Shown here one piece after another: positions 1-42,810 of a DNA stretch of 42,810 bases (position 1 is its first letter; every line of letters begins with the position of its first letter). The DNA lies in contig JAAYTL010000010.1 in NCBI GenBank assembly GCA_012518035.1, forward strand, positions 1-42,810, in the 5' to 3' direction. The notes below the pieces were generated by a model. The model was given only the letters and a program-made list of their open reading frames with translations. It ran no database searches and was not told the origin of the DNA. This DNA is from Tissierellia bacterium. Lineage in GTDB: Bacteria > Bacillota > Clostridia > Tissierellales > Tissierellaceae. The position numbers and the translations under genes are program-made.

Positions 1-1
1 G

Positions 2-133
2 ACCTTAGAGGAATTAGAGTTGCAGTTAGCAGAGTACATTTACTGGTATAATCATATAAGGATTCATGGATCCTTAGGATACATATCACCAATTGAATAT
101 AGCAATAAAGATAGCTTTAAATTAGCAGCTTAG
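2..133 (+). pseudogene. C-terminal end of an IS3-family (IS150-type) transposase, cut by window edge
   Basis: The open frame running in from the window edge ends in a typical IS3-family integrase tail (YWYNHIRIHGSLGYISPIEY), the region just after the catalytic glutamate of the DDE domain. Only 43 residues are visible, so whether the upstream part is intact is unknown. It differs from the transposase at 41037-42610, so it is a separate element. The element probably ends shortly after, near the A-rich stretch at about 170-190, but its inverted repeat cannot be defined here. Confidence 0.8.
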
Positions 134-195
134 GCAGTATTTAGAAGGTATATTCTTGTTCGGAGTAATTTTGTCTAAAAAAGGGTTGCCTTTCC

Positions 196-282
196 AGATA
201 TCTCACAGTTAAATTTGAAATTGGCGAAAAGAGATTTGTATATCCTTATGCATTTGAGAAGGGACATTTGAAGGTGAAATAA
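196..282 (+). pseudogene. Truncated 3' end of an unidentified gene
   Basis: An open frame without a start reads RYLTVKFEIGEKRFVYPYAFEKG and ends in a normal stop. The alternating charged/hydrophobic pattern looks like a real C-terminal beta-hairpin rather than random sequence. It sits directly after the transposase tail, so the likely explanation is a gene whose 5' part was removed by the insertion element. I cannot name the family. Confidence 0.4.
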
Positions 283-354
283 GTCGAAGATGCTGATTGT
301 TTATTTTTAATTATATCTCAGTTATTGATAGTAATTAGTGAAGGAGCTAACATT

Positions 355-408
355 ATGATAAGGGAACTGGATAGGTTACTTATATCTGAAAGGAGTACAT
401 ATGAGTAA
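355..408 (+). CDS. 17-residue upstream ORF overlapping the nuclease start
   Basis: An ATG with a good ribosome site (AAGGAG at 341-346) opens a 17-codon frame (MIRELDRLLISERSTYE). Its TAA stop at 406-408 lies 5 bases inside the next gene, which starts at 401. The overlap would allow translational coupling. It could be a leader peptide, a remnant or chance; no family is recognisable. Confidence 0.3.
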   Translation: MIRELDRLLISERSTYE

Positions 409-1165
409 AAACTATGTTGAACTATTGAAACAAGACCTAATAGAGAAGGCTATTAAATTAGGTAAGAAAGGTACTCTGTATAAAAGTGCATTCATTTTTG
501 AATCCATTGAGGACAATTTTCATCCAGCTAGTTTTAATAACATTATAAAACATCCTTCTTGGAATCTAAGACTAAAAAAACCTCATCCATATTTTGAAAG
601 AGAAGTATTAGAAATGCAATCTAGCAATAGCTCAGATGCCTTACTGATGAATATTTTCTGCCATCCCAATATTAAGGAATGGAAAGGAATTAGAGACCTA
701 TTAGACATTGAAGAAAGTGATGAGATTATATTTGGATGGAAGGGTGTTGGTTTTGAGAATGAGACAAGCTATATAACTGAAGTAGACATGAAAATAGGAG
801 ACTGTATCATTGAAGCGAAACTTACTGAAAATAGCTTTACTGAAAAAGACCTATCTATAGTTCTTGGATATGAGAATATTCATGAAGTTTTTGACATAGA
901 CATGCTTACAAAAGAAAATAATAAAGTTAGAAACTATCAATTGCTAAGAAATGTATTAGCAGCAAGTAAGCATAATTTTAGTTTCAAAGTCTTATTAGAT
1001 GAAAGACGAATTGATCTTATCAGAGAATTATTTGATACTCTTGCTGCAGTAAAGGATAGCAACTTAAGATCAAGGATTGGCTTTATAACCTGGCAGGAAA
1101 TAGCATCATATTGTGGCAAAGATTTAAAGAACTATCTTGAGCTGAAATATTTTACCGGTATATAA
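401..1165 (+). CDS. Putative PD-(D/E)XK nuclease (PGN_0703-like restriction endonuclease type)
   Basis: A 254-residue soluble protein. The core shows the acidic strand pair of PD-(D/E)XK nucleases: D129 in TEVDMKIGD, then E138 and K140 in IIEAK. A preceding glutamate-rich helix and a following LGYEN segment resemble the PGN_0703 group of putative restriction endonucleases. No methyltransferase or specificity gene is adjacent, so it is either a solitary nuclease or has another role such as repair. The ATG is preceded by AAAGGAG, so the start is firm. It lies next to transposase debris, which fits horizontal acquisition, though codon use does not stand out. The fold is inferred from the motif; the function is not proven. 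Confidence 0.55.
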   Translation: MSKNYVELLKQDLIEKAIKLGKKGTLYKSAFIFESIEDNFHPASFNNIIKHPSWNLRLKKPHPYFEREVLEMQSSNSSDALLMNIFCHPNIKEWKGIRDLLDIEESDEIIFGWKGVGFENETSYITEVDMKIGDCIIEAKLTENSFTEKDLSIVLGYENIHEVFDIDMLTKENNKVRNYQLLRNVLAASKHNFSFKVLLDERRIDLIRELFDTLAAVKDSNLRSRIGFITWQEIASYCGKDLKNYLELKYFTGI

Positions 1166-1295
1166 TAAAGAAAAATTACACTTATCAAGTATATCTACCT
1201 TTATAAGAGAAAAGTTGGGGGAGAAGGTAAAGATTTAATATTTGCAATCCCTAATACCATCTGGTAGAATATGAAAAAAACAAGGGGATGGTATT

Positions 1296-1922
1296 ATGAG
1301 GATTATTGATTTGTCACAAGCACATGATAATGAAATGAGTCAATTTCCAGGAACTCCACAAGTGGAGATCAAACAGATATGTAATTACGACCCCGACGGA
1401 TTTAGACTGACCGACCTTCATACTGTAGTCCATGCAGGCACCCATTGTGATGCACCTGCCCACTATATTGAAGGCGGAAAGATGATTGATGAGATCCCTC
1501 TGGATAGCTTTATAGGTGAAGCCATCATAATAGATGTAGATGTTAAGGATGGAAGGGAAATACCAGCAAGTATTCTGGAGGGCAAGGACGTTAGAAAAGG
1601 TGACATCCTACTATTTAGGACCAATATGAGTAAGTACTGGAAGCAGGAGGAATACATCACCGCTTATCCATATTTATCAGTAGGATTGGCGGAAAAATTA
1701 ATAGAGATAGGTGTTAAGGCCATTGGCATGGATGCCCTCTCTCCTGACCCTGTAGATAGCGATAGGGTTCATAAGATAATTCTAGGTGCAGGCATCATCT
1801 TCATAGAAAACCTTAATAACTTGGACAAGATAGACGTAGAAAGGTTTCACTTTTCTGCTGCACCAATCTTGGTTGCCAATGCCGAAGGTGGCATAGCCAG
1901 GGCCTATGCCATCTTAGAATAA
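1296..1922 (+). CDS. Cyclase family protein (kynurenine formamidase-like metal hydrolase)
   Basis: A 208-residue protein of the cyclase/KynB superfamily. The metal-binding signature HAGTHCDAPAHY (HxGTHxDxPxH) lies at about residues 46-57. The N-terminus MRIIDLSQ with the following PG motif and the C-terminal FHFSAAPI segment are also typical. Known members hydrolyse N-formylkynurenine, arylformamides or related amide/lactone substrates. Without tryptophan-degradation genes nearby, the substrate here is open; an amide or formamide linked to the downstream formimino-group pathway is conceivable but unsupported. The start has AGGGGATGG upstream. It appears monocistronic, since a terminator follows. 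Confidence 0.85.
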   Translation: MRIIDLSQAHDNEMSQFPGTPQVEIKQICNYDPDGFRLTDLHTVVHAGTHCDAPAHYIEGGKMIDEIPLDSFIGEAIIIDVDVKDGREIPASILEGKDVRKGDILLFRTNMSKYWKQEEYITAYPYLSVGLAEKLIEIGVKAIGMDALSPDPVDSDRVHKIILGAGIIFIENLNNLDKIDVERFHFSAAPILVANAEGGIARAYAILE

Positions 1923-1936
1923 GATATTTAAGAGAT

Positions 1937-1977
1937 AAAGAAGTCTTGAGACACGAGAATTTCAAGGCTTCTTTTTT
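1937..1977 (+). terminator. Rho-independent terminator after the cyclase gene
   Basis: AAGAAGTCTTGA pairs with TCAAGGCTTCTT across a 12-base loop, with one mismatch, and runs into six Ts. Confidence 0.75.
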
Positions 1978-2166
1978 GTTTAATAATGGGACACAATCAT
2001 ATTTATAAGAGCAGCCTATACCTTGTATATATGAGTTATAGGATTAAATTTTAACTATTCTGAATCATTATCATCCTAAGTCTATACATAAAAATCTTAT
2101 AGTATATAATATAACTAGAAGTTAATAAGTCTCGGACCTCATCATTTTCATGAAAGGGTTATTTCT

Positions 2167-3768
2167 ATGAGGAAATATTTCGTATTTCTAATTACAATTG
2201 TATTAGTGATAAGTGTCTTTTCTGAGTCTTCTTATGCAGTAAAGGATACCTATAGGGTTGCAGGTGATAGCCATTTCCCGCCCTATGAGTATATCGATGA
2301 TGATGGTGTTTACAAGGGCTTCAATGTTGACATGCTTAAGGCCATTAGCCTAGTAACTGGACTAGAATTTGAATTCTACCCAATGAAGTGGGAGGATGCC
2401 TACTATTCTATTGAAAAGGGACAAGCTGATATAATCCAGGGCATGAAGGAATCCGAGGAAAGGAAGGCTAAATTCCTCTTCTCTAAATCTCTACTATTGA
2501 ACTCCCAATCTATATTTGTCTTAGATAGTAATACAAGCATAAACACTGAAAGGGACTTAGATGGTGAAACCATAGCCTTGCTCAAGGAGGATATTATTTA
2601 TGAGGAAATAAGTAGAAAATATGATGCTAAGATAATAGAGTATGATTCCATTGAAGCTGCCTTGGATGCCCTATTAAAAAGTGAAGTTGACGTTCTGATT
2701 GGTAACACCTTAACCATAAACTACTTAAGTAAGGAAAAAAATTGTATAGAGCAAATTAAGATAGTTGGTCATTCCCTAAATGAACAGAGATATTGTATAG
2801 CAGTAGATAAAAACAACGAATACCTAATAGAAAGACTTAATGCTGGCATCACTGAAATCCAAAAAAGTGGCATCTATGATTCCTTGTATAGAAAGTGGTT
2901 TGGGACACCTATAAAGAACACAAAAGACCAATATGAAACCCTACTGAAAGTAACTATAGTAAGCACCTTGGCCTTTACGGTATTAATCATCATAATCCAG
3001 GGGTTAAATAGAAGACTTAAATATATAGTTGAAACAAAAACAGAAGAGCAGAAAATCCTTATTAATGAGCTAAGACATTATGACAAACTACAATTTATGG
3101 ATAAGATTATATCATCCATTGCCCATGAGATACGAAATCCCCTGACCTCAATAAAACTATATACTACCCAGATGAAGGATAGGTTAGGAGATGAGCAGTT
3201 TATCCTGGCAGCATCTGAAGATATCCCAGAAGAGATTGATAGAATCGATGAACTAATCAAAGAGTTTATGGAATATACATCTCCTAGAAAACCAATGATA
3301 GAGAGCTTTACCTTATATGATGAATTAGTAAAGGCCTTAAAACTTGTGAAATTTCATATAGAAGATATCAATTTTGTTCTAGACATAGATAAATCTTACA
3401 TTGTAAGATTTGACCAGGGACATTTTAAGCAGATTGTATTGAATATCCTTCTAAATAGCATTGATGCAGTAAAAACTTCAGATATGCCCACAATAAAGAT
3501 AAGTGCAAGGGAAGGCCAGGAATATATCTCTCTTTATTTTCAAGATAACGGCCCTGGGATGGATAAAGATAATCTACAATATATTTTTGAGCCATTCTAC
3601 ACTACCAAGGAATATGGAAATGGTCTAGGCTTGTTTATTGTAAAACAACTGGTGGATGAAAATGAAGGCATGATCTCTGCCTCCATCCCAGGTGAAGGGA
3701 TGGGTATGACAATCACTTTAAAGTTAAAGAAGGGTGGGCCATATGAAGAACAAACTCCTAATAATTGA
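2167..3768 (+). CDS. Membrane histidine kinase with extracellular amino-acid-binding (SBP_bac_3) sensor domain
   Basis: A 533-residue protein. In order: signal peptide (1-24, ending SSYA), a family-3 solute-binding domain at about 28-243 (opening with HFPPYEYIDDDGVYKGFNVDML), one membrane helix at about 259-280, a short coiled coil, a HisKA domain with the H-box SIAHEIRNP (phosphorylated H320), and an HATPase domain with N-box (N430) and the G boxes DNGPGMD and GNGLGLFI. The binding domain resembles those of polar amino-acid transporters, so it probably senses an extracellular amino acid or derivative. It ends 26 bases inside the response-regulator gene, forming a two-component pair, and the operon downstream is the likely target. 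The 5' region (1978-2166) has a TATAAT-like element near 2110 but no convincing -35 box. Confidence 0.92.
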   Translation: MRKYFVFLITIVLVISVFSESSYAVKDTYRVAGDSHFPPYEYIDDDGVYKGFNVDMLKAISLVTGLEFEFYPMKWEDAYYSIEKGQADIIQGMKESEERKAKFLFSKSLLLNSQSIFVLDSNTSINTERDLDGETIALLKEDIIYEEISRKYDAKIIEYDSIEAALDALLKSEVDVLIGNTLTINYLSKEKNCIEQIKIVGHSLNEQRYCIAVDKNNEYLIERLNAGITEIQKSGIYDSLYRKWFGTPIKNTKDQYETLLKVTIVSTLAFTVLIIIIQGLNRRLKYIVETKTEEQKILINELRHYDKLQFMDKIISSIAHEIRNPLTSIKLYTTQMKDRLGDEQFILAASEDIPEEIDRIDELIKEFMEYTSPRKPMIESFTLYDELVKALKLVKFHIEDINFVLDIDKSYIVRFDQGHFKQIVLNILLNSIDAVKTSDMPTIKISAREGQEYISLYFQDNGPGMDKDNLQYIFEPFYTTKEYGNGLGLFIVKQLVDENEGMISASIPGEGMGMTITLKLKKGGPYEEQTPNN

Positions 3769-5086
3769 TGATGAGGTTAAGATCCTAAGATCACTTAAGT
3801 TTCTCCTGGGAGATGAATTTGATGTCTACACTAGTGACAATTCTTTAGAAGCCTTGGAGATTTTTAAAAAAGAAGGGATATTTTTAGTCCTCCTTGATTT
3901 AAGATTAAAGGAGGGTAATGGCTTTGAACTAATGAAGGAGCTATTAGAGTACCAACCTGATGCAATAATTATAATGATGACAGCCTATTCAACTATAGAA
4001 AACTCCATAAAGGCTATTAAGGCTGGTGCCTATTATTTTATAACCAAACCGATTGATAATGACCAGCTCTTATTACTCTTGCATACAGCAGATGAAAAGC
4101 TAAGAATGTATCAAAAAATTAATAGTCTTGAGGGACACTTAAAAAAGGATCTTATAGGCAACTCACCACCTATACAGGAGATAAATGATATTATACTTAG
4201 AATCAAAGATACCAATGCTACAGTTCTCATAACAGGAGAAAGTGGCACGGGTAAGGAGCTGGTTGCTCAAAAAATTCATAGAACCAGTAATCGGGCGGAC
4301 AAGCCATATATCTCAATAAATTGTGCAGCCATGCCAAACGAGCTCTTAGAAAGTGAGTTGTTTGGCTATAGGAAGGGGTCATTCACAGGTGCCTATAAGG
4401 ATGAAATAGGTATAATAAGAAGAGCTGATGGGGGGACCCTCCTCTTAGATGAAATTGCTGAAATGGACTTAGAACTACAATCAAAGTTACTTAGGTTTTT
4501 ACAGGAAAGGGAGGTTAGGCAAATAGGAGATGCCATCTCCCACCCTGTAGATGTAAGGATAATATGTATTACTAACAAGGACCTAATGAAGGAAGTGGAA
4601 AGCGGGAGGTTTAGAGAAGACCTATACTATAGAATAAACGTAATAAATATTGTAGTACCACCCCTGAGAGAGCGTAAAGACGACCTAAAGCAGCTAATTT
4701 CCTATTTCATTGATAAGTATAATATATCTTTTAATAAGCATATTAAAGGTATTACAGATGAAGCCTTTGATATACTTAGTAATTATAGCTATAAGGGGAA
4801 TGTAAGAGAATTAGAGAACATAATTCAAAGGGCAGTTCTTTTAAGTACCCTAGACTATATTGATACCAATGTACTCCATATTAGTCCATCTGATATAAAC
4901 AATAACTCTAACATTTCTACTAAAAACTATATTAAGGTATATGAAGGTGAAACCTTAAAACAAGTAGAAAAGAAGCTTATAAAGTTTGCCTTAGATACCA
5001 ATAACCAAAACAGGAGGTTGACAGCTAAAAGTTTGGGTATTGCAGAAAGAACTCTAAGATATAAAATTAAGGAATATGATTTATAA
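3743..5086 (+). CDS. NtrC-family sigma-54-dependent response regulator
   Basis: 447 residues from the ATG at 3743, which is well spaced from AGGGTGG; an in-frame GTG at 3734 is less likely. The receiver domain has the acidic pocket IIDDE and phospho-acceptor D52 (LLDLRLKEG). The AAA+ domain has Walker A GESGTGKE from G165, the sigma-54 contact loop as GSFTGA (212-217, a conservative variant of GAFTGA), Walker B LLLDEI and arginine fingers. The Fis-type helix-turn-helix is at the C-terminus (RLTAKSLGIAERTLRYKIKEY). It overlaps the sensor gene by 26 bases. A consensus -24/-12 promoter and paired dyads lie immediately downstream, so it very probably activates the gltS-ftcD-fchA-hutD operon. Confidence 0.95.
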   Translation: MKNKLLIIDDEVKILRSLKFLLGDEFDVYTSDNSLEALEIFKKEGIFLVLLDLRLKEGNGFELMKELLEYQPDAIIIMMTAYSTIENSIKAIKAGAYYFITKPIDNDQLLLLLHTADEKLRMYQKINSLEGHLKKDLIGNSPPIQEINDIILRIKDTNATVLITGESGTGKELVAQKIHRTSNRADKPYISINCAAMPNELLESELFGYRKGSFTGAYKDEIGIIRRADGGTLLLDEIAEMDLELQSKLLRFLQEREVRQIGDAISHPVDVRIICITNKDLMKEVESGRFREDLYYRINVINIVVPPLRERKDDLKQLISYFIDKYNISFNKHIKGITDEAFDILSNYSYKGNVRELENIIQRAVLLSTLDYIDTNVLHISPSDINNNSNISTKNYIKVYEGETLKQVEKKLIKFALDTNNQNRRLTAKSLGIAERTLRYKIKEYDL

Positions 5087-5092
5087 GAACCC

Positions 5093-5121
5093 TGCAAAAA
5101 TTGCACCCTGCAAATTCTGCA
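5093..5121. promoter_or_regulatory. Paired dyads: candidate enhancer sites for the sigma-54 activator
   Basis: Two 13-bp dyads lie side by side: TGCAA-AAA-TTGCA (5093-5105) and TGCA-AATTC-TGCA (5109-5121), with centres 16 bp apart. They are about 95-110 bp upstream of the -24 element, the usual distance for NtrC-type activator sites. The second dyad is also the core of the terminator at 5105-5132, so the same DNA could serve two roles. A third dyad, CTGAA-ACG-TTCAG (5191-5203), lies just before the promoter. The assignment is inferred from geometry. Confidence 0.5.
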
Positions 5122-5132
5122 GGGTATTTTTT
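5105..5132 (+). terminator. Terminator after the sigma-54 regulator gene
   Basis: ACCCTGCA pairs perfectly with TGCAGGGT over a 5-base loop (AATTC) and is followed by a T-rich run. Confidence 0.75.
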
Positions 5133-5208
5133 GTTCTTTCTTGTTATATATACTTTTTTTCACCTACTAAAATGGCTAAAAATAGGGAAACTGAAACGTT
5201 CAGAATAT

Positions 5209-5224
5209 TGGCATATAATTTGCA
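5209..5224 (+). promoter_or_regulatory. Sigma-54 (-24/-12) promoter
   Basis: TGGCATA-TAAT-TTGCA fits the RpoN consensus TGGCAYR-N4-TTGCW at every defined position. The GG (5210-5211) and GC (5222-5223) are separated by exactly 10 bp. The gene for a sigma-54 activator ends about 120 bp upstream, and the symporter gene starts about 100 bp downstream. Confidence 0.9.
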
Positions 5225-5330
5225 TAGGTAAATAATGACTTAATATATGGATTTCCTGATGATTTTATAAAGGAGGGTAGCATTGTTTTAGTAAGTAAAT
5301 TACCATTATATGATTGAGGAGGGAAAATAA

Positions 5331-6572
5331 ATGTCATTTGAAGTAATTGAAGGTGTTTTTACGATCAGTGCAGATATGACTATGACTACAGCTATGGCGG
5401 CAGTATTACTTGTTATTGGTTACGCTGTAAAAAAGAAGGTATTTTTCCTTGAAAAATACTGTATACCAGCAGCAGTTGTGGGTGGCTTTATTTTTATGCT
5501 GATTACCTGGTTAGGACATACAACAGGTTCATTTGCCTTTAGCTTCGATACAACCTTGCAATCATTTTTCATGCTGGCATTTTTCACAACTGTAGGCCTT
5601 GGAGCTAGTATGGAACTACTTAAAAAGGGTGGTAAACTCTTAATAATCTATTGGCTAGTAGCAGGTTTTGTTTCTATTATCCAAAATACCATAGGAGTAG
5701 GAATTTCAAAGGTAATTGGTCTAGAACCAGCCTATGGACTCTTAAGTAGTGCCATTACCATGATAGGTGGTCATGGTGCAGGTTCTGCTTATGGTCTTAC
5801 ATTTGAAGAAATGGGATATCCTTCAGGCCAACTTGTAGGAGCTGCAGCTGCAACCTTTGGACTGATTTCATCTGTTATGGTAGGTGGACCAGTCGCTCGT
5901 CGTCTTATTGAAAAAAATAAGCTAGAGCCAGATCCTACTGAAAGTCTGGATACAAGCCTAACAGAAATCAATGTTGCAAGTAGCGAATCCTTGAGTGACC
6001 TTGATGTTATTAAAAATGTTACAGCAATACTAGCATGTATGGCTATAGGAACTATAGTTTCAGGTTGGATAGGAAAATTAATAGATATGTCCTTCCCAAC
6101 TTATGTTGGAGCCATGTTTGTAGCAGTAATCCTTCGTAATATTAATGAAAAGACTCAGTGGTATAGGTTTGACTTCCCGCTTGTTGATGGGATAGGCAAT
6201 GTTACTCTAGGGATTTATCTATCTATAGCCATGATGACTTTGAAGATGTGGGAATTAATGGATCTTGCAGGTCCGATGCTTGTAATCTTAGTTGCCCAAG
6301 TTATTTTCTTGGTACTATTTGCATACTTTATTGTCTTCAGAATTCTTGGCAAAAACTACGATGCGGCTGTAATGTGTGCTGGCCTACTAGGACATGGTTT
6401 AGGAGCTACACCTACAGCTGTAGTAAACCTTTCAGCTGTTAACGATAGATATGGAATGAGCCGTAAGGCCATGATGATTGTTCCTATAGTAGGAGCATTC
6501 CTAGTAGATATTATCTATCAACCACAGACAATTTGGTTTATAAAGACCTTTGTTGAAAACTTAGCACCATAG
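5331..6572 (+). CDS. gltS: GltS-family sodium/glutamate-type symporter
   Basis: A 413-residue polytopic membrane protein with about ten to twelve hydrophobic helices. The two glycine-rich re-entrant motifs of the ESS/GltS family are present: GGHGAGSAYG at about residues 146-155 and GLLGHGLGATPTAV at about 352-365. The family takes up glutamate with sodium. As first gene of an operon that encodes formiminoglutamate-processing enzymes, its substrate could equally be formiminoglutamate, or it could handle the glutamate released. GAGGAGG precedes the ATG. Transcription is expected from the sigma-54 promoter under the upstream two-component system. Confidence 0.88.
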   Translation: MSFEVIEGVFTISADMTMTTAMAAVLLVIGYAVKKKVFFLEKYCIPAAVVGGFIFMLITWLGHTTGSFAFSFDTTLQSFFMLAFFTTVGLGASMELLKKGGKLLIIYWLVAGFVSIIQNTIGVGISKVIGLEPAYGLLSSAITMIGGHGAGSAYGLTFEEMGYPSGQLVGAAAATFGLISSVMVGGPVARRLIEKNKLEPDPTESLDTSLTEINVASSESLSDLDVIKNVTAILACMAIGTIVSGWIGKLIDMSFPTYVGAMFVAVILRNINEKTQWYRFDFPLVDGIGNVTLGIYLSIAMMTLKMWELMDLAGPMLVILVAQVIFLVLFAYFIVFRILGKNYDAAVMCAGLLGHGLGATPTAVVNLSAVNDRYGMSRKAMMIVPIVGAFLVDIIYQPQTIWFIKTFVENLAP

Positions 6573-6588
6573 AAGTGAGGAGGATAAG

Positions 6589-7488
6589 ATGAGAAAGTTA
6601 ATGGAATGCGTACCTAATTTTAGTGAGGGTAGAGATGAGGCTATAATAGAGCAGATAATTGATGAAGCAAGAAAAATCCAAGATATCATCATCTTGGACT
6701 ATGCCCCTGATAAGGATCATAATAGGACAGTTCTTACAATGATAGGACCACCTGAGCAAATAAAGGAGGCAGCTATTAATTGCGCAAGAAAAGCAGCAGA
6801 ATTAATAGACATGTCCAAGCATGAGGGGGCCCATCCTAGGATGGGAGCCACAGATGTTATACCATTTACACCAGTAGCTAATGTTACCATAGAAGAATGT
6901 AAAGAAGTAGCCCTTGAAGTAGCTGCAGAGATAGGAAGCTGGGGTATTCCAGTATATCTTTATGAGGATTCAGCAACCAGACCTGAAAGGAAAAATCTTG
7001 CATCTATAAGAAAAGGACAATATGAAGGATTCTTTGAAAAAATCAAGGAAGAAGAGTGGAAACCAGATTTTGGTCCCCAGGAAATGAATGTGAAAAGCGG
7101 TGGAACTGTAGTTGGAGCTAGGGTCCCTCTAGTAGCCTTCAATGTCAACTTAGATACCCCAAATGTAGAAATTGCAGATAAGATTGCCAAGACCGTTAGG
7201 CACATTGGTGGTGGCTTAAGATACGTTAAGGCAATTGGGTTGAAACTTGAGGAGAGGAATCAGACCCAGGTTTCTATGAACCTTGTCAACTATGAGAAAA
7301 CAGCAGTATATCAAGCCTTTGAAATGGTCAAGATGGAAGCAAAAAGATATGGGGTAAATGTAGTAGGTAGTGAAGTCATCGGAACAGTACCTATGAAGGC
7401 CCTGCTTGATGCAGCAGAATATTATCTACAAATCGAAGGATTTGATATGGATCAAATACTAGAAAAGAGATTGCTAGACCTACAATAG
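6589..7488 (+). CDS. ftcD: Glutamate formimidoyltransferase
   Basis: 299 residues, matching the stand-alone formiminotransferase domains of FTCD. It transfers the formimino group from N-formimino-L-glutamate to tetrahydrofolate, giving 5-formimino-THF and glutamate. The N-terminus MECVPNFSEGR is diagnostic, and H82 (in HEGAHPRMGATD) aligns with the catalytic histidine of mammalian FTCD. It begins 17 bases after the symporter gene with GGAGGA upstream, and the cyclodeaminase gene follows, so the two-step conversion to methenyl-THF is complete. Related enzymes in purine-fermenting clostridia act on formiminoglycine, so substrate identity rests on the GltS/HutD context. Confidence 0.92.
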   Translation: MRKLMECVPNFSEGRDEAIIEQIIDEARKIQDIIILDYAPDKDHNRTVLTMIGPPEQIKEAAINCARKAAELIDMSKHEGAHPRMGATDVIPFTPVANVTIEECKEVALEVAAEIGSWGIPVYLYEDSATRPERKNLASIRKGQYEGFFEKIKEEEWKPDFGPQEMNVKSGGTVVGARVPLVAFNVNLDTPNVEIADKIAKTVRHIGGGLRYVKAIGLKLEERNQTQVSMNLVNYEKTAVYQAFEMVKMEAKRYGVNVVGSEVIGTVPMKALLDAAEYYLQIEGFDMDQILEKRLLDLQ

Positions 7489-7515
7489 ATTAGCTATGTA
7501 GATATGGAGGTTTTT

Positions 7516-8079
7516 ATGGATTATAAAGGTGTAATGGATTTAATCTTAGATACAGATGATGTCACAGTGGGTGGAGGAAGTGCTTCAGCCTTGTCTGGAG
7601 CCTTGGCCTGTGGCTTGATAGGCATGGTTTGTAAACTGTCTACCAAAAAGGACTATGGCATAGCACCAGATAAGCAGTTAAACTATGCTAAGGAACTTGA
7701 GGAACTAAGAGAAGAGCTACTCAAGGGCGTTGTTGATGATGCAAATGCCTATGGGGTCATTAGGGATGCTTACAAGCTACCCAAGGAAACAGAAGAAGAG
7801 AAGGAAGTAAGAAGGCAGGCCATTGCCAAGGCAGGAATAGTAGGAGCAAGTGCACCCCTTGAGAATGCAAGGCTTTGCAGAAGGGTATATGACATAGGCA
7901 AGGCTTTAGAGGGTAAGTCTAATCCCAACTGTCATTCAGACCTGGTAATAGGGTATGAACTTGCAAAGATAGGGACAAATGGATGCTTGATGAATATTGA
8001 AGCTAACCTTCCCTTAGTCAAGGATGTTGATAAAATCCAGGAGTTCAACACTGCCCTAAAGGAGTTAAGAATCGAATAA
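7516..8079 (+). CDS. fchA: Formimidoyl-THF cyclodeaminase (FchA type)
   Basis: 187 residues from the ATG at 7516, placed 5 bases after GGAGG; the in-frame ATG at 7504 overlaps that ribosome site and is less likely. The N-terminal GGGSASALSGALACGL helix and the NPNCHSDLVIGYEL segment match the cyclodeaminase/cyclohydrolase family (FTCD C-domain, FchA). It converts 5-formimino-THF to 5,10-methenyl-THF with release of ammonia. It acts directly after the formiminotransferase, supplying one-carbon units and nitrogen. Confidence 0.9.
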   Translation: MDYKGVMDLILDTDDVTVGGGSASALSGALACGLIGMVCKLSTKKDYGIAPDKQLNYAKELEELREELLKGVVDDANAYGVIRDAYKLPKETEEEKEVRRQAIAKAGIVGASAPLENARLCRRVYDIGKALEGKSNPNCHSDLVIGYELAKIGTNGCLMNIEANLPLVKDVDKIQEFNTALKELRIE

Positions 8080-8095
8080 GGCAGGTGATGCCAAG

Positions 8096-8671
8096 ATGAA
8101 ATGGAAAATTATTGACAAAGAAGTTTTTACAACCACAAAATGGGCAGGAGGCGAAACGACGCAATTAGCCATCTTCCCTGAAGATGCTATATTCTCGAAT
8201 AAGGACTTTTTGTGGAGGATTTCATCAGCTACATTTACAACCACAGACTCAAAGTTTTCAGATTTTACTGGTTACCAAAGATATATACTTCCCCTAGAAG
8301 GGAGGCTTGCCTTAAACCATGAAGGCTTATATCATAGGGAACTAGACAAGTATGAGGTAGAATATTTTGATGGATCTTGGACCACATTTTCTGAAAACAG
8401 CCTGGACTGTAGAGACTATAATTTTATCGTAAGAAATGGCAACCTAGCCAAGCTACAGATACTAAAAAGGGGAGATAGGTATTTTTTAAAAGAATCGATG
8501 CAGGTGACTATTTTCTCCATGGATGACTTTGTCATCTCCTTAGAAAATTCGAGGGACATGATAGGAGTTAAAGGTTTTTCATTATTGGTCTTAGAAGCTG
8601 ATAAGGAGGAAAATATCAAGATAATAGGAGGAGATTCACCTCTTATACTAACGGAATTCCTTCTCAGCTAA
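8096..8671 (+). CDS. hutD: HutD family protein
   Basis: 191 residues, a cupin-like HutD protein. Recognisable features are the WAGGETTQLAIFP motif near the N-terminus, DFLWRISSATF, and FTGYQRYILPLEGRLAL. HutD occurs in histidine-utilisation operons and has been proposed as a governor of pathway flux, perhaps by binding an intermediate such as formiminoglutamate; its biochemical role is not settled. Here it is the last gene of a formiminoglutamate operon that lacks hutH, hutU and hutI, which supports the idea that its ligand is a late intermediate. Confidence 0.88.
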   Translation: MKWKIIDKEVFTTTKWAGGETTQLAIFPEDAIFSNKDFLWRISSATFTTTDSKFSDFTGYQRYILPLEGRLALNHEGLYHRELDKYEVEYFDGSWTTFSENSLDCRDYNFIVRNGNLAKLQILKRGDRYFLKESMQVTIFSMDDFVISLENSRDMIGVKGFSLLVLEADKEENIKIIGGDSPLILTEFLLS

Positions 8672-8680
8672 GTTATAGGA

Positions 8681-8713
8681 AAGTAGTAGATTATTATTAA
8701 TCTACTACTTTTT
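8681..8713 (+). terminator. Terminator of the gltS-ftcD-fchA-hutD operon
   Basis: A perfect 13-bp stem (AAGTAGTAGATTA with its complement at 8698-8710) closes a 4-base loop and runs into a T tract. It separates this operon from the kinase/helicase cassette. I see no feature between 8714 and 8870. Confidence 0.85.
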
Positions 8714-8870
8714 ATTATCAGAATCCAACAAATAATTATTGAGACCTTCGACTATAAGTAAGACTATTCAACCTATGAACCTCTATGCTTAAGAGAAAAT
8801 CAATAAAGATAACGCAAGCACCTTCTATAAAGAAATATTTGTAGAGGGTATTATGTAGAAGTCTGAATAA

Positions 8871-8899
8871 TTGCAGAAATCAACATAATTCGATATAAT
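8871..8899 (+). promoter_or_regulatory. Likely sigma-A promoter of the kinase-helicase cassette
   Basis: A perfect -10 box TATAAT (8894-8899) has a weak -35 TTGCAG (8871-8876) at 17 bp. The predicted start near 8906 leaves a leader of about 35 bases before the ATG at 8941. It is the only good promoter seen ahead of the five overlapping genes. Confidence 0.5.
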
Positions 8900-8940
8900 A
8901 ATTCTTGTTGGTAAGAATATGCAAATCTAGAGGTGAGCCT

Positions 8941-10296
8941 ATGTCAGTAAACTTTTACGAGAGAATCACAGAGGACGGAAACTTTTGGTTTATGAAGAAT
9001 ATTAATCGTAGGATTTATGAAAACCTTTTTGAAGCCGAAAGTAATGCCTTGATTGACTTTGTAGCAAGTGGCGTTAAAATCAGAGATGCCCTTGAAGTAA
9101 TTATCGATTCAATAATTAAAGACCATGGCCTAGGAAGCCAAGTTTCAGGAACCCTATATGAAAAAATATCCTTCCTTAAAAAGGACAAGTCAATACTGCC
9201 TGACCTAGGTATTGTCAAATTTCAATTTGATAATGGTAAATTAGGTAAGGCCGATTATTATACATACATAAGGCGGTTTGGTAATAGCTGTGCACATGAG
9301 TCTGATTCAATTATGGAAAGGATTAAAACCGATTATCCCCACCTAATCCAATGCCTAAAGTGCTTTCATGAATTTTTACTTAGCTACTATTCAAAGAGAA
9401 TCCACAAGGCAACCCCATCCTTTAATGAAAACCTAATGCCAATCAGAAACTACCATATAAGAGAATCATTCGTACCTAAGGATATACATAGGTCCAAGTG
9501 TAATAGGGAATATGTGGGATTTCGAAAGGGTTCCACAGGTAGGTTTTCCTATGCAGTATTAAGAAGGTATAATAAGGAGGACCTAAATGAAGAATTTCTC
9601 CTTCGTAATGCAGTTACCTTCCAAGAAGCCTCACATTACTCCATAAGTACTCCAGAAGGTATGGCACATGTGAGGGAGGTTGTCACCTATACTGACAACA
9701 GAAGCTCCTTCTACATCATTGCCTATGAGTTTAACAGGGAACCCCATATGCTTAATGATAAGATTCTCAAAGAAATGGATTTAGGTAAAAGGGTAAAACT
9801 CTGTAAGAGGATTGCAGACTCCTTCTATGACCTACATAACTACGAAGTTCCCATCTACCATAGGTTGCTTTCCCATGAGAGTATTTATGTTTGTGACTTT
9901 GGCAAGGAATGGGTGCCCTATATCGTGAAATTAGACTTTGCAAAAATCGATTCTGCAGATATGGCCACTGTATTTATGGATGTATTGAGTGCTAAGGAGG
10001 CTCTGGAAGAGGCCAAGTTAACTAAATACATTGCCCCAGAGTGGTTGTCAGCAGATGACTCAAAGAACCTTGATTGGGGGAAGATGGACATATACTCCCT
10101 AGGGGTGCTCTTCTGCGATATTCTAAGTGGAAGGATTAATACCAATATCGTAGACTTTGATGAACTTGAAGCAATGGACTTATCCGATGATATGCTGGAT
10201 CTCCTGGATATGATGTTGGCCGAATCACCTTCCTATAGGTGTGATATGGAAGTTGTTAAACTAGTAGTTGGGGAGGAGGCTGCGCTTTGGACATAA
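8941..10296 (+). CDS. HEPN-like domain fused to a pseudokinase
   Basis: 452 residues from the ATG at 8941, which has AGAGGTGAG upstream; an in-frame TTG at 8905 lacks a ribosome site. The first 150 residues are all-helical and carry R112-FGNSCA-H119, the Rx4-6H signature of HEPN RNase-like domains (DUF4145-type). Residues of about 180-450 follow a protein-kinase fold (IIAYEF hinge, IYSLGVLFCDILSG helix F), but the catalytic residues are degraded. The expected beta-3 lysine is arginine (VLRRY), the HRD loop reads HRLLSHES (from H307) without the aspartate, and DFG is DFA (D332). This suggests a non-catalytic kinase domain that may sense ATP or bind the kinase encoded next. It is first in a five-gene run and overlaps the next gene by 10 bases. 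Confidence 0.65.
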   Translation: MSVNFYERITEDGNFWFMKNINRRIYENLFEAESNALIDFVASGVKIRDALEVIIDSIIKDHGLGSQVSGTLYEKISFLKKDKSILPDLGIVKFQFDNGKLGKADYYTYIRRFGNSCAHESDSIMERIKTDYPHLIQCLKCFHEFLLSYYSKRIHKATPSFNENLMPIRNYHIRESFVPKDIHRSKCNREYVGFRKGSTGRFSYAVLRRYNKEDLNEEFLLRNAVTFQEASHYSISTPEGMAHVREVVTYTDNRSSFYIIAYEFNREPHMLNDKILKEMDLGKRVKLCKRIADSFYDLHNYEVPIYHRLLSHESIYVCDFGKEWVPYIVKLDFAKIDSADMATVFMDVLSAKEALEEAKLTKYIAPEWLSADDSKNLDWGKMDIYSLGVLFCDILSGRINTNIVDFDELEAMDLSDDMLDLLDMMLAESPSYRCDMEVVKLVVGEEAALWT

Positions 10297-11174
10297 GGTT
10301 TTCAAAGGACCATCATTATAGATTAATCGATGAATCAAAGATAGAAACGGATTTAAGTGTTATCTACAAGGGCCAGGACCTAGAATTAAGTAGGACGGTT
10401 TGTGTGAAGTCCATCCAGCTTGATTGTCAGAACCCTAATCAGGTTAAGCCTAAACTGAATAGGGCTATGTTGGAGGTAAAAACCATGGTCAGGGTAGGGG
10501 AAAAGACTTCCAGGGTACCTAGAATCTACTCTACCTACTTCGATGAAACTAGCCTAACCCTCTATATTATTATGCAGTGGATTGATGGGACTAGCCTTGA
10601 AAAAAAGATGAATGTACCGGAGCTAATGTTCATACGTTGGATGATAGACCTCTGTGACATCTTGGCTATTATGGAGAGGGAGAGACTCTATCATAAGGAT
10701 ATCAAGCCTTCCAACATCATGATAAATAGGAGGAATGAGCTCTACCTTATAGACTTCAATATCTCAGTTTCCAAGCCCAATATGATAGAAGGGACGGTAA
10801 ACTATAAACCTCCTGAAATGGACATGAACTCTAAATATGTAGGCAGGGAAAAGGTGGATATTTTTTCCATAGGGGTAATGCTCTATGAATACTATGCTAA
10901 AGAGGTCCCCAAGAGGGGGTTCGATTATGCTAAAAATTCCCGAAGGGGCAAGCTCGCGTGGGATGTCTTTAAAGAGCCCATTAGCAAAAACCTCCAAACA
11001 CCTAGGGAAGTAAATAACATTGTTATCAAGTGCATGAAGATGGATCCCAGGGAGCGCTATCGGAACATTTCAGAGTTAAAGCGGGATTTAATACAAGCTG
11101 AAAGGAGCATAAAAAAACATGCCAGAAACCAATACAAACAAGACAAGCCTATTCAAGGAGGAGTTCAAGACTAG
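10287..11174 (+). CDS. Ser/Thr protein kinase (Hanks type)
   Basis: 295 residues from a TTG at 10287, with GGAGGAGG 7 bases upstream inside the previous gene. Catalytic features are intact: beta-3 lysine in RTVCVKSIQ, hinge IIMQWIDG, catalytic loop YHKDIKPSNIMIN (from H136), metal-binding DFN (LIDFNIS, a DFG variant common in bacteria), a TVNYKPPE activation segment, and DIFSIGVMLYEY. There is no transmembrane segment or PASTA repeat, unlike housekeeping PrkC kinases, so it is a soluble kinase dedicated to this locus. It probably phosphorylates a neighbour such as the pseudokinase, small protein, helicase or winged-helix protein. It overlaps both flanking genes. Confidence 0.88.
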   Translation: MDIRFSKDHHYRLIDESKIETDLSVIYKGQDLELSRTVCVKSIQLDCQNPNQVKPKLNRAMLEVKTMVRVGEKTSRVPRIYSTYFDETSLTLYIIMQWIDGTSLEKKMNVPELMFIRWMIDLCDILAIMERERLYHKDIKPSNIMINRRNELYLIDFNISVSKPNMIEGTVNYKPPEMDMNSKYVGREKVDIFSIGVMLYEYYAKEVPKRGFDYAKNSRRGKLAWDVFKEPISKNLQTPREVNNIVIKCMKMDPRERYRNISELKRDLIQAERSIKKHARNQYKQDKPIQGGVQD

Positions 11175-11304
11175 ATTAAGGAATCAGGATTATCTTGAAT
11201 TACCTGATGAATTGGAAATTAAACCTATTAAAGTAGAAAAAATAGAGAAATGGAGCAAATTAGAATGGCAGGATTTGTTAGCTTTAAACAAGAAGCAAGA
11301 CTAG
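11119..11304 (+). CDS. 61-residue charged protein nested between kinase and helicase genes
   Basis: A small ORF starting at an ATG with AGGAG 11 bases upstream. It overlaps the kinase gene by 56 bases and the helicase gene by about 40-55 bases. The product (MPETNTNKTSLFKEEFKTRL...) is highly charged, predicted helical, and has alternating Lys/Glu and two Trp (KWSKLEWQDLL) near its C-terminus. It resembles no family I know. Its place in the coupled gene chain suggests it is translated and could link kinase and helicase, or relay translation between their genes; chance is not excluded. Confidence 0.5.
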   Translation: MPETNTNKTSLFKEEFKTRLRNQDYLELPDELEIKPIKVEKIEKWSKLEWQDLLALNKKQD

Positions 11305-14300
11305 TAGGTTATATTAGATTTTCCATAACTAAAGGGGCCTTTGGCAGGATGTCCTCCCATGAAAAAGGTGTAGGACCCTTACTTACAAGCTTGTCTGCTA
11401 GAAATATCCTCCTTATAACAAAGGGTAGGGACCAGGGCCTCTATGAAGTACATACTGATGATGGTATTTATCTTTGTAGGATAACGGATGATAGGCAATC
11501 TTTCTTAATAATAGGGTTTAATCAAAACACCTTGATAAGGCAAAACAACGCCTTAAAGAATGGGATATGCTTTAGGGTTGATCGGGGAATAATCATTCAG
11601 ATCAAATTAACGGAACCCTATAATTATTTTTTTGACATAGTTAATGGTAGACAACTCAGTATGAATAGGTATGAAAACCAATCAGTATCTAGTTCGATTA
11701 ACATTGTAGAGACTGAGCTGGCATTAGTTGATACGGTTGAAGATGAAGAGGAAATAATCGATGAAGAATATGAGCCAGTAAAGCCCCTGGCAAATCTCCT
11801 GGAGGTTGCAGAGAAGTATGCTATCCTGTCCAGCGAATTGGAGGAGTTAAGGGCCCACGCTGCTGACAAGGTGTCCTACTTTACCATCAAGCCCCTGGAC
11901 TATGACAGGATTGACAGGGTAGCCTATGAGTTTGAGGTGGATGATATTGATGTCAACCTATTTAAAATGGGGACCAAGGTAGACGTGGAGGATGGCCAGG
12001 GGCAAAGGCACTCTGGTGAGATTATCAGCCTAGAAACGGAGTCGGATATTAAGTCCATGGGAATCCTTTTCCATGACCAGATAGATATCAGGGACTTCCA
12101 CGAAGCGGGTTGGATTAGTCTTTCCTTCTCCAGCGTAAATAAGGATGTCCAGCTGGCAGCCATAGAGAAGATTAGGAGTGGAGAGGCTGCTGCCAAGTAT
12201 ATGGACAGGGTACTGGGTAAGGGTGAGACATCAGGTTTTGAAGACAAGGACCTTGGGTCTGTGGAGGAAGCCTTATCCAAGCAGAAGTACCCACCTAATG
12301 AAAGCCAGATGAAGGCTATCAAGGCAGGTATCAACACTAAGGATGTCTTCCTGGTTATGGGGCCACCAGGGACGGGTAAGACCACCGTTATCCTGGAATG
12401 GGTAAGATACTTTGTCAAGCATGAGAAAAAGAGGGTTTTGGTTTCCTCTCAAAACAACAAGGCAGTGGACAATGTTATAGCCAGGATAGCCGATGAAGAG
12501 GATATTGACGTTATCAGGATTGGTTCAGAGTCCAAACTCCAGGCAGAGATAATACCCTTTATGTTCGAAAACAAGGTTAGGTCACTGAGGAAGCATATAG
12601 TTAATCATACCCAAAAGAACATGGAGGAAATTCTTAATATCAAGAAACCTTGGGACGATTTTATCCAAGAATTAAACCCCTTAACAGGTCTTAATGTTGA
12701 AGTTGAAGGCCACAGGGAAACCCTCAATAAGAGGCTGGATCAGGACCTAGTGCCAATGTATTTAGAACTTATCGATAAATATAAGGAGCACCACTACCTA
12801 GTCCAAAGGTCAGAGATGCTGGAAGGTAAGATCAATAAAGGGATTGGGAAAATTGAAAACTATCAAGGGACCAGTTCTATGTATAAGAAGGTGTTTGGCT
12901 TTATACTAAAACTAATCACTTCCTTTATTCTTAATAGGAATATGAAAAAACTCTATAACCTCAAGGAGAGGGAAATCTTTATAGTAACCTCCTATAATGA
13001 AATGAAATTTAATTTCAACCAGCTATACCAAACTATAGAGGAAGTAGAGTTTGATACTTTCTTTAATACAAAAGTAAAGAGGGACAAGGTTGCTGAGGAG
13101 GTATACACCAGGACTCCTGAGACAGCCAATAAATGGGATTTGTTTAAAGTAGACTTGGAGTTAGATATTTTCACAGACAACAGTAGGTTATTACCTACCT
13201 TACATTTTATTAACCAAGAGTCCTCTAGGGCTGAAAAATTAGTAGAGGCTATCGATTCCTGGAAATCCGAGACCCAGTCCAAGCAGAACTATGCCCTTAA
13301 CGAGATAGTCCTGGAATCTGTAGATCTAGTAGGGGCAACATGTATAGGTATCAACTCCCAGAAGAGGTTTGCAGACTTAAGTTATGACGTGACCATAATC
13401 GATGAAGCAGGTCAAATCCAGGTCCATAATGCCCTGGTGCCCATGAGTGTTTCCAACAAGCTAATCATGCTGGGTGACCACAAGCAGATTCCACCTGTGA
13501 CTGATGAGGAGCTAATCAGCCTATGCGAGGAAAACAATGTGGATCCGGAACTTTTGAACAAGAGTCTCTTTGAGAAGATGTACGATGACATGCCTGAATC
13601 CAATAAGCTCATGCTGGATACCCAGTACAGGATGCCTGCAGAAATTGCAGAGATTATTTCCCAATGGTTTTATGGTGGGAATTATCTTTCTGCAGATTTT
13701 AAGAAGAATACCAAGAGCGAGCTTCCCTTCTTATCTAGGCACCCCTTGGTGGTTATTGATACCTCCAAGGAAAAGGCTAGGTTCGAGCTTAAGTCCCCAG
13801 AAGGTGGAAGCAGCAATAAACTCGAAGCTACTGCCATTGCAGAGCTGGTAGAAAGAATCACCCAAAATCCTGAGATTGACTTAAATCAAATAGGAATCAT
13901 ATCTGCCTATAAGGCCCAGGTTAAGCTTATCAAGGATAAATTAATGAGCTTCTTAGAAAAGGATATAGTCAATGAAATGGTAGCTACCCTGGATAGCTAT
14001 CAAGGCCAGGAGCGGGACATCATAATCTATAGCTTCACCAAGAGCTCCAAGAGAAGCCCTCAATATAAGCGGATTGGCTTCTTGAATGAAATCAGGCGGC
14101 TAAATGTAGCTCTTAGCAGGTGTAAGAAGAACCTAATCCTAGTCGGGGATATGGACTTCTTATCAGGCTGCCAGCACATGGACCTAGATGACGACGGGGA
14201 GCCCATCTATGAAAAAAGTGAGAAACAGTTCTCTGATTTCATTAAACATATGATGAATAATGTGGAAGCCGGTAGTGGTGACTTGATTAGCTATAGCCAG

Positions 14301-14336
14301 TTTAAGGACAAGATTAGGGAAAGGAGCGAGGCCTAA
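11265..14336 (+). CDS. Upf1/DNA2-type superfamily 1 helicase (AAA_11/AAA_12)
   Basis: About 1,023 residues. I prefer the ATG at 11265, 9 bases after GGAG; an in-frame ATG at 11250 would add five residues, and residue numbers here count from 11250. The N-terminal ~190 residues are unassigned. A beta-barrel-like region at about 200-330 resembles the Upf1/IGHMBP2 accessory domain. The motor has Walker A GPPGTGKT (371-378), Walker B DEAGQ (from D718), GDHKQIPP, QYRMP (from 792), SYQGQERD and LNVALSR, which place it in the Upf1-like SF1B group that unwinds RNA or DNA 5' to 3'. The region between motifs I and II has an insertion with hydrophobic helices. No PLD nuclease motif was seen at the C-terminus. 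Its stop overlaps the next start by one base. Confidence 0.9.
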   Translation: MAGFVSFKQEARLVGYIRFSITKGAFGRMSSHEKGVGPLLTSLSARNILLITKGRDQGLYEVHTDDGIYLCRITDDRQSFLIIGFNQNTLIRQNNALKNGICFRVDRGIIIQIKLTEPYNYFFDIVNGRQLSMNRYENQSVSSSINIVETELALVDTVEDEEEIIDEEYEPVKPLANLLEVAEKYAILSSELEELRAHAADKVSYFTIKPLDYDRIDRVAYEFEVDDIDVNLFKMGTKVDVEDGQGQRHSGEIISLETESDIKSMGILFHDQIDIRDFHEAGWISLSFSSVNKDVQLAAIEKIRSGEAAAKYMDRVLGKGETSGFEDKDLGSVEEALSKQKYPPNESQMKAIKAGINTKDVFLVMGPPGTGKTTVILEWVRYFVKHEKKRVLVSSQNNKAVDNVIARIADEEDIDVIRIGSESKLQAEIIPFMFENKVRSLRKHIVNHTQKNMEEILNIKKPWDDFIQELNPLTGLNVEVEGHRETLNKRLDQDLVPMYLELIDKYKEHHYLVQRSEMLEGKINKGIGKIENYQGTSSMYKKVFGFILKLITSFILNRNMKKLYNLKEREIFIVTSYNEMKFNFNQLYQTIEEVEFDTFFNTKVKRDKVAEEVYTRTPETANKWDLFKVDLELDIFTDNSRLLPTLHFINQESSRAEKLVEAIDSWKSETQSKQNYALNEIVLESVDLVGATCIGINSQKRFADLSYDVTIIDEAGQIQVHNALVPMSVSNKLIMLGDHKQIPPVTDEELISLCEENNVDPELLNKSLFEKMYDDMPESNKLMLDTQYRMPAEIAEIISQWFYGGNYLSADFKKNTKSELPFLSRHPLVVIDTSKEKARFELKSPEGGSSNKLEATAIAELVERITQNPEIDLNQIGIISAYKAQVKLIKDKLMSFLEKDIVNEMVATLDSYQGQERDIIIYSFTKSSKRSPQYKRIGFLNEIRRLNVALSRCKKNLILVGDMDFLSGCQHMDLDDDGEPIYEKSEKQFSDFIKHMMNNVEAGSGDLISYSQFKDKIRERSEA

Positions 14337-15619
14337 TGAGCAAGAAAAACAAGGGTGGACTTAAGCGGAACGAGATGTATTTTGCCCTTAAGGAAATCCG
14401 TTCAAAATACAAGATAGATAACTCTGACATAGTCTTTTTTGCTCCTGTATATTATCCCATTGCAATTTTGGAGATCAACCTAGATGAAGTATCCTTTGAG
14501 GATTTTGAAGCTGTTCAATTAGCGGTACTTAGGTTTTACTCTTTAGGTATAAAAGACTACAATATGATAGCTGATTTGATGGGTCTAAGTCCCAATTATG
14601 TTTACAGGCTACTAAACCTATTAAGGGGATATGGACACATAGATGAAGCTGGTATAACAGAACTAGGACAGAAATCCCTAGAGGTAGAAAAAAAGATTAC
14701 CAAGGCCCAGGTCTGGCAAAAATTCCAGGTGGATGCCTTAAATGGAACCCTACTGAAGATGAGCGAGACGGTATCAGATAACGTCCTTAATGACAAGGGT
14801 GATACCAGCTTTATAGTTGGTCACTTGGATTATATAGATGGGATTAGTGTGGACTTGATCAGGATGCAGATAGAGGGAGAAGACTATAAGGACTACATCA
14901 AACGAGACTCGGATATCTTAAGTACCAACCTACTTGCCATTAATGATGTAAAATGCACCGATATCCTCTATGCTAAGAGCTTTATCTTGGGACTAAAGAG
15001 TGCAATTGAGCCTCTTATCTTTGCCAAGAGGTATGATAGCAAGAAGGAGAAGCTAAGTGAGAGGTTTACTTGGCTGCCCTTTAGCGTAGGGGATGAGTCC
15101 ATCAAGGCCAGGTATGGCATAGAAGACCAGGTGGGTTTGAGTACTGAGACTTCATCACAATATGCAAATGCTGTTTTAGGGTTAATCAATGATAGGGCTG
15201 CCAACCTTAATTTAGAGGAAGAGGTACACAAGGTATTACAAAGGACCTACCCCTTCAACCTAGATGAAGTGGAACTAGTCCAATCCTTTAATCCGGTCAT
15301 AGTAAACATCAACGAGAGGTCCTTTACTAGTTTTAGAAAGTGGATACTTAATTTTCTAATGGACTTGGTGGAGGACGGGGAAAGCCTGGTTTCCAATGAG
15401 TACCTATATGGGAATATCATTAAGCTACGAAGCAAGAGTGATAAGCTCTTTAAAACTGCAAATATCCTCAAGGGAAAGATAGCGGAGAAGGGAAGTAGGA
15501 GCAAGGTCTTCAATAGATTAAATGATGAGCTTAAAGATTTCCAGCCAAGGGAAGGCTTGGACTTAATTGATATGATTCATAAAACCTTAACTGGTGAGAA
15601 AGATGAAGATGTTGACTAG
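14336..15619 (+). CDS. Unknown protein with N-terminal winged-helix domain
   Basis: A 427-residue protein starting in the TAATG overlap with the helicase stop, so it is translationally coupled. Residues of about 60-125 form a winged helix-turn-helix (LAVLRFYSLGIKDYNMIADLMGLSPNYVYRLLNLLRGYGHID...ITELGQKSLE). The rest is soluble, mixed alpha/beta, with a hydrophobic strand (NPVIVNINERSF) and a charged helical tail. No catalytic motif stands out. It may be a nucleic-acid-binding adaptor or effector for the helicase. I do not recognise a named family. Confidence 0.65.
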   Translation: MSKKNKGGLKRNEMYFALKEIRSKYKIDNSDIVFFAPVYYPIAILEINLDEVSFEDFEAVQLAVLRFYSLGIKDYNMIADLMGLSPNYVYRLLNLLRGYGHIDEAGITELGQKSLEVEKKITKAQVWQKFQVDALNGTLLKMSETVSDNVLNDKGDTSFIVGHLDYIDGISVDLIRMQIEGEDYKDYIKRDSDILSTNLLAINDVKCTDILYAKSFILGLKSAIEPLIFAKRYDSKKEKLSERFTWLPFSVGDESIKARYGIEDQVGLSTETSSQYANAVLGLINDRAANLNLEEEVHKVLQRTYPFNLDEVELVQSFNPVIVNINERSFTSFRKWILNFLMDLVEDGESLVSNEYLYGNIIKLRSKSDKLFKTANILKGKIAEKGSRSKVFNRLNDELKDFQPREGLDLIDMIHKTLTGEKDEDVD

Positions 15620-15639
15620 GAGTCAGAGCTTCAATACTG

Positions 15640-15676
15640 ACCTCCTTTTAGGAATCTACCTAGAGGGGGTTATTTG
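15640..15676 (+). terminator. Weak terminator-like hairpin after the cassette
   Basis: ACCTCCTTTTAGG (15640-15652) pairs with CCTAGAGGGGGT (15659-15670), with some G-T pairs. It is followed by a poor T run (TATTTGC), so termination is probably partial. Confidence 0.4.
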
Positions 15677-15712
15677 CATTTAACATAAGTCAAATAAGTT
15701 AAATAAATAACC
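15668..15712. promoter_or_regulatory. Long dyad upstream of the ECF sigma gene
   Basis: GGTTATTT-GC-ATTTAAC (15668-15684) is matched by GTTAAAT-A-AATAACC (15698-15712) around a 13-base AT-rich loop, giving about 14 complementary pairs. It ends about 50 bases before the sigma-factor start. It could be an operator or an RNA hairpin. Its first bases overlap the preceding hairpin, so the two RNA folds would compete. Confidence 0.45.
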
Positions 15713-15764
15713 GTGGGATTTCTGAGAATTACCAGTATGATATAGTAGAGGCGGAGGTGACCAT

Positions 15765-16295
15765 GTGGAGGAGAAAATAGTCAAGTTAATAAAGCAAAAA
15801 GATGACGAAGGCTTAAAACTCTTGATGAGCAATTATTCAGGATTAATCCATTATATCGTAGGCAACATAATAAAGACCCAGGAAGACCTAGAAGAGTGTG
15901 TCAATGACATTTATATGAAGGTATGGAAGTCCATGGACTCTTATTCCAGGGAAAGAGGCAGCCTAACCACATGGATCACAGCCATTTCACGTAACAGAGC
16001 CTTAGATTATGTCAAAAGACAAGAAGGAGCCCATGAAGAGATAAGGGAAGAATTTGAAGATAAAACTACCACTGAGGGTGAAGTTATCAGGCGTGAAAAT
16101 ACAGATCAGCTAAAAATGGCAATAGCAAGACTTACAAGGGAGGAGCAACATATCTTCTATAGGAAGTATTATTACTTACAGCAGACCTCCCAGATAGCAT
16201 CAGAATTAGGTCTAACTGAAAGGGCAGTAGAGGGTAGGCTATACAGGATTAGGAAGAAGCTACAAGGAAGGTTAGGAGGGGATACTAATGGATAG
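15765..16295 (+). CDS. ECF-type RNA polymerase sigma factor
   Basis: 176 residues from a GTG placed 7 bases after GGAGG; the nearby ATG at 15763 is out of frame and stops quickly. Region 2 is clear (DLEECVNDIYMKVWKSMDSYSRERGSL with TWITAISRNRALDYVKR), as is region 4 (LTREEQHIFYRKYYY...IASELGLTERAVEGRLYRIRKKL). There is no extra domain. The following gene overlaps its stop by 8 bases and encodes a membrane protein, the standard arrangement for a sigma factor and its membrane regulator. Confidence 0.92.
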   Translation: MEEKIVKLIKQKDDEGLKLLMSNYSGLIHYIVGNIIKTQEDLEECVNDIYMKVWKSMDSYSRERGSLTTWITAISRNRALDYVKRQEGAHEEIREEFEDKTTTEGEVIRRENTDQLKMAIARLTREEQHIFYRKYYYLQQTSQIASELGLTERAVEGRLYRIRKKLQGRLGGDTNG

Positions 16296-17760
16296 GAAGG
16301 ATTTAATCTTTGAAGAAGAAATAATCCAAGGACTCAAGGATATAACACCACCTGAGGAAGAAATCCTAGAAATTAACCCATGGATGGTGCCCATTAGTTC
16401 AATAGCCTGGGGTTTGATACTGACCACCATCAGGCTGAATTTCCTCTTCCTCCAGTACCTTTTACCCACCATAGGGGTAGCCCTGACCTTCGTAGGATTT
16501 AGGAGTTTAAGGAATCAAAATAATTACTTTAGAGTGCTATACTATATATCCCTTGGAAGGCTATTACTTCATCTTGTGGACACCATAGTTATAGGCACCC
16601 CCCTAAACTTGATGGATATCCCAAGTCTAGGTATAGGGCTTGTAAGGCTTATTATCCAAGTATTTACCTTCCTGATTTTCCATATGGGCTTAAGGGAAGT
16701 TTATAAAGGTGCGGGAAGGACCATGGAGTTATCTCCCCTAGTCTGGGTCAGCCTGTGGACTATACTTGCATTTTTTATAGCAATTACACCTCTGGCTGAA
16801 ACATGGCTAGCCTTTTTACCCATGATTATTTTCTACATCTTAATTATAAAGGCCATCTTTTCCATAGGTGAAGACTTGGATGACACTGGATATCTGATAA
16901 AGAATGCTCCAGTTAAGATCTCCAATACTAGCCTTAGAAATATCTATCTTCTCCTGGTAGTGGTAGTTGGCCTAGGAAGTAATATGTATTTTAACAATCT
17001 TAAGCTAGATTCTCATGAATTTATACCTCCTGTAATCACTTCAATAAGGGAAGACCTTTTGAATAAGGGTTTCCCTGCAGAGGCCTTGAGATACTTGGCT
17101 GAGGATGATCTGGGATTACTAGGGGATGCTATAAATATAGAGGTAAAGAATGAACTATTGATGTTTGATCCTAGGGTGAGCCAAGAGGTTTCAGGCTCTG
17201 GATATTTTCAATCCATTACCAATACCCATGAGCCAGGCAAGACGAATATCGACTCAACAACCATATATATAGAGATGCCTGACAACGTCCTCTATGTCAT
17301 GCAATATTTCAAATGGAAGGGTGGAAGACCCATCTGGCAGGATGCCATCATGCTCACAGGACAGGATGAGGTGGAAGATAGGCAGATTATAAGTAGCAGC
17401 TTATTCTATAGTAAAAAGGATAAAGAATATAGGGCTAACTTTCCCCGTCTTATTATGGAAGGCGTAGAGAAGCAAAGTTTCTTTGGACCTAGCTGGATCG
17501 AGCCAATTAGGGCAAGTTTTAGTTTTCCACTAGGATCCAAGGATCAAGGAGGTTATATACTCTACCGCTATGGTAGGATGGAATCTGATATCTATCTGGT
17601 CCCTGTCCTATTTGAATATATTCACCAGAGCATTCCAATCAGGATACCCTATATAAGGAGCGAAGATTTATTCCTACAAGGAGGCTATGGTTTTTCTAAT
17701 AATTATAAGCAACACTACTCAACCTATGAGTCCTTGGGCATGAAAGAAGTAAGTGAGTAA
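16288..17760 (+). CDS. Polytopic membrane protein, candidate anti-sigma regulator
   Basis: 490 residues. A short acidic cytosolic N-terminus (KDITPPEEEILEINPW) precedes about seven hydrophobic helices between residues 33 and 235. A soluble domain of about 250 residues follows, likely extracytoplasmic. No zinc-finger anti-sigma (ZAS) motif is present. The 8-base overlap with the sigma gene and TAGGAGGG at the start show co-translation, so a role in sensing a surface signal and holding the sigma factor is plausible. I do not recognise a family. The C-terminal domain is rich in aromatic and charged residues with repeated short strands. Confidence 0.6.
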   Translation: MDRKDLIFEEEIIQGLKDITPPEEEILEINPWMVPISSIAWGLILTTIRLNFLFLQYLLPTIGVALTFVGFRSLRNQNNYFRVLYYISLGRLLLHLVDTIVIGTPLNLMDIPSLGIGLVRLIIQVFTFLIFHMGLREVYKGAGRTMELSPLVWVSLWTILAFFIAITPLAETWLAFLPMIIFYILIIKAIFSIGEDLDDTGYLIKNAPVKISNTSLRNIYLLLVVVVGLGSNMYFNNLKLDSHEFIPPVITSIREDLLNKGFPAEALRYLAEDDLGLLGDAINIEVKNELLMFDPRVSQEVSGSGYFQSITNTHEPGKTNIDSTTIYIEMPDNVLYVMQYFKWKGGRPIWQDAIMLTGQDEVEDRQIISSSLFYSKKDKEYRANFPRLIMEGVEKQSFFGPSWIEPIRASFSFPLGSKDQGGYILYRYGRMESDIYLVPVLFEYIHQSIPIRIPYIRSEDLFLQGGYGFSNNYKQHYSTYESLGMKEVSE

Positions 17761-17877
17761 GACCCTCCTTCTTAAATCTTTGAGTAAGGTAAGAATAAAG
17801 AAAAGCAATTGATATTTGTCTATGACCATAGATATAATGTAAGAAAAGGTATCCTTATCAGAGGAAGGAGTGAAAAC

Positions 17878-18699
17878 ATGCTTATTAAAACCCTCGTGGA
17901 GAACACATCTATTTCTGATGACCTGGCTAGCGAACATGGCCTTAGTCTCTATATAGAAACCAAGGAGCACAAAATCCTTTTTGATACAGGTGCTAGCCAT
18001 ATCTTCTATGAAAATGCTGAGAAATTAGGGGTAGATATAGGCCAAATAGACTACCTAGTTATATCACACGGGCACTATGACCATGGTGGTGGGCTCAAGA
18101 AGTTTTTGCAGGAAAATACAAGGGCTGAAGTTTTTATTCATAGGCTGGCCTTGGGGAAGCACTATGCCCTTAGGACCAGGGAGGAAATAGCCTATATAGG
18201 TCTTGATGAAGACTTAAAAGAGGACAAGCGGATAGTCTTTACTGGTGATAGGTTTTCTATTAATAAGGGAATCCATCTCTTCTCAAATGTTGCCCAAAAA
18301 GAGCCACCGCCCAAGTCCAACACAGGATTGCTCAGGGAGTACCAGGGTCAAAAGATAGATGACAACTTTAAGCATGAGCAAAACCTGGTGATAGAAGAGG
18401 ATGATATAGTCCTTCTCATAACTGGCTGTGCACATAATGGTATTATAAACATCCTTGAGAAATTTTATGAAATCCAAGGCCGGATGCCCAGCCATGTCAT
18501 CGGGGGATTTCACCTTTCTAGTCGCCTAGTAGGGAACGAGCCTCCTGAAACTATAGATTATATAAGTAAATATCTATTGGACACAAAGGCTAAATACTAT
18601 ACCTGCCACTGTACCGGATTAGAGCCCTACCAGCAACTCAAGGATAAGATGGGGTATAGGATTGATTATTTAAGTACAGGTAGTGAGATTATAATTTAA
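17878..18699 (+). CDS. MBL-fold metallo-hydrolase (COG1237 type)
   Basis: 273 residues from the ATG at 17878, preceded by AAGGAG; an upstream in-frame ATG at 17809 has no ribosome site. The metallo-beta-lactamase motif is SHGHYDHGGGL with H64, H66, D68 and H69, and further metal ligands appear in TGCAHNG and GGFHLS. The closest annotated group is COG1237, dihydropterin-6-methyl-aminobenzene 5'-phosphate synthase-like proteins, whose function in bacteria is mostly unknown. It probably hydrolyses a small phosphate ester or lactone. Confidence 0.82.
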   Translation: MLIKTLVENTSISDDLASEHGLSLYIETKEHKILFDTGASHIFYENAEKLGVDIGQIDYLVISHGHYDHGGGLKKFLQENTRAEVFIHRLALGKHYALRTREEIAYIGLDEDLKEDKRIVFTGDRFSINKGIHLFSNVAQKEPPPKSNTGLLREYQGQKIDDNFKHEQNLVIEEDDIVLLITGCAHNGIINILEKFYEIQGRMPSHVIGGFHLSSRLVGNEPPETIDYISKYLLDTKAKYYTCHCTGLEPYQQLKDKMGYRIDYLSTGSEIII

Positions 18700-18743
18700 A
18701 TGTATTTAGTTGTATCATGTATTGGTCTGTATTTGGATGCACA

Positions 18744-18775
18744 AAAAATAGTCTGGTTCAACCAGACTATTTTTA
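18744..18775. terminator. Bidirectional terminator between the MBL gene and DUF2812
   Basis: AAAAATAGTCTGGT pairs perfectly with ACCAGACTATTTTT. The A tract on one side and T tract on the other allow termination for both converging genes. Confidence 0.85.
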
Positions 18776-18810
18776 CTTGGTCAATATGAGTCTATGGAAT
18801 ATAAAACATC

Positions 18811-19371
18811 CTATTTAACTAAATATTTGCTTCTAAGCTTGTAGATACCTAAGCCACAGTAGGTTATCAAGAACACATACAAGGTATAGAGAATTGCAAT
18901 AAATAAGAAGAGAAAATACTCATGAAGGCTCCTTAATCTATGAAAACCGCTACTAAACACCCTCATGGCATTTGGCAATACTAACAAGGAGAAGATCACG
19001 AATAATGGAATATATCTACTCTTAAAGATCTTATCAATCTCTTCCACCTTAGACTCATTATCAGAGAATATTTCCGTATTCTTTTCATCAGACTTTTTCC
19101 TAAAGTAGGACCAGCCCATAAATTCCTGTATGTACTCCCAACCGCTATCCTGGAACAGGGCTATATAATTATCATAGTCTGAATCCCAGGAGCTCTTAAA
19201 GGTTAGCCTATAGACGTAGTCTTCAGGCTCCACACGCTCAAAGCTATAGAATCCAGGGAAGGATACTTTCTTGAACCTATAGCCCTTCTTGCTCATTTGA
19301 GTAAGATATCTTTCTTCCTTTTCAAAATCCACAATGGTGAAGATTTTAAACTCTTTAATGGTCCTTTCCAC
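18811..19371 (-). CDS. DUF2812 domain membrane protein
   Basis: 186 residues. The N-terminal DUF2812 domain is typical: FTIVDFEKEERYLTQMSKKGYRF...FERVEPEDYVYRL, then WEYIQEFMGWSYFRK. Two membrane helices follow near the C-terminus (about 118-136 and 152-175). The gene overlaps the PadR regulator by 17 bases; such PadR-DUF2812 pairs are common in Firmicutes. Its function is unknown; the pairing suggests the protein is the regulator's target or partner. Confidence 0.85.
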   Translation of the reverse strand: MERTIKEFKIFTIVDFEKEERYLTQMSKKGYRFKKVSFPGFYSFERVEPEDYVYRLTFKSSWDSDYDNYIALFQDSGWEYIQEFMGWSYFRKKSDEKNTEIFSDNESKVEEIDKIFKSRYIPLFVIFSLLVLPNAMRVFSSGFHRLRSLHEYFLFLFIAILYTLYVFLITYCGLGIYKLRSKYLVK

Positions 19372-19687
19372 TTAGGTCAACCCCCTTGCTATTCTTATAT
19401 AATCTTTCAATTCTTTTTATTTCCTTATCAAGGATGATCCTGCCCAAGTCGCTGATTTTATAGATTTTTCTCTTTTCTTCTTCCTTAATGAAATCTATTA
19501 GTCCGTCCTTTTCCATCTTGGACAGGCTCCCATACATGGTTCCAGGGCTTATGGATACCTCTCCTCCGGTAATCCGTTCCACATAGGTTCCGATACTATA
19601 ACCATGCATCTCCTCCTGGAGGGAAAACAAGATATAAAAGCTGGTTTCTGTCATAGGAATATAGATTCTTTTTATTCTCTCATCCAT
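19355..19687 (-). CDS. PadR-family transcriptional regulator
   Basis: 110 residues with the PadR winged helix: SFYILFSLQEEMHGYSIGTYVERITGGEVSISPGTMYGSLSKMEKDGLI, followed by KRKIYKISDLGRIIL. The short C-terminal helix marks a small (subfamily 2) PadR dimer. Ribosome site GGGAGGAT precedes the ATG. It is the first gene of a two-gene operon with its own sigma-A promoter, and repeated CGAT-containing sites overlap that promoter, so autoregulation is likely. Confidence 0.93.
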   Translation of the reverse strand: MDERIKRIYIPMTETSFYILFSLQEEMHGYSIGTYVERITGGEVSISPGTMYGSLSKMEKDGLIDFIKEEEKRKIYKISDLGRIILDKEIKRIERLYKNSKGVDLSGKDH

Positions 19688-19698
19688 TTTATCCTCCC

Positions 19699-19783
19699 AT
19701 CATGTATCGAACTAATATGCATCGCACTTAAATACATCGAACCTCGATACACATAGTATACTGCACTGCGATATAGGTGTCAA
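19699..19783 (-). promoter_or_regulatory. Sigma-A promoter and repeated PadR operator
   Basis: On the minus strand TTGACA (19778-19783) and TATACT (19755-19760) are spaced 17 bp, a near-perfect promoter. Between the -10 box and the PadR ATG are several copies of a TCGATRCA-like motif in both orientations (for example ATCGA-ACC-TCGAT at 19736-19748 and ATGTATCGA at 19702-19710), plus TATCGCAGTGCA in the spacer. This arrangement suggests cooperative binding by the PadR dimer. Confidence 0.8.
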
Positions 19784-19916
19784 GGATTTTTTATCTCTTG
19801 ATAAATTCTAGTGGATTTCCTTAGGCAAATATGTGGCGCCTTGTTAGTGTCAAGTTCCTAGGGGTATATAGTAAGCAGGATACATGTTATACATATGAGA
19901 CCTAGGGGGAGAGAAA

Positions 19917-20327
19917 ATGAAAAAAAGGGCAAATTTGGAGTTAAAATTTATTGTTTCCTTAATCTTTGCAGTCATTGTATCAATATTTGCTATTCAAAAT
20001 GCCGGGAGCATTGAAGTAAGGTTTTTCTTTGCTAATTTTAGAATATCTCAGGCTGTAGTTATCTTAGGCTCTACAATCATAGGAGCTATTATTGTTCTTC
20101 TTTTGGGTTTAGTTAAGCATATTAAACACAATAAGATAATAAGGCAGATGAGCAAGGAGTTAGAAGCCCTTACATTAGAAAATGAAACCCTCAAGATAAA
20201 ACTGGAGGATTTATCAGGAGGGCAGACTCAAGAAGAAAAAACCTATCAATTTGAGGAGACATTGGAGGAAACCTTAGCTGATGTTCAGCAAGGAGAGGAG
20301 AATGTAGACAAGGACCTAGGTTTCTAG
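19917..20327 (+). CDS. LapA-domain membrane protein
   Basis: 136 residues. Two hydrophobic helices (about 9-26 and 41-65) flank the motif FAIQNAGSIEVRFFFANFRISQAVVIL, diagnostic of the LapA/DUF1049 family. A coiled coil (HNKIIRQMSKELEALTLENETLKIKLEDL) and an acidic tail follow. LapA in enterobacteria helps LPS assembly; in Gram-positives the role is unknown. It appears to be a single gene. CCTAGGGG occurs twice in the upstream 60 bases (19857 and 19901), with no proven meaning. Confidence 0.85.
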   Translation: MKKRANLELKFIVSLIFAVIVSIFAIQNAGSIEVRFFFANFRISQAVVILGSTIIGAIIVLLLGLVKHIKHNKIIRQMSKELEALTLENETLKIKLEDLSGGQTQEEKTYQFEETLEETLADVQQGEENVDKDLGF

Positions 20328-20378
20328 GGCCTTATCTTTTTAGAGATTATAATTTCACCATTCCTTTCCTACTTTAGA

Positions 20379-20407
20379 TTGCTAATGTTAAAAACCTCTG
20401 ATATAAT
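20379..20407 (+). promoter_or_regulatory. Sigma-A promoter of the DUF5058 operon
   Basis: TTGCTA (20379-20384) and TATAAT (20402-20407) are separated by 17 bp. A second TATAAT follows at 20413-20418. Confidence 0.6.
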
Positions 20408-20454
20408 TTTGTTATAATATTGACGAACAATTCAACTATTAAGGGGGGAGCTTT

Positions 20455-21180
20455 ATGGCTCAGTTTGATACCAATAGCATCTTTCTTTTTATTTCCGCAG
20501 GAATTGTTATAGCTTTTGTTGTTTGCCAGGCTGTCTTCTTCCTAGTCAAGGCATGGAAGAGAGCTAGGGAGCTGGGTATATCTGAAGATGTACTTAAGAG
20601 GGTTGTTAAGGGGAGCGTGGTCTTTACCTTAGCACCTGCAGTTTCTATCATCCTAGGAGTAATAACCCTATCCAAATTTTTAGGACTTCCTCTACCCTGG
20701 GTAAGGTTAAGTGTCCTAGGGGCCTTGACCTATGAGTTACCTGCTGCAACTACTGCAGCCAATGCTTTAGGTGTTTCCGTCTCCAACAGGATAACTGATC
20801 CTGCAACCTATTCTACAATTGCCTGGGTTATGACCCTGGGTATCATGTCTGGACTTATTATCATAACATTTTTCTCTAAGAAGATTCATACAGGCCTGGA
20901 TAGGATCCAGGGAAAGGACAAAAAATGGGGTGAGATCTTCAATACCTCCTTGTTTATGGGTATGATATCAGCCTTTTTAGGCATGATCTTTTCCAATATC
21001 AGGGCTGGACTAGTGGGCTGGATTCCAGTCTTCATCATGATAATCTCATCCATAATCATGTTGATTTGTGGCTACTTTATCAAGGTTCATAAGGTGAAGT
21101 GGCTGGAGGACTATGCCCTGTCCATAAGTATGATCATGTCCATGATCATATCTATACCAATTACTAATTTAATTCAATAG
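20455..21180 (+). CDS. DUF5058 family membrane protein
   Basis: 241 residues with about six hydrophobic helices. The family motif region is visible as VVKGSVVFTLAPAVSIILGVITLSKFLGLPLPWVRLSVLGALTYELPAA. Function is not established. It is 11 bases ahead of a second membrane-protein gene and followed by a secreted or membrane-anchored M20 peptidase, so the pair may form a two-component carrier for the peptidase's substrate or product. The start has AAGGGGGGAG upstream. Confidence 0.85.
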   Translation: MAQFDTNSIFLFISAGIVIAFVVCQAVFFLVKAWKRARELGISEDVLKRVVKGSVVFTLAPAVSIILGVITLSKFLGLPLPWVRLSVLGALTYELPAATTAANALGVSVSNRITDPATYSTIAWVMTLGIMSGLIIITFFSKKIHTGLDRIQGKDKKWGEIFNTSLFMGMISAFLGMIFSNIRAGLVGWIPVFIMIISSIIMLICGYFIKVHKVKWLEDYALSISMIMSMIISIPITNLIQ

Positions 21181-21191
21181 GAGGGAAGACA

Positions 21192-21857
21192 ATGTTGACC
21201 AAGACTAAACCCTATAGCGAAAAAATACATAGCTGGGGAAGGATATGGGGAATAGGCGCTATTCTTATCTTTATATTTTATCCCCTAGCTGTTAGCGTCT
21301 ACTATTCAGCCTGGCCAGAACTAGGACCATTCCTTAAAGGTCTCCTAGGTGTAGCTCCTGTCTTTTGGATTGTTGGGGCTATAGAGGCTTTTACCTATGC
21401 CCCCATGCTGGGAGCAGGTGGTGCCTATCTAGGATTTGTTACTGGAAACTTGACCAACCTCAAGGTCCCCTGTGCCATCAATGCCATGGCCTTGGCTAAG
21501 GTAAAGTCTGGAACCGAGGAGGGGGAGGTTATCTCCACTATCTCCATAGCAGTTTCATCCATCACCACCATGGTAATCATCTTTCTCGGGGTCCTCTTAT
21601 TGGCACCCTTACAACCAATCCTAGAATCTGAACTGCTGGCACCAGCCTTTGATAATATCCTCCCTGCCTTGTTTGGAGGATTAGCTGTGGTATTTGTATC
21701 CAGGAACTGGAAGATAGCCTTGGCCCCCCTGATCTTTATGTTGGTCATATTTATTTCCTTCCCAGCCCTGGCTTCATCAGTTTCCATCATGGTCCCAGTA
21801 GGGGTCATTATAGCAATAAGTGTATCCAGAATCCTATATAAGAAGTCTTATCTCTAA
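21192..21857 (+). CDS. Membrane protein partner of DUF5058
   Basis: 221 residues with about six hydrophobic helices. Glycine- and proline-rich stretches (FTYAPMLGAGGAYLGFVTGNLTNLKVPCAINAMALA) suggest a transport pore with a broken helix. I do not recognise a named family beyond its pairing with DUF5058. GGAGGG lies just upstream of the ATG. Gene order and spacing imply a heteromeric transporter, which is inference. Confidence 0.65.
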   Translation: MLTKTKPYSEKIHSWGRIWGIGAILIFIFYPLAVSVYYSAWPELGPFLKGLLGVAPVFWIVGAIEAFTYAPMLGAGGAYLGFVTGNLTNLKVPCAINAMALAKVKSGTEEGEVISTISIAVSSITTMVIIFLGVLLLAPLQPILESELLAPAFDNILPALFGGLAVVFVSRNWKIALAPLIFMLVIFISFPALASSVSIMVPVGVIIAISVSRILYKKSYL

Positions 21858-21874
21858 GAGGGAGGGAAATAGAT

Positions 21875-23302
21875 ATGGTTATTATTTTGTTAATTTTACT
21901 TATCTTCATAGCCATCCTTCTATTTAGGACGGTTAGATTTGTCCCCCTTGATGAAGGGGAGTATGACGAGTTCCACATAGAATTGGACGAAGAAGGAATC
22001 CTTGCCAGGTTTACCGACATGATAAGATGTAGGACAGTATCTTACCAAGATACAAGCCTGGAAGATAAGGAGGAGTTTGAGAAGTTTAGGAGGCTCTTGG
22101 TGGAGAGATATCCTAGGGTTAATTCTACCTGTGAGCTCCACCAGCTGGGAAGGACTGGCCTCCTCTACCACTGGAAGGGGAAGTCAAGTGACAAGCCTGT
22201 GGTCTTCATGGCCCATTATGATGTAGTGCCTGTGGAAGAGGATAAGTGGGATAAGGAGCCCTTCTCTGGCATAGTAGAGGATGGCATCATTTGGGGAAGG
22301 GGAACCCTGGATACCAAGGGGACCCTCTGTGGTATCATGGAGGCTGCAGAGAAACTTATAACAGATGGCTTTGTTCCTGAGAACGATATCTACCTCTCCT
22401 TTTCTGGGGATGAGGAGACCATTGGACCTAGTGCAGGGACCATAGTTTCCTTCCTTAAGGAGAAAGGAATACGGCCAGCCATGGTACTTGATGAGGGTGG
22501 GGCAATCGTCCAGGGAGTTGTCCCAGGAGTTGCTGATAAATGTGCCCTAATTGGTACTGGTGAGAAGGGTAAGATCCACCTCAGGCTATCCACCCAAGGC
22601 CAGGGGGGGCATGCCTCATCGCCTCCCCCCATCAGTCCTGTGGGTAGGTTGGCCAGAAGCGTAGTCAATATCGAAAACAAGCCCTTTAAATTTCATATAT
22701 CAGAACCAGTGGAGGAGATGTTTGATACCTTGGGTAGGCACTCATCCTTCAGCATGAGACTGGTATTTGCAAATCTAAGGATTTTTGGTCCCATCTTGAA
22801 TCTCCTGGCTAAAAAGTCAGGTGGGGAGTTAAATGCCCTCTTCAGGACCACCATTGCCTTTACCAAAATGAAGGCCAGTGATGCCATCAATGTGTTCCCG
22901 CCCTATGCCAGTATAGAAGGGGATATCAGGGTCATGGAGGGAGATAGCCCTGACAGCATCCTAGAGGATTTGAAGAGGAAGATCGGGGACGACAAGGTAG
23001 AAGTGGAACTCTTGGATGCCATCCCAGTCAAGCCCTTTTCTCCTACAAGGACGGAAGGCTGGGACATGCTTAAGACCTCGATTAAGGAGGTATGGGGAGA
23101 TGTATTAGTTTCGCCATATCTCATGATCGCCTGTAGTGATTCCAGGCACTTTACTGAAATCTCCGATAATGTATATAGGTTTTCAGCCATGGAACTTACC
23201 AATGAGGAGAGAAAGCTCATCCATGGGAATAACGAAAGAATCCCTGTAGATAAATTACTCAAGATTGTCAAGTTTTATATAAACCTTATGAGTAAGTTCT
23301 AA
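21875..23302 (+). CDS. M20-family metallopeptidase, membrane-anchored (PM20D1/carboxypeptidase type)
   Basis: 475 residues. An uncleaved N-terminal helix (MVIILLILLIFIAILLF) anchors it. The M20 zinc residues are in place: MAHYDVVP, TLDTKGTL, GDEETIGPSAG, VLDEGG and the late SRHF histidine. Gly-rich GQGGHASSPP marks the dimerisation/substrate domain. Length and motifs resemble Gly-X carboxypeptidase/PM20D1 enzymes, which hydrolyse dipeptides or N-acyl amino acids. It is the third gene of the DUF5058 operon, so the two membrane proteins may move its substrate or product. Confidence 0.88.
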   Translation: MVIILLILLIFIAILLFRTVRFVPLDEGEYDEFHIELDEEGILARFTDMIRCRTVSYQDTSLEDKEEFEKFRRLLVERYPRVNSTCELHQLGRTGLLYHWKGKSSDKPVVFMAHYDVVPVEEDKWDKEPFSGIVEDGIIWGRGTLDTKGTLCGIMEAAEKLITDGFVPENDIYLSFSGDEETIGPSAGTIVSFLKEKGIRPAMVLDEGGAIVQGVVPGVADKCALIGTGEKGKIHLRLSTQGQGGHASSPPPISPVGRLARSVVNIENKPFKFHISEPVEEMFDTLGRHSSFSMRLVFANLRIFGPILNLLAKKSGGELNALFRTTIAFTKMKASDAINVFPPYASIEGDIRVMEGDSPDSILEDLKRKIGDDKVEVELLDAIPVKPFSPTRTEGWDMLKTSIKEVWGDVLVSPYLMIACSDSRHFTEISDNVYRFSAMELTNEERKLIHGNNERIPVDKLLKIVKFYINLMSKF

Positions 23303-23311
23303 CTTAATTAA

Positions 23312-23349
23312 GTCCCCTATAGGAAAACCCAGTCCTTAGGGGACCTTTT
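23312..23349 (+). terminator. Terminator after the M20 peptidase gene
   Basis: GTCCCCTA (23312-23319) pairs with TAGGGGAC (23337-23344), extended inside by AGG/CCT, and is followed by CTTTTA. Confidence 0.6.
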
Positions 23350-23444
23350 AAAATCCTAGGTTTTTCAACAATAAGTAGGGAGATTTGTTATAATAAAGAT
23401 AAAATGATGTTGTTTTAAGCAAATTAAGGATGAGGAGTGGTTTT

Positions 23445-23840
23445 ATGGAATATCTAAAGGTTCAATTCCCTGGGGGACTTAGGGTTGATGCCCATGTCAG
23501 GGAACATATTATAAGGACGGACCAACCAGTGAAATCCGGAGGAGAAAACAGTGCTCCAGCACCCTTTCAACTCTTCTTGGGTTCTATAGCCACCTGTGCA
23601 GGCTTTTATGCTGTGGCCTTCTGTAGGAATAAGGGGATCTCTACTGAAGGTATGGTCCTAACCATGAATATAGAGAAGGATCCTACTACTGGTTTAATAC
23701 GGGAGATTCTTATGGATTTAAAACTTCCAGAAGGCTTTCCTGAAAAATATGAAAAGGCCATCATAAGATCCATGGAGCTTTGCACTGTCAAAAAACATCT
23801 CGAGAATCCCCCAGAGTGTATAGTAACAGTTAGCTATTAA
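23445..23840 (+). CDS. OsmC-family protein
   Basis: 131 residues from the ATG at 23445, seven bases after GAGGAG; an in-frame ATG at 23430 overlaps that ribosome site. The OsmC/Ohr fold is marked by FLGSIATCAGFYAVAFC, carrying the conserved cysteine, and by the late SMELCTVKKHL with the second cysteine. Classic members reduce organic hydroperoxides with this cysteine pair. The upstream region has a TATAAT at 23389-23394 with no strong -35 box. Confidence 0.85.
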   Translation: MEYLKVQFPGGLRVDAHVREHIIRTDQPVKSGGENSAPAPFQLFLGSIATCAGFYAVAFCRNKGISTEGMVLTMNIEKDPTTGLIREILMDLKLPEGFPEKYEKAIIRSMELCTVKKHLENPPECIVTVSY

Positions 23841-23882
23841 GGTTTTTAGATTTAATAATTTTCATTAGAAGGAGAAGGAGTA

Positions 23883-24608
23883 TTGGAGACAAACATTAAA
23901 GCATTTAAGGAAGGTATAAGGGATGGGACGCCCATCGCCCTGGGTTATTTCGCTGTATCATTCACCCTGGGGATAGCAGCCCGTAATGCAGGATTGACAG
24001 CCTTTCAAGGTTTTTTGGCTGCCCTACTTACCAATGCATCTGCTGGGGCCTATGCTGGCTTTCTCTTGATGGCTACAGGGGGGAGCTACTTGGAGATGGC
24101 TATAGTTACCCTCATTGCCAATGCAAGATATTTTCTCATGAGCTCAGCCCTCAGTCAGAAGCTGAAACCGGACATGCCCTTTCATCACCGCCTTATAATC
24201 GGCTATGATGTGACGGATGAGCTCTTTGGGATTTCCATAGCCCAAAAGAGCTGGCTCAACCCCTATTATTTCTATGGGGCTATGCTGGTCTCCATGCCAG
24301 CATGGGCAACTGGAACAGCCATAGGGGTAACTGCTGGCAATATTCTTACTACAAGGCTGGTGAGCGCCCTTAGTGTAGCCCTATATGGTATGTTCATATA
24401 TATTATCGTACCTCCTGCCAAGAAGGAGCCCATCATAGGCTTACTGGTCTTGATAAGCTTTGCAGCCAGCTATATCTTTTCTGAGCTAGCAATATTCAGC
24501 AAGATATCCAGTGGTACGGGGATAATCATCTTAACTGTGGTCATATCCAGCCTGGCAGCCCTATTCTTACCAATAAGAGAAGAGGAGGACGATACCCATG
24601 AAGGCTAA
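23883..24608 (+). CDS. azlC: AzlC-family branched-chain amino acid exporter subunit
   Basis: 241 residues with about six helices. The family motif GIRDGTPIALGYFAVSFTLGIAARNAGLTAFQG is at the N-terminus, and LTNASAGAYAG and NARYFLMSSALS are further hallmarks. It forms an exporter of branched-chain amino acids and analogues with AzlD, encoded next with a 11-base overlap. The start is a TTG after AGAAGGAGAAGGAG; no better ATG lies close by. The export role fits the leu/ilv genes further right. Confidence 0.9.
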   Translation: METNIKAFKEGIRDGTPIALGYFAVSFTLGIAARNAGLTAFQGFLAALLTNASAGAYAGFLLMATGGSYLEMAIVTLIANARYFLMSSALSQKLKPDMPFHHRLIIGYDVTDELFGISIAQKSWLNPYYFYGAMLVSMPAWATGTAIGVTAGNILTTRLVSALSVALYGMFIYIIVPPAKKEPIIGLLVLISFAASYIFSELAIFSKISSGTGIIILTVVISSLAALFLPIREEEDDTHEG

Positions 24609-24906
24609 TATATATCTATATATCCTGGTTATGGCCCTAGTAACCTATACGATACGAGTCCTACCCTTAACCTTAATTAGACGACAGATAAAGAACAAGT
24701 TTATAAGGTCATTTTTATACTATGTACCCTATGTAACTCTGGCAGTTATGACCTTCCCAGCCATAATCTACGCAACCCAGGTACCCCTAGCTGGGGGATT
24801 GGCTCTGGTTGCTGGAATTCTACTAGCCTGGAAGGGGGCCAGCCTTTTTCAAGTGTCTATTTCCTGCTGTATGGTGGTCTTTGTGCTAGAGATGATCTTG
24901 GTTTAA
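24598..24906 (+). CDS. azlD: AzlD-family exporter subunit
   Basis: 102 residues with three or four helices and the AzlD signatures TYTIRVLPLTLIRRQI and SFLYYVPYVTLAVMTFPAI. It is the small partner of AzlC, and the overlapping genes imply a stoichiometric complex. Confidence 0.9.
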   Translation: MKANIYLYILVMALVTYTIRVLPLTLIRRQIKNKFIRSFLYYVPYVTLAVMTFPAIIYATQVPLAGGLALVAGILLAWKGASLFQVSISCCMVVFVLEMILV

Positions 24907-24959
24907 GAGTGAAATAGTATATGCATATTAGATGAGGAATAAGAAGAGGAGGGAGTTCT

Positions 24960-25298
24960 ATGAAAAAGTACTTATTTTATGGGATGACAGGTGAGAAGAT
25001 GTGTTTCCAACATATTTTCATGAATGCCCTGGACTTGCATGGTTCAGGTCATGAGGCAAGGATTATCTTCGAAGGAGCTTCAGTTAAGTTGGTAGCAGTC
25101 TTTGAGGAAGAGAATAACCCCATGTACAAAAAGGCCAAGGAGGCTGGACTTATAGCTGGGGCCTGTCTGGCATGTTCAAAGGTCTTAGGGGTTTATGATG
25201 AGGTGGTTAATACTGGCCTCACCATGTTAGATGATATGAATGGCCACGCAGGTATGAAATCCTACATAGAAAAGGGATTTGAAGTTATAAGTATGTAG
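24960..25298 (+). CDS. DsrE-like family protein
   Basis: 112 residues of the DsrE/DsrF-like alpha/beta fold. Cysteines lie in MCFQHIFMNAL and in the LIAGACLACSKVLG loop, where sulfur-carrier members hold their active cysteine. The role may be in sulfur relay or a small-molecule redox function, not certain. GAGGAGG upstream supports the start. It appears monocistronic. Confidence 0.75.
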   Translation: MKKYLFYGMTGEKMCFQHIFMNALDLHGSGHEARIIFEGASVKLVAVFEEENNPMYKKAKEAGLIAGACLACSKVLGVYDEVVNTGLTMLDDMNGHAGMKSYIEKGFEVISM

Positions 25299-25326
25299 GA
25301 TCTAGTGAAATCTTTTTGTCTTAAGT

Positions 25327-25380
25327 AAAAGGCTCCTTTCCTTGAGAATCTTGTTTTGATTCTTTAGGATAGGAGCCATT
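25327..25380. terminator. Strong hairpin between converging DsrE and DUF1294 genes
   Basis: GGCTCCT (25331-25337) and GAGAATC (25344-25350) pair with GATTCTT and AGGAGCC (25371-25377). On the minus strand it ends in TTTT, so it mainly terminates the DUF1294 transcript. Confidence 0.75.
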
Positions 25381-25423
25381 AATATTGGATATATACCATA
25401 TACACTTAGCTAATTATAAAATC

Positions 25424-25687
25424 CTATAGGATTCCCAAATAATAAACCACCAGGATATTAATAATCAAAAGCAGGGGCATGGCTATCCTAAACTTAAGCT
25501 TCCCTGTCTTATGACGGAAGAGCCTCATAGAGAGTATCCCTCCCAGGCTGCCACCTATCAAGGAGAGAAGGAGGAGGGTGGCCTCGGATATCCTCCATTG
25601 GTTCCTTCTTGACCTCTTCTTATCCACTGCAAACACGATAAAACAAATTATATTAATAAGGATTAAATATCTGTATAAGTATTCCAT
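25424..25687 (-). CDS. DUF1294 small membrane protein
   Basis: 87 residues from the ATG at 25687, preceded by AGGAG; an in-frame TTG at 25717 is possible but lies inside the upstream gene. Family features are FAVDKKRSRRNQWRISEATLLLLSLIGGSLGGILSMRLFRHKTGKLKF, between two or three membrane helices. Function is unknown. It follows the LiaF-like gene on the same strand and probably shares its transcript. Confidence 0.88.
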   Translation of the reverse strand: MEYLYRYLILINIICFIVFAVDKKRSRRNQWRISEATLLLLSLIGGSLGGILSMRLFRHKTGKLKFRIAMPLLLIINILVVYYLGIL

Positions 25688-25707
25688 GTCACAACTCCTA
25701 ATGTCTC

Positions 25708-26595
25708 CTAATCCCAATAGACAAAGTCTATATTACCAACACCCATATCTATATCCATATCTATCCTGACCTTGGCAGTATCATAATTTGTTGAGGTATA
25801 GTAGTCTCCATCCTTAACTAGGCCCAGGTCATCGATATTAGTAGAGGATAGGGCTGTATCCATCTTTATCTTTAACCCTACACTTTTAGGGATTTCAATA
25901 CTCAAATTAGAGGCTCCAGAATCTATTGAGACTTTTGTATCATGTTTATCGCTAAGGACCAGGGCTAGATCTACTGCCCCAGAATCCAAATCCAAGCTTC
26001 TCACAGGAACATCTCCCAAATCCATCTTTCCTGACATTGCTCCTAAATCCACATCCAAGTCCCATACTACATCCTTGTTTAGATAGAAATCATACCGGGA
26101 GGGTTCATTTTGGATATCTATTATGTTGAATTCCTTAGAATAAAACTTTATGCTGGCAAGCTGATTGTGGTTGGAAAAGTCCTTCCTATAGTTTAACTCC
26201 CTACCGCTAATCTCAGCTACAAGGAGGTCGGTATCAGTGGAGTTTATGTTTAGGGTACTAGCCCCTATATCCAAATCAAACTTACCGAATTCAGTTTCTT
26301 CAAGTTTTTCTATGACCACTCTGTCATCAATAATCCGACTGCCCTCAGGATTGGATCCAAAGAGGCTGTAGACAATGACTATGCTAAAGAAGGCAATCCA
26401 ACTTATCCAGGTGATGTAGGTTTTAAACTTAGATTTTCTGAATAAGATATTGATACCAATAATTACTAAAATCAAGGGCCATAGATGGAAGAGCCTGAAG
26501 ATTACTCCCGGACTAAAGTACCCAAGATTAACCAAAAGCAAAACCACACCTAGCACAACTAGGGCCAGGCCAAAGAAAATTTTATTACCCATCAT
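25708..26595 (-). CDS. LiaF/DUF5668-like membrane protein with adhesin-like beta domain
   Basis: About 295 residues from the ATG at 26595 (an adjacent ATG at 26592 is also well placed after GGGAGG). The N-terminus has LiaI/LiaF-type helices (FFGLALVVLGVVLLLVNLGYF, LWPLILVIIGINILF) and a third helix near residue 70. The remaining ~200 residues form repeated short beta strands with the LDLDSGAVDLAL and IDSGASNLSIEIP pattern, like the toast-rack (DUF2154) or DUF4097 domain of cell-envelope stress proteins. LiaF inhibits the LiaRS two-component system in bacilli; no liaRS genes are here, so its partner is unknown. Confidence 0.8.
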   Translation of the reverse strand: MMGNKIFFGLALVVLGVVLLLVNLGYFSPGVIFRLFHLWPLILVIIGINILFRKSKFKTYITWISWIAFFSIVIVYSLFGSNPEGSRIIDDRVVIEKLEETEFGKFDLDIGASTLNINSTDTDLLVAEISGRELNYRKDFSNHNQLASIKFYSKEFNIIDIQNEPSRYDFYLNKDVVWDLDVDLGAMSGKMDLGDVPVRSLDLDSGAVDLALVLSDKHDTKVSIDSGASNLSIEIPKSVGLKIKMDTALSSTNIDDLGLVKDGDYYTSTNYDTAKVRIDMDIDMGVGNIDFVYWD

Positions 26596-26695
26596 TTTAC
26601 CTCCCAATCCGTTATTTCCTATAGCTATAGTATACCAGAGGGAGGGCCAAGATGATATATTAGAGAGAAATTTATAAAAAAATTTAAAAAAGTCC

Positions 26696-26723
26696 TTTAC
26701 AATTATATTATTTTGTATATAAT
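26696..26723 (+). promoter_or_regulatory. Sigma-A promoter of the T-box/binding-protein transcript
   Basis: TTTACA (26696-26701) and TATAAT (26718-26723) are spaced 16 bp, with the T-box leader beginning about 25 bases later. Confidence 0.65.
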
Positions 26724-26744
26724 AGATTATAATCTAAAAACAAA

Positions 26745-27024
26745 GCATAGACTTTGAAGAGGAGAGTAGTTCTAGTAGGACTTCTAAAGCGAGTTCCAGG
26801 TGGTGAAAGGGAACGAAGGACCATTAGGATGAAGAGGGCCTCTGAGTTATGTACCGAGACTGGGTCAAGGCTACATCGGGTTCACCCGTTATAGTGATAG
26901 GGTATATTCATGTAGGAATGTACTCGATGAGGCATGTATTGTGAAATACATGTAAAATAGGATGGCAACACGAAGAATATCTCTCGTTCCTAAGAATAAT
27001 CTCTTAGGGATGGGAGTTTTTTTA
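26745..27024 (+). promoter_or_regulatory. T-box riboswitch upstream of the amino-acid-binding protein
   Basis: Stem I elements (GAAGAGGAGAGTAG and AGCGAG...GGTGGTGAAAGG) are present. The T-box AGGATGGCAACACG lies at 26959-26972. A terminator hairpin (about 26982-27016) ends in seven Ts. The T-box reads TGGC, not the TGGT of the other two leaders, so the tRNA should have discriminator G73. The specifier lies in 26827-26838. GAG or GAA (Glu) and GAT (Asp) fit both position and G73, while the Arg triplets in the same stretch usually go with A73. The amino acid is therefore not fixed; Glu is my preference. Confidence 0.88.
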
Positions 27025-27058
27025 TTACTATTATTTAATATTAAGGAAGGGGATTTAA

Positions 27059-27928
27059 ATGAAAAAGAAGTTAAGTTTATTACTAGTATTGGTTATGGTT
27101 TTTAGTATTTTTATAACAGCATGTGGAGATAAGGGAGCTAATGACAATGGCTCTGACAAGGGAGCAGATGTAGGCAATGGTAAAGATGTAGAGGATACCA
27201 AGGATGAGTTAACTAGCCAAGACATTATAGATAAGGGTAAACTTATCATGGGAACCAATGCAGAATATCCACCATTCGAATTCCATATCCTTGTAGATGG
27301 AAAGGATGAAATTGTAGGCCTTGATATCGAAATTGCTAAGTATATAGCAAATGAACTGGGAGTAGAGTTAGAGATCAAGGACATGGATTTTGGTAACCTT
27401 TTGGGAGCCTTAGATACTGGCATGATTGATGTTGACATAGCAGCCATGAACCCTGACCCAGACAGGGATGCTAATTTTACAGATATCTACTATGAAGTAA
27501 ACCATGGAGTTTTAGTCCACAAGGACAATGATGCTGGTATCACTAGTCTAGAAGACTTGAATGGTAAGAAGATAGGGGTACAAAGAGGAACCGTACAAGA
27601 AGAGATTGCCAACAATGAAATCCAGGATGCAGAAGTTATTAGCTTGGATAAAAACTCCGATGCAGTTATGAACCTTAAGACTAAGAAGATAGATTGCATA
27701 ATTATGGAATCACCTGTTGCCAAATCCTATGCTCAAGCCAATGATGATATCATGGTAGCAGAAGGTATCGACATAGATAGTGGTACTGATGGGGTGGCCA
27801 TAGCTGTAAAGACAGGCAATGATGAATTAACTGAGAAGTTAAATGAAATCATAGCCGACATGATCTCCCAAGGTCTAATTGAAAAATGGTTTGTTGAGGC
27901 AGAAGAACTTAGCAACGAAGCCCTCTAA
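27059..27928 (+). CDS. Amino-acid ABC transporter substrate-binding lipoprotein
   Basis: 289 residues. A lipoprotein signal with lipobox ITAC puts the acylated cysteine at about residue 22. A low-complexity Gly/Asp/Lys linker follows. The family-3 binding domain then opens with KLIMGTNAEYPPFEF and contains VGLDIEIAKYIANELGVELEIKDM and LNGKKIGVQRGT. It captures a polar amino acid outside the cell. No permease or ATPase gene is beside it; the next gene is a chemoreceptor. Control by a T-box is unusual for a lone binding protein and means it is made when a particular tRNA is uncharged. It may feed a permease encoded elsewhere. Confidence 0.92.
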   Translation: MKKKLSLLLVLVMVFSIFITACGDKGANDNGSDKGADVGNGKDVEDTKDELTSQDIIDKGKLIMGTNAEYPPFEFHILVDGKDEIVGLDIEIAKYIANELGVELEIKDMDFGNLLGALDTGMIDVDIAAMNPDPDRDANFTDIYYEVNHGVLVHKDNDAGITSLEDLNGKKIGVQRGTVQEEIANNEIQDAEVISLDKNSDAVMNLKTKKIDCIIMESPVAKSYAQANDDIMVAEGIDIDSGTDGVAIAVKTGNDELTEKLNEIIADMISQGLIEKWFVEAEELSNEAL

Positions 27929-27933
27929 AATAC

Positions 27934-27957
27934 GCAGCTACAATTGTAGCTGCTTTT
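27934..27957 (+). terminator. Terminator after the binding-protein gene
   Basis: The 20-base perfect palindrome GCAGCTACAATTGTAGCTGC is followed by TTTT. Confidence 0.8.
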
Positions 27958-28016
27958 CACTTTTTTCCAGTATATAGTATTAGCTATATAATTTTTCAAT
28001 AGTCCATGTTTATAGA

Positions 28017-28043
28017 TAAACAATTTTATAAAAGGGCCGATAC
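28017..28043 (+). promoter_or_regulatory. Sigma-28 (SigD/FliA) motility promoter
   Basis: TAAA (28017-28020), a 15-bp spacer and GCCGATAC (28036-28043) match the flagellar/chemotaxis consensus TAAA-N15-GCCGATAA at all but the last base. It lies about 35 bases before a chemoreceptor gene. Confidence 0.88.
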
Positions 28044-28078
28044 TATATATAAGATTTTTGATAGGAAAAGGTGATGAA

Positions 28079-30154
28079 TTGAAAAAGATAAGTACCAAGA
28101 TTATTTTAACAGCACTAATTTGTTCGATTATGATGTCCTTGTTCGTTGGAATCACAGGCATTCGGAGAATTAGACCAGTATTAGAGGAAAACGCAAGAGA
28201 TTACCTATATGAAAAAGTTCAAGTCTATTCTTCTAGCTTTAATGAAAGCATACTGACCTACGAGGCCACAGCATCTAACCTATATCAGGTAGTGAATAAT
28301 ACCCTGGTTAAGGCTAGGTTAGAGGAACCAGGCTATATAGAAGAATATGTTAACACCATTTTGAGACCCATAGTCCAAACCATAGCTAGGGACACAAGGG
28401 AATGTGCAGGGGTCTATGTAGTATTTGACCATGAATTTACTGGTAAATCAGAGGGAATCTGGGCAGGCTTACGGAATGGACAGTTGGTTAACTCCTTACC
28501 CACAAACCTAGCAGGTAAAAGTCAAAATGACCCATCTGCTGCCTTTTATTATAATGCAATAAAGGCAGGGGGACCTAACTGGAGTGAGTTTTATGTAAAT
28601 AATGCCAACCAAGAAGTAATGACATTCTCTATCCCAATAGAATTTGATGGTAGCTACATAGGGGTAGTCGGAGCAGACTTAAGTGTAGGTGCCTTGGTTG
28701 AGCAAGTTCAGGGACTACAGCTATATGATAGTGGATATGCCTTCATGCTTAACGAAAAATTCGACTTCATAGTTCATCCAGAACTGGATTCAAGCACCAA
28801 CCTAGCCGCATTGGAAGATGGTATATATGCTGGCCTAGTTGATGAGATAAAGGCCAATAAACTTGGCCTTGCTGATTATTCATATGCTGGTTCAGATGAA
28901 ATCTTAGCCTATTCCCAGCTCCACGATGGTAAGGTAATTGTATTAGCAGTACCTACTGAAGAAGTATTTAAAGAGATGAATACTACCATTACCATGATTT
29001 TAGTAATCATGGCAATCTCTGCAGTCCTGGCAGCTGTTATTTCCTTTGTTGCAGGCAAGAGGATCTCTGACCCCATCGTTTATACAGTGGATCTCCTGAA
29101 GCTTACAGCCGAATTAGATTTAGAGGACATAGAAGAAACAGGCAAACTAAAAGCCTATCTGGAAAGACCAGATGAGGTTGGAGATATACTCAGGGCAACT
29201 GGACTCCTGAGAAAAAAGGTTAAAGAAGTCATAATGGCTATAGATAAGACTACGGATAATATCCTAGAAAACACTTCCAGCCTAACTACGGCAATTAATG
29301 AAACCTCTCAATCCATAAATGCTGTTGCCCAAACAGTGGAGGAGATGGCCAGGGCATCCATGGGACAAGCCGAAGATGCTGAAGAGGGAGCTGTGGTCTT
29401 GAATAGGTTGGCTGAAAGTATAAAGGTGGCAGTTGAGAATAGCAGGATTGTTGTAGAAAGCTCTGAAAAAGCCCAGAGAATCAGTGAAGAAGGAGCCAAG
29501 TCAATGGCAGAGATGGTTGACAGGTTTAGGATCTCCAATGAATCCTCTAAGGATGTTGCAAGTAAGATCGACTCCCTATTGGAAAAATCCCAGTCAATTG
29601 GAACCATACTAAATACCATAATCAATATCTCAGAACAGACCAACTTGCTTGCCCTTAATGCAGCTATAGAAGCAGCCAGGGCTGGTGAGAGTGGTAGAGG
29701 TTTTGCCGTTGTCGCTGAGGAAATTAGAAAGCTATCAGAAGAGACAGGGGAAGCTACCAGGAGTATTGAAGATATCTTAAAGGCAATCCAAGTTGAAGTA
29801 GAAAACACCAAGAAGAGTATGGATGTATCTCAAGAAGCCTTAGATGAAGCAAATGTAACTCTTGAGAAGACTAATGAGGCCTTTGAACAGATTGACACTG
29901 CTATCCATCTGGCAATAGATGCCATAGGTGAGTTGGGTAACAGGCTTAATATTGTTGATGGTGAAAAGGAAGAAGCCTACGAGTCTATAGAGAATATCTC
30001 CTCAGTAACTGAAGAGACAGCAGCCTCAACAGAGGAACTGTCAGCCTCTATGGAAGAACAGGCAGCTATCATGGAGACCATCTCAGGCAATACCAACAAC
30101 CTAGCTGAAATAGTAGACGTCCTAGAAGAACTAGTTAACAGGTTTAAGATTTAA
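28079..30154 (+). CDS. Methyl-accepting chemotaxis protein with dCache sensor
   Basis: About 691 residues from the TTG at 28079, after AAAGGTGAT; an in-frame TTG at 28058 precedes that site. An N-terminal helix, a periplasmic dCache domain of about 260 residues (ending in [15 protein letters not shown]...), a second helix ([24 protein letters not shown]), HAMP and a long signalling coiled coil follow. The hairpin tip is canonical: [36 protein letters not shown]. Flanking Glu/Gln pairs are candidate methylation sites. The sigma-28 promoter ties it to the motility regulon. dCache receptors often sense amino acids directly. Confidence 0.95.
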
Positions 30155-30169
30155 ATAGAAGAATTTAAG

Positions 30170-30207
30170 AATACCCTAAAGGATGGTCATCCCTTAGGGT
30201 ATTTTTA
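30170..30207 (+). terminator. Terminator after the chemoreceptor gene
   Basis: ATACCCTAA-AGGATG (30171-30185) pairs with CATCCC-TTAGGGTAT and runs into five Ts. It overlaps the end of the converging ABC gene. Confidence 0.85.
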
Positions 30208-30993
30208 TACGTGTCGGTCATAATCTATGTGAAGTAAGATCCTATCACCGGATTTTTCATATACAATTGGAACCTCAAGGAAGTTGGATAAGCTATCCTC
30301 CTTTAGGACCTCATCGGTAGGTCCTGCCTGATAGACCTCACCTTTCTTTAACAAGAGGGTATGGGAGAAGGTGGGCAGTATCTCCTCGGTGTGGTGGGTT
30401 ACATAGATTAGGGTGGGGGCATTATCATCCTTGCTAAGATTTCTAATTATCTCCAGCAACTGCTCCCTAGCTATGATATCCAAGCCTGTACAGGGCTCAT
30501 CCAGGATTAGGAGCTTAGGTTTGGCCATGAGGCCCCGAGCTATTAAGACCCTCTGTTTTTCCCCTTGGGACAGGGTCCTGTACTCCCTATCAGCCAAATT
30601 TATAGCATCAAGCTTTGTCAGGCAATTCCTGGCATAGATAAGGTCCTCCTCACTAGTTTCATCATAGAGGTCTACTGTAGCAAACTTCCCACTCAGGACT
30701 ATGTCCAGGGCGATACTATAGTCATGGAACTTCTCTTGGATGGATGAGCTGACCCATCCTATAGATTTCCTTAGCCTTCTCATGTCATATTGACCAACTG
30801 TCTTACCCAGGACCTTCAACCAACCCTTGGATGGGAAGATATAGCCATTGAGCATATTAAGGAGCATAGTCTTACCAGCCCCATTTAAACCATATATGGC
30901 CCAGTGTTCCCCATCCTTGATAGACCAATTTATATCCTTAAGTAGGTACTTATTATTTCTAATTACCGAAACATTCTCTAGTTCAACAATCAT
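30205..30993 (-). CDS. Orphan ABC transporter ATPase (YlmA/ModF-like)
   Basis: 262 residues from the ATG at 30993, seven bases after GGAGGT. It has all nucleotide-binding motifs: Walker A GLNGAGKTM, Q-loop, signature LSQGEKQR, Walker B LLILDEP and switch histidine VTHH. No transmembrane gene is adjacent, so it either serves a permease elsewhere or is a single-subunit family member such as YlmA, whose role is unclear. It is transcribed away from the leu operon; the shared upstream region contains no obvious promoter for it. Confidence 0.88.
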   Translation of the reverse strand: MIVELENVSVIRNNKYLLKDINWSIKDGEHWAIYGLNGAGKTMLLNMLNGYIFPSKGWLKVLGKTVGQYDMRRLRKSIGWVSSSIQEKFHDYSIALDIVLSGKFATVDLYDETSEEDLIYARNCLTKLDAINLADREYRTLSQGEKQRVLIARGLMAKPKLLILDEPCTGLDIIAREQLLEIIRNLSKDDNAPTLIYVTHHTEEILPTFSHTLLLKKGEVYQAGPTDEVLKEDSLSNFLEVPIVYEKSGDRILLHIDYDRHV

Positions 30994-31118
30994 AGTCACT
31001 ACCTCCTATCAATTTTCATATTATATCCTAATTGGTTAAGAAAGTCATCTAACAAATCTTCTAAATTCAGGGTCTAAAGAGCAAGGAAAAAAATTTACTA
31101 ATACTTGTAAAAAAACAC

Positions 31119-31148
31119 TTGACAATTTAACGCATTAAATTATATAAT
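31119..31148 (+). promoter_or_regulatory. Sigma-A promoter of the leu operon
   Basis: Perfect TTGACA (31119-31124) and TATAAT (31143-31148) are spaced 18 bp, just before the T-box leader. Confidence 0.85.
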
Positions 31149-31184
31149 GGGTTCTAATAATTCAAAAACAAGAAGTGCTTTAAT

Positions 31185-31448
31185 AAATGCAATTAGAAAG
31201 AGAAAGATATCACATACTTATTCAAAGAGAGCTAATGGTTGGTGGGAATTAGCATAAGTAGGATATGTAATACTAGCTTTCTGGCAGATTCGCTGAGAAA
31301 TCCAAAAGTAGGCGAATACGGAGCCACCGTTATATGGCTACTGGATGTTGGTCCAGGAAAATGAGGCAGGTTTCCTGCGAATTAGGGTGGTAACACGAGT
31401 ATAACCTTCGTCCCTATAAGTTTATCTTATAGGCACGGAGGTTTTTTT
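31185..31448 (+). promoter_or_regulatory. T-box riboswitch, leucine specifier (leu operon)
   Basis: Stem I pairs AGAAAG with CTTTCT and ACATA with TATGT. The specifier loop contains CTA (Leu) at 31273-31275, followed by a purine, in the same frame as ATC in the ilvA leader. The T-box AGGGTGGTAACACG is at 31384-31397; its TGGT fits the A73 discriminator of tRNA-Leu. The terminator stem (31405-31420 with 31426-31441, 15 of 16 pairs) ends in seven Ts. Uncharged tRNA-Leu would favour read-through into leuA. Confidence 0.93.
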
Positions 31449-31450
31449 AT

Positions 31451-31561
31451 GACCTAACACAGTGAATTAGCATAGCGAATGAACTGATGTAGGTCAAACG
31501 CAAAGAATCCCTAATTCATGCGAATGAAATGAGCAAATGAATTAGTCAGGATTCGACTGCG
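31451..31561 (+). repeat. Two tandem palindromes between the leu T-box and leuA
   Basis: Palindrome 1 has GACCT (31451-31455) matching AGGTC (31491-31495), with inner CAGT/ACTG. Palindrome 2 (31499-31561) is stepped: CGCA/TGCG, GAATCC/GGATTC and CTAATTCAT/ATGAATTAG. Both loops hold GCGAATGAA-like words. They look like a short dispersed palindromic repeat or an RNA structure in the leuA 5' leader. From here to leuA (31562-31645) I see only an A-rich stretch and the ribosome site. Confidence 0.6.
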
Positions 31562-31645
31562 TAAAATGCCCTAACCCAACAGATGTTATAAATACAAAGA
31601 AAAATAATAAATTAGAAAAATAAGTAATAAGAAGGGGGAATATGG

Positions 31646-33145
31646 ATGTCAAAGGTAATCAAATTCTTCGATACAACTTTAAGAGACGGGGAACAATCCC
31701 CAGGATGTAGTATGAATATTAGGGAGAAAGTAATGTTAGCCAAGCAGTTAGAGAAGCTGGGGGTTGATATCATAGAGGCGGGATTCGCTGCGGCATCACC
31801 AGGAGATTTTGAGTCAGTTCAAAGAATAGCTGCCGAGATAAAAAATTCCACAGTGGCTGTCTTAGCCCGGGCGGTCAAGGAGGACATAGACAAGGCCTGG
31901 GAGGCTGTAATAGATGCTGCTAAACCAAGGATCCACACCTTTATAGCTACCTCGGACATTCATATGGAACACAAGCTAAAGATGAAGCCAGAAGAGGTCA
32001 TAAAGAGGGCAGAAGAGATGGTAAGATACGCTTGTAGCCTTTGCCCAGAGGTGGAGTTTTCAGCAGAGGATGCCACCAGGAGTGACCCAGACTTCCTGGC
32101 AGAGATCTTTGACAGGACCATAGAGGCTGGAGCCAAGATAATCAACATACCAGATACAGTAGGTTATACCACACCTAATGAGTTCTATGACTTCATCATG
32201 GAAATCAGAAGTAAGTCCAAGCACCTAGACAAGGTGGAAATCTCAGTCCACTGCCATAACGATTTAGGTCTAGCAGTGGCCAATACCCTAGCAGCAGCCA
32301 AGGCAGGGGCCACCCAGTTTGAATGTACCATCAATGGGATAGGTGAAAGGGCAGGAAATGCAGCCCTAGAGGAACTGGTCATGATTATGAATGTAAGGCG
32401 GGATATCTACGGTCTTAAATCCAATATCAATACCAGGGAGATTATGAAGACCAGCCACCTCCTATCCAGCATAACCGGGGTAGGGGTCCAGCCCAACAAG
32501 GCCATAGTTGGAGCCAATGCCTTCGCCCATGAATCTGGAATCCACCAACATGGGGTACTCAACCATAGGGCTACTTATGAGATAATGACCCCTGAGTCAG
32601 TTGGAGTAACCACGGACAATATCGTAATAGGTAAACACTCAGGCCGCCACGCCTTTAGGGATAAGTTAAAATCAATGGGCTATGAGCTTAGCGAAGAAGA
32701 ATTAAACAAGGCCTTCAAAGAGTTTAAGAAACTGGCAGACAAGAAGAAACAGATCTACGATAAGGACATAGATGCAATAATCACAGAGAGAGAAGTTAGG
32801 AAGGATGACAAGTATAAGCTGGTTAGGTTTGTAATCAATAGTGGCAACACCATAACCACCACTGCAACAGTCCTACTCAACATCGATGGCAAGGAGATAG
32901 AGAGGATAGCCTCTGCAGCAGGGCCTGTGGACGCGGCCTTTAGTGCCATAGACAAATGCCTGGATATAGATGTGGAGTTGGAGGATTACTCCATCCAGTC
33001 AGTTACAGAAGGAACAGATGCCCTGGGCTATTCAGTAGTTAAATTAAGATATGAGGGGAATAGTTACACAGGCAGGTCAACCAGTATCAATATAGTGGAA
33101 GCAAGCATAGGTGCATACCTAAATGCATTAAATACAATAAATTAA
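31646..33145 (+). CDS. leuA: 2-isopropylmalate synthase
   Basis: 499 residues. It condenses acetyl-CoA with 2-oxoisovalerate, the first committed step to leucine. The HMGL-like barrel opens with FFDTTLRDGEQSPGCS and has the metal/substrate motifs SVHCHNDLGLAVANTLAA and NGIGERAGNAALEE. The LeuA dimer domain occupies about residues 370-499 and supplies leucine feedback inhibition. First gene of leuACDB, controlled by the T-box. The ATG follows AAGGGGG; an ATG four bases earlier is out of frame. Confidence 0.97.
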   Translation: MSKVIKFFDTTLRDGEQSPGCSMNIREKVMLAKQLEKLGVDIIEAGFAAASPGDFESVQRIAAEIKNSTVAVLARAVKEDIDKAWEAVIDAAKPRIHTFIATSDIHMEHKLKMKPEEVIKRAEEMVRYACSLCPEVEFSAEDATRSDPDFLAEIFDRTIEAGAKIINIPDTVGYTTPNEFYDFIMEIRSKSKHLDKVEISVHCHNDLGLAVANTLAAAKAGATQFECTINGIGERAGNAALEELVMIMNVRRDIYGLKSNINTREIMKTSHLLSSITGVGVQPNKAIVGANAFAHESGIHQHGVLNHRATYEIMTPESVGVTTDNIVIGKHSGRHAFRDKLKSMGYELSEEELNKAFKEFKKLADKKKQIYDKDIDAIITEREVRKDDKYKLVRFVINSGNTITTTATVLLNIDGKEIERIASAAGPVDAAFSAIDKCLDIDVELEDYSIQSVTEGTDALGYSVVKLRYEGNSYTGRSTSINIVEASIGAYLNALNTIN

Positions 33146-33160
33146 AGGGAGGAATCGATA

Positions 33161-34432
33161 ATGGGAATGACAATGACCCAAAAAATACTAGCAGCTCATG
33201 CTGGTCTAGATAAGGTAGAAGCAGGACAGTTCATAGAGGCTAAGTTAGATATGGTTTTAGGAAATGATATAACAGGACCACCAGCCATCAAGGAATTTGA
33301 AAAGATGGGGGCTGAAAGGGTCTTTGATAGGGATAAGATCGCCCTTGTACCAGACCATTTCACACCCAATAAGGATATAAAATCAGCCCAGCAATGTAAG
33401 TTCATGAGGGAATTTGCCCATGAGCAGGAGGTAACCAACTATTTTGAAGTAGGTGAAATGGGTATAGAGCATGCTCTACTACCAGAGAAGGGCTTGGTAG
33501 TAGCAGGAGATGTGGTCATAGGGGCCGACTCCCATACCTGTACCTATGGAGCTCTAGGGGCCTTCTCCACAGGAGTTGGAAGTACGGACATGGCAGCAGG
33601 CATGGCAACAGGAGAGGCCTGGTTTAAGGTACCTGCAGCCATCAAGTTTAACCTAGTGGGTAAGCCCTCTGAATGGGTTAGCGGCAAGGATATCATCCTA
33701 CATATCATTGGGAAAATTGGTGTAGATGGAGCCCTCTACAAGTCCATGGAGTTTGTGGGAGAGGGGATAGCCCATCTAGGCATGGATGACAGGTTTACCA
33801 TAGCCAACATGGCTATAGAAGCCGGGGCCAAGAATGGAATCTTTCCAGTGGATGAATTGACCATAGAATATATGAAGGACCACTCAAATAGAGAGTATAA
33901 GATTTATGAGGCTGATGAAGATGCCATCTATGATGAAGAATATACCATAAACCTATCAGATGTCAGACCCACAGTGGCCTTCCCCCATATACCCGAGAAC
34001 ACCAGGACCATAGATGAGGCTGGGGATATTGAAATCCACCAGGTGGTCATAGGCTCCTGTACCAATGGTAGGTTGGATGATTTAAGGGCAGCAGCCAAGG
34101 TCCTCAAGGGACGCAAGGTCAAGAAGGGGATTAGGACTATAATCTTCCCAGCAACCCAAAAGATCTACCTACAAGCCATTGAAGAGGGACTTATCAAGAC
34201 TTTTATCGAGGCTGGAGCAGTGGTCAGCACTCCAACCTGTGGACCTTGCCTAGGAGGGCATATGGGAATCCTAGCTGAAGGCGAGAGATGCGTGTCCACA
34301 ACCAATAGGAATTTCGTTGGCCGTATGGGTCACTCCAAATCAGAAGTGTATTTAGCAAGTCCTGCAGTGGCAGCAGCATCAGCAATAGCAGGCAAGATCT
34401 ATAATCCTGAAAAGCTTGAGGAGGTAGAATAA
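33161..34432 (+). CDS. leuC: 3-isopropylmalate dehydratase large subunit
   Basis: 423 residues, the shorter aconitase-type LeuC found in clostridia and archaea. The 4Fe-4S cysteines are in GSCTNGR and [13 protein letters not shown]; the active-site segment [23 protein letters not shown] is intact. With LeuD it isomerises 2- to 3-isopropylmalate. It starts 15 bases after leuA with GGGAGG upstream and ends one base before leuD. Confidence 0.97.
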
Positions 34433-34433
34433 G

Positions 34434-34931
34434 ATGAAGGTAAGAGGAAATGTTTTTAAATATGGAGATAATGTTGACACAGATGTAATAATTCCTGCAA
34501 GATACTTATCCACTGCAGACCCTGAAGAGTTGAAAAAACACTGTATGGAAGACATAGACAAGGATTTTGCCAAGAAGGTAAGACCAGGGGATATCATAGT
34601 GGGCCAAAAGAACTTTGGTTGTGGCTCCTCCAGGGAGCATGCTCCTATAGCCATCAAGGGCTCCGGCATCTCGTGCGTAATAGCCGAGAGCTTTGCCAGG
34701 ATCTTCTATAGGAACTCCTTCAACATCGGCCTACCCATAATTGAGAGTGAGGCAGCATCCAAGGGAATAGATGCCGGGGATGAGGTAGAGGTGGACTTTG
34801 CCACCGGTACTATCACCAATATCACCAAGGGTGAAACCTATAAGGGCCAGCCCTATCCAGACTTCATCCAAAAGATAATCCAAAGCCAAGGTCTGGTAAA
34901 CTATGTCCAATCGAAGGTTCAGGAGGGGTAG
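34434..34931 (+). CDS. leuD: 3-isopropylmalate dehydratase small subunit
   Basis: 165 residues, the swivel domain partner of LeuC. Signatures are [31 protein letters not shown] and [15 protein letters not shown]. The start lies immediately after the leuC stop with GAGGAGG in the end of leuC, so the two are translationally coupled. Confidence 0.97.
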
Positions 34932-34932
34932 C

Positions 34933-36003
34933 ATGGAATATAAGATTGCAGTAGTCAAGGGGGACGGAATAGGTCCTGAGGTTGTGGATTCTGCCATTGA
35001 AATCCTGGATTTAATAGGTGAGCGATATAATCACAAGTTTATATATAAGGAAGTACTAGCTGGGGGAGCTGCCTATGATGCTTTCGGAGACCCCCTCCCA
35101 AAGGAAACCATAGAGGTATGTAAGAAGAGCCATGCAGTCCTGCTAGGCTCAGTAGGAGGCAACAAGTGGGATAATCTTCCCAAGGATAAGAGACCGGAAA
35201 GGGCCATCCTAGGGCTGAGGAAGGAGCTGGGCCTATTTGCCAACCTAAGACCAGGCATGCTCTTTAAGGCCTTAGAGGATGCCTGTCCCCTAAAAAGTGA
35301 GATAGTTGGGGAGGGATTCGATATCCTGGTAGTCAGGGAGCTGACAGGTGGAATTTATTTTGGAGAAAGTGGCATCAGGGAAACAGACAATGGACCTGCC
35401 GCCTATGATATAGAGACCTATAGCGAGATGGAAGTTAGAAGGATAGCCAAGATAGGCTTTGAAATGGCTATGAAGAGAAGGAAGCACCTGACTAGTGTAG
35501 ATAAGTCCAATGTCCTTGAAAGCTCCAGGCTCTGGCGTAGGGTGGTCAATGAGGTAGCCCAGGATTATCCAGAAGTTCAGGTGGAGCATATGTATGTAGA
35601 CAATGCAGCCATGCAGGTCATCAGGGACCCGGGGCAGTTTGATGTCCTCCTTACCACCAACCTCTTTGGAGACATCCTATCCGATGAGATCAGCATGCTA
35701 ACAGGCTCCATTGGTATGCTGCCTTCAGCCAGTTTAGGTCAAACATCCCCTGGCTTATTTGAACCCATCCATGGCTCAGCCCCAGATATAGCTGGCAAGG
35801 GAATCGCCAATCCTATAGCCACCATTCTTTCTGCAGCCATGATGTTGAGGTTTGCCTTTGATTTAAAAGAGGAGGCAGATGCTATTGAATCAGCGGTGAA
35901 CAAGGTCCTGGATGCTGGTTTAAGGACAGCAGATATCAGGGGGAAAGATGAGGACTTCCTTACAACACAAGAAATGACTGAAGCTATAAAGAAGACAATA
36001 TAA
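34933..36003 (+). CDS. leuB: 3-isopropylmalate dehydrogenase
   Basis: 356 residues from the ATG at 34933, one base after the leuD stop and after AGGAGGGG. NAD-binding/substrate motifs include GDGIGPEVV, RELTGGIYFGE, the DKSNVL lysine loop, HMYVDNAAMQ and FEPIHGSAPDIAGKGIANP. It oxidatively decarboxylates 3-isopropylmalate to the leucine keto acid. Last gene of the operon. No strong terminator follows, so transcripts may reach the ilvA leader. Confidence 0.96.
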   Translation: MEYKIAVVKGDGIGPEVVDSAIEILDLIGERYNHKFIYKEVLAGGAAYDAFGDPLPKETIEVCKKSHAVLLGSVGGNKWDNLPKDKRPERAILGLRKELGLFANLRPGMLFKALEDACPLKSEIVGEGFDILVVRELTGGIYFGESGIRETDNGPAAYDIETYSEMEVRRIAKIGFEMAMKRRKHLTSVDKSNVLESSRLWRRVVNEVAQDYPEVQVEHMYVDNAAMQVIRDPGQFDVLLTTNLFGDILSDEISMLTGSIGMLPSASLGQTSPGLFEPIHGSAPDIAGKGIANPIATILSAAMMLRFAFDLKEEADAIESAVNKVLDAGLRTADIRGKDEDFLTTQEMTEAIKKTI

Positions 36004-36094
36004 ATTAGACTGGTACGTCTATGATTTTGATTATAAGTATTGACAAAGAAATCAAAGGGTGCTAACATACTTATAATTGAAAATTACCATATCA

Positions 36095-36382
36095 AAGTAA
36101 TGAGGGAGAGAAAGATACACTAAATTAATTACAGAGAACTGGTAAATGGTGAGAGCCAGAGTTAAAATGTGTATGTAATAATCACTCCTGAACTGTCGAA
36201 TTGAAATTGTGACCAACAAGAGTAAATGAAACCGGAATTCTCTTTGAGAAGTGCCACCGTTACATGGCTAGGGTTAAGGCATGGCCTGGACCTGAAGAGA
36301 CGACTAATGTGAATTAGTTGTAAACATGGGTGGTACCACGAGTTTATTCGTCCCTAGTATACTTGTATACTAGGGACTTTTT
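36095..36382 (+). promoter_or_regulatory. T-box riboswitch, isoleucine specifier (ilv operon)
   Basis: Stem I pairs AGGGAG with CTCCT and ATACAC with GTGTAT. The specifier loop has ATC (Ile) at 36181-36183 followed by A. The T-box GGGTGGTACCACG is at 36328-36340; TGGT fits A73 of tRNA-Ile. A perfect 13-bp terminator stem (36350-36362 with 36365-36377) ends in five Ts. Upstream, TTGACA at 36040-36045 has only a weak -10 (TAACAT at 17 bp), while a good TATAAT lies too far away at 36072, so the promoter is uncertain. 36383-36500 holds no further structure I can support. Confidence 0.93.
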
Positions 36383-36517
36383 GTATACCTAACCCGATTA
36401 GAGTCTTTACATCTTTGTCAATACGTATATGAAATATCAAAGCTACCAAGGGGTATAATTATGGAGAGAGACTGCCTATAGTCTTAGGTTAATATTTTTT
36501 GTGTTAAGGAGGAACCA

Positions 36518-37729
36518 ATGTTAAGATTGTATAATTTTATCGAAGCCAGGGAGAGAATGAGGACTGTTACTAATGATACCAAGATAATTTATAGCGAGGT
36601 ATTTTCAGAAGAGACTGGACATGAGGTCTATATTAAGCCGGAGAATTTGCAGAGAACAGGCTCATTCAAGCTGAGGGGAGCCTATAATAAGATAATGAAA
36701 TTATCTGATGAAGAGAAGAAAAGAGGCGTAATCGCTTCATCAGCAGGAAACCATGCCCAGGGTGTGGCCTATGCAGCCCAACAACTGGGAATCAAGTCTG
36801 TCATAGTAATGCCCAAGGACGCCCCCCTAATCAAGGTGGATGCCACCAAGAACTATGGGGCGGAAGTAGTCCTCCATGGGGATGTCTACGATGACGCCTA
36901 TAACAAGGCCTGTGAGCTTCAAGAAAAGGAAGGGTATGTTTTTGTCCATCCCTTTGACGATAAGGATGTTATTGAAGGCCAAGGGAGTATAGGTCTAGAG
37001 ATCCTTGACGAGATCAATGATGTAGATATAATTCTAGTCCCTATTGGAGGGGGAGGTTTAATTTCAGGTATTGCATCCGCCGTCAAGCAGATGAATCCCA
37101 ATATTAAGATAGTGGGCGTAGAGCCAGAAGGTGCAGCCAGTGCCCTAGCAGCCCTTAATTGTGGAGATGTCTTGGAATTGAGCGATTGCAATACCATAGC
37201 AGACGGTACAGCAGTCAAGAGAATCGGGAACTTGCCCTTCAAGTATATCCGTCAATACGTAGATGAGATAGTTACAGTATCGGACTATGATTTGATGGAG
37301 CCCTTCTTCATCCTAGTAGAAAGACATAAGCTAATAGTTGAAAACTCAGGTATCTTGTCCTTGGCTGCCTTAAAGAAGCTAAAGGAAAAGAATAAGAAGG
37401 TAGTATCCATACTTAGCGGTGGGAACATCGATGTCCGCACCATATCCTCCATGATAAACAAGGGATTGGTAGCTAGAGGTAGGATCTTTAAATTTGTAGT
37501 CTACCTGCCAGATAAGCCAGGTCAGTTGGTTCAAGTAGCTGAGATCCTAGCGGAACTAAATGCCAATGTAGTCAGACTAGACCATGATCAGTTTGTAAAC
37601 CTAGATAGGTTCCACGATGTAGAGCTACAGGTAACTGTAGAAACCAATGGAGAAGAACATATTCAGAGAATTACGGAGACAATGCTAGAAAGAGGTTTTA
37701 AAATAACCAGACTTAATATTAATTTTTAA
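36518..37729 (+). CDS. ilvA: Threonine ammonia-lyase (threonine dehydratase)
   Basis: 403 residues. The PLP domain carries TGSFKLRGAYNKI (Schiff-base lysine), the SAGNHAQGVAYAAQ substrate loop and the PIGGGGLISG phosphate clamp. A single ACT-like domain occupies about residues 325-403 (FVVYLPDKPGQLVQVAEILAEL). It converts threonine to 2-oxobutyrate for isoleucine. The length and single ACT domain match the shorter clostridial form rather than the 514-residue E. coli IlvA. Ile-tRNA control by the T-box supports a biosynthetic role. AGGAGG precedes the ATG. Confidence 0.94.
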   Translation: MLRLYNFIEARERMRTVTNDTKIIYSEVFSEETGHEVYIKPENLQRTGSFKLRGAYNKIMKLSDEEKKRGVIASSAGNHAQGVAYAAQQLGIKSVIVMPKDAPLIKVDATKNYGAEVVLHGDVYDDAYNKACELQEKEGYVFVHPFDDKDVIEGQGSIGLEILDEINDVDIILVPIGGGGLISGIASAVKQMNPNIKIVGVEPEGAASALAALNCGDVLELSDCNTIADGTAVKRIGNLPFKYIRQYVDEIVTVSDYDLMEPFFILVERHKLIVENSGILSLAALKKLKEKNKKVVSILSGGNIDVRTISSMINKGLVARGRIFKFVVYLPDKPGQLVQVAEILAELNANVVRLDHDQFVNLDRFHDVELQVTVETNGEEHIQRITETMLERGFKITRLNINF

Positions 37730-37747
37730 TAAAGAAGGTGATAGTTT

Positions 37748-39466
37748 GTGAAGAATAAGAAGATTAACGGTTCTAGAATCTTGCTAGAATGTCTTTATAG
37801 ATTGGGAATCCGTGAGATGTTTGGATATCCAGGCGGTTCCGTAATCCCTATATATGATGAGATATATAAGTTCGGCAAGCTCAAACACTACTTTTCCAGG
37901 CATGAGCAGGGAGCAGCCCATGAGGCCGACGGCTATGCCAGGGCTTCGGGTAGGATAGGGGTCTGCATTGCCACATCAGGCCCAGGAGCCACCAATACCG
38001 TCACTGGAATTATGACAGCCCATATGGACTCAGTACCCCTTTTGGCCATAACAGGCCAGGTTAGTTCCAACCTCTTGGGTAAGGATGCCTTTCAGGAAAG
38101 TGACATAGTAGGAATCACCCTTCCCATCACCAAGAACAGCTACCTGGTTACGGATATCAGGGACCTGCCCAGGGTAATCAAGGAGGCTTACTATATAGCC
38201 ACAACAGGCCGGCCAGGACCTGTCCTGGTAGATATTCCAAAGGATATCCAGTTGGATGAAATAGACTATGAAGAGTTCGAAATACTGTATTCAAAGGAAT
38301 TGGATTTGCCAGGCTATGACCCAACCATAAAGGGGCATCCTTGGCAGATAAAAAAGGCAGTCCAGCTTATTAAGGAGGCTAAAAAGCCCCTAATAATAGC
38401 AGGAGCTGGAGTATTAAAATCCATGTGCACTGAGGATTTAAGGGAGTTTGCTAGGAAGGCAGATATTCCAGTCACAACTACCCTCTTAGGTCTGGGAGTT
38501 ATGCCAAGCGATGATGAGCTTTTTTTAGGCATGCTGGGGATGCACGGGACGGTAACAGCCAACTTCGCCACTGCCGAGGCGGACTTAGTGATAGCTGCAG
38601 GGATTAGGTTTGATGATAGGATAGCAGGCCAACCTAACAAGTTTTGTGAACAGGCCAAAATCATACATGTGGATATAGATCCGGCAGAAATAGGTAAAAA
38701 CAAAAAGGTTGAGGTACCGATTGTTGGGGACTTAAAAAATGTTCTTGAATCCTTCAACAAGTCCATCGACAAGCTTGAGCATAGGGACTGGGTAGAGCAG
38801 CTTAACCTATGGAAGAAGGAATACCCTCTTACCTATGAGAATGGCAAGGATGGAAGGCTTATGCCCCAGGATGTTATGGTAGGCCTAGACAAGATCTTAG
38901 ACGGCAATGCAATAGTTACAACAGATGTAGGCCAGCACCAAATGTGGGTTGCTCAATATATCAGATTCAATAATCCCAACAGCCTAATAACATCAGGTGG
39001 AGCAGGGACCATGGGCTTTGGTATACCATCAGCAATAGGGGCTCAGATTGCCAAACCTCATGTCAAGGTGGTTGCCATAGTAGGAGATGGAGGCTTCCAG
39101 ATGACCTTCCAGGAGCTTATGATGCTAAGGCACTATGACCTTCCCTTGAAGGTAGTAATTATTAATAACTCATACCTAGGCATGGTAAGGCAATGGCAGG
39201 AGATGTTTAATGATGGTAGATACTCATTTGTAGATTTGAGTATAAACCCAGATTTTGGGAAGATAGCAGAAGCCTATGACTTAGAATATGCAAAGATTGA
39301 AAGCAAGGAAGAATTGGATAAGAAACTAAGGGGTCTCATAGAATCCGATAAGGCCACCATTATCGAGTGTAGAGTGGAGAAGGAGGTCAATGTCCTCCCA
39401 ATGATCCCATCAGGTAGCAGTGTAGCCAATATGGTAGGAAAGAGGGGGGTGTTAGAGGATGCATAA
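37748..39466 (+). CDS. ilvB: Acetolactate synthase, large (catalytic) subunit
   Basis: 572 residues from a GTG after AAGGTGAT. ThDP-binding features: catalytic glutamate in RHEQGAAHEADGYARA, the FAD/dimer middle domain, and GDGGFQMTFQEL...VVIINNSYLGMVRQWQ at the C-terminal pyrophosphate site. It makes acetolactate and acetohydroxybutyrate. The gene begins 18 bases after ilvA and overlaps ilvN by 8 bases, matching a subunit pair. Confidence 0.96.
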   Translation: MKNKKINGSRILLECLYRLGIREMFGYPGGSVIPIYDEIYKFGKLKHYFSRHEQGAAHEADGYARASGRIGVCIATSGPGATNTVTGIMTAHMDSVPLLAITGQVSSNLLGKDAFQESDIVGITLPITKNSYLVTDIRDLPRVIKEAYYIATTGRPGPVLVDIPKDIQLDEIDYEEFEILYSKELDLPGYDPTIKGHPWQIKKAVQLIKEAKKPLIIAGAGVLKSMCTEDLREFARKADIPVTTTLLGLGVMPSDDELFLGMLGMHGTVTANFATAEADLVIAAGIRFDDRIAGQPNKFCEQAKIIHVDIDPAEIGKNKKVEVPIVGDLKNVLESFNKSIDKLEHRDWVEQLNLWKKEYPLTYENGKDGRLMPQDVMVGLDKILDGNAIVTTDVGQHQMWVAQYIRFNNPNSLITSGGAGTMGFGIPSAIGAQIAKPHVKVVAIVGDGGFQMTFQELMMLRHYDLPLKVVIINNSYLGMVRQWQEMFNDGRYSFVDLSINPDFGKIAEAYDLEYAKIESKEELDKKLRGLIESDKATIIECRVEKEVNVLPMIPSGSSVANMVGKRGVLEDA

Positions 39467-39947
39467 ATCCTATGAAATGCTCATAATAACCAAGAATACA
39501 AATGGGATAGTGGCTAGGATTATGTCCATGTTCAATAGGCGGGGATATTTTGTTCAAAAGATGTCAGCAGGTGCAACCAATATCCCTGGCCATGCAAGGC
39601 TTACTCTAACAGTTGTTGGAGACGAGGATACCCTGGACCAGATTCAAAAACAGGTCTATAAGATTGTGGATGTAGTCAAGGTAAAGATCTTCCCAGAGGA
39701 AGGGACTATCCGCAGAGAGCTAATGATCATCAAGGTTAAATCGGACAATGAAACCAGGGCTCAGATAGTCCAGATTGCTGAAATTTATAGGGGTAATGTA
39801 TTGGACGTAGCACCTAACTCCCTGGTGATAGAATTGACAGGTGATACAACTAAACTTCAAGGCTTTATTGAAATGATGGAAACCTACGGCATTCTTGAAA
39901 TTGCTAAAACAGGTGTTGTAGCAATGAGCCGAGGAGAAAAGATGTAA
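39459..39947 (+). CDS. ilvN: Acetolactate synthase, small (regulatory) subunit
   Basis: 162 residues. The N-terminal ACT domain ([32 protein letters not shown]) binds valine for feedback control, and the C-terminal ALS_ss_C domain begins at [32 protein letters not shown]. It overlaps the ilvB stop by 8 bases. Confidence 0.95.
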
Positions 39948-39970
39948 TATATAGAAGAGGAGAGATAAAA

Positions 39971-40963
39971 ATGGCAAGAATGTATTATGAAAATGAGTGT
40001 AATCTAGAAGTACTTAATGGAAGAAAGGTAGCTATTATAGGTTTTGGTAGTCAAGGTCATGCCCATGCCTTAAACCTTTATGAATCAGGAGTAGATGTGA
40101 GGGTTGGTTTATATGAAGGAAGTAAATCCTGGAGTAGGGCTGAAGAAGCAGGTCTAAGGGTCCTTACAGCAGCAGAGGCAGCAGCTGAAGCAGATATCAT
40201 CATGATTTTAATCAACGATGAGAAGCAAGTAGCCCTTTATGAAGAAAGCATCAAGCCAAACCTTACTGCAGGTAAATACCTAGCCTTTGCCCATGGATTT
40301 AACATCCATTATGGACAAATAGTTCCACCAGCAGATGTCAACGTATTTATGATAGCTCCAAAGGGACCTGGCCATACTGTAAGGAGTCAGTACCAGGAAG
40401 GTAAGGGTGTACCATGCTTGATAGCAGTTCATCAAGACGTTAGTGGAGACACCAAGGAAGTAGGTCTTGCCTATGCAGCTGGAATCGGTGGAGCAAGGGC
40501 AGGAGTTCTTGAAACGACCTTTAGGGAGGAAACCGAAACTGATTTATTTGGAGAGCAGGCTGTACTTTGCGGTGGAGTTACAGAGCTGATGAAGGCAGGT
40601 TTTGAAACCCTGGTAGAGGCTGGCTATAGTCCAGAAAGTGCCTACTTCGAGTGTATCCATGAAATGAAGCTTATAGTAGACATGATTAATCAAGGTGGCT
40701 TTAGCTACATGAGATACTCCATTAGTGACACTGCTGAATATGGAGACTATTCAGTAGGCAGCAGGATTATAACTGAAGAAACTAAGAAAGAGATGAAGAA
40801 GGTCCTTAAAGAAGTACAAGATGGTACCTTTGCCAAGAACTGGCTAGTTGAAAACCAAGTCGGCAGACCCTACTTCAGGGCCAAGAGAAGAATCGAAGCC
40901 GAGCATCAACTAGAAGCAGTAGGTAAGAAACTAAGAGGCATGATGAGCTGGTTGAAGAAGTAA
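39971..40963 (+). CDS. ilvC: Ketol-acid reductoisomerase (class I)
   Basis: 330 residues, the usual class I length. The NADP-binding loop is [24 protein letters not shown]. The knotted C-terminal domain supplies the magnesium ligands ([29 protein letters not shown] and [19 protein letters not shown]). It converts acetolactate to dihydroxyisovalerate. The expected next step, IlvD, is not in the window. An insertion element begins 8 bp after its stop, and the first terminator downstream lies inside that element. Confidence 0.96.
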
Positions 40964-41036
40964 TAAAAGAATGAGCCCTAGATATGAACTGACCTTTGTC
41001 AAGTAGACAGTAAATTTAATTAAAATATTATATATA

Positions 41037-41089
41037 TTAGGATGCATGGTTGCGATATTCTAAAGGAGCCATGCATCCTAAGTTTTTTT
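41037..41089 (+). terminator. Terminator inside the transposase gene, facing ilvC
   Basis: A perfect 13-bp stem (TTAGGATGCATGG at 41037-41049 and CCATGCATCCTAA at 41069-41081) is followed by G and seven Ts on the plus strand. It overlaps the stop codon and last codons of OrfB. It is oriented to stop transcription coming from ilvC, not the transposase's own transcript. Confidence 0.8.
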
Positions 41090-41924
41090 GAAACCTTTTT
41101 TCGTTGTAGAACTCAATGTATTTAACTATTTTCCCTTTAAGTTCTTCAAGTGTTTTAAATTTCTTTCCATAAAACATCTCAGTTTTTAAAGTGCCAAAAA
41201 ATCCTTCCATTGGTCCATTATCAATGCACTTACCAACTCTAGACATGCTCTGAGTCATTCCAGCTTTTTCAACCTTATTTTTAAAAACATTCCCTGTATA
41301 TTGAAATCCCCGGTCACTATGAAATATGGGTTGAGCATCAGGATGTTTTTTAATTGCTTCATCAAACATACTAAATACAAGTTTATTATTGTTTTTAAAG
41401 GATAACTTGTATTCAATGATACTATTATCATAAAGATCCATAATTGGGCTTAGATAAAGTTTCCTGCTATCTCCGGGGATTGAGAATTCAGTTACATCCG
41501 TTAACCACTTCTCATTAGGCGTACTAGCTGTAAAATTCCTTGATAAAATGTTCTCCTTTGTATATTCTGGTTTTATCTTCTTACGGTTAACTTTCTTTCT
41601 TCTAATCCTGGCAGAAATGCCTAAAACATTCATGAGTCTATGAATGTATCCTTCTGAGAATGATTTATGATTTAACTTGTTAATAAACATTGTCATCCTT
41701 CTATATCCTAAAATTCCATCAAAGGTTAAATGATATTCTTTAATTAGTGAACACAGTAATTCATCTTGCTTTTCTTTTTGTGGCTTTACTCTGTTTTTAT
41801 GTTTGTAGTATCCACTTCTTGAAATGTCCAGAACCTCACATATTTGAGTTATCGGATAGCCCTTATCTTTAAAAAAATCTACTGTCTTATATTCTGCTTC
41901 CTGCCTTACTTTCGAAAGTGAAGT
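41037..41924 (-). CDS. IS3-family transposase OrfB, made by -1 frameshift from OrfA
   Basis: About 295 codons in the -1 frame of OrfA; the longest ATG-initiated part (to 41696) is only the C-terminal 219 residues, and open frame continues upstream (KVRQEAEYKTVDFFKDKGYP..., ISRSGYYKHK...). The integrase core holds D (KWLTDVTEF), D (FHSDRGFQYT) and E (NGPMEGFFGTLK). Entry is likely at A-AAA-AAA (A run 41924-41931, minus strand), giving an OrfAB fusion. The product cuts and joins the element ends. No disabling mutation was seen. Confidence 0.88.
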   Translation of the reverse strand, partial: TSLSKVRQEAEYKTVDFFKDKGYPITQICEVLDISRSGYYKHKNRVKPQKEKQDELLCSLIKEYHLTFDGILGYRRMTMFINKLNHKSFSEGYIHRLMNVLGISARIRRKKVNRKKIKPEYTKENILSRNFTASTPNEKWLTDVTEFSIPGDSRKLYLSPIMDLYDNSIIEYKLSFKNNNKLVFSMFDEAIKKHPDAQPIFHSDRGFQYTGNVFKNKVEKAGMTQSMSRVGKCIDNGPMEGFFGTLKTEMFYGKKFKTLEELKGKIVKYIEFYNEKRFQKNLGCMAPLEYRNHAS

Positions 41925-42610
41925 TTTTTTTCGAACTCTTCTTTTTTTTTAAGAACTTCTAGTTCAAATTCCTTTTTTTTTCGAATGGCCCTTTCTTTTT
42001 CAAGCTCAAGTTTCAGCTTCTCAACTTCAGTTAAATGGCTTTCATCAATTTCTGATTTTGGTTTTGGACCACGCTTTTGATATTCTAGTGCTTCAGGTCC
42101 TTTATCTATATATGCTTTAGTCCATCTGTATACGAGTGCATAGTTGATAGTGTACTTATCAGCTGCATCTTTATAGCTCATATCATTTTCAATAACCCAT
42201 TTAACTATTTCTAATCTCTCTTGAAATGTAGTTTCTCTAGATTTCATGGTATAGACATCTCCTTTGGGATCATAATCCTCTATTTCTATACCATTATACC
42301 ATTTATTAACCCATTTACTAATTACCCCAGTGCTGATATTATGTTTCGCAGATAAGTCAGGTTGTGAATATTTACCTGATTTATACTCTTCTATTACCGA
42401 CAGTTTAAATTCCTTGCTATATGAGCGATTTTTGCTTGATGTTTCAAATACACTAGGTCCATGTTCTTTATACGCTAGATACCACCTACGAACTACTTCC
42501 TTTGTGGTTCCTATCTCATCAGCAATACCACCAAAACTACTCTTTCCATTTTCATAATCTTTACAAGCTTTAATTTTTACTTCTTTACTATACTTTGCTT
42601 TTCTCCCCAT
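41906..42610 (-). CDS. IS3-family transposase OrfA (helix-turn-helix subunit)
   Basis: 234 residues. It contains tandem helix-turn-helix repeats (GRKAKYSKEVKIKACKDYE...IADEIGTTKEVVRRW, SKEFKLSVIEEYKSGKYSQPDLSAKHNISTGVISKW, and a third from FQERLEIVKWVIENDMSYKDAADKYTINYALVYRW), as in IS150-group OrfA. A leucine-zipper-like coiled coil follows and ends in Lys-rich A runs where the ribosome can slip. GGAGG precedes the ATG. Confidence 0.9.
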   Translation of the reverse strand: MGRKAKYSKEVKIKACKDYENGKSSFGGIADEIGTTKEVVRRWYLAYKEHGPSVFETSSKNRSYSKEFKLSVIEEYKSGKYSQPDLSAKHNISTGVISKWVNKWYNGIEIEDYDPKGDVYTMKSRETTFQERLEIVKWVIENDMSYKDAADKYTINYALVYRWTKAYIDKGPEALEYQKRGPKPKSEIDESHLTEVEKLKLELEKERAIRKKKEFELEVLKKKEEFEKKLHFRK

Positions 42611-42624
42611 AAAAAAATACCTCC

Positions 42625-42664
42625 AAGTAGATAGTCTAATTTTAATTAATTAGACTGTCTACTT
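42625..42664 (-). promoter_or_regulatory. Hairpin ahead of the transposase start
   Basis: AAGTAGATAGTCTAATT (42625-42641) pairs with AATTAGACTGTCTACTT (42648-42664), one mismatch in 17. On the minus strand the stem reaches to the GGAGG of orfA, so transcripts entering from outside the element could fold and hide the ribosome site. Confidence 0.6.
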
Positions 42665-42692
42665 TGGAAGTATCATATCAATAGGGCTCATT

Positions 42693-42810
42693 TTATTTTA
42701 AATATTCTTTTTTAAGTTCCATCCTCATGGTCATGTTGGGGTCTACTATCTGACAAACCCTCAAATCTCCCACCAAGGATAGCAGCATACCTGCCTGATG
42801 CAGATTTAAA
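42693..42810 (-). CDS. C-terminal end of an acetamidase/formamidase-family protein (cut by window edge)
   Basis: The last 38 residues of a minus-strand gene: HQAGMLLSLVGDLRVCQIVDP, then a short tail ending EYLK. The GMLLSLVGDLxVCQIVDP pattern followed by a Met/Arg-rich strand is characteristic of the C-terminus of FmdA/AmdA acetamidase/formamidases, which release ammonia from short amides. It converges on ilvC. The rest lies outside the window. Confidence 0.6.
   Translation of the reverse strand, partial: LNLHQAGMLLSLVGDLRVCQIVDPNMTMRMELKKEYLK

What the first reader, a model, noticed from the sequence alone, without database searches (positions are those of the whole stretch)
8871..15619. 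Candidate undescribed defence-like system: HEPN-pseudokinase, Ser/Thr kinase, 61-aa protein, Upf1-like helicase, winged-helix protein
Five genes on one strand overlap at every junction (10, 56, about 40-55 and 1 base), start from one promoter and are bracketed by hairpins. The domain set (RNase-type HEPN fold, degenerate plus active kinase, SF1B helicase, wHTH) has no housekeeping pathway I know. Kinase plus Upf1-type helicase resembles Mokosh type I anti-phage systems, but I see no PLD nuclease motif in the helicase, and the HEPN-pseudokinase, small protein and wHTH protein are extra. A possible logic is helicase sensing of foreign nucleic acid, signalling by phosphorylation, and HEPN RNase toxicity.
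Basis: partly seen in the sequence, partly recalled or inferred. Interest (0 to 1): 0.85.

Follow-up and report, generated by a model that had tools for sequence, protein, structure and literature searches.

The report
Mokosh-like kinase-to-HEPN-RNase alarm cassette
Five overlapping genes in a bacterial genome pair a helicase and a winged-helix protein related to the Mokosh anti-phage system with a protein kinase of intact catalytic residues and a second kinase-like protein that lacks the catalytic residue and carries a likely RNA-cutting HEPN domain; the set is predicted to be an antiviral alarm that would stop the infected cell.

Summary
The five ORFs, their overlaps (10, 56, 40-55 and 1 nt) and their domains are there, and the unit is accessory: g5 is absent from the 59 other genomes, and each flank occurs without the cassette in a relative. 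The set HEPN-pseudokinase / kinase / (small ORF) / helicase / wHTH was found in nine distinct loci; in one the HEPN gene comes last, in one it is cut by a contig end. Distances of the four large proteins co-vary (Mantel r 0.83-0.91). The small-gene slot is under protein-level selection in the one pair tested (dS 1.0, dN 0.15).
But kinase and helicase are separate genes and no PLD match was found, so it is not Mokosh type I as defined. Two other loci carry a NERD domain in place of HEPN; in two species of one genus a related core sits beside Cas10-like and Csm4-like genes.
Most likely mechanism: helicase and wHTH protein sense, the kinase relays, the HEPN RNase acts. All of this is untested. 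New variant of a known kind.

The parts
8678..8713 (+). terminator-like hairpin after hutD, upstream boundary
   Evidence: fold -18.7 kcal/mol, z -6.0
8894..8899 (+). TATAAT, possible -10 element; no good -35
   Evidence: read; not listed by the consensus scan
8941..10296 (+). g1: HEPN (DUF4145-type, residues about 20-150) fused to pseudokinase (about 167-451); predicted effector
   Evidence: Pfam DUF4145 6e-4 and Pkinase 6.5e-5; PADLOC PglW 3.8e-11 and MkoA 5.6e-10 over the kinase-like part; R111-x3-N115-x3-H119 with N and H in 34 of 34 and R in 33 of 34 aligned sequences, HRD Asp absent in 34 of 34; kinase fold of residues 167-451
10287..11174 (+). g2: Ser/Thr kinase with K, HKD, N and DFN; predicted relay
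   Evidence: Pfam Pkinase 2.4e-27; catalytic Lys, Asp, Asn and DF[NDG] kept in the kinases of all 9 loci aligned
11119..11304 (+). g3: 61-aa protein, possible adaptor
   Evidence: a small ORF of 49-83 aa starts at the end of g2 in 8 of 9 HEPN-type loci and reaches g4 in 7 of them; none in L002 or in the two NERD-type loci, where g2 and g4 overlap (no chance control for the ORFs); dS 1.0, dN 0.15 between L003 and L004 in this frame only
11250..14336 (+). g4: Upf1/IGHMBP2-like SF1 helicase of the MkoA family, ATG 11265 the likelier start; predicted sensor motor
   Evidence: PADLOC MkoA 2.2e-113, MkoC 5.5e-42; Pfam AAA_11/AAA_12; all six helicase motif patterns tested are present
14336..15619 (+). 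g5: MkoB N-terminal domain with MarR-like wHTH (residues about 20-145) plus a C-terminal half of unrecognised fold without PLD match; predicted sensor partner
15638..15672 (+). downstream hairpin, weak terminator
   Evidence: z -2.1; listed at 15642-15669

Best explanation
The five genes at 8941-15619 likely form one antiphage module in which a helicase and wHTH pair of Mokosh kinship would sense foreign or abnormal nucleic acid and, through a kinase, switch on a predicted HEPN RNase held by its own pseudokinase. Shown by sequence and comparison: the gene set, its co-inheritance, its patchy distribution, the intact catalytic residues of g2 and the motifs of the helicase, the loss of the catalytic Asp in the g1 kinase-like half, the near-invariant HEPN signature, and a NERD domain in place of HEPN on a similar kinase-like / kinase / helicase / wHTH frame in two other loci. 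Inferred: the helicase with g5 engages foreign RNA or an RNA-DNA intermediate; this frees or activates kinase g2; g2 phosphorylates the pseudokinase part of g1 (or docks on it), which lets the HEPN domains pair and cut RNA, as the pseudokinase-KEN pair does in RNase L; the cell stops translation before phage is released. g3 is most simply an adaptor that ties kinase to helicase, since it lies between them and is missing where the two genes overlap directly (both NERD-type loci and L002).
For: Core kinship. Neighbourhood: an MkoA-type helicase adjoins the g5-like gene in 15 of the 18 distinct loci found with g5 profiles (maps; profile hits); of those 15, 12 have a kinase (9 HEPN-type, 2 NERD-type, 1 fused Mokosh), 2 have a Cas10-like gene and 1 has neither. 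Order g1-g2-(g3)-g4-g5 in 8 of 9 HEPN-type loci, one of these with g1 cut by the contig end; L006 has g1 after g5. Co-divergence: Mantel r 0.83-0.91, p at most 0.0012, 8 loci. Accessory: g5 in 1 of 60 genomes, the one being the window's own; 9 of 391 of the class, own included and one of them a weak match without cassette. Each flank without the cassette: hutD and its neighbours in L083 and L084, the ECF sigma pair in L076. Effector swap: NERD in L021 and L056; genome G549 carries a HEPN-type and a NERD-type cassette. HEPN signature. A fused Mokosh-type pair next to CBASS-type genes in a Nostoc plasmid. HEPN, NERD and tandem inactive and active kinases read as suicidal co-effectors: PMC10853773 passages. 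KEN domain of RNase L counted as HEPN: PMC3710099 passages; its pseudokinase is recalled knowledge.
Against: No activity is known for any member. The window's neighbourhood shows no clear defence gene, and of 10 large neighbours in five related loci only two, both beside L002, gave PADLOC matches, all weak or generic. The HEPN assignment in the window is below Pfam's cut-off, only 4 of 34 aligned sequences match DUF4145 at E 0.01, and the R to H spacing is 7 (R111), outside the canonical 4-6 unless the poorly conserved R112 is used; L055 has K in place of R. The HEPN fold was not tested apart from the kinase, which filled the structure lists. The NERD proteins of L021 and L056 keep the HRD Asp, so their kinase-like half may be active: 'dead kinase as holder' is shown for the HEPN type only. 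The ligand of helicase and g5 is unknown. That g2 acts on g1 is inference. L018, close to L021 by helicase, has neither kinase nor NERD gene beside it, and L077 has a g1-like gene without this helicase.
Confidence: 0.55

Rival explanations
1. It is a defence module, but the helicase with g5 is the main effector (clearing phage transcripts or replication intermediates) and the HEPN-pseudokinase is only a back-up suicide effector, as proposed for PglW and DndF co-effectors.
For: HEPN, NERD and kinases are read as auxiliary suicidal co-effectors in DndF and PglW (passages); the fused Mokosh-type pair has no HEPN match and keeps helicase and PLD.
Against: In this branch no nuclease other than the HEPN was recognised in the cassette, and the HEPN signature is nearly invariant, so the HEPN looks primary. 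The C-terminal half of g5 is unidentified and could hide an activity.
Confidence: 0.2
2. A kinase-gated HEPN toxin with antitoxin-like control (toxin-antitoxin or plasmid-stability type), not an infection sensor.
For: HEPN RNases are common toxins (PMC3710099 passages); kinase, g3 or pseudokinase could hold it inactive.
Against: The constant partners are a 1,000-aa helicase and a 400-aa wHTH protein with an MkoB domain, far more than a toxin-antitoxin pair needs; the nuclease domain is swapped while the helicase-wHTH core stays.
Confidence: 0.1
3. A housekeeping stress or RNA-processing pathway of some bacteria using an Upf1-like helicase and kinase signalling.
For: Codon usage of the cassette matches its neighbours (AGG share of Arg 0.56-0.75 in g1, g2, g4, g5 against 0.57-0.73 in the three genes just downstream), so it is not a fresh arrival; no clear defence gene lies nearby.
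Against: g5 absent from both congeners and the other 57 relatives searched; flanks occur without it; MkoA and MkoB kinship.
Confidence: 0.1

Closest known systems
Mokosh type I (MkoA kinase-helicase, MkoB PLD protein)
   Same: Helicase of the MkoA family (2.2e-113), a kinase also matched by MkoA (1.4e-23) and the MkoB N-terminal domain; helicase gene directly followed by the MkoB-like gene.
   Different: Kinase and helicase are separate genes; no PLD match; HEPN-pseudokinase and a small protein added. On the helicase tree of 23 sequences the nine HEPN-type helicases lie on one side of one branch (support 91) and the fused Mokosh set with L082 forms its own group (support 99).
PglW of BREX type 2 and DndF (NERD, inactive kinase, active kinase)
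   Same: Nuclease domain + inactive kinase + active kinase in series; g1's kinase-like half matches PglW (3.8e-11); HEPN is one of the DndF N-terminal domains (passages).
   Different: Two polypeptides instead of one; partners are an MkoA-type helicase and an MkoB-like wHTH protein; apart from the kinase-region matches to PglW, no other BREX or Dnd protein is among the listed PADLOC matches of the five.
RNase L / IRE1 (pseudokinase or kinase with KEN RNase)
   Same: HEPN-superfamily RNase domain joined to a kinase or pseudokinase (KEN of RNase L = HEPN: PMC3710099 passages; kinase parts recalled).
   Different: HEPN is N-terminal here; no 2-5A-binding repeats were seen; control inferred to come from a partner kinase and helicase. 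Works-like comparison only.
Type III CRISPR signalling (Cas10, Csm4, Csx1/Csm6)
   Same: In L019 and L020 a related helicase-wHTH core sits with Cas10-like and Csm4-like genes, in L019 also with a CARF-HEPN gene; an HEPN RNase would be the end effector in both designs.
   Different: No PF03787 match in either genome (0 of 2), though that search also missed the Csm4-like protein itself; a side branch, not the window's system.

Membership tests
Mokosh type I | SF1 helicase of the MkoA family | tested here: met
   PADLOC MkoA 2.2e-113 and 4.7e-94
Mokosh type I | kinase fused to that helicase in one protein (definition recalled; fusion seen in L044, L057, L078, L079, L081) | tested here: not met
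   kinase g2 and helicase g4 are separate ORFs; fused references
Mokosh type I | PLD nuclease partner (MkoB) | tested here: not met
   no PLD family among the matches listed for the five proteins (2 of 27 families of g4 not shown); MkoB profile matched only at 8-126 of 610; the Nostoc reference has PLDc_2. A PLD gene elsewhere in the genome was not sought
Mokosh type I | MkoB N-terminal domain next to the helicase | tested here: met
   4e-8; 3e-6, 6 of 8 g5-like proteins of other loci match MkoB, the two Cas10-type ones do not
Mokosh type I | protection against phage | not testable with these tools
   needs phage challenge
HEPN RNase (DUF4145 type) | profile match | tested here: inconclusive
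   20.2 bits against cut-off 23.1 in the window; 24.0 and 24.4 bits in L016 and L017; 4 of 34 aligned sequences at E 0.01
HEPN RNase (DUF4145 type) | Rx4-6H motif | tested here: inconclusive
   N115 and H119 34 of 34, R111 33 of 34 but spacing 7; R112 gives spacing 6 but is R in 14 and K in 12 of 34
HEPN RNase (DUF4145 type) | motif at the end of a helix, His at the start of the loop | tested here: met
   helix 106-118 followed by H119 in the predicted model; placement as described in PMC3710099
HEPN RNase (DUF4145 type) | fold match of the domain alone | tested here: inconclusive
   the lists were filled by kinases; the domain was not folded alone
HEPN RNase (DUF4145 type) | RNase activity | not testable with these tools
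   needs assay
PglW / BREX type 2 | full-length PglW | tested here: not met
   NF033442 36.7 bits (g1) and 45.5 bits (g2) against cut-off 990
MADS (MAD6 kinase) | MAD6 equivalog | tested here: not met
   NF047741 71.4 bits (g2) and 35.8 bits (g1) against cut-off 460
PD-T4-6 single-kinase system | kinase match as a stand-alone system | tested here: inconclusive
   g2 matches PD-T4-6 profiles (1.2e-30), as do other kinases here, such as the NERD protein of L021 (3.5e-20)

The most novel reading that the evidence does not exclude
The helicase-wHTH pair is an interchangeable sensor chassis of bacterial immunity: related cores plug into a phosphorylation relay ending in an HEPN or NERD nuclease on a kinase-like body, or into a crRNA-free Cas10-Csm4 cyclic-oligonucleotide relay ending in a CARF-HEPN RNase, so that bacterial counterparts of both arms of RNase L logic (pseudokinase control and oligoadenylate control) hang on one helicase family.
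Probability: 0.35. Interest if true: 0.88.

Novelty: new variant of a known kind. Interest (0 to 1): 0.66.

Why it matters
It would show how one immune sensor is wired to different killing devices, and it offers a testable bacterial case of a pseudokinase governing an HEPN RNase, the same pairing as in human RNase L. It would also split the current Mokosh label into a helicase-wHTH core and exchangeable output modules; today's MkoA and MkoB profiles match these proteins only in part.

Tried and rejected
Full Mokosh type I membership: rejected (no fusion, no PLD match). BREX/PglW and MADS membership: rejected on curated cut-offs; Dnd only by the absence of other Dnd matches among those listed. 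Phage-borne origin: one scan of viral contigs with the g5 alignment, by two short peptide patterns, found no relative. PDB sequence search with g5: one match, E 0.057, not used. Foldseek on the g5 model: no match at E 0.001, and the MarR-like rows cover 53-119 only; the C-terminal half is therefore untested, not 'new'. Structure lists for g1 were filled by kinases. MkoB family search of the class: 75 of 291 genomes, most listed matches lying in the PLD half of the profile and not followed. One search fetched seven stretches: G002 for the empty site, G324 from the g1 search, G272 from both, and G244, G456, G109 and G259 from the MkoB search; of the last five, G272, G244 and G109 show a fused kinase-helicase, G259 and G456 a helicase without a kinase match. 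L022, L058 and L059 were examined and do not show the cassette (two weak g5 matches, one contig edge). The g1-profile search (E at most 1e-12) gave 4 of 382 genomes: own, L017, L077 and the fused kinase-helicase of L078. L077 lacks an MkoA-type helicase in its 18.5 kb; the search missed L016, whose g1-like gene scores 6.5e-23 in my own scan, so it is not exhaustive. The collection scan also works by short peptide patterns and is not exhaustive. Papers: the original Mokosh paper is not held, so its definition is recalled; listings only; passages only of PMC12839542, PMC10952713, PMC11811056, PMC11291487, PMC3710099, PMC10853773 and PMC12988326. That the combination is not in print rests on those searches of open papers only. 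DefenseFinder models were not available.
Full report
OBSERVATION. The window holds five + strand ORFs at 8941-15619 (sequence). They overlap by 10, 56, 40-55 and 1 nt. The start of g1 is ATG 8941 by its closest homologue (P0074). For g4, ATG 11265 fits the N-termini of distant helicases better than 11250 (my reading). A strong hairpin (8678-8713, z -6.0) closes the hutD gene upstream; a weaker one (15638-15672, z -2.1) follows g5. A TATAAT lies at 8894-8899, but no + strand promoter was listed there, so 'one promoter' is plausible rather than shown.

HOST. 

HEPN AND PSEUDOKINASE. In the alignment of 34 sequences, window included (counts), N115 and H119 are invariant and R111 is kept in 33, with the motif at the end of a predicted helix and the His opening the loop, as described for HEPN domains (PMC3710099, passages). 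L016 and L017, not in that alignment, carry the same R-x3-N-x3-H; L055 has K for R. The spacing R111 to H119 is 7, longer than the published 4-6; R112 would give 6 but is R in only 14 of 34. Pfam DUF4145 scores 20.2 bits in the window (cut-off 23.1) and passes in L016 (24.0) and L017 (24.4); only 4 of 34 match at E 0.01. In the kinase half the catalytic Asp of HRD is replaced in 34 of 34, and an Arg (R208, 34 of 34) stands at the position I read as the VAIK Lys, while the DFG-type Asp is kept in 31 of the 33 rows that reach it. So g1 reads as a probable HEPN RNase fused to a dead kinase.

DISTRIBUTION. g5 was found in 1 of 60 genomes among relatives, the one being the window's own, two congeners being negative; in 9 of 391 of the class, own included, one of them (G128) a weak match without the cassette; and in 5 of 398 of the phylum, own included. 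The genes that precede the cassette (hutD by Pfam, and three upstream neighbours) are present without it in L083 and L084 (same family), and the ECF sigma and 490-aa pair that follows it is present without it in L076 (same genus). Codon usage of the cassette is like its neighbours. The unit is thus accessory but not freshly acquired. Of 10 other window proteins scanned with PADLOC, 2 match, both through domains I read as generic.

NEIGHBOURHOODS. Of 18 distinct loci found with g5 profiles, 15 have an MkoA-type helicase directly adjacent; the other three are two weak matches (L022, L058) and one at a contig edge (L059). The 15 fall into: HEPN-type, 9 (window, L002, L003, L004 with g1 cut by the contig end, L005, L006 with g1 moved after g5, L016, L017, L055); NERD-type, 2 (L021, L056; PF08378 2.6e-10 and 3.4e-13); Cas10-type, 2 (L019, L020); fused kinase-helicase with a PLD partner, 1 (L057); and L018 with neither. 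The kinase-like half of both NERD proteins keeps the HRD Asp, so it may be active, unlike that of g1. Genome G549, one contig, carries a HEPN-type and a NERD-type cassette. On a helicase tree of 23 sequences and 518 columns the nine HEPN-type helicases are separated from all others by one branch (support 91); NERD and Cas10 types with L018 form a group (support 100), and the fused Mokosh set with L082 another (support 99). Pairwise distances of g1, g2, g4 and g5 across 8 HEPN-type loci correlate (Mantel r 0.83-0.91, p at most 0.0012); a shared species history alone could give this, so it shows co-inheritance, not contact.

SMALL GENE. An ORF of 49-83 aa starts at the end of g2 in 8 of 9 HEPN-type loci and reaches g4 in 7 of them (in L016 it stops about 300 nt short); it is absent from L002 and from both NERD-type loci, where g2 and g4 overlap. 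No chance control was made for these ORFs. Between L003 and L004 its frame shows dS 1.0 and dN 0.15 (non-overlapping part 1.49 and 0.16), while the two other frames show no such excess. It is a real gene in that pair, and so probably in the window.

MECHANISM. I commit to this: helicase g4 with g5 senses, kinase g2 relays, g1 executes. The order of events is inference. The arguments are that the constant part is helicase plus wHTH; that the nuclease domain on the kinase-like body is exchanged (HEPN, NERD), as expected of an effector; that this body is accompanied by a second, intact kinase in both types; and that PglW and DndF carry the NERD, inactive kinase, active kinase series, read there as suicidal co-effectors (passages). 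The pairing of a dead kinase with an HEPN RNase recalls RNase L, a works-like comparison only.

SIDE BRANCH. In L019 and L020 (two species of one genus) a related core (helicase PADLOC MkoA 2.6e-116 in L019; wHTH found by the g5 profile at 3.1e-9 and 6.6e-9, but without a PADLOC MkoB match) lies with a Csm4-like protein (1e-5 and 5.5e-7) and a Cas10-like protein with GGDD (2.4e-26 and 4.3e-29), and in L019 with a CARF-HEPN protein (7.4e-31); the corresponding neighbour in L020 has no PADLOC match. PF03787 rings in neither genome (0 of 2), but that search also missed the Csm4-like protein, so other RAMP proteins are unlikely rather than excluded. No CRISPR-like array was seen in the two loci; L020 has one two-copy repeat. 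The Cas10-like gene was found in 2 of 32 genomes of that family, these two. This suggests that the core can drive different relays. It is the boldest reading and is untested.

NOVELTY. In the open-paper searches made I found no description of the HEPN-pseudokinase, kinase, MkoA-type helicase, MkoB-N cassette. NERD and PLD are listed for Mokosh type I in PMC10952713 (passage). Parts are known, so I file it as a new variant of a known kind.

Noticed in passing
L019 4831-12233 and L020 8169-14221: Mokosh-like helicase and wHTH genes beside Csm4-like and Cas10-like (GGDD) genes, and in L019 a CARF-HEPN gene; no PF03787 match in either genome and no repeat array in the loci.
   Followed up: partly
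L055 and L056 (genome G549): One contig carries both a HEPN-type and a NERD-type cassette; the g5 of L055 is extended to 733 aa with hydrophobic, membrane-like segments at its end.
   Followed up: partly
L018 7405-13169: Helicase close to L021's by tree, with its wHTH partner but no kinase or NERD gene beside it; a 304-aa protein with a zinc-ribbon-like start stands upstream.
   Followed up: no
L077 3827-10013: A g1-like pseudokinase gene beside a 1566-aa protein whose only clear Pfam match is an N-terminal kinase; a possible further partner system.
   Followed up: no
L047 8082-9851 and L045 7734-9981: MkoA-type kinase-helicases followed by an S1 RNA-binding protein (Mycobacterium gallinarum plasmid) or by a protein without Pfam match and a PP2C phosphatase (Agrobacterium plasmid) instead of a PLD protein.
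   Followed up: no
window 15765-17760: ECF sigma factor gene overlapping a 490-aa protein without any Pfam match; the pair is conserved in a congener (about 60% identity, L076).
   Followed up: partly
window 3734-5086: Regulator matching PADLOC RtcR/PspF-type CARF-AAA-HTH profiles (4.3e-106), mostly over what I take for the AAA and HTH parts.
   Followed up: no
window 26745-26994, 31183-31418, 36091-36358: Three T-box leaders above Rfam's cut-off.
   Followed up: no
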